Assembly: GCA_950295325.1 (NCBI GenBank) | Contig: OX485804.1 | Span: forward strand, 42,582,429-42,646,428 | Direction: 5' to 3' | Length of the DNA: 64,000 nt | Origin: Polytrichum commune | Taxonomy: Eukaryota > Streptophyta > Polytrichopsida > Polytrichales > Polytrichaceae | In this document: piece after piece, positions 1 through 64,000 of the stretch | Layout of the letters: each line of letters begins with the position of its first letter | How positions within the stretch are numbered: the first letter of the stretch is position 1 | The notes under the pieces: generated by a model | Seen by the model: only the letters and a program-made list of their open reading frames with translations | What the model was told of the DNA's origin: nothing | Database searches by the model: none | Program-made: the position numbers and the translations under genes

Positions 1-2242
1 GTACATCATAGCAAGATGGCAACTTCCGCACAAATGGATTTAATTATGAAGTGTACATGGCATGTGCCACAATAAGTGTTGGTAGAAACTTATGAGAAAG
101 TTGACATGGCATAAAAATAGATCATGATTCAACAAACAAATTATCAAAACCATCATGGTACTGTAATGATATTAAGGGTGGGTTTAATTTAAAGTTTGGT
201 TCCAAGAACTCAGGGTCCAAAATACCCTTTAATGGATCTTACTAACAAACTCAAGATTGGACTCAAGCTCGAAGATTGAGTTCTCAAACTAGGAGGATTT
301 CATTCTTGGGCGAGGGACTACCAAGATTTGACGGAAAAGTGATGCCACATTAGCACCACTTCATTTTAATAATACCTTGGATCCAATCCCTAGTGTAAAA
401 TCCTCGAGTCCAAAAGTTTGCTCTTGACCAACAAAATTGCACAATTTTGGAGTATCTTTGGTCTTGGACCCTAGTGTAAACCAACCCTAAGCTTTGCAAC
501 ATTATTTTGAAGTTTACGTGGGCCAACTTCTGATGTTTAACTTACTAACTCCCCCTTTCCGAGGATACCAAAAGGTCAACGCCGTAACAACGGATTAAAG
601 CACCTCACTTACTGTATCACCTTATGCAAAAGGCCTAAATCAAAGTACACACTCCCCCACTTGCACCTTCCGTAAATAAGTAGGATATGGTATTATTCAA
701 TAGGTCAGGGACTTGGAATCTACTATACTACCCCTGCCACACGTTTTTCTTTTAACAGTATATGTGAGTTGATCACACTACACAAGATTACCCCAATGGA
801 TGTGTGTTACTATACACAGTTCCGCAATGCAACAGTGTGTTACTCATGATTTCCAATTTTACTAACAGAAGTTCAATAGGTTGTTCGGATGTTACAGGAC
901 ATAAATGACTTTGCATGGTAAAACATTAGTCGCATTCAATAGTTATAGAACACATAACTCCGAATAGGAACAAGCATTAAGTGGGATAAGTTAATCAGTG
1001 TACAGGCTCACACAGTTCAAAAAAAATTCTTAACATTTTGAGATAAATGTACATTCAGCACTAGGTACCATAACTGCTGACATGCTATTCTCTCTTTTGT
1101 TCAAAACGAGACTTGTTTGACTAGGCATCCGAGGACATTTGTACAAGCATGTCTTGGAGGTTGTGGAACTCTTGTGTTGAACCACACTTTTCAAGTCAAT
1201 CTATTTCAAATATTATAAGCACACCATACTGTAGTAGGTGCAGGAACTAATAATCTATTTGTTGACCTTATGAGTCAACATTGTGTACCTTTGATGTACC
1301 ATATTGAAAAACCAGATCTCATTCAGCACAAAAACGTTCACACATTGATGTCCGAGCACCCTTCACACCGTAGAGGAAGGGTATTAACCAATAGACGTTT
1401 CATTGGTTTCACTACCTTAGTGATATGGGTTGATATCATATAAATTGCTGCAGACTGATCGGTTGCTTTTAGATCTACGACTTTGCAACTCACAGACGAA
1501 GTAATACATGCTTCAGATACATCCTATAAAATACTGCACACATCATTGAAAAACCTGGCATACACTCCATCGGAGCTGAAGAATGATAAGCCGATGAAAA
1601 AGGAAAAAACTGACTATCATGATTCTCATTCAGTGATAGCACTTGCAACACATACATATTAGTGCCATTGTTGCCGAAACATGAACAGTAGAAACATTCC
1701 GGATTTGGAAGAGCCCATCTATAATTGCTAAGAAATTCATCTCACATCCAATCCACCATGAGAAACAAAGTAACTATGACGGGGTTCAATAAGTACAAAG
1801 AGGACATATGATTCATTGTATAATACAGAGATGAACATAAACTCTGGCTTTCCCAGTTCAAACTACTGGTAGAAAGTCGCTTTTGGTGGAACTGGGCACG
1901 GCAGCAGGCACTCCCTAGGCTTACCATGTTGACATGCTTCGGGTGGTAGATACAAGACCACCCTCATCAACTACAAGAGCCTTCCTCGTGTGCTTCTTGC
2001 TCCATTTGTCGCTTGTCCAAACCTAATTCCAAAGCCCTTCACAATCATGCCAGTGGCCTGCTTTAACCCCTGGACTTCTCGCTAGAAAGACTCTCCCCTG
2101 AAAGACTAAACACATGTGAAACTGGACGGCGAAGTACAAACTAGCTAGCAGATAAACTTTCTAGGCCTCTTATTAGGTTCCATACCAAACCATAGATAAC
2201 CACCAGCCACTGCCAAAATGGCCATCATCACGTGGTCTGCAC
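1..2242. other. 3' flank of the kinesin gene and intergenic DNA
   Basis: No coding region is supported here. The part nearest 2243 should contain the 3' UTR of the minus-strand kinesin gene. I found no canonical AATAAA (TTTATT on the plus strand) between about 1700 and 2243, so the transcript end cannot be placed. The small open frames here have no recognisable domain. Confidence 0.5.
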
Positions 2243-8918
<6,676 letters not shown>

Positions 8919-10250
8919 GGCATGCCATAGCCCCCATTAGCTAAAGGCCGGTCGGCCAATCTCGCAAAACAGAACGTAGGCCTGGATGATGATAAGAAGG
9001 ACGGTTCTTCTAAGCTAAGAACTCCGGACTAGGACTAGGTCTTCCTTCGCCTTCAAAAAGACGCAACTCTGGAAACTCAGAACAACCAGCGCAGGACAAC
9101 CTAACCCTCCCTCCTCCACGTTCTCGAATGGCAGATTGGCAATGCCACCGAACGAAATCAGCTACGTCCCAAACCGCACCCAAAGCCAAATTAGAAAATA
9201 GGCGCCCCACCCCCCCTACCCACAACTAATCGAAGATATAGCTCCAGGTCTGCCGATATAATAAAAGCTGCCTGAAACAGCGATGCACCAGATGTGGCCC
9301 CTCAACATCACCATCATCATCATCATCACCATCATCCACGCATTGCTCCCCACAGATTGCCACACATCCTTCCCCCAAATCCGAGAAGCTGATCCACCCA
9401 CTCAAGCCCAACCCATCCCAACTCAACTCAACATCAATCACAATACCCACTCAGAATTGAAAGATCACACAATGGCGAGCGACATCCGATTGAAACCTCA
9501 CAAAACCAAGCTCCCCCAACCCTACCCGACCCATCAAAATGCAGCACCAAACGACACAAACACACACATAACACACACACTCTCTCCAAGCCCACACACT
9601 AACTACCTCCCTTCCTTCCTCCCCTTCCTCATTCCCTTCCGTCTCCCCTTCCGCCCTCCCACACACTCATCACAAAAAGACAGACGCACGCAAATGCCAA
9701 GCCTGCGATTGACCTGACCCGACCCGACCCGACCCAACCCAACCCAACCCGCGGTGCGCTGCGATCGAGGCGGGGCGTGCAGGAAGGGAGGCGAGTTGAG
9801 AGGCACGTGTAACTGGGGTCGGAAGGTTTGATGGGGAGAGGAGCGGGTGATGCTTGGAATGCATACCTAATGAATGGAAAATGCGTTGAAAAGGGGCTCG
9901 TGCCAGGGCGGGGCGATGGTGGGCAAAGAGGGAAGTCTGGCTGTTTGGTTACATGCTTGCTTACATACGAACGAGGGGACAGGGAGATGCGCAAGGAGAG
10001 AGCAGAGGAATGAGGAGAAGGCGAAGGCAAAGGGGAGGGTGGTGCGCGAGAGAGAGAGAGAAAGGGAGAGAGAGAGAAAGAGAGCGAGCGAGCGAGCAAG
10101 CGAGGGGGGCGGAGGCAGGCGATGGTTAGCAGCCCCTGGAGGCGGGGCTTGGCAGGGTTGCCTGTGCAAACCCAAGGGGAAGGGAAAGGGAAAGGGAAAG
10201 GGAAGAAGACAAAGGGCCCAGGCGAGGTGGGGCCCACCCCCTCCTCTCAT
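8919..10250 (-). promoter_or_regulatory. Putative promoter and 5' UTR region of the kinesin-13 gene
   Basis: This stretch lies directly upstream of the kinesin start codon and is clearly GC-richer than the surrounding DNA. It contains simple repeats: a CCCGA/CCCAA pentamer run at 9711-9752, a GA run at 10048-10105 (CT-rich on the gene's own strand, resembling the pyrimidine patches of plant core promoters) and a GGGAAA run at about 10175-10207. No convincing TATA box in the right orientation was found, so the start of transcription is not assigned. Open frames here are low-complexity and judged spurious. The promoter role is inferred from position and composition only. Confidence 0.45.
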
Positions 10251-10394
10251 AAATCAATCACAAAGGTACTCGGATTTTGAAGTTGCCATTTCCTCTCCGC
10301 TACGTGATTTGGGGGACGGGATTTGTGCCCTCCACCCCTTGTTGTATCTTCTTCTTACAGCCGGTGTCCACTTTCACGATTGAAGCCTTCAATG

Positions 10395-10860
10395 CCCTTC
10401 AAACGCGATTCGGCCCTTCAAATATCTACCTCTCTCACAATACAGCCCTTCAAATGCGATTCGGCCCTTCAAATATCTACTTCTCTCACAAAACAACCCT
10501 TCAAACGTGATTCGGCCCTTCAAATATCTACCTCTCACAAAACAGCCCTTCAAACGCGATTCGGCCCTTCACATATCTACCTATCTCACAATACAGCCCT
10601 TCAAACGCGATTCGGCCCTTCAAATATCTACCTCTCTCACAAAACAGCCCTTCAAACGTGATTCGGCCCTTCAAATATGTACCTCTCTCACAATACAGCC
10701 CTTCAAACGCGATTCGGCCCTTCAAATATATACCTCTCTCACAAAACAGCCCTTCAAACGTGATTCGGCCCTTCAAATATGTACCTCTCTCACAAAACAG
10801 CCCTTCAAACGCGATTTGGCCGTTCAAATATATACCTCTCTCACAAAACAACCCTTCAAA
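10395..10860. repeat. 51-bp minisatellite, nine copies plus a partial
   Basis: Units start at 10395, 10446, 10497, 10546, 10597, 10648, 10699, 10750 and 10801, with a broken tenth at 10852. Eight units are 51 bp and the third is 49 bp, having lost one CT. Each unit holds two CCCTTCAAA boxes, a GATTCGGCC core and a CTCTCACAA stretch. Copies differ at a few positions (ACGCG/ACGTG, ATATC/ATATG/ATATA) that alternate, suggesting some duplication of two-unit blocks. Because 51 is a multiple of three, long open frames appear on both strands; they are by-products. Confidence 0.95.
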
Positions 10861-11141
10861 ATGCAACCCTGGATCGAAACTGAAGACGTTGTCACTTGGA
10901 GTCCTCGATATACTTTGCCCGCCACAAGAACCAAGCGTAGGGCATTGTCACTGCAAGAAGTGGAGTTGGATGGTTCGTTCTTAATTCTTCACATTCTACT
11001 GGAAAACATGTACCATGTAATTCACGCACAAGTTTAATATGAGTTTTGTATTTCATTTCTATATTCTTAGATTGACGTCTTGGATTTGAAATTTGAGAGC
11101 CCTTCAAAATGAAACTCATACGAGGGCTTCAATCTTGAACA

Positions 11142-11422
11142 TTGCCGGTGTCCCAAATCCCACTCGCGTTTAGCAACTCCCACCGCGGAGGCAAAGTCCC
11201 AACTTTTGAGCCTCAAGTCACCATTTGAAGGTGGTCAATTATAATTGGAGTTGGGTCTTTATTATTTTAAGAAATAATTATATTCGTGGGACTTGTGTTG
11301 TTGAGAGTTGGGTCTAGCTTTATGCTCGACCCAACTCTCAACACAAGCCCCAAGCCTCACCTCCAGAAAGTGTTGTCATGTAGGCATCCATACCATTCTT
11401 GGGATCCCATGTGAACCAGTCC
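11142..11422. mobile_element. MITE-like element, copy 1 (related to 49582-49942)
   Basis: It shares the sequence around GGAGGCAAAGTCCCAACTTT and CCCAAGCCTCACCTCCA with the element at 49582-49942. The right end reads CTTGGGATCCCATG followed by TGAACCAGTCC; its complement matches the left end of the other copy. An internal perfect 15-bp hairpin, GTTGAGAGTTGGGTC (11300-11314) with its complement at 11328-11342, is present. No coding capacity. The left boundary is diverged and approximate. Confidence 0.6.
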
Positions 11423-11447
11423 ATGCATGCAAACACATCCATCCAAT

Positions 11448-11662
11448 GTTCGGGGAGATTTTTGGGCATAATCGGTCAAGATCCGATCCTTAGTGTTTCC
11501 AAGTCCAACAAGTTACGTGTTATGATCTTTCGTTTTTTCTTTACTAGTGTGAGGTATATTCCACGGACTCCTCTAAAATGAGTTGGTATTTTTCATGATG
11601 TTTTGATGGACTTCAACCGGTTATTTCTCAAACTCAATTGGTTCATTTGTAACTAAGCAACC
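11448..11662 (+). repeat. Dispersed copy of the CGGGGAGATTTTTGGGC repeat family
   Basis: It begins CGGGGAGATTTTTGGGCATA and carries, in the same order, the blocks found in the array at 58790-59640: a TCAAGATCC...AGTGTTTCC block, GAGGTATATTC, TCCTCTAAAATGA, AACCGGTTATTTCTCAAACT and GGTTCATTTGTAACTAA. Another diverged copy lies at 39348-39515. No coding potential was seen. Confidence 0.65.
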
Positions 11663-11794
11663 AATTCTCCCCGTTTGTTGCCTCCATCTTGTTTTGAAAA
11701 TAAATGGCACACACTTCAACATATTGTTCGTGAAAATGTCTTCAACAATACAACTCAGATCCCAAAGTTGCAATTTTTTTCTACATAATTTGGG

Positions 11795-14565
11795 GGAAGA
11801 GATTTGCGCCCTCCACCCCAATTTTTTTAAGGTGGACCAACTACTTACATTCAAACACATCCACCTCACTCATAAATTTGTACCATTTGATCTAGCATAT
11901 TGTTTATGAATATCTTCAATGATATGTGTATCTCATAATCACCCCTTAGTATGTAACGAGGAGAAAGAGATTTGTGTCCTCCGCCCCCAATTTCCTTACA
12001 GTGAACCAACTACATTCAAACACATAACTTATTGTTTATGTTTAGCAACCCATAGAGGTGGGGTCACGCAACAAGAGGAAGAAGTTGAGGCTCTCCCCTC
12101 TCTCTCTCTAAGCACCCAAATTTTAAAGTTGCCATTCTTTGCTCCTACATATTTTGGGGGTGAGATTTGTGCTTTCCACCCCAAGTTTCTCAAGGTGAAC
12201 TATACATTCAAACACATTCACCTCATGTGGTTCAACATATTGTTTATGAAATTGTCTTCGAATGTATATCTCGTAATTGATCACTCATCCACAAAGGCAC
12301 GACATTACCCATAACCCTAGATTTTATCTACGAGCAAAGCATTATGGATTGGATAATCAACAAAAAGAGAGTAGATGATGACACTTGCCAATTATCTAGC
12401 CCATAATCAGTCCTTTGTACATAATTTTGGGGAACATATTGTACCCTTCACACTAAGTTCATAAGGTTGAACCATACATTTAAACACACCCATCTTACTT
12501 GGAAAATAATATCTTATGGTCGAACATATCGTTTATAAATACCTCGGATAGTATGTATACCTCATAATCAATGCTAGTACATAACTTGGGGGAATATATT
12601 GTGCCCTCCACCCCGTGTTACTTAGGATGAACTAACTACATTCAAACACGTCCATTTCACTCGTAAACTAATGCCATATGGTCCAACATCTTCTTTATAA
12701 ATATCTTCAATGATTTGTGTACTTGTATTTTGGTTTTTTCTTGCAATTAATTTTTTTATTTGTGCCAAAAAACAAAAACAAAACAATGATTTGTGCCCTT
12801 GGCCTCAAGTTTCTTGGGTTGAACCAAATACATTCATAAACATCTACCTCACTCCTAAAATAATTGTCATATGGCCTAACACGTTGTTTATATGTCTACA
12901 ATGATTTTTATAACTCAAAGTGTTGGCAATCTCCAACGTCAATGACATGTAATGCGCCCATTGGACACGAGCACGTCGATTATAGATTGTAGCACACTAT
13001 CCTTGCGAGATGGTCACCGCAACGTATGATATTTAATATATATTGCCCTACTATGAATTATAGCACAAGGACGCCTTGCTACATCCCATAGCAGGGCTCC
13101 TTGCGTGCAATGTACGGTCCATAACCACTCCTACTACATAATATGGGGGAAGATATTTGTGCCCTTTGCCTCAAGTATGAGCACTCAAGTATGGTCACTC
13201 AATTCTAGACCATGTACACCAAAAATGAAACTAGAACTTCTAAGATGCATCACAAGAAAAGGTCAAATTTTATCAATGTTTTCCCCTAAGCAGATGTACA
13301 TGGTGTTTATTATGTACGGGAAAAATGGCAACCAAATTTGGTGACCTCTTCTTGTATAGAAGATGCCATTTTGTATTGGAATGACATAAAATTAAACTAT
13401 AACAATTAGTATAGAAAATGAAGATGAATCTTAGGAAATGCAAAATATGTTGTTATTGAATTCGTATCTCCAATACACATTTATGAATTCTGAAATAATT
13501 TGTAGCATATACCACAGAGGTAGCGAACTTTGACATCACGTTGTTTTCTAATGTGTATGAAGTGACCCCCCCCCCCCTGCGGGTATGTATCTTCAACAAT
13601 TTGTATACTTTATAACAATCGTGCTATGTATACTGGGGGACGAGGTTGTATCCTCCAAGATAGATTTCTTGAGGTGAACAAATACACTCCAACACACCCA
13701 CCTCATTCACAAAATAACCATCCTATGGTCTAACACAATGTTCATGAAAATGTTCAGTAATATGTGTAGCTCATAACCACTCATGCTATGTAATTTGGGG
13801 GAAGATATTTCCACCACCCGCCCCAAAATTTTAGAGTGAGCCAAACATTCAAACACATCTACCTCACTCTCATGAAATTAGGTCATATAGTCCATCATAT
13901 TGTTTACAACTATCCTCAACGATTTGTATACCTCATAATCACTCCTACAAGATAATTTGAGTTTAGCAATTTTGTGCCCTCACAAGGCCCGCACCCGAGT
14001 TCCTCATGGTGAATGAATATGCATTCAAAGACATCCCCCCCCCCCTCTTATGATACAGTCATTTGGTCCAACATACCGTAGCTCTCTAGCAGCTTGGACA
14101 CCTTTATGCCTAATAATTAATTAAAGTGCGAAAGTAAGTTAGGCATCCCAAAAAGAATATTATGAAATTGGGCAAGTTCAAATAGTAATTTAAAATAAGT
14201 TAGAAATTCATCCATGTCATTCCTATAATTAATGAATGGTTTTCCTAATTTTATCTATGTTGGCTACGATTAACCTAAACACTTCCCCTAACCAACATTC
14301 CTTACCATGAAGTTTGTCTTTTACTTGTATGTCAAGGTTTTGCTTTGTGTGAGAGTTATACGGAGTGGTCTTTGTGAGAGACTATGTCACTTGCATTATT
14401 TTGATTTTAGGCACTCTTTGAATGTTTTTTTTGTTAAAAAAACTCAACGAAATTAATTTCCCAGAAATTTAGGCACCTTCAAAATTACTTATTTTCTGCC
14501 CAAGTTGCTAGAGAGCTATGGCATTGTTTTTGAATCTCCTCAATGACACGTATACCTCCTCACTC
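11795..14565 (+). repeat. Old, diverged tandem array, about ten units
   Basis: A unit with consensus order TTTGGGGGAAGA, ATTTGTGCCCTCCACCCC, AAGGTGAACCAACTACATTC, AAACACATCCACCTCACTC, ATATGGTCCAACATATTG, TTTATGAATATCTTCAATG and ACCTCATAATCACTCCTA recurs with anchors near 11797, 11955, 12153, 12427, 12590, 12785, 13143, 13630, 13796 and 13960. Most intact spacings are roughly 160-200 bp. Copies are strongly diverged and interrupted by insertions. A single related start is at 10311, just before the minisatellite. No protein is supported. Confidence 0.8.
14076..14521. mobile_element. MITE inserted inside the diverged tandem array
   Basis: The ends are inverted: TAGCTCTCTAGCAGCTTGG at 14079-14097, with its complement (one mismatch) at 14500-14518. 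The match extends to 22 bp with two mismatches at 14076-14097 and 14500-14521. It interrupts an array unit between 'GGTCCAACAT' and 'ATTGTTTTTGAATCTCC', which are adjacent in other units, so the insertion boundaries are visible. About 446 bp, no open frame. A CAT trinucleotide on both sides may be the target duplication, but this is not certain. Confidence 0.75.
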
Positions 14566-15235
14566 ACACATTGGGATTATGAGGTTGCCATTTCCCATCG
14601 TCTTGGCAAGTCCCCTTTCCTTATGTGGTTGTGTGCATCCTAACATTTCTATAATGGACATATTGTCATGGGTGATTGAAATTTGGATGAAAATTTACTT
14701 GGTAAGTGACATTGTGAATCTATCATAGTCAAATGTTCTTTACGAGGAAAAAATAACAAAAAAATGTTAGGTTTACATTTAGTGTTGGTGACACTACACG
14801 GGCATTTTGCAACTAGTATTGAGCGACGCAAATAGAATTGGTGACACTAAATACAATATTTGGTGTAGTTACGTAGTTCATTACTACATTTGTCACGGTT
14901 GGAGATTTGAAGTTGCCCAATTCATTGATCAGTGTCTAGAATTGGCGTTTTGTTTTAGAGTCTCTACTTGGAGTGCAAACATAGAAGACCATCAATGCAC
15001 ATAGTACCGGGTGAGAAAAAGAAGTTGATCATTTTTACCATGCACATGAATGACGATGTCAATTCCGTGTCGATTCATCTTTGGGTGTCAATGAATTGGA
15101 TGTTATATATTATTTTAAATGCAAGGGATTTGGCAATGCATAAAAACGACACTCACATGTGGGTGAAAACATAAGGACCATCAATGTACCCAACCCTTTT
15201 GTACCCGATGAAAAAATACATTATCATGTTACCAT

Positions 15236-15420
15236 CTTTGCAATTTTTCTTTTCTTTTATTTATTTGTTTATGTAATGGAAATGAGGCGTGTGTCCACTT
15301 GGCTAGTTCCTCCGTCACATAGAGAGAAGCTTCCACGGTCGGGAATTGAACCGCCAACCACTCCATTTGGTTTTGGGTACTTGTCCACTATCATCCAGTA
15401 GTTTAAGGTCATCTCGAACC
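15236..15420 (-). mobile_element. tRNA-related SINE, copy A
   Basis: Read on the minus strand it starts GGTTCGAGATGACC, has an A-box-like GGATGATAGTGGACAAG, a B box GGTTCAATTCC, a shared body (CTCTCTA..., GGACACACGCCTC) and an A-rich tail (AAATAAATAAAAGAAAAG). The flanks repeat TTACCAT (15229-15235 and 15421-15427), a short target duplication. The neighbouring array unit reads continuously if the element is removed. The RNA polymerase III promoter boxes point to a tRNA ancestor; mobility by a partner LINE is known for the class and inferred here. Confidence 0.8.
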
Positions 15421-15717
15421 TTACCATGCATGCGAGTTACGGTGTCAATTCCCGGGCGATTTGTTTTCAAGTGTTCACAACGAATCATACTATATATAGC
15501 ACTTGTAAGGTTCATTTACCACCGGACTAAAGGGTTTGACAATACAAGAGGACGAAGGAAAGAGACTCATTTATGGGTGAAAAACATAGGGGACTATTGA
15601 TGTCACAACCCTTTTTGTACTTGGTGAGGTAAGAAAATGATTTGATATTAACTTACCGTGCACGTGAATCACAAATGTCAATTCTCCATCGATTTATCTT
15701 CGAGTGTTCACAATGAA

Positions 15718-15994
15718 GTATGAGATGACCATAAACTACCGGATGATAGTGGAAAGGTACCCAAACCGAACGGAATGGTTGGCGGTTTGATTCCTGACCA
15801 TGAAATTGTCTCTCTACTCAACGGAATAATAATAACAACTTCGGTCTCCGAAGGAGACCGACGTGAATTAAGTGTCTGTTCGATCTACCTTCAATCCCAA
15901 GCCCACAGGACAGAGTCTACTCAACGGAAAACTAACCAGATGGTCAAGCGCCTCATGTTGTCCAAAAAATTTATTAAAAAAGAAGAAGAAAAAA
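15718..15994 (+). mobile_element. tRNA-related SINE, copy B, with a nested insertion
   Basis: Same family as 15236-15420 and 42801-42979. It carries the A-box-like GGATGATAGTGGAAAGG, a B box GGTTTGATTCC, the body ending GGTCAAGCGCCTCATG, and an A-rich tail (AAAAAAGAAGAAGAAAAAA). It is flanked by a perfect 12-bp target duplication, GTTCACAATGAA (15706-15717 and 15995-16006). Length is 277 bp because a second element sits inside at 15827-15915; without it and its duplication the SINE is 174 bp. The perfect duplication implies a fairly recent insertion. Confidence 0.88.
15827..15915 (-). mobile_element. 89-bp retroposon-like insertion nested in SINE copy B
   Basis: It is flanked by a perfect 14-bp duplication TCTACTCAACGGAA (15813-15826 and 15916-15929), present once in the expected SINE sequence. 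On the minus strand the 3' end is GTTGTTATTATTA, preceded by a strong hairpin CGGTCTCC-TTC-GGAGACCG. A short 3' repeat tail plus a hairpin resembles the 3' ends of some SINEs or of 5'-truncated LINEs. I do not recognise the family, and no promoter boxes are clear. Confidence 0.7.
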
Positions 15995-16143
15995 GTTCAC
16001 AATGAATTGGGTCTATCATAGCATTATAGTTCATTTGCCATCGGATGTAGAGGTTTGACAATGCAAGAAGATGAAACAAAGAGAAACTCATTTACAAGTG
16101 AAAATGTAGGTGACCATCATTGTCACTTTGTATCCAGTGACAA

Positions 16144-16255
16144 GAAAATAAAAGAAAATATAACGCCCGTATATCATACCGGCATGAATGTGAGCCCGTT
16201 AACCTTGTACTGATCATGGTTCCCGTGATGCAGTATAGGGCGTTATGCTTCCTTT
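16144..16255. mobile_element. 112-bp structured insertion with 13-bp target duplication
   Basis: It is bounded by a perfect direct repeat TATCCAGTGACAA (16131-16143 and 16256-16268). Inside, ATAACGCCC and GGGCGTTAT near the two ends can pair to close a stem. The left side is A-rich (GAAAATAAAAGAAAAT) and the right side ends CTTCCTTTT. This suggests a retroposed small structured RNA or a SINE-like element. Orientation is unclear: the A-rich end suggests minus, the terminal T run suggests plus. A stretch ATCATACCGGCATGAATG vaguely resembles the start of 5S rRNA; this is weak. Confidence 0.6.
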
Positions 16256-16440
16256 TATCCAGTGACAACAAAGTTACAATATCACCATGCATGTAGTTAC
16301 GATGGTGTTGATTCCCCATCAATTTGACTTCAAACAATCAAAACAAATTAGACCATGTATAGCGTGTTAGTTCATTTGCCATCGGAATTAAGGTAGAGGT
16401 TTGACAACAAAAAATTGTGAAAGAAAGGTTACGCTCCTTT

Positions 16441-17090
16441 TACTGAACACATGAGTTGTAAATCTATTGCCTAGTTGTGAGTATATGGCCAACAAGATTT
16501 ATGGGGAAGGGACAATGATGAAAAAGGATGTCGTGTGTACATTAGAGTTTACCATAAAGTCACAAAATGTTGGGCCAAAACCTTCACTTTTGAAGGACTC
16601 TACCATATTTGCCACTTCTTACATCCGTATGTGCCATGGACCTAACATGTATTTAAAGTAAATCTAGACATACTTTCAAAATTTAGACATTTTGGTTGTT
16701 TTAATTCAATGGGTCGATCCATTGATACACCTCAATTTTGTGGGAGATATGTGAATCCTTAGTGATCATTTCAATGTTATATCATTAAAATATGATGGAA
16801 ATATTATTTTTGTTAATTTTGTAAAATTATATATTTAATAATGAAAATAAAATAAAAAACAAGTGCTATAATATTATCTTGATCGACTCTGCATATTCTA
16901 TCGTAGGATATTACAATAGAATTGTATGGTGAGAATTCAACATGTTAGGCTCACGAATTTGGACTTAGTCCATTTTCACTTAAATGTCATACACCTAATT
17001 CAAAGTTATGTATGAAATTGCATTGTATTCAATGGACTACGATGCAAGAGGGGTCTCAAAACATGTGATGATAGAATCCATGTTTTAATG
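16441..17090. other. Intergenic, nothing recognised
   Basis: AT-rich sequence without a supported gene, array or inverted-end element. Confidence 0.5.
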
Positions 17091-17094
17091 CTTA

Positions 17095-17630
17095 TAAGTA
17101 CACGTGGAGGATCCTCCATTTCATCATTACTAAGGACCACTTTAGTAGTAACCAAGAGCCGTGACCATGAAACTCTAGGAGTCCCTTGAAACAACGTGGG
17201 AAATAAAAACCTAGTTTTGGAATGGATGGACCCTCAAGCATAATGTAGAGTGAAAGTGGACCATGTTGAGAGACCACAACATATTCATGAACATCCCAAA
17301 ACAATAGGTAGTTTGGGACCCCCATCAAGGGAATACGATATTTCTAGGAGCCCATGGCAATTTAATTGATTGCCATGGCCCCTGGTTTTGTGTTAGACTC
17401 ATCTCTTTTTGATGGGCCGAACGCAATATTCAATAGACCATGAACACTATCCACTTGGTGCCATGAATAATTTTTGTATTCATTCGAAAAATTTGGTCCC
17501 TCAAGCCCTCAATGTCTCCTGCAAAGTGAACTCCAACTGTCTCCGACTTCTCGACCAATCACGTAATTTGTATATCACAGATCAAGGGCCCTCAACTAGT
17601 GCTTGAATGTAGTTCTTATGTGGAATTTGA
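17095..17630. repeat. Diverged relative of the 'GAGCCGTGACCATG' MITE family, copy 1
   Basis: It contains AAGAGCCGTGACCATGAAA, GACCCTCAAGCATAATG, GAAAGTGGACCATGTTGAG, TTGCCATGGCCCCTGGTTTT, ACTTCTCGACCAATCACGTA and TCAAGGGCCCTCAA. The same blocks in the same order are found at about 39800-40680, where the element is interrupted. It is a sister group to the 501-bp family at 38800-39300. Ends are not sharply defined. Confidence 0.55.
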
Positions 17631-19079
17631 AGTGGGTCTTAGCCAATGTAGGAATGCCATGTTGTGGATTGGGAAGAGAGGTAATACATTTTTTGGATGG
17701 AACGGAGGACCCGCCACGGTATTTTCACATCACGGGCTTTGTTTGAATGCAAGGTCATGACGTGGACAAGTTTTGTGTGATTTCAATATGACTTGTAAAT
17801 TGGTATCTTCAAGATTGCCTTGCGGAATATTCACGAAGCATAATTATAATGGACACAAAGTCAAATAACACGTTTGTATGATTGGACCCATTTATATAAG
17901 TTCATAAGCATTTGTATAAGCATTTTTTAAGCCAATTTTTTTATGAAAACCTTCATGACACGGAGAGCACATTAGCTCGCCTTGATATTTTGCAGATTTT
18001 CTCATCATGTGAAGACTTGTAATGTATATTGAGATGCTTAAAAACAATTTGATTATATGTCTAGGATGTGAACGACAATTATTCATGAGATTGAAAACTT
18101 CTCATTCTATTTATCATATATAACTATTTGTATCAAACTCTCAATTATGCAAACGTAATCATCTCGGTGATACACATACCAATGTTGAAAGAATAACAAT
18201 ACCATTTTTCATTTCTTGTAATTTCTCTTAATATATGCTATGGAATTTAACATCTATGGTGGTATGTGCAATTGTGTGGTCTTCAAAAATAGGTTGCCTC
18301 TTTACCCATGCATTTGACCTTGCAATAAAATTAGATCAAAGAAACTTCTAACTTTGTTTATCAATTTGTATGGCAACCACAGTCACAAAGAACCATCCAA
18401 AATAGTCCGGAATGTTAGCGCGGGCAAACCGATTGCACTTGTGATCAATATAGACAATTACATTTTTTGCATGAATAGAGGAAACATCCCCAATCATTGT
18501 ACTTTAGTGATAAAAAGAACATCAAAGGATTAAACATCAAGAGTTCTCATACATATAGCGAGTCCATTGGCGAAATCATTCACCGGTTGCGAGGTCGGTC
18601 ATGAGCTCAATGAAGAACCATAAACAATAAGGGAAACACAATCTACTTTCAAAAACACCAATGTGAAATAAACCTTGTCCATTTCATTCAAAAACTATTG
18701 TCTTCTCAAAAGGGACCTCCAACCAATATTGAGGGGGTTGGAGGAATGATGTGGCAATTACATTCTGGTCTATAAGGACATGAAGGGTGTACACTAGGGT
18801 CCGATATCAAAGGAACTCCAAATTTGAACAATCGTATGGGTTAAGAGCGTAATTATGGAACCAAGGAGCTTACACTAGGATTTTGGGACCATGGTATGAT
18901 AAGTTGAAGTGGCACTTACATAGCATCACTTCCATGCCACATCTAAGAGGTTCTCACTTGAGGGAAACACTCCTCCTAGTTTGACAAACCAATCTTCATG
19001 TTCGGGTCCAATTTGAAGTCCGAAAGTAAAGTCCATGAAGATACGCGGGTGTGATTCGTTATTTTCTTTCTTTAATCAT
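17631..19079. other. Intergenic, nothing recognised
   Basis: No gene or clear element. A short segment near 18575-18680 (GAGCTCAATGAAGAACCATA) is shared with about 24110-24260, showing one more dispersed repeat. Confidence 0.45.
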
Positions 19080-19985
19080 GCACTTGTGTTCGATTTTTGC
19101 ATGGTTGGGTGCAAATTAACGATCAAACACCATAAAGACACGTGTTTGAAAGACACTAGACCATTTCTTCACGATAATAGACCACTCCACGCTCAATAAT
19201 GAATACAATCAGGAAGACCCATATACTTTGTTAACAAATCAATAAACATGCACCTCCGATAATCATAACCAAACGAGGGGAAATCCAATTTTCAATATGA
19301 TTGATGTTGATGTTTCATTTGTAGATTTGCTAATGCAAATGCAAATTTGAAGCCGTATTAGGTTACCAATAGAACATAGGGAACAAAAATTACAAACACC
19401 CACATATGCAAGTTTTCTTTTGGGTCCACGCCCTTATGTAAACCCTAGCCTCATTGATATTTATGTAAGTACAACGATGAGGTGACCGAGCCCGGGCTAG
19501 AAAGGAACGCGGTCCTCCATCTCAGTAATGAAAGAGTCCACACTCGAAAGTGCACCGTCCTCCTCGACCGGGTCGCATTTGGCTGCCCCACGTTGCCTCC
19601 AAATAATGGGCCTAAAGTACACGTCATCAACTTATTAGGGTTGGTCTCGGGTATGTGGGTGTTATTTGTTTCATTTTCCATGTTGACTAGAGCTACGCAA
19701 CAAATATGTGTTCCATTAGCAAATCTATGATGAAACATCTGCAAAAATCGGATTGAAAATCAGATCTCTCCTTGTTTAGTTATGGTTATCGGAAGTGCGT
19801 GTTTGTTGAATTCTTGATTGGATACATAGGTCTTCCCAGTTGTGTTCAGTATTAAATGTAGAGTAAGTTATCAGTAATTGAAGATGTGGTCCAATATCTT
19901 TTAAACACGTGTCCTTATAATCATGCTTTTTGATCCTCACTAGATCGCATACAATCAAATATAGGGGTCCGATTAAGATAACGAG
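19080..19985. repeat. Imperfect long inverted repeat (arms about 360 bp)
   Basis: The left arm (about 19080-19440) and the complement of the right arm (about 19620-19985) share blocks such as GACACGTGTTTGAAAGA, TTCCGATAATCATAACCAAAC, GATGTTTCATTTGTAGATTT and ACAAACACCCACAT, at perhaps 70 percent similarity by eye. The middle is GC-richer (19490-19600). Related single-arm copies occur at 57290-57830 and 58130-58340, so this is a dispersed family arranged here head to head. Confidence 0.6.
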
Positions 19986-21541
19986 TCACTTAAGATCCAT
20001 ATACCTACATCCAAATCCGTATCAAGGGGCCCTTGCATCTATTCTAAAAAAGTTGTGACTCATTGAGGAACACATAGCATTATTGGAGTTTCACAAGAGT
20101 GTTCCACGGGGACGAGAATCAAAGGCAATTTTATGCAAGCATCAAGGGTCACGTAAGAGGATATTGGGGAAAAAAAAGAAAAAGAAAAAGAAAAAAGGAT
20201 CATTGGTGTTTAATATCACCGGCTTGATAAATGAACATGTTCACTTTCTACTAATTATGTTGGTCATGATGCAATATATGGTTTAGCGCCTTCCTTTCGG
20301 AAGGTGGGCTTTGTGGTTTGAAGGATATTAGGATGTTTTAGGCTTGGTCAAGAATGTAGGAAGGCCGCCTCCAATCATAGAGTACATGTGTTAAACTTAT
20401 GAGAGTTGGTTGTTTATGACCAACATCATAGTAAAAGAGGGCCTTGCATTCTACAAGTCGAGACTTAGTTGAGATATACAAACAATATTAAGGTTTATAT
20501 TAAGAGTGCTCCATGGAAATTGGAGTCAAAGGTACTTTCTTGCAAGCATCGAAAACCACGCAAGAGAGAATCGGGCAAATTTAGGTCTCGTTTTGAGAAT
20601 GTACGAAGGTTTTTATGTAGTACAATAAGTTAGGTTGCAATGGAGTGAGGACTAATATACGAGCTTACCGTTTTGAGTATGCTTGGCATTCATAGAAACG
20701 AGAACCCTAAATATGTGGAGATTTATCATAACACTTGTGGAGGTTCGCATGATTCTTCGTGGATGAATTCATACATGCCTAATGTAGATCATGTTATGAT
20801 GGTTTATGTGAGCACTTTCCTTGCCCGCCTCTTTGACCCCCCCACCCCACCACGGTAGGGTCTCTCTTGGAGTTTAGACCAAGACCATGTCCAATTTGAT
20901 TCTCCGCATTGAATCTTAACAAAACGGTCGTTGTAAGGATCTAGTCCCTTCAAGAAAACCCGACATTGGCTAGGTCAAGTGTTGTTTGCCATTGTCAAAG
21001 TTGATTGTTTGTGTTTCCAAGTAGCCAAACGCAAAAAAACAAAGCTTGTATCCCTTGAAAAATATACTTTGGGGTGTGTTAACATCCTTACTAATGCGAT
21101 AACCCTCTTTCAAATACAAGCTTTGGGACAAATGAAACAACTTTTCTCAAAGGTGAGTCCAATTATATTGGATTTTGTAACCTATATTTGTACCCTCTTT
21201 TGCAAGTTTTGTGTTCATTTGGTTGCATGTGTGTTTAATAAGAAACAAGTTCGTATAACTTATTATACATAGCAATTACATAACCATGATCAGTGTACGA
21301 CAAACGGGCTCGCATCCACGTTGGTTTTGGAACACAAATGTTTTTTTTTTCTTTGTCTTTCTAGAAAATCAAATACAACTCCCATTGACAAATGGAGCAA
21401 TGCCAATAAGTTATGTCAAGGAGTATGAATTCCTTATGAGTGTGTCTATACTTGTTTCTTCAAAGAATGTTAATCTTCATACTTCTAAGTTGCATATGAA
21501 AAAGTACATAACTTCCATAATATCCTATGTGTCACACATTC

Positions 21542-21546
<5 letters not shown>
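19986..21546. other. Intergenic; one internal direct repeat
   Basis: No gene supported. A segment at about 20090-20170 (AAGAGTGTTCCACGGGGAC...GCAAGCATCAAGGG) recurs, diverged, at about 20500-20575. Confidence 0.5.

Positions 21547-21614
<68 letters not shown>
21547..21614. repeat. (AC)n microsatellite followed by (AT)n
   Basis: About 28 uninterrupted AC dinucleotides run to about 21603, followed by five to six AT units. Open frames crossing it (poly His-Thr or Cys-Val) are artefacts. Confidence 0.97.
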
Positions 21615-21892
21615 TCTTAATAAAAACATATATCTTTACTATGCATATGATATTGTCCGGTGAATTATCATTGATATGATTCCATTTTTTTATTATTAAA
21701 TTACTAGGAACATGTTTGTAAATCATGTAGATGATCTCCCTAATGTGTCTAGGTTTCAAAATACTTCATCTGAATTGTACCTATTCAACAGTGTAGTGCA
21801 AGTATTCAATAGTTGGAAGTGCATGCAAGTCCATAGCCTCCAACAAGTGTACAATGATTGGAGTACAGTTGTATAAGTGGAGACCACATGTT

Positions 21893-22330
21893 AGGGGCCA
21901 CTTCACACACAAGCAAAGAGCCGTGACCGTGACATTGTGAGAGCCCAAAAGAAAGTGTCCAAAGGCCATCCATGACACTCCCAAGATCATGCAGTGTGGT
22001 CACGGGCCCTCAAGTGTAGTGTGAACTTATATGTGACCGGGCCCTCAACCAAATGACATTTCAATGATTTCTATTCATGCGGGGTTCTCGCACATGATGA
22101 AATATAATAAATCAACGGTTGTGTGATTTCAGAGTGCCATGGTCTCCCAATTTTGTGTTAGGCTTACCTCTAGCGTTGGTATATGAAAATAGTCCAAATG
22201 ATTGTGAAACATGGTCCATGTGATGTCATGTAGGAATCTAAGTAGACTTTACATCCATCTTGCATTCACATACTCCATTGTGTCCCTCAAGCGTAGTGTG
22301 AAGTAAATTTGGACCGGCTCCACCTTCATT
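21893..22330 (-). mobile_element. 501-bp MITE family, truncated copy (minus orientation)
   Basis: It starts AGGGGCCACTTCACACACAAG and continues with GAGCCGTGACCGTG, GAGAGCCCAAAAGAAAGTGT, CCAAAGGCCATCC, CTCAACCAAATGACATTTCA, GTCCCTCAAGCGTAGTGTGA and GACCGGCTCCACCTT. It is the complement of the element at 38800-39300 but lacks the last 60 bp or so, including the far inverted end. Confidence 0.8.
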
Positions 22331-22983
22331 GTTTAAACTAACATTTCATTCATTCATGCAAGGGAAATCTCTCACATGTTCTATATGCATTTGTTGCAAC
22401 ACACTCAATCTCACAATATTTACTCATGCAATAGTATGATGGTGTGTTCGTTTCTTATCAGACCTTGTGCGGCGGGCAAGTATGGGCACAACCATTGTCA
22501 ATAGTCTTGCATGAGGTAATAGATTTTATTCTCTTTACCAATGCCAAAGACCTTTTGGTGTAGTCGATTGTCTTATGTTAATCAACCTTTTCAATGTAAC
22601 TTAAATTGGGAGTGCAATCACCCTTGTAGGGTTCTCAATCCTTCTTGATTGATTCTTATATTAATGATGTTATCATACAATATAGATTTTTACCTCAACT
22701 CCAATAGCCATTGTTAGGTATCCACTATTTTGAACATTAGGCCACACCATCGTACACGTCAAAAGTCCATAGTATGGGTTCAATTATCCTTCTCTAATTG
22801 CAATTGCGGGTACCGTGCACTTGATAGACTTATTAATCTACTTTGTGGATGAAGAATTCAAGTTGATTGCCTAATAAAACTTCCTTGGTCATGTGGGGAC
22901 ATCAAAATCTTTACAAGTTTTCACAAATCCTAAGTAAGTCGCAATTTGCACATATAAACATATACAAGTCTTACTAACACTTC
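22331..22983. other. Intergenic, nothing recognised
   Basis: AT-rich, no gene or element with clear ends. Confidence 0.5.
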
Positions 22984-23130
22984 CATAACATTATTCATAT
23001 CCATAACAATGTTTTGTGGGACCGACAATATTCCAAAAAACATTCCCCGTATTCCAACTAAATATAGTAAATATTCTATGGAATATTGTCGGTCCCACAA
23101 AACATTGTTATGGATCTTAATAATGTTATG
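22984..23130. mobile_element. Hairpin (foldback) mini-element, copy 1
   Basis: It is nearly a complete palindrome with arms of about 50 bp. Left arm: CATAACATTATT, then ATAACAATGTTTTGTGGGAC and CGACAATATTCCA. The right arm (23080-23130) is the complement, perfect over the inner 33 bp. The loop is about 45 bp. The folded transcript would be an excellent small-RNA precursor. A diverged copy is at 23580-23736. Confidence 0.85.
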
Positions 23131-23579
23131 TCACATGTGTGCTCATGGTTTTTTTTTTCAATCTTCCTTGCCTCCTTTTGAGGTAATTATTCTTTGATGG
23201 AGCCCTTTCACTTGCCAAGTAAATTAAAAGGTAAAAACAAAGTAACTTTTGGGATTCCCCTCCCCAATCACTCGGACAATATTCTTTGATGGACACTATG
23301 GATACTCGACCACACAATCTCAACAATGTCTCCAAATGAATTCTTATATATTGCAACGACATATTCTAAAGGAAAAAACCGCTCTTTAGACAATATTCTA
23401 AAGGGCACCCTTCACCATTCCACATTCATGAAAGCCATAGTCAAAATCGTGATTCAACAGAGTCACAATTACACTCAAATTCTTCAACTTTTAAGGCCAA
23501 GAGGCCACACCTTCATGGTCCAAGAACCGGATCATCGATGAGATTGAGTACTTAAAACAAGGTGAGAAACTTGCAAATC

Positions 23580-23736
23580 CATAACATTATTAAGATCCAT
23601 GGCACTGTTATGTGGGATTGAGAGTATTCCACAAAATATTCTTATATATTCTCCACATTCAGGTTGAATGTGAGGAATAGTCCATGAAACATGATTAGTC
23701 CCACAAAACATTGTTGTGAATTTGAATAATGTTATG
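23580..23736. mobile_element. Hairpin mini-element, copy 2
   Basis: It shares the ends CATAACATTATT / AATAATGTTATG and the core CCCACAAAACATTGTT with 22984-23130, but the arms are less well matched. An inner palindrome CACATTCA-GGT-TGAATGTG is present. It is an older copy about 450 bp from the first. Confidence 0.7.
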
Positions 23737-24120
23737 TCGGGACAATCAACTTGAATGCATTTTCATTTGTTAATCAACATACAACTGACTCTCTAACTCG
23801 GTTCTTTGGTTCCTTCTGCTCAAACATTCAAACAAGGAGATGGGAGTAATCCTTTGTCAACTCACTATTCAAACAATTGATAACCAATATACAAATCCCC
23901 CTCGTGCCTCACCGTCCATTACTCCCCTTCCACGAACACTCTAATATTGGGAAATTAATATTGAAGTAATTTCAAAGTTAGGGTTTAGGGTTTTTTTGTG
24001 TGTCAACAACTTTGTTTTGGAGATGAACACCATTCGTGGGTTGCAAGTTGGTAGCTTTCACGGATATAATGAGTTCGCCAAGACAATTCTTTGCCAATTG
24101 GGAGGTGGGCCATGAGCTCA

Positions 24121-24285
24121 GATAGATAGATAGATAGATAGATAGAAACTCCGGTCCCTGTTTAACAAGGGGCCAGACCATGAGCTCACTGAAGAACCAT
24201 ACATATTATGGTATATCCACATCCACTTTTCAAACCACCCTTACAAAGTAAACCTTACACACACACATCCACCAAGTAGAAAAAT

Positions 24286-24322
<37 letters not shown>
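24121..24322. repeat. GATA (24121-24146) and AT (24290-24322) microsatellites
   Basis: The GATA tract of about six units lies between two copies of CCATGAGCTCA. The AT tract has about 16 units and is followed by alternating CACACA/ATGTAT sequence to about 24390. Confidence 0.95.
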
Positions 24323-24326
<4 letters not shown>

Positions 24327-25696
24327 GCACACACATACACATATGGATGTATGTGTATAGATGTACATATATACATATATGTATGTGTATATGAGGACAT
24401 GCAACCAATGCTAAGGGAGGGTTGATCATAAACTATGGTGATGATAGTGGGTTGGATTACCCTCAAACATCAAGGGTGGTATGAAGATCAAGTTCATTAA
24501 TATGCACCCTTGACAATAAAGGGTTCAACTTTAGTAACATAAAAATTGAACATCACATTCACGTACACTGATCATGGTATTTAGTGTAACACACATTGTT
24601 GGCAAACGGTGTAAACCATATGCCTAGAAGTCTAGTAGTGTCATCTCCGCTAATTGTCAACACGAGCAACTTGTTGAATGCATAACTATTTATGGTGTAA
24701 TACTTAATGTAGCACATCGGAGTGCTTGGGATGACAGTTTTATGTTTTGGTATCCACACTACAAGGATCACATGTTGTTAGCACATGCTTTCGTCCACTT
24801 TAGGTAGATGTTAGGCATCCAAATCCATCTCACCAATAGATGTGGATACCTAAAATTTACCTTGACTAGGCAAAAACCAATGCTAACATGCGATCTTTCT
24901 AGTGGCAACATGAAGATATTATCAAGCATACTCTCGGGGGGGGGGGGGCAGTGTGTTAAAAAGTTAAGGATATAGGTGCGAACAACCACTATTTTATAGG
25001 GGGGTATTACTTTCAATTCTCTTCTTTTTTTCACATGCTATCATTATGTAAATTTCTACTTTGGGTTAATATAAAAATGGCTTGCATTACTTATAATTCC
25101 AAATTACCTATTATTCCATACCCTAAAGTACTTTAAAGATGTCCAGTGTCATTTTTGATACCCTATATTACTCTTAAGTCCAATTATAATTTTTTGCCCC
25201 CATGTTTTTAAAATACCCTATCATTTGTTTGCACGTATATTGCTACTCTAACCAATGACTACCCCCCCCCCCCCCGAGAGCATACTAATGCCAATCGTCA
25301 TGTAGTTACACTTTTGGTCATGTAGTTACACTTTTGGTCAATTTGTTGACCAGTGGGTAACCGATACATAGACCTCATAATATCATCAAGCATATGTATG
25401 CCAAGATACTACATTATCCCAACTAGCATGTGTTACTATGTAATGTTTTACCAAGCAAAGTCATTTATGTTTCTATCACGTCCAAACAACCTATTGAACT
25501 TTCATTTGTAGAAATTGAACTCTTGAGTAAGGCATAATTGCACTGCATAACTTCAAATAGTAACACACACTAATTGGAATAATCAATGTGGTAAGCACGC
25601 TAATGCCAAGAATCACGAGGTTACACTAGGCAATGATCGAGTTGTTAGCCATTAGTTAACCTATCATTAGATGAATAAAAATAGTAAGCAACACTA
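24323..25696. other. Intergenic with fragments of dispersed repeats
   Basis: No gene. The segment at about 24560-24760 (GGTATTTAGTGTAACACA, GTAGCACATCGGAGTGCTTG, GATGACAGTTTTATGTT) is related to about 28110-28275. Homopolymer runs of G near 24937 and of C near 25262 are present. A 20-bp direct repeat, CATGTAGTTACACTTTTGGT, occurs twice in a row at about 25299-25338. Confidence 0.5.
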
Positions 25697-26188
25697 CAAT
25701 CCACCCTCGATAAATGTTACACTTATAAACGTTAACTCATTATATTTGTTAACAAAATCATACTCCCCTCATATTGCTAACTAAAATGTTAACTATGTTA
25801 AATGTTAACAATAATTTACTCCCCTCTTTGTTAATTTTTCCACTTATAAATTATGTTAACCTACGAAATACATCCAATATTTTGTGATGACATCCATTAC
25901 ATTGACTCACAACCTTTCAAAGTGGCAAAAGCCACCAAATTTGACTTTTGTGATCAAATTATTCATCTAGATTATATTGATTCTTATTTTGTTTCATAAA
26001 AATTAAAGATTGATTTGATACACATATTTCATATATGATCATTTTGCAAAACTCTCCCTCCATAATTGTAATGAATTTATATTTGTTAAGCATTCAAAAA
26101 GCTCCCTTTATAATTGTTACAATGCTAACTCACTATAAATGTTAGGAAAATTTTACTCCAGAGCCTAACATTTATAGAGGGTGGACTG
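25697..26188. mobile_element. Tc1/mariner (pogo/Emigrant-like) MITE, TA target
   Basis: The ends are inverted: CAATCCACCCTCGATAAATG at the left and the complement of CAGTCCACCCTCTATAAATG at the right, each flanked by TA (25695-25696 and 26189-26190). The end pattern CAGT..ACCTCTATAAAT is like that of the plant Emigrant/pogo MITEs, which use TA targets. It is 492 bp, AT-rich, with many GTTAAC motifs inside and no reading frame. Confidence 0.8.
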
Positions 26189-26681
26189 TATCATGCAAGT
26201 AACATTAAATACCATATACTAATATTCCTCTCATTCATCCAACATAAAAGCCATGAACAAGTGTGCAACCCGGAGATTGATTTTGTTTTTAGTCAATTGG
26301 AATTTGACTTTAAAGAGCCCGAAATGGTTGACTCGCGGTCATTTGAGATGAATGCGCAACAACCTCGTAGGGATTGGGTTTTATGTTGGATGGATGAGAG
26401 GCATCCTCGTATGTTATAATTCCCTCTCTCCGCTTTAAACCCCCGATGCCGAAACTATGGAGTGCTTAGTGGCCAACAAGGATGATTTTGACATTGAATA
26501 TGTATGACAATATCGCAAACCCTAATAACCTATATCACGGGAGACCGTGACGCCTAACTTCCTATATTTAAGATCATACAATTTGTTAGCCCCCCTACAT
26601 TTGCCTAGGCACCTATTAACTTAATGTTAGGTTAGTTTGCAAGATATTTGGAGCAGAATATCTTAAGATTGTCATTGACTT

Positions 26682-27140
26682 AGGCCCTACTTCACACACG
26701 AGCCAAGAGCCGTGACCATGAAATTGCGAGAGCCCAAAAGAAAGTGTCCAAAGGCCATCCCAAGACACCTCCAAATTCATGTAGTGTGGTCACGGATCCT
26801 CAAGTGTGGTGTGAAGCCATATGTGACTAGGCCCTCAAGCAAATGCTATTTCAATTCTATTCATGCGGGTCCTCACACTCGATATAATAGACTAAATGAA
26901 TGATTGTGAGCATTCAGTCAGCCATGGTCTCCTGGTTTTGTGTTAGACCTACCTTCAAGAGGTGGTTTTTGAAAATAATCCAAGTGACCATGAAACATGA
27001 TCCATTTGATGCCATGTAGGAATCCATGTAGACGTTACATCCATCTTGCATTCACATACTCCGTTGGTCCCTCAAGCATAGTGTGAAGCGAACTTGGACC
27101 GGCTCCGCCTTTTCCACCAATGAGAGTGCTTGAAGTGATT
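26682..27140 (-). mobile_element. 501-bp MITE family, nearly complete copy (minus orientation)
   Basis: It starts AGGCCCTACTTCACACACGA and runs through GAGCCGTGACCATGAAATTG, GAGAGCCCAAAAGAAAGTGT, CCTCAAGCAAATGCTATTTC, GGACCGGCTCCGCCTTTTCC and ACCAATGAGAGTGCTTGAAG. It lacks roughly the last 35-45 bp with the far inverted end. Confidence 0.8.
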
Positions 27141-27243
27141 GATTGTTGGAGAGGCTCTTATTAACGTATTTGGATTGCACTCCATAGCAACACCTACATT
27201 GAGCATGACACATACACAACAACCCTATTTTTTTAGGGGAAAA

Positions 27244-27469
27244 AACTACACTAAGAAGATATTTAGTGTCACTTACTATTTGGATTTACACCATGCTATA
27301 TCTTTTTGCTAGTGATGTAATTCCTTACTTAGTAAAGTTGTTAATGTTCTATATTGTCCAAACAACCAATTGAACAATTGTTGGTAAAATACAAGATATA
27401 CAATAAATAGATATAGCATTACGTAATTCCAAATAGTAAGTGATACTAAATATCATATTCAGTGTAGTA
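27244..27469. mobile_element. ACTACACTAA-ended palindromic MITE, copy 1
   Basis: The ends AACTACACTAAGAAGATATT and the complement of AATATCATATTCAGTGTAGT match over about 40 bp, continuing through TTAGTGTCACTTACTATTTGG. It is about 226 bp. Related elements are at 28512-28789, 36009-36331 and 42424-42774. Confidence 0.75.
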
Positions 27470-28511
27470 GATTTGTAGAAGACCTCGATGAATGTTTGTC
27501 TTATAGTTTGTCATCTCGTCGTAACATGAGTCACGATAGATTTCATTCACACAAAGTGAAAACAACATACACGAATTATCTTCGGTATCATTTGTTGTAC
27601 ACAATGTTGCCAAAAATAGAAGTGTCCATGGGTGAGCATGTCATAAAATGAATGAGAAAGTAACATGAAGGTGGCATGGATCCCACATAAATGGATAATG
27701 TTTGTTGGTTACATGATTTTGCAGCAAGAAAATTCAAATACCTTGTCTCAATGGATAATAAGGGATAGTGTCAAAAGATTTGTTAGTTGTATTAAATCTT
27801 ACTTTAAAAAAATGTATAGTTAATTAAATCAATTTTGAGCAAATATGTGTTCATATGTTCTTAATTTTCATAAGAACACTACGTCATGGGCTAAGTCCGT
27901 TGTATAGTATTTCATGTTAGCAAGAGTATTGAGAAATGATGTGGGTTTCTCTTGGTCATGATGATCAAACCAATGACCACGACCACGAGAGATCCTAATA
28001 ATTTGGTCATGGCCCCTTGGTCATGTATGTAAAATAGCCCTCAAACTTGACATTTCCCTAACTTCAAGCAATGATCACGTGCCATAAACATTATTTGATA
28101 GAACTACTCCGTTCATGGTATTTAGTGTCACATATTGTGAAGTCTACTAATTGGTCCGCTAATTGCATATATGATGTTATTCGTCAACATAAGTAACTTC
28201 TATAAGTGAAGTTTTGTTTACATTATGACATTTAGCATAGCACATTGGGATACTTGAGATGATAGTTTTGTGTTCTAATTTGAAAGATAATAGTGAACAT
28301 ACTAATGGCTACTGTTTTAGTATGCAAGAGGAAGATATTCTTGAGCATACTAATGTCGAGTGTCATTTGTGTACACTTCAGTGAACTTATAATCCATTGT
28401 ATAATGTATAGACAACACCTCATAACACTATTGAACATGCTAATGCCAAGACATTGGTAAGCACACTTAAACGCCAAGTGTCACGAGGTGACATTAATAG
28501 TAAAGTTGTTG
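27470..28511. other. Intergenic with repeat fragments
   Basis: No gene recognised. The block 28110-28275 is related to 24560-24760. Confidence 0.45.
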
Positions 28512-28789
28512 ATCATTAATATAAACTACACTGATTATCCCAACTAGTTCGCGTGGTACTAATTCCTAAAACATGCATTATCTTGTCACGATGAATGACG
28601 CCGGTGCTTTAATGGATAGTGGTGCTATGAAAAATATCTCCAATGAATAGTGCCCAAGATGAAGAACGCTTCCTAGGTCTTTTTGTGGCACTAATTTCAT
28701 AGCGTGAAGAAATTTAATATCACCTTCACTAATTTCCCACACGCACTATTAACCTCTTTCACTAATTAGGATAATTAGCGTAGTGTACG
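28512..28789. mobile_element. ACTACACT-ended MITE, variant copy
   Basis: The left end ACTACACTGATTATCC and the right end GGATAATTAGCGTAGTGT are inverted. The inner part (TTCACTAATTTCCCAC, GCACTATTAACC) recurs in reverse at about 42090-42180, indicating a second, broken copy there. Confidence 0.6.
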
Positions 28790-29160
28790 CCTCAAAATAG
28801 GGTAAGTGACACTATTACACATATGACACTAAATACCTTAAACGGTGTTGTTGTAATATATTATGCTTAGCGTGGACGGTATCACTATAGAGTGCCATTT
28901 CTTGTCTCTTTGCTTCTACCGGGCCCTTGACATTGAACCATTTCATAATCGAAGGAGATGGCCCCATGCGACCCAAGGTAGATGGGTCTTAAATGGTTAC
29001 TATTTCCGACTAGCACACTTCCCCTAGGGTATGAAACATGCAATTGGCGCGAGATGGGAAGCAATTCCAAATGTGGTCTTACCGTCCCTATAAATTTTGG
29101 GAGGTCATGTGAATACCTTATTCATTTATCAAAGTGAAGATTCTTGTGCCCATAAAACGG

Positions 29161-30330
29161 GGCAGACGATATGCTACCCCCTACGAGCTTTTCGGGGGTG
29201 GAATATTCTGTCAGGGGGCAGCCCCCGACATTTTTCCTGCACCCGCCCGAAAACTGCTGCCCGCCCGCCCGATTTCGAAAAAACTAGTGTACTTGCATTT
29301 TTGAAGGCTACTTGTCCACAAATCCCATATTGAGTGCACTTCATTTTCAAGGTCTCAAATCCAATATATATGTTCACTTCCATTGAGTAAATAAGCAATT
29401 GACTAGATTTCATTTTCAAAGTGAAACCGTCAATAAAGCATGTAATTAACTTGGAAGTCAAAAATATTACAAAATCCTCATTACCGCTGAGGTTATAATT
29501 TTTGTCACTTACAATTGAAGGGACTTTGTCATTCTAAAATGAAACTAAAATTTATGATTTAATTTTTAATTTTTTAATAATTTATAATATAGTTAATACC
29601 TTCTACTATCACAAAGTTTTCATATGCATTTAAACTAGTTAAGTAAGATTGAATGCAACTAAGTCTAACATATTCGCGACGATGAAGGACACATGAAAAA
29701 CGATGAAGGACGATGAATGACATCCATGTTCTTCACAGTGCTTATGTGTTCCTCGATGTCCAAAGCCGTGTACTACACCCTATACAGTGTCCTTTTGTGT
29801 TTCTATAATTAGGATTAATAAAAAATTATTAGACTTAGTTGCATTCAATCTTACTTAACTAGTTTAAATGCATATGAAAACTTTGTGATAGTAGAAGGTA
29901 TTAAATATATTATAAATTATTAAAAAATTAAAAATTAAAAATTAGTTTCATTTTAGAATGACAAAGTCCCCTTCAATTGTAAGCGACAAAAATTATAACC
30001 TCAGCGGTAATGAGGATTTTGTAATATTTTTGACTTCCAAGTTAATTACATGCTTTATTGACGGTTTCACTTTGAAAATGAAATCTAGTCAGTTGCTTAT
30101 TTACTCAATGGAAGTGAACTTATATATTGGATTTGAGACCTTGAAAATGAAGTGCACTCAATATGGGATTTGTGAACAAGTAGCCTTCAAAAATGCAAGT
30201 ACACTAGTTTTTTCGAAATCGGGCGGGCGGGCAGCAGTTTTCGGGCGGGTGCAGGAAAAATGTCGGGGGCTGCCCCCTGACAGAATATTCCCCCCCCGAA
30301 AAGCTCGTAGGGGGTAGCATATCGTCTGCC
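29161..30330. mobile_element. Foldback element with about 500-bp inverted arms and 9-bp target duplication
   Basis: The arms are 29161-29667 and 29830-30330, complementary over their whole length with only a few mismatches noticed by eye; the loop is 162 bp. The ends read GGCAGACGATATGCTACCCC and its complement. Both sides are flanked by ATAAAACGG (29152-29160, 30331-30339), a perfect 9-bp target duplication. Long inverted ends with a 9-bp duplication are typical of Mutator-like elements, so a non-autonomous MULE is the best guess. No transposase is present. Open frames of 95 and 119 codons in the two arms are the same sequence on opposite strands and are probably not genes. The outer 110 bp of each arm is very GC-rich; the rest is AT-rich. 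Confidence 0.9.
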
Positions 30331-30339
30331 ATAAAACGG

Positions 30340-31183
30340 TTGTGTAGATCTCCATGATTAAGTTGACTAGTGAATATATAATATTTTGTACACGTTTTGA
30401 GGTCGTAGTCCAATCTTTTATGGGTGTTCAGTGAAGATAGGTTATTGAATTATACACGTCTACTGTACTGCTTCTCCAATATTTTACTAATCTAGCTTGA
30501 ATTTGAAGGTTTGAAGTACTATGCTTCAAAGTTTAGGTGGAGGGTGAAATACAACAAGAAATTCCCAATTTCAAAGGCAATAGGACTTTTTTTTTTCTCT
30601 CTTTGCACCCACTTTGTGTAGGATGCAAAACACACAAATAGTGAGGGATGAGTACGTAGCGAATCCAAATCATGACAAAGTCACTTTTTCTCGTAAATTT
30701 GGAGTTCATGTGAGTATCCGATTCATTGTCAAAGTGGAGAATCTCCAAGTTTTTAAACGATCATATACGTTTCCTCAACAATTACCTTGGACTAATGCGT
30801 CTTGAATGGTTAATAGCTCTGGAGCACATAGTCTAATCTCCTCGCAACACATGTTTGCTTGGTGTCCATCCTTGGATATACACCCAACCATTCACCACTC
30901 AAAATAAAGGTGTTCATCTAGATGATACCATAATTAGGCATGTCTATCTTCATTCTTTAAAGAACAACTTTATCGAATACCTACCAATAGGCACGAGGAA
31001 TTTCGCCTTCGAAATTCACGAGCTCACAAACACATCAGCAGATTCTAATAGGGTTAGGGTGAACCAACCCGTACACTAGTTCCTTGGAGGCAAGGGTTTA
31101 GGCATCCAACAGGGAATGAGTGCATGGGTTCATTCGCCCAAATTCTCTAATAATCGGTTTGGTTCCCCTCACACCTACCGAGA
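30340..31183. other. Intergenic, nothing recognised
   Basis: No gene, array or sharply bounded element found. Confidence 0.45.
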
Positions 31184-32445
31184 GGGAACAGTAAAAAAAA
31201 AGCCCGACCCCCTGTAGGTTGGTTGTCGATTCATCCCAATTTAAGCTCACTAAACCAATCCAGAGTTTGTGACCATGATTTGTGGATTCATTTAGCTATA
31301 AATAACTAACACTTATGATCCACAACAACAACCAACAATTCCACCCCTCACCTCCCCTCCCCTCCCCCGTGGTAGGTGGTGTGGTGAATAATGTTATGGG
31401 TGTTTGAATCTTCGATGTGAATCAATTACAGGTGTCTCGCCTCTCTTCCTCCAAATTATAAGGGGTGGCATCTTTAGCGGGCATGTTGGAAGTCGCCTCC
31501 ATAACAATAAAAAAACTGGCCCCCCTATAGGTTGGTTGTCGATTCATCCCAAATTAAGGTCACTAAACTGATCTAGTATATGTGACCCTGATTTATGGGT
31601 TCATTTAGCTATAAACAACAAACACCCATGATCCACAACAATAACCAACAATTCCACCCCTCCCCTCCTCTCCCCTCCCCCGTCGGTAGGTGTTGTGACA
31701 AATAATGTTATGGGTGTTTGAGTCTTCGATGTGAATCGATTGCAGGTGTCTCGCCCCTCTTCCTCCAAATTATAAGAGGCGACCATCTTCGGCAGGCATG
31801 TTGGGAGTCACCTCCGGAACAATAAAAAAAACCAACCCCCCTATAAGTTGACCATCAATTTATCCCAATTTAAGCTCAATAGATTGATCCAGAGTTTGTG
31901 ACCATGTTTCATGGATTAATATAGCTATAAACAACAAACACCCATGATCCACAACAACAACCAACAATTCCACCCCTCCCCTCCCCCGTCGGTAGGTGTT
32001 GTGACAAATAATGTTATGGACGTTTGAGTCTTTGATGTGAATCAATTGCCGGTGTCTCGCCCCTCTTCCTCCAAATCATAAGAGGCGGGCATCTTCGGCG
32101 GGCATGTTGGGAGTCACCTCCGGAACAGTAAAAAAAACCGACCCCCCTATAAGTTGATTGTCGATTTATCCCAAATTAAGCTCAATAGACTGATCCAGAG
32201 TTTGTGACCATGTTCCATGGATTAATTTAGCTATAAACAACAAACACCCATGATCCACAACAACAACCAACAATTCCACCCCTCCCCTCCCCCCCCCCCC
32301 GTCGGTAGGTGTTGTGACAAATAATGTTATGGACGTTCGAGTCTTCGATGTGAATCAATTAATGGCCGGTGCCGCGCCCCTCTTCCTCCAAATCATAAGG
32401 GGCGGGCATCTTGAGCGGGCATGTTGGGAGTGGCCTCCGAAATAA
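31184..32445 (+). repeat. Tandem array, four units of about 310 bp
   Basis: Units start (CCTCC-GGAACA-GTAAAAAAAA or variant) near 31184, 31496, 31811 and 32118, ending near 32431-32445. Each contains GACCCCCCTATA-GGTTG, TTTGTGACCATG, AACACCCATGATCCACAACA, CAACAATTCCACCCCTCCCC, CGTCGGTAGGTGTTGTGA, TTCGATGTGAATCAATT and CTCGCCCCTCTTCCTCCAAA. Identity looks high (85-95 percent by eye), so amplification is fairly recent. The C-run in the unit varies in length. Confidence 0.92.
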
Positions 32446-32764
32446 TTTCCCCGGCCGCATGTAAGAAAGTGCACCTTGCGCGCGTGCCTCGTCGTGCAAT
32501 TGGGCTTCCCAAAAGGCACGGGGGCCGACAATGAGTGCATGCTCAAATGGCCCGGAGCTTGGAAAGCTCGCAGGTGCAGTACTTAAAAGCCTTTTTGAGC
32601 TTCTCTTGCAAATTAATGAAGGGCCACGCCAAAGCACAAACAAACACGAGACCTTCCAAGCACCACCGCAACACCCACCGACCGATCTCGCCCGATCTTG
32701 GATCACGAGGACGGCCTTGTCTTCAGTTCAGGTTCTTCATTTATTCCATTCAACGTCCTCACGT
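32446..32764. other. GC-richer spacer between two tandem arrays
   Basis: A 300-bp non-repeated segment, notably GC-richer (GTGCACCTTGCGCGCGTGCC) than its neighbours. Open frames of about 100 codons on both strands have no recognisable domain. Confidence 0.4.
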
Positions 32765-34200
32765 GTGTGCTCCCTATCCTTTTTGTGTTTATCGTATACC
32801 AGCCCGGGGACATGCACACTAATAAGAGCATGTTTATAATAGTGACCAGTGACCATGACCACCTCCTTCTAAAATCTCTCATTGGTTGGGATATGAGTGG
32901 TAGTTCCCATTTTTTTGTGTTTATCGTATACCAATCCAGGGACGTGCACACTAAGGGCATGTCTACGCTAGTGGCCAATGACCATGACCACCTCCCTTTA
33001 AAATCTCTCATTGGTTGAGAAATGAGTGGTAGTCCCATCCTTTTTGTGTTATCGTACACTAGCTCGGGGAGATACACACTAAGGATGTTCACACTATGTA
33101 GTGACCAAATGACCATGACCATGACCACCTTCTTTTAAAATCTCTCATCGGTTGAGAAATGAGTGGCGGTCCCTATCTTTTTGTGTTTATCTAATACCAG
33201 TCCGGGGACATGCACACTAAGGGCATGTTTACACTAGTGACCAATGATCATGACCACCTCCTTCTAAAATCTCTCATTGGTTGAGAAATGAGTGGCAATC
33301 TCATCCTTTTTGTGTTTTCATACACTAGCTCAAGGACATACACACTAAGCATATTCACACTATGTAGTGACCAAATGACCATGACCACATCCTTCTAGAA
33401 TCTCTCATTGCTTGAGAAAATGATGGCGGTCCTTGTCTTTTGTGTTTATCGTATACCAGTCCACGGACATGCACACGAAGGGCATGTTTACACTAGTGAC
33501 CAATGACCATGACCACCTCCTTCTACAATTACTCCTTGCTTGAGAAATGAGTGGTAGTCCCCATCTTTGTTGTGTTACCATACACAAGTCCCTGGACATA
33601 CACACTAAGGGCATGTTTACACTAGTGACCAATGACCATAACCACCTCCTTCCAAAATCTTTCACTGTTTGAGAAATGAGTGGCAATCCCCATCATTTGT
33701 GTGTTATATATCATATACCAGCTCGGGAACATACACACTAAGTATGTTTACACTACGCAATGACCGATAACCATGACCACCTCCTTCTAAAATCTCTCAC
33801 TGGTTGGGGTATAAGTGGCAGTCCCTATCCTTTTGTGTTATCATATACTAAGTCCGGGGTCATGCACACTAAGGCCATGTTTACACTAGTGACTAATGAC
33901 CATGACCACCTCCATCTGAAATCTCTCATTGGTTGGGATATGAGTGGCAGTCCCTATCCTTTTGTTATCATATACTAAGTCCGTGGTCATGCACACTAAG
34001 GCCATGTTTACACTAGTGACCAATGACCATGACCACCCCCTTCCAAAATCTCTTGTTTTTTGAGAAATGAGTGGCAGTCTCTATCCTTTTGTGTTATCAT
34101 ATACCAGCCCAGGGACATGCACAACAATGGCTTGTTTACACTAGTGACCATTGACCATGACCGCCTCCTTTGAAAATCTCTCATCGGTTAAAAAATGAGT
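32765..34200 (+). repeat. Tandem array, about eleven units of roughly 120-135 bp
   Basis: The shared blocks are TGTGTTATCGTATACCAG, GGGGACATGCACACTAAGGG, ATGTTTACACTAGTGACC, AATGACCATGACCACCTCC, TTCTAAAATCTCTCATTGGT and GAGAAATGAGTGGCAGTCCC. Anchors (CCATGACCACCTCC or variant) fall near 32851, 32970, 33104, 33240, 33370, 33500, 33624, 33760, 33895, 34020 and 34147. Two unit types are visible: one with ACTAGTGACCAATGACC and one with ACTATGTAGTGACCAAATGA. They recur irregularly. Confidence 0.92.
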
Positions 34201-35807
34201 CAGGGCCCACTTCGTTTTACACAAGGTCACCTAGAATAGAATTGACCATGAATGAGTTTGTATGGGAATGGATGAGAAACTAAAATGGAATTCTAGATGT
34301 TAAGAAATGGATAAAGTTTAGTCATTGTCCAAATTTTGCAGTGAGGGAACCTTGAATAGGTTGTCTCAACGGTAAATAAGGTGACCAAGTCATAAGGAAA
34401 ACTATATTCGGAAATAGTATATGTTTAGAAATATGTAATTGTAATGAAGCATGCTTTAAACCAATCTGTATATTTAGTTTTTAAAACTTATATTCATAAA
34501 AACACTACGTTTTGGTCTAAGTCGACTTTACACCGAGTCTTGTCACCAAGGCTTGTAGACAATGATGTGGATTTCCCATAGTCATGGTCTTTGAACTACC
34601 GACCACGACCGCGATAAATCCTAAATCATTGATTCCCACATTGCTTGGTGATGTGTCTAAAGCAACTCTAATGGAGATGGGTTTTGAATGGTTGTTTTTT
34701 CAACTAGCCTACTTCTCATATGGCATGGACACATGATTAGTACAAGATGGTCAATAAATCAAGATTGAGGTCGTAGCAACCTTACAGATCATTTTTTAAA
34801 GCTCACATAAATATCATATTCATTGTTAGAGTGAAGGCACTTGTGCTCATTAAATGGTCCTAATTGTGTTGACCAATGGATCTAGAATGGTTGACATAGC
34901 TTGAGCACAAAGTCTAATTTTTTATAACACGTGTGTTTGATATGTTGGTTCTTAGATGCACATGTAGGTGTTCCATTAAGGTAAGTAACTGAAATAGGCA
35001 CGTCTATCTTATAGTATACAAGTGTTGTTCAATTATTTTGTTCTTGTTTAGTGCCTTTTTCTGATCATATACATGTTTTTAAATGTGCATTACATGAACA
35101 AATATGTGATAAATTGACAAGAAAAATCATATTGGAAATCGGACCTACCTTGATTTAATCATGGTCAATGGAATTACACATATGTTGATTCCATACATAT
35201 AGCAATGTCATTGCTTCTAAACATGGGCAAGACATTTCTCCTTCACAATGTATTTTGAAAACCAACAAAACCAACTCTAAGGATAGCTTTACACTATGCA
35301 CTAGGAAGTCGGACCAGGGCACTGTAAGAGCGGTGATCGGCTGCTGAACTCGTCCTGGGACCACTTCAGTTTACATTGAGGAAAAAATAGAAGAGGAACC
35401 ATGAAGGTCGAGGTCCCCAAAATACAAATTTTAAGGCCTAATAACCAACGGGTTTTGCGGTGAGAGAGGCAAAAGAGGTGGTCTAGTAGGAAAAGCCAAG
35501 ATCCCATGGTGGAGAAATGCCATTATGATATTTTTTATTTGAATTTTTCCTGGGACCTTTAATGTACAACTCTTCCCACTATGTAAGGCTCATAGGGCAC
35601 ACTTTTCAGCATCTATATGATGTAATGAATCTTAAGAAGCAAGTCCCCCATCTATGTGCCTAGACCATATCATAGCCCATGAGACATACCATTTCTTCCA
35701 TGCCCTACCCCTTAGACTTGCTCCCACATGTTTCATCAAACAATGTGGAACATCTAGAACTCAAGAGTTTGAGTGCATAACTGTTTTTTGGTCTACCATA
35801 TGAAATG
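34201..35807. other. Intergenic, nothing recognised
   Basis: No gene. Short phrases such as GTCGGACCA...TTTACACTA (35265-35370) recur at 36590-36730, probably parts of another degenerate inverted-end repeat. Confidence 0.4.
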
Positions 35808-35900
35808 CCTAGAATTTGAGGGCTTCGAATATACCATTGGAAAGGTCATGAAAATACCTTTCCAACGGTATATTACACGCCTCAAAATTTTAGAAACTAT
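35800..35900. repeat. Small hairpin (imperfect palindrome)
   Basis: AATATACCATTGGAAAGGT pairs with ACCTTTCCAACGGTATATT across a short loop. The outer parts TAGAATTTGAGGGC / GCCTCAAAATTTTA also pair. The arms are about 40 bp. It may be a very small MITE. Confidence 0.75.
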
Positions 35901-36008
35901 AGTTGCAAAACAAAAAAGAAAAATATGTAGTTGTTTAGTGACTGTAAATCATGGTGGTCAGAAGAACCGCAATGGAAAAAACGATTGCAGTTCTTTTTGC
36001 ATAGATTC

Positions 36009-36331
36009 TACTACACTAAATAGGATATTTAGTGTTTGATAAACTAAATACAAATGCATACACTAAATTTCAATAACCCTATGAAAGTAAGTAACATTAA
36101 ATGTAAACTCAAACACTAAATATCAACTATGGTAATATGTGGAAGTTACATGTTTTAATTTAGTGTTAGCATATGGAAGAAAAAAAACAATGATAAAAGG
36201 AGAATTCCAACATATCTTCTAGCAAATCTTCTAACACTAATTATCAAAGAATTGAAAATTAGTGTTGAGCAAGGTATGGTGGTAACAACATTAAATATAA
36301 TCAAACACTAAATATCCTATTTAGTGTAGTG
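36009..36331. mobile_element. ACTACACTAAATA-ended palindromic MITE, copy 2
   Basis: The ends are inverted over 30 bp with no mismatch seen: CTACACTAAATAGGATATTT continuing AGTGTTTGAT, and the complement at the right. The ends are themselves near-palindromic (CACTAAATAGGATATTTAGTG). Inside, further short AACACTAAATAT units are scattered. No reading frame. Confidence 0.85.
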
Positions 36332-37732
36332 AGAATACAAGGTACATGTCACATGTAAATTACATTGAACATGTACAAATTAAATCGCTCATTTCTTGTA
36401 AACATTGTTGTGAGAATATTTGCAAGCCACATCTTCGACACATTCAACAAGAAGTGAATACTATTGAAGCCAAAGAGAAGACCAAAGAATGGTCAAACTT
36501 CCATTTTTTTTCTTTTCAAAACTACCTTTTTTGAGCATGTATTAAAAAATCAGCAAATTCATTATTTGGTGCATGGTCATTCTTCTTGGTCCACATGCGG
36601 TTTACACCTAGTGAGGGGCCCAGGGCTTTTAACTATTTTTTTAAGAAGTCGGACCATGAAATTTGGACCATTAACTCAAACCATTGAAAAAGGCCTCTTC
36701 CATGGTCCGACTTCATGGTCCATAGTGCAAACTGGCCCTAAATGAGGTCTTCAAACCATACCTTATGTTGCATCTTTGATATAAGGTCAACATACCCCCC
36801 CTTTTAAGGGGTAAATAGACTACAATTAATAGTTTTTTCTTTCTTTAACAGTCAATTGCCATTGCAAAATCCAATCCAAAATATAAAATTGCCACATGTC
36901 ACATTTTCGTTGGTTATACATGTGACATAAATGGACATGATGGAATTGACATTATTCCGGCTAGCTTGGGAAGAAAGAAAAACCATGTAAAATATTTAAG
37001 CTTAGGGCACATTTAAAATAGGTATCAAAATTCGGACCATAAAAACCATTGTGATGCACCATCAAATTACCATACAAAAGTTTAAGTCGAGGAAGGTGGA
37101 TTTGGACATGCCTCACGACGTTCTCTATAGGGGGTATGTCTTTTGGAGCAAGTGTTGGTCAAACTCCCAACCTAGTGTAATGGACAACAATCACAACCGG
37201 GATGGTTTGGGTATATGCTAGGAATGCCATGAGCTTCGAAACTCGCGGTTGAACAATCCTCTTTTTTTTTATATGAGATACTCGACTTCTAGATCAACAC
37301 TTTCTATCTCTACTTTTTGTGTTAAAAAAAACTATAATCTTTTGTGACTTGAAATGCCCGTGGTGGACTTTTTAGACGTAAAAAATGTTCTCCGACTACA
37401 CCATGTGTCGGGTTTTACAATAACACCAAGCATAAAAGGGCCAGGAGGGGAGAGACATGACACCAATCATACTTTTGCATGGATGAGAGATGCTTCACCT
37501 TTACCAAATATGCAAACTCGTATTGTAAACCTTGATGGGTTTACAAGGCATAAATGAAGCCCAAGGACCAGTAAGAGGTGCATATTGGAGGTGGTTTATG
37601 TTGACAATGAAGTGGTGAGGGCCCGAAGACCATATAGCAATGAATAGTTTTAGATGGTAAGTACCCTAAAAAGTCCTATTTGTGTGGGTGGAATATTCAC
37701 GTGGGCCATGCTAAGTTTATGGTCAAGTTGGA
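36332..37732. other. Intergenic, nothing recognised
   Basis: No supported gene. 36590-36735 has weak inverted ends (TTTACACCTAGTGAGGGGCC / GTCCATAGTGCAAACTGGCC). Confidence 0.4.
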
Positions 37733-38432
37733 AGTACCATGGGTCCAAGACCCAGTGTCTTCCCCTGTGTCTTCATGAAGACTTCCAACCAACACTTTAA
37801 ATTTAAAATAGCACAAAAGCACATAATCACCCACATTAATCTTCTAGAAACGAGACTATGGCCCATGCTAGATTCATAGTATAAATATAATGTTGAAAAT
37901 TAATGTGACCCACGTTAATTTTCATTATGAGAATTAGTGGGCAACCTAGAACATTGTTGTGGCCCACATTAACATGACAATTTAGTATAGTTGTATGTGA
38001 CCAAAGGCTACGTACATTGGTAGGGTAATGGTGGGTGTTGGTGAGTAGAAGGCCACCTTGAAGTCCAATAGGTTACTTGGTGGGCGTCTTAGTAGTTAGG
38101 CACAAGGATTTAGGTTTGAAACTTTGAGAAGCCCCAAAAAGTAATTTACGTAAAAAAATCGCTATGCCTTGGTTGAGACCATTGTTGGGATTTACCAACT
38201 ACACTAAATAGTTCTATTATTATGGGTCACAATAATTTGCTAGAGCCATGCTAATTCTTGTACCAAGACTTAACGTGGACCACATTAATTGATTTTTCTT
38301 CCTCTGGAAAACCAATACGGGCCATTATTTTCTTTTAGTGCTACTTTTGTCATAAATAAAACCATATTATGTAAGGTGTTGATCAAAGTCTTCATGAAGA
38401 CTTTAAGAAAAACCTAAGATCTTGGACCCATG
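37733..38432. mobile_element. Probable MITE of about 700 bp
   Basis: Left end: CCATGGGTCCAAGACC, then GTCTTCATGAAGACTT. Right end: GTCTTCATGAAGACTT, then GATCTTGGACCCATG. Both motifs are inverted about the centre, and the palindrome TCTTCATGAAGA is at both ends. The inside repeats a phrase like GTGGGCCACGTTAATTTT several times. No target duplication was identified. Confidence 0.6.
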
Positions 38433-38799
38433 TTAGTTCCTCCTTGAATAGAAAATCAGTGTGAACCATGCTAATTTCTCACCCACACTAATAGCACTAT
38501 TTAGTTCACTTTTACAATTTCCAAGTTTTGTTGATGTGTTGTAATGGTGTGTGGAGTGGTTTGCATGTTTGGCCCAAACACTAAGCACACTTGTCAATCC
38601 AATCATGGCACCTCAAAATCAACCCCTCTTTTATACTTTGAATATGCATGAAGGTCCGCCCCACTCTAGACCAATAAGTGGCACCTATGGTACTTCACAC
38701 AAAGGAAAATAGAAGTCAACATTCCCGGAACAATATTTGAGCGGTTACAAATGTTCCCGTGGTCGGGTCGTCAAACAACACACTTGCCTTACTTGTGTA

Positions 38800-39300
38800 A
38801 GGGCCACTTCACACATGAGACTGAGAGCCCATGTCCATTACACTTCAAGCACTCTCATTGGTGGAAAAGGTGGAGCCGGTCCAAGTTCGCTTCTCACTAC
38901 GCTTGAGGGACCAATGGAGTACGTGAATGGAAGATGGATGTAAAGTTTACATGGACTCCTACGTGGCATCAAACGGATCATGTTTCATGGTCACTTGGAC
39001 TATTTTCAAAAACCACCTCTTGGAGGTAGGTCGAACACAAAACCGGGAGACCATGGTACTCCGAACGCTCACAACCGTTGATTTATTATGTTTTATCATG
39101 TGTGAGGACCTGCGTGAATTGAAATTCATTGAAATAGCATTTGGTTGAGGACCCGGTCACATATGACTTCACACTACACTTGAGGATCTGTGACCACACT
39201 ACATGATTTGGGAGGTGTGTTGGGACAACCTTTGGACACTTTCTTTTGGGCTCTCACAATCGCATGGTCATGGCTCTTGGCTCGTGTGTGAAGTGGCCCT
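38800..39300 (+). mobile_element. 501-bp MITE family, complete copy 1
   Basis: It begins AGGGCCACTTCACACATGAG and ends with the complement of AGGGCCACTTCACACACGAG. The inverted ends extend, diverged, into GACTGAGAGCCCATGTCCAT / GAGCCATGACCATGCGATTG. The copy at 44694-45194 has exactly the same length. Fragments are at 21893-22330, 26682-27140 and 63909-64000. No transposase. The superfamily is not assigned because no clear target duplication is seen. Confidence 0.88.
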
Positions 39301-39347
39301 AAATTCAAGCTACAAGGATGGGCAATTAAACATTTTGTTTGATTCCG

Positions 39348-39515
39348 TGTTCGGGGAGGGTTTTGGACATAATTGATCAAAATCCTAGTGTTTCCAAATC
39401 CAACCAGATACACATTGATGGGTAATTTTCATGAACTCTTGAACTCCAAGCAATTATTTCTCAAGCTCGATTGGTTCATTTTGTAACTTGCGTGCCGGTT
39501 CTCCCCATTCATTGG
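39348..39515 (+). repeat. Diverged copy of the CGGGGAGATTTTTGGGC family
   Basis: It carries TCGGGGAGGGTTTTGGACAT, CAAAATCCTAGTGTTTCC, TTATTTCTCAAGCTCGATTG and GGTTCTCCCC in the same order as 11448-11662 and 58790-59640, with a piece missing in the middle. Confidence 0.6.
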
Positions 39516-39799
39516 CTTGATTGAAGCAACTTTTGGCCCCTTGTGTGGGTCCGACCAATGTCTTCAAATTGGTTCTCTTTGAAACATCTTCTAGAAACTC
39601 CCGCAATTTTCCGAATAAAAGGTTTGAATTGCAGGGTCACCAGGTGTAGAATACTTTAACTTGAAAGGGACTTAATTTGAGGACCTATTTTTATAGACGG
39701 TGTTAATGCATTGTTTTATTGCAAGATTGCATCTGACTCATTGCACCGACTCCTTCAAACTTAGAAATTGCATTAGTGTGTAAATGTTGAGGATTGCTT

Positions 39800-40680
39800 T
39801 AAGTTACATATGGACAAGAGCCGTGACCGTGAAAGTTTTAGGGCCTTCAAAATTATCCAAAGATTGTCATAACATTACTTGGTACTAGGGTGTCGCACCC
39901 CTAGTGGTGTTGAGATTCTTGAGAATATTAAAAATAATATATCCACCTTATGATGGGTCACCCTTGTAAAGTGAATAATACTCATCTTGAGTACTAGTCA
40001 CTTCAAAAGGGAAAACCTTTAGCTAAGCCATTTCCTCATCCGTGCATCAAAATAACGTTGTTTAAAGATTTTCAAAATGAGCTAGTTGAACCCACTAGCA
40101 TGCATGCATGCCAACTAGTCAATATGTTGCAAATATACACATGTATACTATATTTGCGGGCTATGATTCATACAACTAGAGGAATGTCTATGTTTGGATT
40201 TGTGCATGCTTGCTAGCTTCCCTCGAATTGGAAAGGGGAGCTTCAATTGGTGATTGAGCAATGTTATGGCACTGCTTGAAGTAGAAATTAAACCTTGCAA
40301 TTGATGGGCCCTCGAGCATATATGAAGTGAAAGTGGACCATGTTGAGGGATCGCAATGTATGTTTGAGTTCAGGTCTCCATCATGACAATATGATATTTC
40401 TAGATACCAATGACAATGTATTTGGTTGCCACAACCCTTGGTTTTGGCATTAAACCCATTTTTTTCTTATGGACCTATGCAATATCCATTAAATCATGAA
40501 ACATTATCTACATGATGCCATGTAGATTTCTCATCCACTTGAATTTCTTTGGTCCCTCATGTCTTCAAGGTCTGGTACAATGTGAACTTGGATCGTCTCC
40601 AACTTCTCGACCAATCACATAATTTGTATATCATGGGTCAAGGGCCCTCAAGCTCTAGTGTAAAGTGGATCATATATTGC
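39800..40680. repeat. Diverged 'GAGCCGTGACCGTG' family copy 2, probably interrupted
   Basis: It starts with AAGAGCCGTGACCGTGAAAG at about 39814. The rest of the element (GGGCCCTCGAGCATATATGA, GAAAGTGGACCATGTTGAG, TCTCGACCAATCACATAATT, TCAAGGGCCCTCAAG) resumes at about 40305. The intervening 400 bp is absent from copy 1 at 17095-17630, so it is probably an insertion, but its ends are not clear. Confidence 0.5.
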
Positions 40681-40889
40681 ATGATTTATTGTCGTAGGCT
40701 CTCAAGTGGCCTAGGTCAAAGGTTGTAAGTTCAGGTGGGGAGGTCACAAACAATATGATGATGGCATTATGCCAACAATTATTGCTTGAATAAATAAATA
40801 ATATCTTGAGTAATAAATATGACAACCCTCTCAAGGCCTTTCAAGCACTTCCAACTTTGAGATATTTGCACTAAGGTAGAGGGTGCTAA

Positions 40890-41010
40890 GGGTTGGTTTC
40901 CATGCAAGCCGCTCGCCCACCAAATTCTAGTGGAAATGTAGATTCCACTAGGTGAAATCTACATCTCCACTAAAATATGGTGGGTGAGCGACCTACATGG
41001 AGAACTCACC
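40890..41010. mobile_element. Hairpin mini-element
   Basis: CCATGCAAGCCGCTCGCCCACCA ... CTAGTGGAAATGTAGATT is mirrored by GTGAAATCTACATCTCCACT ... TGGTGGGTGAGCGACCTACATGG. The arms are about 50-60 bp with almost no loop. It has the form of a foldback MITE or small-RNA hairpin. Confidence 0.75.
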
Positions 41011-42423
41011 CTATAACCAATACTCCACCCAAAACCAACACCTACAAATGCCTCCCAATTGCCAATGGGATTTAGGGTGGCTTGTCAATACCTATTTAAG
41101 CCATTCTACACACCGCAAAGGGGGGGGGGGCACAGTTTTGTGCCAAAACCAAGGAGGTAGGCCCACAAAACACAAAGGGGGTTGGTTATAGGCATAAAGG
41201 GAGTTGGTACCCATGTGACGGTTTTGCAAGCAAACCATATGGGACTATGGAGGTGGCCATGTGGCTTTGCGCAATGTTACTAATTGGGCTTTGATCTGGC
41301 TTGGGTTTAGTACCCAACTATGTTTTGTTAATTTTAGGCAATGAAGGTGGGGGTCCACATCATATGCAAGGTTGTCATACACATGTACTATGCATTGGTT
41401 TAAGGAAGCTAGGGGTTTTGACTTTGAATATTCATCGAATATTCAATTGAGGCTAATTTATGTTTGTTTATTTCGTTATGCCTATGTTTAGTCCAAAGGC
41501 TAATATAAATTCCTTATATATTAACCACATAGCCATGCATACGTGCAATAGCCTAAAGTGTTGGTTTAAGCACCCTATGCCTTAAGGAATGTGGACCTAT
41601 AATAGACACTTCCGCCTCCACATATACTTTTGGCCATTGGATGGGTTTGTAACTTGTCTCATCTGGTTAGTAATTGTGAATTGTGAAGATTTTGTGTTAA
41701 ATGTCAAAGTTGGGGTTGGGTGAAAGTTATAGTTTATTTTATGCTCATTTTGTTGTTTTTTTCTTCTCTTTAAGTGATCACATTACTCCTCCCAATCAAT
41801 GTGTTGACTACTAAACCTAGAATGCTCAGTATATTTTGAGCACAGAGTTTGATCTCATTGTAATATGTGTCTCTTTGGTGTTTGTGCTTACCTTTGAGAT
41901 TTGCCATACATTACTCACATGCTAAGCCTTTGCATTAAGACTGGTGATTGTTTAAGGCCTACATACCTTTATGTATGTGGGCTATCTTGGGTCACTCTTC
42001 ATAGTTGGGCACATGTGTTTGAGTGATGTATGATAAGGTTTGTAGGTAAGAACGGACACCCAAAAAAATGGAGAGATTGCTACACTAATTACCCCATTTA
42101 GCGAGGGATGGCTAATAGTGCTCGTGGGAAATTAGTGAAGATGATACTAAAATTCTTTACACCATGAAAGTAGTGCCACTATAATCTATAGGGTTCTAGG
42201 AACGCAAAGCTTGTAACATTTATTAATACACTTACTATCTACTATATAACGATGTATATAACCAAGGCTCCACTATTCGTAAGACTAAAGGGCACCATCA
42301 TGTGGGTACTAATAGTTCTAAGGGTAATACTGCATCACTGATATTATGTCTAGTGGATTATCACTTTGATCCCACTAAGGTCAACGTTTATTCTCTTCTC
42401 TTTAGGGGTAAATGGGAGCTATC
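41011..42423. other. Intergenic, nothing recognised except a broken repeat at 42080-42215
   Basis: No gene. 42090-42180 is a reversed partial copy of the 28512-28789 element. Confidence 0.45.
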
Positions 42424-42774
42424 AACTACACCGAATATGATATTTAGTGTCACCAATTATAACTGTCCTGCTCACTACTAATTGTAAACCGTGGTGTAGT
42501 ATCACCAACAATACTGATCATTCCTTGTAAATTCTTTTGGGGTTATAAGCTTAGATTTACAATGTTGCAATCATTGTCACTCACCAAGTGATTTTTCATC
42601 CAATTTTCAATCATCCATGACAATATTTCATGACAAGTTGTTGACAAGAGAAGGTAGGGTTTTGGCCATTGGATGAACTCATCCATCATTCATGACAATA
42701 TTTGTTCACTCGTTCATAAGAAGTGTCATCCAAAAAATTACTGTATGACCCTAAATATCATGTTTAGTGTAGTT
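42424..42774. mobile_element. ACTACACTAAATA-ended palindromic MITE, copy 3
   Basis: Left end AACTACACCGAATATGATAT, continuing TTAGTGTCA. The right end is the complement, with a few changes (TGACCCTAAATATCATGTTT, AGTGTAGTT). Length about 351 bp. Confidence 0.75.
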
Positions 42775-42800
42775 AGGACTATGGTATTTGAATTGTGAAA

Positions 42801-42979
42801 CTTTTTGTTTTTTGTTTTGTTTTTGTTTTGTTTTCCTTTTTTGAACATAAGAGGCGCTTGACCACCTTGCTAGTTCATGTAGAGAGATGATTTCACGACC
42901 AGGAATCGAACCGCCAACCACGCCGTTCAGTTTGGGTACCTCTCCACTATAATCTGGTAGTTTAGGGTCATCTTGGACC
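42801..42979 (-). mobile_element. tRNA-related SINE, copy C
   Basis: On the minus strand it reads GGTCCAAGATGACCCTAAAC, A-box-like AGATTATAGTGGAGAGG, a perfect B box GGTTCGATTCC, CATCTCTCTACATGAACTAG, GGTGGTCAAGCGCCTC and then an A-rich tail (AAAACAAAACAAAAACAAAA). The flanks share GAATTRTG only, so the target duplication is uncertain. It lies only about 25 bp downstream of a MITE. Confidence 0.82.
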
Positions 42980-43359
42980 AAGAATTATGTACATTTGAAA
43001 TCCGATCATACAAAAAGTGTACCAAAAATAATGGACCATTCATACTGCAATTGAGGCAAAGTTATTCTCATGCCTAAGGTAAGTGGCAGTTGGAGGTTAT
43101 TAATATTATGAGTAGGATGAAGTTGTCATAAATTGTTATTTAAATAAATAAATAAATATATTAATTTTCAATGGTCGATTTTCCAACAACTCCCATCATG
43201 ATAATGTTTGTAGTAATTTGTCAAAGTCTTCAAGCCTAATGATACATCTTTCAATGTGATGAAATCTTTGGGCATTTCATTCAATCTAGATGCTCTAAAA
43301 AACTAGCAAGTTACCAATCTCGGCACATTCTTGGATCTAAATATAACCTTAGTAGTCGT

Positions 43360-43719
43360 GCCTGGGCTAAATCACATATGTGTTTGATTGGGCCCCGCCC
43401 CTCCCACACCTCCTTTACTGCCTGGTTTTCTTGCCTGCACATGCATGGGAACTCTTCCTTGTTGGGAACCAATGTGACAATACCCGGTCAAAATTACAAA
43501 TATTCAAGTTGACACCACTTTCATTATTCCCAAGTTAATTGATGGAGTTCCTTCACATGCCAAAGGAGCTTATTGGCTTAAGTGACCAAGTATTGTCACA
43601 TTGGTTCCCAACATGGAAGAGTTCTCACGCAGGTGTGGGTAGAAGGACCAGGCAGTGAAAGAGGTGTGGGAGGGGCGGGGCCCAACTGAACACATATTAT
43701 GTGATTTAGCCCAGGGCGC
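43360..43719. mobile_element. MITE with about 120-bp inverted ends and 7-bp target duplication
   Basis: The left arm (GCCTGGGCTAAATCACATAT, then GGGCCCCGCCCCTCCCACAC) and the right arm (complement, ending ATGTGATTTAGCCCAGGGCGC) are inverted over about 120 bp. The flanks repeat TAGTCGT (43353-43359 and 43720-43726). A 7-8-bp duplication would fit an hAT-like origin; this is an inference. The outer arms are much GC-richer than the surroundings. Confidence 0.78.
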
Positions 43720-44693
43720 TAGTCGTTGCTCCTTTTATTTTCCATGAAAACAATATTATTAACAGAGAAGCGAGGCATATAATAAAATTTAGGTATAATA
43801 GTGGGATTGATGGTTTTTAATCACGATTTCTTGAAACTATGCTAGCTAATTTAATATCACGTGCTAGTCTTATTAAATAGTTTCTATACTAGAAGTACAA
43901 ATGCTTAGAATCATTACCTTTCATGCATAAACACGGGTCTATATTTGAGCCTACGTCGAATCATATTTCTTTGCATGATGGTCTCCCCCGACCCAAAAGA
44001 CATGCATTACAAAAATATTGGAATACATGTATAGTTTATATTTACCATTGTAAGATAAAAAATGAACATAATTAAAAAAATACATGTATTATTGTTGGAA
44101 GAGAAAAAACAATAAGATGAATTTTGGACTCTAACAACTTTTGCATCCATCCCCACTCAGATCATGGTACTTGAAGTGACAATCTTTGTAACATGCAATG
44201 GGACTTAGATTATATAATTCTAAAGCATGCCAATGGCCACAATTTATGTGGATTTAAAAATGCCCACATTAGGCCCACATACCTTAAATTTAATGGACAT
44301 GAGCTAGTAGTACTCATCGGATGCATATTATTTCATTGTTTGTAGGTTCCCCTAACCAATCCGATAAATATATGATGTGCCCTCAAGTTATGGCACATGT
44401 CATTTTTACATTGGTTGAGACCCACTTGAATTCACATTTTGACACTAGAAAATATGATATAGAACGTTCTCTATGGTAAGATAGAAGTGCTTATGATGGA
44501 CGTTTTGAGCACATGAGACCCTTAGCATGTATAAACTTGTGCTTGGTTTTCTTCATCAACAAATGATTCATGAAAGTCAAGATTCCTTTGTGATCCCCCC
44601 CCCAAAAAAATTTTAAAATTTAAATGAAATGAATGAATATAGGTGATATTTGGCATGTGCCTTGTTTTCTCCAATAGGGTTCTAGGGCCACTT

Positions 44694-45194
44694 CACACAT
44701 GAGACTGAGAGCCCGTGACCATTACACTTCATGCACTCTCATTGGTGGAAAAGATGGAGCTGGTCCAAGTTCCCTTCGCACTACGCTTGAGGGAGCAACA
44801 GAGTATGTGAATGCAAGATGGATGTAAAGTCTACATGGATTCGTACATGGCATCGAATGGATCATGCTTCATTTTTACTCGGATTATTTTCAAAAATCAC
44901 CTCTTGGAGGTAGGCCTAACACAAAATGGGGAGACCATGGCACTCCAAACACTCACAACCACTCACAACCACTTATTTATTCTATTATATCATGTGTAAG
45001 GACCCCCATGAATAGAATTTCATTGAAATGGCATTTGGTTGAGGACATAGTCACATATGACTTCACACTACACTTCAGGGTCCATGACCGAACTACATGA
45101 TTTTGGAGGTGTCTTGGGACGGCCTTTGGACACTTTCTTTTGGGCTCTCACAATTTCATGATCATGGCTCTTCGCTCGTGTGTGACGTGGCTCT
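44694..45194 (+). mobile_element. 501-bp MITE family, complete copy 2
   Basis: Same order of blocks and the same 501-bp length as 38800-39300. The right end has two changes (GTGACGTGGCTCT for GTGAAGTGGCCCT), and an ACTCACAACC phrase is duplicated near 44955. Confidence 0.85.
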
Positions 45195-48100
45195 TAGTGA
45201 CTTTGATCCATTCAACTCAATAGGCTTTGTATTCTATCCTCAAAATAAATCTAGTGAGTATTGTTTCAACATTGTAAATAGATCAAGATAATCCAATGTT
45301 GAGAGTAAATACGATTCATGGTGTTGCTTCACATTTGGGTTGGTCTACTTCTATGTATTATCCATGAAAGGGTGTCACAAGAATTTGGACTTAAAAGAAA
45401 TCCTTTCCCATAACATCCCAAGCAACCATTGTATGTTTGACGGATGATTTTTGCCTTACAATAACCCCACCCAACTCATTCATTCACGATCAATAATATA
45501 ATAAACATCAAGCAAATGTAGATAATTATCCATAGACATTTGACCCCTGCAATTTGAGAATGATTAGGATGTGAAAGTAAAAATGGGGGTGGTCATGTTT
45601 ATGTTGTGTTGAGAGCTCATGTGAGGGTGTTAACTCTAACCAATGATTGCCACCCTAGTGCAAACTTTGCCTAGACATCCATGATATTGTATTGGCAAAA
45701 GTGAAATTTACTATTGTATTTTATAATATTAATGTAAACACGGTCTTCATGCTCAAATCAATTGTTTACTCTAACTTCTAGACATACTATAATTTTAATA
45801 AATTCTAAGCATTCCACTCAATTTTCAAGTAAATTTGATCGGTCAAAGGTCTTATTTTGGGGATAAAACATGGCATTTTATGTGCACCCCTTCCTTCAAG
45901 AGTTATAGTATGGAAATTTGAAGGCTATTTCATGTCCTTTCCTCCTTTGAGAATAGCTTGTCTCTTATGATTCAAGATTCTACAAATATTTCCCACTTTA
46001 ACCTCAAAACATGTTCATGGAAATTACACAACCCACATTAAGTGAAAGACACTCACAACGACCCTTTGATAAGCTTGCATAGTTAGGGGTAAATCGAAAG
46101 GGAACATCATGGACAAGCTATCCCACACCTATTCTTCCCAAAGGCAAGCCCTTAAATTACCACATGGGTGATTGATTTTGTTTCAATTCACTTGGATTCC
46201 CCTATAATATTGATTGGGTGGCTCATCGTGGTAAGTTACACTAAAGAATCCAGTGCTAGGAACGTTGTCCATACTAGTATTACTACAATTGTAAGTGACT
46301 CAATGTCAATGTTCTCATGACATTTGGGTTAAGGCTTTGGATTAAGTCATGAAACAAAAATCTTACAACACCCCTGATTGCATTCCAATGAGTTTGGAAC
46401 TTTCATGCCACCTTTGATGTTGAGGGTATTTGGACCCAGTGTTATCAACATTTTTTTTTACAATCAACCACTTGTATGTGGAAGCCAATTTAAAATGAAA
46501 ACATATGTACAAAAAACTTATGAAATTCAACAATTTTTGAAGAGACCTAAGCATTGTCAAACTCACAAGTTGGGATAGCTGGGAGACAACCATTGACAAT
46601 GATATTTTGTTGTATTTGAACGAGGGGATGGTTGATGTTGTTGGATACAAATAGGAATTGGTGTATAGATTTTGAACTCGTACATTGAGACCCAATCATA
46701 GTTTAACATTATGGTGCTAGATATAGACGCGGATTGAGGTTGTTAGGGGGCACGGTTCAACATGGGCACGGGCTTCTCAATGGTGTCCACCAAAGTTGTT
46801 GCCCCTTTCAAATCACAACAATTTTTTGAGTGGACACATTATGTAGTCATGATTTTGTTATCATTTAAACTAACCAAGGGAAACCACCCATGGCACCAGG
46901 TCTTAGGGAAGAGTGATGTAGTGTCAATACGGATTAATGTCACATTGGATTGAGGTCTTAATAACAATATATGATCTTTTACTCTTTTGTTACTCTTAAA
47001 TTGGGTTTAGGTCACACTCTTAATGATTCATTCTTGTTTTAATTTTTTTCTTCTTAATGTTGAGTGGTGTTTTCCCCTTTATGTGTGGATTTTGAACACT
47101 ATGATTTAATGTTGTTCTTCAGTCATGGAGCTCAATAACTTGGCGAGTAGTTAATGACTCGTAGTCTAGACAAAGTCCATGGTAATGTCTTTGAATGACC
47201 ACATAGGCTTTTGTTTCCATGAATCAAGCTTGCAATAACCTCACAATTAAGTTGTTTTAATCAACTTACAATCATCACGCAAGTCTTCATAAATTATGAT
47301 CACCACATTTGTTTTCATGGCAAATCGAGTCAAGAGTCACCACGACAAATTAATACAAAAGAAATGCATAGACAAGTTAGGCTAATGAATCTTTGCTTCC
47401 TTTCGCAAGTTGAGTGGAATAACATATAAATTCATTGCCAAAAACTCCCATCAACACATGCACCACACATACATCAAAATAATTACTCTCTTTTCTATAT
47501 AGGGGTTAGGGTATATTCAACATGCATTTTAACCTTCTTACATGCATGAAACCTTAGCCACAAAACGATGACCATGATTGGGTCATTGCCCATGTACATT
47601 CATTATGACCATGATGATGTAGGTATTGCATGATATATCATATCATACAAAAAACATCGCACAATGACGGGGTCCCCAAAAACACTAAATATATTGGGAA
47701 AACCCAAAACCCTAGGGAATAGATGTTCTTAGTTTAAATCTCACTTCTTGTTTTGACATTTTCTTCCCATATATCATGGGTTTGGTTATTAATGTTATAA
47801 CAACTTCAACCACCTTTCTTTGCCATGCTGCATCATATCACAAGGCCCTTTTCACAGTTCCCTAGTTGACGATGATTTGATTTTGCTTTGAATTACTTAT
47901 GGAGTCTTTGTATGTCGGTTAATCATCGTTGTGTTTTCGAGGTTTTAAGTTACTTATTACTTACTTCAGGATCTGCTCACTCAACCGTTTCCAAATTCAC
48001 AGCCAACAAAACACATCACAAATAATAAACAAGGCAGTGGTGCTTTGTCTTCTCACATGTTTAGTCTTGCTCTTGTATTTCATGAGCAGTTGGTGGAACC

Positions 48101-48430
48101 GCAAGTTGCGTCTAGGTGTTGTGCATAACCTTAAGTTTGCTTCATTTTAATCCACTAAACCTGGGCTAGTTGAAGAGGAATTTTGTTTGTTTTGTTTTTG
48201 TTTTTTTGGTGTGTGGCTATGGTGTTGTGTGGTAAATTGGCCACGGTAATCACTTACTTACATTGTGGAGCTTTCTTTCTTTCCACTTGCAGGAAATTGA
48301 AATACAATGATGTGAATTGATGCAAGCAATGGGATTCGCGGTGGATGCATTAGGTTGGTCTAGGAGCAAATTATTTGTTTGGATTGATTTGGAGCGATAA
48401 ATGTTATGTTGCACTTTGGAGCAATGTTGC
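45195..48430. other. Intergenic, no gene recognised
   Basis: Three kilobases of AT-rich sequence. Open frames of up to 110 codons (46363-46695, 47929-48150) have no recognisable motif or conserved pattern. A stretch at about 47670-47780 (CCCTAGG...GATGTTCTTAGTTTAAA, CCCATATATCATGGGTTT) is shared with 60140-60215. A single TCCATAATGTCAC repeat (see 60294-61027) lies at about 48442-48556. Confidence 0.5.
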
Positions 48431-48858
48431 ATTATATGTTATTCCATAATGTCACATGCTGCACTAATTCTCTTTTATCACACATCTATACTAACACTAA
48501 ATAATTTCTTTGTATCACGTGCGCTTTGATTGCCACACACATGATATTACGAAGTTTAGAGGGGTTGGGAATGCTAAGGTTGCAGTAATCCAAATTAGAT
48601 AAATCTAGGCCCCCCTCATAAATTCCTATCCCTCAATACAAAGCCATCTATTTTGTGATGGTTGTGTGTTGGGTATGGTGAGAATGCTCACAAACCTTAA
48701 AGACCAATAATAAATTATGGTAGATGTGTGTTTACCTACCGCTTGAGGATTCTAACTTGCACGCATTTGCGTAGACTTTGGTGGAGAGACGACACAACAA
48801 AAGGAGGGAGCACAATGATGTTGGAAATGGAGAAGGGGAGACACGATGGATTGTTGTG

Positions 48859-49398
48859 AACTCATGCTTCCTTGCATGGCATTCGTACGTGGAATTGGGT
48901 GGAGATGCTAAGAGCTTTCCATTGATCCATTATGGGTTGGTTGTTTCAAACTCATGCTTCCTTGCATGGCATTCGTATGTGGAATTGGGTGGAGATGCTA
49001 AGAGCTTTCCATTGATCCCTTATGGGTTGGTTGTTGCAAACTCATGCTTCCTTGCGTGGCATTCGTATGTGGAATTGGGTGGAGATGCTAAGAGCTTTCC
49101 ATTGATCCATTATGGGTTGGTTGTTTCAAACTCATGCTTCCTTGCATGGCATTCGTATGTGGAATTGGGTGGAGATGCTAAGAGCTTTCCATTGATCCCT
49201 TATGGGTTGGTTGTTGCAAACTCATGCTTCCTTGCGTGGCATTCGTATGTGGAATTGGGTGGAGATGCTAAGAGCTTTCCATTGATCCGTTACAGGTTGG
49301 TTGTTGTGAACTCGTGTTTACTTGCATGGCATTGGTATGTGGAAGTGGTTGGAGATGCTAAGAGCTTTCCATTGATCCGTTATGGGTTGGTTGCGGGA
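48859..49398 (+). repeat. 90-bp tandem repeat, six units, continuously open
   Basis: Units start at 48859, 48949, 49039, 49129, 49219 and 49309. Units 1/3 and 2/4 share variants (ending HYGLVVS or PYGLVVA in translation), showing a 180-bp double unit that was itself duplicated; units 5 and 6 are more diverged. The frame 48778-49419 (213 codons) stays open because 90 is 30 codons and the unit lacks stops. No known domain. Single diverged units lie in the neighbouring blocks without an open frame, arguing against a real protein. Confidence 0.93.
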
Positions 49399-49581
49399 TC
49401 GAGGGAGGAAAAGGGATAATAAGGGAGGGTGAGAGGGTTTGGGTATGCCAAGCTTGCAATAACGAGGGTTAGGTATTGTGTGTGGTTGATTGTACTGGCT
49501 CTAGAAGGAATGCTCTCACAACTTAAATACCGACTATAAACCGTGCTAGATGTGTCTTTGGGTGGTTAATATAGATTCTAA

Positions 49582-49942
49582 GGCCTGGTTCGCATGGGGT
49601 CCCAAGTCCCAAGTCCCTAGTTCCACTCATGTTAGCAAGTCCAAACATGGAGGCAAAGTCCCAACTTTTGAGCCTCAAGAAACCATTAAAATATGGCTTA
49701 TTTTCATTAAAGTCGGACCTTTGATTATTTTATGCAAAAACTCATGGGGCTTGTGTTGAGACTTGAGTCTAGCTCGTTGTTCAACCCAACTCTCAACAAA
49801 AGTCCTAAGCCTCACCTCCAAAAAGTGTTGTCATTTGAAAGACCCTGTGCGAAGTGGTAAGTCCCAACTTCCATGCTCTCAACAATCAAGATTGCATGGA
49901 TTGATCTCAAGCGACTTGGAACTTAGAACTTGGGACCCCATG
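49582..49942. mobile_element. MITE-like element, copy 2, inserted in the second module
   Basis: The ends are CATGGGGTCCCAAGT (49593-49607) and its complement ACTTGGGACCCCATG (49928-49942). The left end extends to GGCCTGGTTCG, matching the complement of the right end of copy 1 (11142-11422); the far right end is clipped. It splits the module between ATTCTA and GATGTACACC, which are nearly adjacent in the other two modules. Confidence 0.72.
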
Positions 49943-50730
49943 AAGATGTACACCTTGAGCGGGAAAAGACACAATGATGTCGGGAATGAAGAAGGTTAGA
50001 CATGATGGATTGTTGCAAACTCATGCTTGATTAGGCTATAGTGTTTCCGGCTTCCTTACATGACATTTGTATGTGGAGATGTTAAGAGCTTTCCATTGAT
50101 ACATTGTGTGTGTGCTTTAATTTGCGGATAGAGGGAGAAAAAAGGGAAGAAGAAGAAGAGAGGGGGGGATGCTAAGAGAAGGCAAGAGGGGTTGGATTTG
50201 CTAGGGTTGTGGTAAGTATTCCGAGTTTGAGGAATCCAAGCCCCCTTAATAGCCGAAGCCATTTATTAAGCGATGGCAGTGTGCCGGGTACGGTGGGTAT
50301 CCTCTTACACCTTTAAGACGAACTGTAAATTGTGGTAGATATGTATTTGGGTGGCCTGTAAGATTTGTAGATTCTAGCATGTACGCAGTGGATGGATTGT
50401 AGAGGAGAGAAGACTCAACAGAGAACGACGAAGGACAAGGTGTCGGGAATGGAGAAGGAGAGTCACGATGGATTGTTGCGAACTCTTGCATGATTAGGCT
50501 ATGGTGTGTCCGGTTCAGGCTTCCTTACATGGCGTTCATGTGTGGAAGTGGTTGTCGATGTTAATAGCTTTCCATTGATACGTTGTATGTGTGGTTTGGT
50601 TGCGGATCGAGGGAGGACAAGGGGAAGAAGGAGACGAAGAAAGAAGGGGATGGTAAGAAGGGAGGGCGTGAGGGGTTGGGAATGCTAGGGTTGCGGTAAG
50701 TAATTCGAGTTAGAGACGAATCTGAGAATT

Positions 50731-53510
50731 ATGGCAACGAGGAGCAGTCCAATTCCTGCGCAACTGGCGCAAACAAGGTCCGGAGCTGTGTCGTCAGGGT
50801 ACAAGTTTGCATCGACATGGGAGCAAAATGCGCCGCTGAGCGAACAGCAGCTTGCAGCCATCACGGCGTTGGCACATGCGGCTGCGGAGAGGCCAATGCC
50901 GTCTCACGTAGAGGCGGCCGTTGCGAAGAGACCCCCGGTGGATCATCATCATCATCACCAGGAGACGAGGACGACAAGCGCACCGCAAGGCGGCAGCACC
51001 ACGAGTATTAGTGAGCGCGTGGAGCTGAACAGTCAGCACCAATTTTACAAGTGGTACACGGATCTGGAGTCAGCCATGAAGTCAGAGACGGAGGAGAAGT
51101 ATCGTCAGTATGTGAACACATTGACAGGGCATCTGGAGACATGTGATGAGATTCTTGCTCATTTAGATGGAACCCTAGCTCGGTTCGACGATCTGCAAGC
51201 ACAGCACCAGGCTGTTGCAACTAAGACAAAGATGCTGCATGATGCATGTGAGAGGCTGGTGATGGAGAAGGAGAGATTGATCGAGTTTGCAGATGCTTTG
51301 AGAACGAAGCTGAATTATTTCGATGAGCTGGAGAATATTGCTACTCAGTTCTATGCTCCGACCATGAGTGTTGGAAGTAGTCATTTCCTGCCGTTATTGA
51401 AGAGACTGGATGAGTGCATTTCATATGTGGCAAATAACCCTCAGTATGCGGATGCTAGTGTGTATTTGGTGAAGTTTAAGCAACTGCAGTCACGGGCTTT
51501 GGCAATGGTCAGGACACATGTGCTTACTGTGTTGAAGAATGCTTCAGCTCAGGTGCAAGCTGCAGTGAAGGAGAATTCTACTGCAGGTGGGAGTGGTAAA
51601 CTAGCCATTACTGAAGGGGCAGAGACTTCGGTGCTTTATGTGAGATTTAAGGCAGCAGCTAGTGACTTGAAGACATTAATGCAGGAGATTGAGAGCAGGT
51701 CATCTCGTAAAGAGTATAGTCAGGTTCTCGCAGACCTGACCTCTCTGTATTGTGAGCAACGTCTTGCTTTAGTGCAGGGTGTTGTTTCAGCACGGATATC
51801 CGAGTATGCGAAGAAGGAGCCCCTCCCTTCCTTGACGAGATCGGGCTGTGCTTATTTGGGTCAGGTATGTAGACAATGTGTGCCCTTCTGTGACTCGGGG
51901 AATTTGCATCAGTTTTCACCTTTCCACAACAAGATTTGTCTTCAACAGCATATTCTGGGTTTCTACACTGAGGAGGATGTCGAAGAACCTCACTGAAAGA
52001 AAATTCAAACCTTTGAAATTTGGAAGCAGCATATCTGTAGCTTCATTTAGCTTGAATCTTCAGTTCAAAATCTTTGTGTATTGTTCTGTGACAGTCTTGA
52101 TCCGTCCACATCAAGAATTGTCTCCAATAGCAAGTTCTTGGGTTTCTAAACTGAGAAGGATTTCAAACAACCTAACTAAAAGAAACTCAAATCTTTGAAG
52201 TTTGGAAGCAGCATATGTGTACTTCACTTAGCTTGAATCTTCAGCTGAGAATCTTTATGTATTGTTCTGTGCAGGTGTGCCAACTAGAGCATCAGCTATT
52301 CGATCACTTCTTCCCTGTTTCTTCGTCAGATCCCTCCAATCTTGCTCCTCTGCTGGACCCTTTGTGCACAACGCTATATGACACTTTGCGAGCCCGGTTC
52401 ATCCATGAAGCAGACTTGGATTTGCTTTGTGAACTTGTGGATATCCTAAAAGGAGAAGTCTTGGATGAGCAATTAGGGCGGCGACGTGAGTCAGTCGCAG
52501 GTTTGCACCCGACAATATTGAAAACTCTAGCTGATGTGCAAGAAAGACTTACATTCAGGGCCCAAACCCATATGCGGGATGAAATTGCCAACTATCTGCC
52601 ATCTGCAGATGACCTGGCTTTCCCAGCCAAGTTGGAGCAAGCAGCTGCGTCTACTCTTGGAACAGAAGAAGAGGGTAGAGATTTGTACTCCACATGGTAT
52701 CCGCCACTAGAGAAGACACTCTCTTGCCTATCAAAGCTGTACCGATGTTTGGAGCCTGCAATCTTTACTGGACTTGCACAAGATGCAATCGGCATGTGCT
52801 CAACGTCTATCCAAAGAGCAAGCAAATTGATTGAAAAGCGATCATCTCAAATGGACGGACAACTTTTCCTTATCAAGCATCTGCTTATACTTCGTGAGCA
52901 GATTGCTCCCTTTGATATAGACTTCTCAGTGACACACAAAGAACTTGATTTCACGCATTTGCTTGAACACCTGCGCCGAGTCCTGAGGGGCCAGTCATCA
53001 CTTTGGAGTAGCCAGTCTCTAGCTAGGACATTTTCTCCCAGGGTGCTTGACTACCAGATTGATGCAAAGAAGGAACTTGAAAAGAATCTAAAACTGACAT
53101 GTGAGCAGTTCATCATGTTGGTCACTAAGATTACCATTGAGCCTTTACTCTCTTTCATGACAAAGGTCACAGCTGTGAAACTGGCAACACGGAGCCGGTC
53201 AGTAGATGCAGAAGCACCCAAGGCCTTGAAAGAGCAAGCTTTTGCTACTCCGGACAAAGTAGCTGAGATGGTCACCAGCGTTGAGGAAGTTGTGAAACAG
53301 CAAGTACCTGAAACTGTGTCCAAAATGGGGTTATATCTGCAGAATTCTTCCACTCGATCAATATTGTTCAAACCCATTAAGTCCAACATATTGGAGGCAC
53401 ATGGGCAAGTGCTTTCTTTGCTGGAATCAGATTATACACCAGAAGAGGCTGCACAGATTCACATCATGAAGCTCTCTGATTTGCAATCATTTCTTGATGG
53501 TCTTTGCTAA
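50731..53510 (+). CDS. COG3: COG3, conserved oligomeric Golgi complex subunit 3 (Sec34-like), two coding exons
   Basis: Exons 50731-51864 and 52275-53510 join in phase 0 (CAG/GTATGT ... GTGCAG/GTG) into 789 residues plus TAA, close to the Arabidopsis COG3 length. The start is the ATG of [10 protein letters not shown]. Recognisable family blocks: [17 protein letters not shown] (24-40), the Sec34-type helical region from [20 protein letters not shown] (104) through [29 protein letters not shown] and [14 protein letters not shown] (about 219-256), [14 protein letters not shown] (366-379), then [20 protein letters not shown] (571-590) and [14 protein letters not shown] [13 protein letters not shown] near the C-terminus. 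The protein is a peripheral Golgi membrane subunit of lobe A of the COG tether, acting in retrograde vesicle capture. A run of five His (72-76) in a poorly conserved linker is peculiar to this copy. If the intron were retained, translation would stop at about 51994. Confidence 0.96.
51929..52274 (+). repeat. Tandem duplication inside the COG3 intron, including the splice-acceptor side
   Basis: Two copies (about 51929-52094 and 52109-52274) offset by about 182 bp share GGGTTTCTA-ACTGAG, TTTGGAAGCAGCATAT, TTAGCTTGAATCTTCAG and GTATTGTTCTGTG-CAG. The second ends at the true acceptor (CAG at 52272-52274). The first ends in TGTTCTGTGACAG (52094), a relic or alternative acceptor. The copies are about 80 percent similar by eye. 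Confidence 0.85.
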
Positions 53511-56500
53511 ACCAGAGTTAGATTTTTGACACTCCAGCTCTAGTTTTCCATTTCAGGTCCATTACTCATTTCTTAATGCAGAACAATGAAGCAGATCCTG
53601 TACTGCGCAATTTATTTGCTTAGATAAGGATTACGGGGTGGAGAGATACCGTGACCATTTCTTTTCTCTTTCATGTAAGTACATTCATTATGGAAACCAA
53701 GTTTCTTCCAAATTAGCTGAGTTTGAAAACAAAGAAACAGAAATGTCCTGCAATTTTCACAGTCAAATCTTTCTTTGAAATCGCAATAAGGAGTTGTAAG
53801 TGGCTCGCTCTTTAGGATTATTGTGGCGTTGTGCTACTACAGTAAGAGCTTTGATAAGCTTGTTGATTTGTGTTTCATGTTATCTTCAAAGATGTGAAGA
53901 TACAATCAATCTGGGAATGATTGAAAGTGTGACTGCTGATGACTTCTGGCATTCTGTCCAAAAGAGTGATATTGGATGGCAGTGCGAGGGTGCTTCAAAT
54001 TTTGATGAGTGAGGGTCCTATCAGCATAATGTGGAGTGCATTTGATGTCAGTGCTGGAAGAGACTGTATTGCCTGTGGATCAATTGACACAGCATATAGT
54101 TGTAACGCATTTGCAAGTAGAAATACAGAGACTGGAAAAGAAATATTCTGTACGTGCTAAACTGGAAGGTGTTGCCTAATTGAGGTCAATTGAGAGCTTC
54201 TACTGCTTCCTGTGACTGCAAGTATACATGAACGGCTTGATTCATTCATTGTTAGGAAGAAGCATGGAACATCAATTCTAAGCTTTTGAGATTTGGAACT
54301 TACAAAGGTGCAGTAGAGAACTTCTATTGCAACCTTAATGACATGAGTCTCAGAATGCATAGGCATGACCCCTGTTAGAGTACTTTGTGAAGTTCATTCA
54401 TCTGGAACCTGGAAATGCGAATATTGATTACCAAGGGGGCTCATCTCATGTCTGAGGGACCTCCATGGAGAAGGCAAGGGTTAAGAAATCTATGCTGAAC
54501 TCATCGATTCTGTGGACTCCAATACATTTTTCATAGTTTCTATGTGTCCTAGGCTCCTGACTTTCTAACAGCAAAGATGACGCGGGTAGCAAAAGAATGG
54601 CAGGGGAAATCAATGTCCATATGGACCTGCATTTGTGTGTTTTTCCAGACCTCCAATTTCTGTTCTATCAGGTTGTCTTTCCTGACAGTCATTGTTGAAA
54701 TATGCTTATTAATATTCCCACACCTAGTTTTCAAGGACAGGAAAGGTATTCTGTTTACTGAAATAATGAGAGAAATGCTATGTACAAACCATAAAACAGT
54801 GACACCTGCAATTTGATTGAAGAATTCACATTTAATTATGCAGGACATTGAGCTCAAGGCTTTGGATAAGATACAACTGAAAAGTCAATGATGACCCGTA
54901 TCTTTTTAATCTCAACACAATATGATAGTATCTGTATCTGCCATTATGTTTATGTGCATCTCACCTTTGATCCATACTCTTGAGCATCTACATGTGCTGT
55001 GGATGTAGTACTGGTGGCAAATGTATTGGATAATGTATTATGTACACTGTATTTTATAGCCACAGTGTATTCTAGGGGATTTATGTAGTTTACTCTATTG
55101 ACAGTACCATCCTTAACCTGGTTTACTTGAAAGGAATTGTCGGGTGCATGATTTGCCCCTTATGAAGAGTTGTTTGTTCAATTTCAGAAGATCTGAGGTG
55201 TGGTACCCAACTTCTATGACATCTCCAATGGGAATGTTTGTGTCAATAAGAGAGTTGAGACTGTTTATCATGAGCTTCATCAACTGGGTTCAACATGGTC
55301 TATATTTTAAAGACTTGCACATGTTTGTGATTTTGCATCTGTAGTTGGGTTTCTAACTAGAGGGCTGAGACAATTGGAAACTTTAGTCAGAAATGTAAGG
55401 CATAGGAAACTTCGAGTTCAGTTACCTTGTGAACTAACCTGAGATGTAAATAGAAGGTTTACTGAAGCATGGGTTTCTACAGCAGGAGTACAGAAAGGTC
55501 TGCGGAATTCAGTGCTACTGGATATGGAGAAAGTATCCTACGGATCCACTTTAACAGAAATTTGAAAGGTACTTTCCTAAATCAAAGCTGTTAGCAATGT
55601 GTAGGTAGAGAATTACACAAGTTGCACTGCTCAGATGTAGGTGGACAACTTTGTAAAATATTTTTACTTGTGTAATTCTAGTTTGTTTTATCATGTAGAA
55701 ACAATTAAGTTTAGGTTGCAAAGGCAGTAACAGGATCATAATGTGTAACCTACTTTGGTTTCGGAATCTGAAGCATGTAAGATTCACTATCTTTGTTGTT
55801 AGCATAGCTCGGGTGTCGGGGACACACCTCAAACATTGACTCAATAACATCAAACTACAACTCTAAATTGCTGCCTACCAAACATAGGGTTGCGATTTAA
55901 ATCCTGTGTTCTATAGTTGCAAGACCTCAAAGGTTGAATTATGGATTGAATCAAACATTAACTAAATGTTGAGTTAGCAGTAAAAAATATATCAAACCCT
56001 GAAGGGTATGGATCAACAGAGACTTCACATTAAACGCTGGTCACTTGCATTTTGAGTTATATGCATGAAACGGCTCAATTTAGAAACACACAGATGATTT
56101 AAATTGCAAGGTTTTTTTAAAAAGAAAAAGAAAAAATTAATTTTTTAAGGAATGTTTGCAAAATCTCAACACTTTTATAGGATTTGTATTCAAATTTGTG
56201 ATGTATTGAGGGAGTTGTCCCAATTTCTGTTGTGGAGCAATGTCCTGTTTGATAATTTACTCCGAATATGACTACATTTCTTGATTTCTTAATCAAATGT
56301 CAAACAAACCCATTTGACTTGAAATACTGGCATGACCTTCCAATTTAAAAAATAAATTGGCAATTTGAAAATCGGCCCTAAGTCTAAACTGGACTCCTCA
56401 CATAGAGAGGCCCACTCATTTTATTGAAACATGATGTCTTCTGAGGACATTCGAGCAAGCTTATTAGTATAAGGGAAGCTGCCAATCATATAGCATTCTG

Positions 56501-57290
56501 GAGCAGATCAGTTTTTCCTTGTGGAGGTAACATATATTGTGGCCTTGGAGGTAAGAAGAAGCAGGCTCATTGTGTTTTCTCCAGTAGTCATTACGAGCCT
56601 GTATCTGCAGAATTTGTTGTTCCTCTTTTCAGAAATAATGTTTGAGCAGTTTTAATATCAAACCAGGTCAATGAAAGTTCCTGGTTTTTCAACGGCTCTA
56701 TCTTCTCTGTGATGTGTTGGTTTGTGCACTTGATGCCATATGACAAGTCATGGAGGTCACTCTCCTTAACATGGCATACTAGATCAGAATTTTAGTGTAG
56801 TGCTGAATTTTTTGAAATTTAATAGCTCAACAGGGACTGACGCGTTTCTTTCATTTACAGTGCAATCTCTCTACCATGGAATTGCAATACATATGCTGTT
56901 TTCAGGGTGTCCATTGTATTTCTGTGCTTTCCTATCAACAATCATTCTCTGTGTTGCGAGTTCAAGCTTTGTTGTACTTTGATCAGGTGCTTGGAGGTTT
57001 TAATTTTCCCGAAGTCACACCACGCTTAGTCAGGAAGAGGAATCCTCTCATTTTCAATTGGAACTCTATCACCAATGTGCTCAGATCCTTGGAGTATAAT
57101 ATAATGTGCACCACTTATTTAGTTGACATGAACAAAGTTGCAAATTCTCTTCATAGAGTAAGTCTACGAGTTGTAGATGAAGACCTTAACTGTAAATAAG
57201 GAGCTTGACTTGATGAAGGCAAGGGCCTCTCTTGACATGAGTGTGCTTGTTTGCTTCCTCTCATGCGGCTCGTGGTTGAGGGTTTAATTT
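53511..57290. other. 3' flank of COG3 and intergenic DNA
   Basis: The first few hundred bases should hold the COG3 3' UTR; a polyadenylation site is not assigned. The rest shows no gene that I recognise. Frames such as 56876-57199 have no family motifs. The base texture is less repetitive than elsewhere, so an RNA gene or unspliced non-coding transcript cannot be excluded. Confidence 0.45.
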
Positions 57291-58340
57291 GCAACATTTG
57301 GTTTCTTTTCTTAATTGGACACCTATATTTGATTGGTATGTGGTCTGGTGAGGATCAAAGAAAAACATTACAAAGACATATGTTTAAAAGAGATTAGACT
57401 GAGGTTCCAAAATTTATTAACTACTCCCCACTCAATAATAGATTGCACTAAGGTAGATGGGTTTGAAGTGGCTCGTCTCCTTAATTGGACCCCTACATTT
57501 GATTGGTAAGTGGTTTGGTGAGGATCAAATAGCAAACATCACAAAGTCACATGTTTAAAAGAGATTGGACTGCATTTTCAAATATTAATAACTACTCTGC
57601 ACTCAATAGTGAACACGAGGGGGAGGACCTATGTATCCAATTACGAAACCAACAAACATGTTCTTCCGATAACCATAACTAAATCAAGGAAAAACCGATT
57701 CTCAATTTGGTTTTTGTAGATGTTTCATCGCAAATTTGCTAATGCAACATGAGCTTTGTTGTGTAAATCTAGTCAGTAGATGTTGGAGAACATGAAAAAC
57801 AAACCAAATAACACCCCCATACCTTACTTAGAGCAAGCCCACTCATCTTAAATGTGGCATATGAGAAATTTATGAAGATGAGACAAGATCATGTATACAT
57901 GAAAAGATAAAGATTTGTTGGGTCCCTTCTAAGTTTCCATACTATTCCTAGTCAGGCAGTTGAGTTTGTATACACGGAGCCTGTTATATGTAAATATGTT
58001 ATCTCCTTTCTTGCTTGAAACTTAGGATTGCAGGATGCGTGATGCAAAGAATGAGTGGGCTTGCTCTTCATTGACAAATTCTCTTCATACAGTGTGTATA
58101 TACGGTATACATGTGTTATTCGGTTAGTTTATCTTAATTGGGCATCTATATTTGAATGACATGTGATTAGATGTGGATCTAAGAACATACACCATGAAAA
58201 CACATGGTTAATAGAGACTGAAGTACGTCTTCAAATTTTATTAAAGTTATTCTACATTCAATAGTCAACACAATTGGGAGGACTTTTGTATCGATTCAAG
58301 GTGTCAACATACATGCACTTCCAATAAACTCAACTAAAGT
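57290..58340. repeat. Dispersed repeat in two tandem copies plus a third
   Basis: Copies at about 57300-57480, 57480-57830 and 58130-58340 share CTTAATTGGACACCTATATT, TGATTGGTATGTGGT, GTGAGGATCAAA, CACATGTTTAAAAGAGATT, ACTCAATAGT and (in the longer copies) CTTCCGATAACCATAACTAA and GATGTTTCATCGCAAATTTG. They are the same family as the two arms at 19080-19985. Confidence 0.7.
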
Positions 58341-58789
58341 AGAGGCGTCCATAACTGATCACTTAAGAGATTATGCACCATATTTGGAGAAGTATAAGGT
58401 AGTGCAAATATTTCCAGTGTAGGAAGACAAAAATAAGGAGAATTGCAAAATTTTCGGTGATTTTATTCCTTGAATTGAAATTACTTTTGGATTTTTTAAA
58501 GCCAAAAGTTGGCCCAAACATATTACCAATGTCTAGAGTTTTGCCATATCCACTCATTTTAACCGTTCATTCCTCCTCCCTTTAGCACTCGAAACCATGA
58601 CATGTGTTATGGCACTATTGGTTCTGGCCTGATCGAAATGCAATCCCAAACCTAATCAATATTCCTTGTACCCTATAGATTGCCGATCGGATCCTAATTG
58701 GTAATAAGCACTGTACCTCTACTATAAATATGAGGATGTTTGACTTTTTAGATCAATTTTTGTTGATGTTTCACCAGTAAAGTTACCCG

Positions 58790-59640
58790 GGAAGTTTTTG
58801 GACATAGTTGGTCAAGATCCTAGTGATTCTAAATACAGATGGTTACATGTTGACATCTTCCAGCTTTGCTTTATTCATTTGAGGTATATTCTTCTATAGA
58901 TTCCTCTAAAACGATCGGCAATTCTCCTGACATCTCAAACTTCAACCGGTTATTTCTCAAACTCAACCGGTTCATCTGTAACTAACTGACAGTTCTCCCT
59001 ACACAGTGTGTTTCACCATAGATTAGCCAACACAACACACATTAAAGCAAATCGCAAAGTCCCATTGGGACAGACGATGACTCTGGAGCAGCGATCGGGG
59101 AGATTTTTGGGCACACTAATCGGTTGAGATCCTAGTGTTTGCAACTCCAACCGGTTTACATGCTGACATCCTTCGGGTTTCCTTTATTAAATTGGGGTAT
59201 ATTCTTCTATAAATCTCTCTAAAATGACTGGTATTCTTCCTGCAGTCTTGATCTCCAACTGGTTGGTTATTTCTCAAACTCAACCGGTTCATCTGTAACT
59301 AACTGACAGTTCTCCCTACACAGTGTGTTTCACCATAGATTAGCCAACACAACACACATTAAAGCGAATCGCAAAGTCCCATTGGGACAGACGATGACTC
59401 CGGAGCAGTGATCGGGGAGATTTTTGGGCATACTAATCGGTTGAGATCCTAGTGTTTGCAACTCCAACCGGTTTCCATGCTGACATCCTTCGGGTTTCCT
59501 TTATGAGATTGGGGTATATTCTTCTATACATTCCTCTAAAATGATCGGTAATCTTCCTGCAGTCTTGAACTTCAACCGATTGGTTATTTCTCAAACTCAA
59601 CCAGTTCATCTGTAACTAACTGCCGGTTTTCCTAGATCAG
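58790..59640 (+). repeat. Tandem array, about 2.7 units of 303-318 bp
   Basis: Unit starts are at about 58790, 59091 and 59411 (CGGGGAGATTTTTGGGCA). Shared blocks include TCCTAGTGTTTGCAACTCCA, ACCGGTTTACATGCTGACAT, GGGGTATATTCTTCTATA, ATTTCTCAAACTCAACCGGT, CTACACAGTGTGTTTCACCA and CCCATTGGGACAGACGATGA. Units 1 and 2 are nearly identical in their second half, implying recent duplication. Dispersed copies are at 11448 and 39348. Confidence 0.92.
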
Positions 59641-60293
59641 AGCTCCGGAGTCCCAATTTGAGGTGCTAGCATGGTAGACCATGGCTACAAACAAAGAGGG
59701 CATCAACACAGTTGACGTCTATTTCCGACCTGGGAAAATTTCCTCCCCCACCTTGGTGTTATCGCCGCTTGATCAAAGCCCTTGTTGGGTTTTGGAAAAC
59801 AATTCTTGCTTTGTTGCTTCATGCTGTTGGTGAACCCACAAAAACGTTGGCGTCGTCAGCCACCTCCATGGAATCCTCTTATCGGCAACTAAGCAAACTA
59901 GGCGTGACTTTACATGTCGAGCTGCAAATGGGAGTTTGGGAATGGATCAGACCCCAGCTTCTCCCCACACTTTGTGGTTGACACTCTTGCAAGACATAAA
60001 TCCGATCAATATAATATGGAGACCAAGAACAACTAACCCAAATTACATCCGCATACTGTACCTTATACATGTATATATATGTCATACACTCTAAACTCTG
60101 TAATATCAACCTTCTCAATGTCACTCCTCTTGTATCGCGAAACCCTAGGATGTTCTTAGTTGAAACCTCACTCCTTGTTATCACGTCTCCCTCCCATATA
60201 CCATGGGTTTTGACATCAAAATAAAGCACCAGAGAAATCGATCTACGCACTCGCACGCATCACGTTGTCATCGTTATAATTATTGTCTGTATG
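59641..60293. other. Intergenic, nothing recognised
   Basis: An open frame at 59712-59981 (89 codons) has a hydrophobic middle (LVGFWKTILALLLHAVG) but no recognisable family. Confidence 0.4.
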
Positions 60294-61027
60294 TACTGTG
60301 GGCAATGGAGTGATAATTATTATAATGATTATAATGTTGACTTTGTATTATTCCATAATGTCACACGCTACACAAATCCTCTATTTACCATGCGCCCACG
60401 TTAACACTACAGAACTCCTTAATATCACGTGCCACTTTGGTGGCCATGAGCATGACATTACGGAGGTTTAGAGTGTACACAATAAAGACCTAATAAAAAC
60501 GTGAATGGCAAGCTTGAACAACATACGTAGTACTGTGGACAGTGAACTAATGATTATTACAATTATTATCATTATTGTTTAATGCTAACTTTGTATTAGT
60601 CCATAATGTCACATACTACACTAATCCTCTTTTTAGCACACGTCCACGTTAACACTACATAACTCCTTAATATCACGTGCCACTTTGGTGGCCACGAGTG
60701 TGACATTACGGAGGTTTAGAGTGTACACAATAAAGACCTAATAAAAATGTGAATGGCAAGCTTGAACAACATACGTAGTACTGTGGACAGTGAACTAATG
60801 ATTATTAAAATTTCTATCATTAGTGTATAATGTTGGCTTTGTATTACTCCATAATGTCACATGCTACACTAATCCTCTTTCTACCACACGCCCACGTTAA
60901 CACTACATAACTCCTTAATATCACATGCCACTCTGGTGGCCACGAGCGTGACATTACGGAGTTTTAGAGTGTCCACAAGAAAGACCTAATAAAAACGTAA
61001 ACGGCAAGCTTGAACAACGTACGTAGT
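60294..61027 (+). repeat. Tandem array, three units of 237-248 bp
   Basis: The anchor TACTGTGG is at 60294, 60531, 60779 and 61027. Each unit holds TCCATAATGTCACA...CTACAC, TCCACGTTAACACTACATAA, CTCCTTAATATCACGTGCCA, GTGACATTACGGAGGTTTAG and AAAGACCTAATAAAAACGTG. TCCATAATGTCAC and GTGACATTACGGA form inverted ends of an inner 125-bp segment, also present once at 48442-48556. Confidence 0.92.
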
Positions 61028-63865
61028 ACTGTGGCCAGTGGACCGATGAAGATGGTGAGAGGAAGGAGACCGAGTCTAGGAGGGCCCAGCTTTGGTGCGG
61101 AATGATTAATGGTGTAAATTTAGGCCTAGGCCCACGCACTTTGAAAGGGATAAGCAGTAGACGGAGTATTAACTTCCCGACAACAAGAGGTGAGCTGGAG
61201 ATTGAGAGGCAATGCGTGGTGGGGCCCACACGGCCACGATGACATGGACTCCACCATGCCCCTCGCATGTCGACTCTCTGTATTTTCTATATGCTTTTGG
61301 TTTTCGTATAACGGCTCACTATGAAGAATCGTTCATTTTGTTATTCAGCCACCCAGCTTATTTGGAGCCACACTCTAACCTCCCTAATATCACGCTTGCC
61401 TATGGCAATCGGAGTGCAAGTGGAATTATTAAGAACATGGGTGCGTGATAATAGAGAATTAGTGTGACATGTGACATTCTGGCTTACCACAAAGCCAACG
61501 TCGCAATAATGACAATGATGACAATGCGATGTGTGTGAGTGTGTGGTTTGGATTCTTTGATGGGTTGATTTGATGTGAAAACCTGTGATATTTGAGAGGG
61601 AAATGTGATAGCAAGGAGGGAGAATTAAACTGAGCACATCCGTTCTCTAGGGTTTCAGGATATAAGAGATCTAGGATATGATTGAGAGAGCTGACTAATC
61701 TTGTCCGGATTAGAGTCTTGTCACAATTGGTTATGTCAACCTTATTGTGTGGTCTTGTTACGTAAAGTAACTGACAACATACATCCCTGTCAGTGCAAGG
61801 TCTTGATAATTTTCCAGGTATAGTATGTTTTGTGTGTTTTTTGACAGACAATCCCTCGGTAAAGATACATGAACTTATATTAAGTCCTGTTACCGTATGA
61901 TTACAATTAAGTATATCATCTATTATTCATTCCGGATCATCACACTCATTTCTGGAAGGAACCATTCTTCAAGAATGAATTATCCTATCTTAGCTATAGG
62001 ACTCTTTCACCCTTGTGCTTCTGTTTTCATAACAGGTATCCATCACTTCGGTTACACATGTCCCCCAAGTGGGTATATCCGAACTCCTCTTATTGCGTCA
62101 TCCATATCCTACTTCAGTAATACAGAAGAGGACTATCGCTTTTCACCATACTATCCGTAGATATTCGTCTCTCTGTTCACTTTTTTCCTTGAGTGAAAAA
62201 CCTCATATGCTATTGGGACCAGTCCAGTTAATCACTCACTCTTATATTACAGTCACTTATATATGGAATCTCATGGATCAGAGCTATTCCCAGTAGCTCA
62301 ACTATACTTCTCATGTATATCCTTTTAAGTCCATCCCAATTGCTAGTATCTGCTGTAAGTCAAAAGACTTCCTCGGATTTTCTGAACAATCGCATAATTA
62401 TGTAGACGGTTATGTGGAACCGCCTATTATTCATGTATTTTATCCGAATCCTGAACGTATTTGTGTATACTGCTCTTTATAGAACGACACACTACCACTT
62501 CAGCTTGTGGGTAAGTCTGTACTCTATCATAGCCTCTCTCTTTCTTATTAGATCTGAGAGCATTCTTGGGTATGATTAGAATCCTTCATTCTTTTGCAAT
62601 AATAATCACTTACCCATGTATTCAAAGATTAGTCGTATATGAAGGACAAATCCGTGAATAAACAACTCAGTATTACTTATGTTATCATTAAGGTCACATA
62701 TAATCTGACTGTATCAATAACTCGATGTCAGATACATCTATAAGACCTTATGTATATGGATAATAAATGGAGAATCAGGCAATCCTCATAGTCATGTGAC
62801 CAAATATCATTAGGAGGAAGCATCAGAATTCCTGGTTCATCCCTCATCCAACAATATATAAACAGTAGAGATTATAAGTGTGTTTCCGGGGTTGTTTTCT
62901 CTTGAGAAACTCCTCAGAAATATACATCTCTCCCTTATTTATTCATATATCCAATATCGACGCTTATCATAAGTACATCCGTAGCAACCAGACTTCTGTC
63001 GTGCCCACAATATTAGTATATGTAGCACCTTCTATGTTCTCACAGTGACTGTCTTGAACATCAGATTCTGATGATTATTTCTTAGTAAAGCAAGACGACC
63101 GAGAATTACCATTCCCGATACTGTATTTATTCTCTGTCTCTGTCCGGCTTTGTTAGCATCAGTGTTTTAACATGCCAGAAATGTATTGTTCAGCCTAATG
63201 AATATTGGAGCACAGTAATAGCAAGAAATATCATGGGATTTCTCTATGACTCCCTTATTGTTCAGAGTATAGCCATTACTTCCAACCGTCTTATATCGAC
63301 AGCCACAGTACTTATTTATCAGTTCATAGAGTAGATTTCAAAAAAGAATTATCAAGAATGATAATATTCATCACCAATTTTCTGGGTTTCAAAGAGAAAG
63401 TTCAAGAAAGATTGTGATGAGTTGGACAATTTCTTCGGAAGGTGCGTTGCACTTGTAGAAGAGGTCCTCACCTGTGCCCATGCTCCCCAATTACCACGAG
63501 ATAGATTAGTAGAGCGTACAACAGGTGTAGGCGGACCATCTTACTTGTTATCGATGTCAACAAGGCAATGCTACTTTCATGGAAATAAGTATCATACTGT
63601 GAAGCCTTCGGCAATTCAGGGCTGCGTACAAACATTCAGCTGTGACACTCCTGCTCATTCAGACTGTTCACGCAAATACACTCTCTCCTCCCTTACAGTC
63701 GTCTGTCTACACGGCGTACTCTGTCAGTCTGCATTGTAGAGATCAACTAAAGGGGTAGTGGTTAAGCCCCTATGGAAGTGCTTTCAGGGACTCCAACTCC
63801 CGTTTATATACTGTATTCTTTCTTTCATGGGCAGCCCGTTGATGTTTTTAGAAGGGAGCCCGTAA

Positions 63866-63870
<5 letters not shown>
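61028..63870. other. Unexplained block, no gene recognised
   Basis: From about 61600 the sequence texture changes: even base mix, few of the local repeat families, no long frames. It might be a decayed LTR retrotransposon or long terminal repeat, but no primer-binding site, polypurine tract or protein motif was recognised. The 63422-63739 frame (105 codons) has no known domain. 63752-63780 has an A-box-like GGTAGTGGTTAAG without a matching B box. Confidence 0.35.

Positions 63871-63902
<32 letters not shown>
63871..63902. repeat. (GA)n microsatellite
   Basis: About 16 GA units. Confidence 0.95.
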
Positions 63903-63906
<4 letters not shown>

Positions 63907-63908
63907 TA

Positions 63909-64000
63909 AGGGCCACTTCACACATGAGACTGAAGGTATGTGACCGTTGCATTCTAAGATCTCTTATTGGTCAAAAAGGCCGAGACAATCCAAGGTAACT
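63909..64000 (+). mobile_element. 501-bp MITE family, start of a copy cut by the window end
   Basis: It begins AGGGCCACTTCACACATGAG, GACTGAAGG, and continues with TCTCTTATTGGTCAAAAAGG in place of the family's TCTCATTGGTGGAAAAGG. It runs off the end of the window. Confidence 0.75.

Follow-up and report, generated by a model that had tools for sequence, protein, structure and literature searches.

Two old SINE copies and two LINE 3' ends nested in a degenerate tandem array of a plant-like genome

Three described kinds of retroposon come closest to the locus analysed here: the tRNA-derived plant SINEs, the LINEs carrying endonuclease, reverse transcriptase (RT) and RNase H segments, and the stringent 3'-end LINE/SINE pairs, to which the T-tailed plant SINEs p-SINE and Au can be added (PMC3747384). 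The review just cited notes that no partner LINE has been identified for plant SINEs whose tails are T-rich, and it is for this reason that the nest of insertions presented below is of mild interest. The SINEs of the nest resemble the tRNA-derived plant SINEs in size (about 175-185 bp), box A/B-like motifs, A-rich tail, dispersed copies and target duplications (9 of 17 copies), a likeness judged by general class features and not by comparison to named families. Its LINEs have the same segment order (endonuclease-like, RT, RNase H), 5' truncation and target duplications as other EN-RT-RNase H LINEs, but differ by a PCIF1-like segment between RT and RNase H and by TTA or pyrimidine tails. With the stringent pairs and the T-tailed SINEs, as described in PMC3747384, the locus has in common a folded 3' end (in one LINE family, T) and non-poly(A) tails; here, however, the tails are on LINEs, and no SINE with the tail of either LINE family (N or T) was established. 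The nest links "small elements" with LINEs that reside in their own genome, and a plant-like genome with TTA- or pyrimidine-tailed LINEs is a place to test tail recognition.

In the window (the whole stretch of DNA analysed, 64,000 nucleotides), four insertions lie inside 1 kb of a degenerate tandem array, each flanked by an exact target duplication (7, 12, 14 and 13 bp). These features, together with a third SINE copy elsewhere in the window, are:

14930..16440, no strand: host tandem array, from repeat families and unit alignment; source of the empty-site sequence
near 14930-15034, 15035-15420, 15421-15651 (intact), 15652-16283 and 16284-16440: array units, from unit alignment
15229..15235, second copy 15421-15427, no strand: target duplication of SINE A, TTACCAT (7 bp)
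15236..15420, minus strand: SINE A, tRNA-type, with an A-rich 3' tail on the 15236 side; from alignment with B and C, box score and dispersed copies
15706..15717, second copy 15995-16006, no strand: target duplication of SINE B, GTTCACAATGAA (12 bp)
15718..15994, plus strand: SINE B, into which the 89-bp LINE stump has inserted, duplicating its target; from alignment and box score
15813..15826, second copy 15916-15929, no strand: target duplication of the 89-bp stump, TCTACTCAACGGAA (14 bp)
15827..15915, minus strand: 89-bp element inside SINE B, 3'-terminal end of LINE family N with tail TTGTTATTATTA; from identical copies elsewhere and LINE continuity
16131..16143, second copy 16256-16268, no strand: target duplication of the 112-bp stump, TATCCAGTGACAA (13 bp)
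16144..16255, minus strand: 112-bp element, 3'-terminal end of LINE family T with structured domain and pyrimidine-rich tail; from 40 scored copies and the consensus fold
42803..42979, minus strand: SINE C, third copy of the family, lacking the 89-bp insert; from alignment with A and B

The array is built of degenerate units of about 230 bp, of which only 15421-15651 is intact; it is absent from the output of Tandem Repeats Finder and becomes visible by aligning units. All four duplications were re-found in the sequence where the initial annotation had placed them. When spans of the same lengths were drawn at random positions in the window (4000 draws per element, 2 nt of slack allowed), a repeat of equal or greater length occurred at frequencies of 0.004 for SINE A, 0.0005 for SINE B, 0.0025 for the 89-bp element and 0.00125 for the 112-bp element. 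This null is conservative because random spans include the window's own tandem arrays.

Given the tandem-array setting and the fact that TTACCAT, found three times in 14900-16450, is also a motif of the array unit junctions, the duplications could be common array sequence rather than footprints of insertion. The SINE A duplication is for that reason the weakest of the four. The other three strings nevertheless occur exactly twice each in 14900-16450, both times at element borders, the 14-bp duplication lies within SINE B and so outside array sequence, and SINEs A and C do not have the 89-bp insert. We therefore regard the array explanation as very improbable, and the nest, as first proposed, as retroposed insertions with target duplications. 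The nesting order (array, then SINE B, then the 89-bp element) can be read directly, as had been deduced earlier, since SINE B without the 89 bp aligns end-to-end with the insert-free SINEs A and C; it sets the order of these three only and leaves SINE A and the 112-bp element out of the sequence of events.

We then searched a 408-Mb assembly of 64 contigs (C1 to C7 being 42-78 Mb) for each element, and for all four found copies in other flanks, a check that the initial annotation had proposed. All counts given here refer to the 40 best-scored places per search and not to all candidates; shorter stumps are undercounted because a copy that does not span the whole query falls in the ranking.

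First, the SINE search gave 1746 first-look candidates. All 40 of the best, which were scored, matched, with identities of 79-86% excluding the query's own place (100%), and from this divergence between copies the family is old. SINEs A, B and C, once the 89-bp insert is removed from B, align end-to-end and have box A/B-like motifs 37-38 bp apart. Scored against the Pol III box A and box B consensus motifs, they reach 20, 21 and 22 out of 23, respectively, a value attained by 6, 0 and 0 of 2000 shuffles each. ARAGORN made calls in the SINE head at low threshold only, with anticodons differing between copies, and none in the window at default settings. In the 17 copies fetched, the alignment begins at one common 5' position; nine of them show a near-perfect duplication and eight do not. 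In the corresponding control, chance repeats arose in 9 of 180 trials for the nine copies with an observed duplication; the overall figure is 169 of 340, 160 of these coming from the eight copies lacking one. For SINE C, the random-span test used on the nest elements found no exact duplication; by eye, its flanks are the imperfect GAATTGTG/GAATTATG. By alignment, box scores and dispersed copies, A, B and C belong to one old, dispersed, tRNA-type family with Pol III-type boxes. This A-tailed SINE may use a third retroposition machinery, beyond LINEs N and T.

Second, all 40 scored places in the 89-bp search were 98-100% identical over at least 82 of the 89 bases, and 12 of them (the window's own and 11 others) were letter-identical over the full 89 bp. 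Upstream of the 89 bp, 33 of the 39 fetched other copies run at least 55 bp into one common LINE sequence. More precisely, of 27 loci with 400-800 bp of upstream sequence, 24 go on for at least 400 bp into one LINE and three stop within 6 bp; of 12 further loci with about 100-120 bp upstream, nine go on for at least 60 bp and three stop at -11, -21 and -49. The short copies (7 of 40, own included) start as follows, +1 being the start of the query:

+1: the window's own copy, and L020
-6: L034
-11: L091
-21: L095
-49: L090
without duplication: L031

Independent events are fewer than copies, because L009 and L015, on two contigs, have identical flanks, and a single 3' flank is common to L013 and L014. 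One short copy, L031 (C3:20476004-20477196), has the 89-bp 3' end with upstream sequence unrelated to the LINE; a search for its target duplication found none. It was considered as a SINE with an N-type tail and dropped, as the box scan gave no pair and ARAGORN nothing.

Three copies of LINE N itself, an element longer than 7.6 kb, could be aligned along about 7.7 kb and are 90-96% identical. None of the seven long loci inspected (L048-L054) showed a complete open frame: L049 and L054 had no 150-codon frame, L050 and L053 contained part of the LINE only, and L048, L051 and L052 had several split frames. Its coding segments follow the order endonuclease-like, RT, PCIF1-like and RNase H, with matches to RVT_1 (E 1.3e-29), a PCIF1-type family (E 2.1e-9) and RNase H (E 1e-13); the endonuclease match is weak and falls short of the curated cut-off (E 6.4e-4). 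Among the PDB entries matched by the RT piece are R2 and LINE-1 ORF2 proteins. The nested 89 bp is, on this continuity, the 5'-truncated 3' end of a young LINE, and the term "active" used in the initial annotation would best fit the 89-bp family, given the 98-100% identity among its 40 scored places. Folding of the 89-bp strand was no better than that of shuffles (z -0.97).

The PCIF1-type (PF12237) stretch sits between RT and RNase H (L051:4966-5643, plus strand, for the match quoted above); its match passes the curated cut-off in three loci, L051, L052 and L053. NPPF is the motif of PCIF1; it was not seen in the LINE stretches printed, and LINE N copies read GYAHPHN after FGSLG. The L053 piece gave no match to any PDB chain, and none of the literature matches listed concerned LINE-borne PCIF1 domains, by which we do not claim that none exists.

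Third, the 112-bp search returned 858 first-look candidates, the best 40 of which are 85-95% identical to the query, with the element's own place at 100%. These 40 copies were read with 1.5 kb (30 copies) or 130 bp (10 copies) of upstream sequence, and 27 of them, six judged by eye, extend for 80 bp or more as part of a LINE, family T, that is akin to N. In one T-type LINE, L111, the upstream sequence gave RNase H (E 1.5e-14) and a weak PCIF1-like match (E 1.5e-4, below the curated cut-off). At least these two related families, N and T, contributed to the nest. The initial annotation had invoked an unseen LINE; LINEs are in fact visible, as N and T end in the 89-bp and 112-bp sequences, respectively, and the nest holds stumps of both. 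Of the "at least four small elements" described at first, SINEs A and B stand, as members of one family, but the 89-bp and 112-bp elements are 5'-truncated LINE 3' ends. Neither has the promoter head that a SINE sharing a LINE tail would carry in front of that tail, as nothing lies between the duplication and the LINE 3' end in the nested copies.

The 112-bp element has a stable fold (z -4.3), and its arms, 16148-16168 and 16238-16258, are 86% complementary, as would be expected of a MITE-like DNA transposon with near-inverted-repeat ends. However, LINE sequence lies on one side only in the 27 long copies, target duplications among T copies range from 7 to 34 bp instead of having a fixed length, and a variable pyrimidine or TA-rich tail repeat is present on one side only. 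MITE identity is thus refuted by LINE continuity and has hardly any credibility left. A likeness to 5S rRNA, spotted by eye, was also rejected, Rfam giving no 5S match.

The fold is a property of the LINE T 3' end. The consensus fold of 24 sequences (22 of the 30 loci L059-L088 and two relatives from the window) has 26 pairs, and at eight of these at least one sequence has changed on both sides while keeping the pair; covariation is modest, its term being -0.56 of -23.58 kcal/mol. Such a fold would suit 3'-end recognition by the LINE enzyme. The two window relatives lie within 6 kb of the nest:

21261-21361, plus strand: older relative of the 112-bp LINE end (E 6.6e-5)
20196-20297, minus strand: older relative of the 112-bp LINE end (E 0.006)

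The second has near-matching flanks by eye (AGGATATTGGG/AGGATATTAGG).

The LINE 3' ends carry TTA-repeat or pyrimidine-rich tails and not poly(A). We also noticed that the tail unit varies between near-identical copies, being (TTA)n or CT-rich in LINE N (L097-L100 vs L009-L035) and a repeat of TTTTC, ATATT, TTTAA or TTTAT in LINE T (L059-L088).

Taking these observations together, we propose that the nest very probably arose by four independent target-primed reverse-transcription insertions into an old array, two of old tRNA-type SINE copies and two of LINE 3' stumps stopped after about 100 nt; it is, in short, an ordinary record of retroposition. Target-primed reverse transcription from the 3' tail fits because the tail is at one end, its repeat is variable, the duplications vary in length and the copies are 5'-truncated. 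For the LINE stumps, reverse transcription would start at the 3' tail, with the LINE RT probably recognising the 3' domain (in T, the conserved fold) and the TTA or pyrimidine-rich repeats, and copying would halt once about 100 nt had been made, close to the 5' boundary of the 3'-terminal domain. A stop at this boundary could reflect a preferred RNA end or early loss of processivity; we favour the latter to explain the short forms.

The start points of the short copies bear on this choice. Thirteen of the 40 T copies (own included) are short, stopping between -61 and +12. Five of them start at +1 (own, L060, L062, L067 and L070), with five different duplications of 10-13 bp, and the remaining eight at -61, -22, -12, -5, -2, +4, +6 and +12. 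The sequence nearest to a short T copy is another short copy in six of nine cases and a LINE copy in three, with small margins. In a tree of the 40 copies, short and long ones are mixed, with nine label changes, at least three of them forced by strongly supported branches, and 113 of 500 shuffles give as few. The mixed tree points to a repeated origin of short copies from LINE RNA.

Alternatively, the 89-bp and 112-bp sequences could be small non-autonomous elements in their own right, that is, a short RNA whose 5' end is fixed and that carries the LINE 3' recognition domain, retroposed as a unit. The five +1 starts in T with their separate duplications and the frequent short nearest neighbours would agree with this, as would the two of seven short N copies (own included, of 40) that begin at +1 and the absence of any stop between 7 and 399 bp upstream among 27 N copies. 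On the other hand, eight of the 13 T starts are scattered, the short T copies form no lineage, the +1 start of L060 is uncertain by one base, and a query starting at +1 ranks copies without the first bases lower. We thus consider such elements unlikely. Quite doubtful, too, is a variant for the 112-bp form only, in which LINE T RNA would be cut or end at a fixed base in a hairpin loop and the freed 3' domain would be retroposed on its own, a headless SINE-like parasite that several LINE copies would have given rise to recurrently. A hairpin CCUCC-CAAA-GGAGG can be read from the T sequence, but it is absent from the consensus fold prediction. The literature matches listed included none on fixed 5' truncation points, without any claim on our side that none exists. 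Truncated LINE 3' ends remain our preferred reading for both stumps.

Outside the nest, the window holds a COG3 (Golgi complex) gene and, at 48851-49393, six 90-bp tandem units with 94% matches in one 214-codon open frame.
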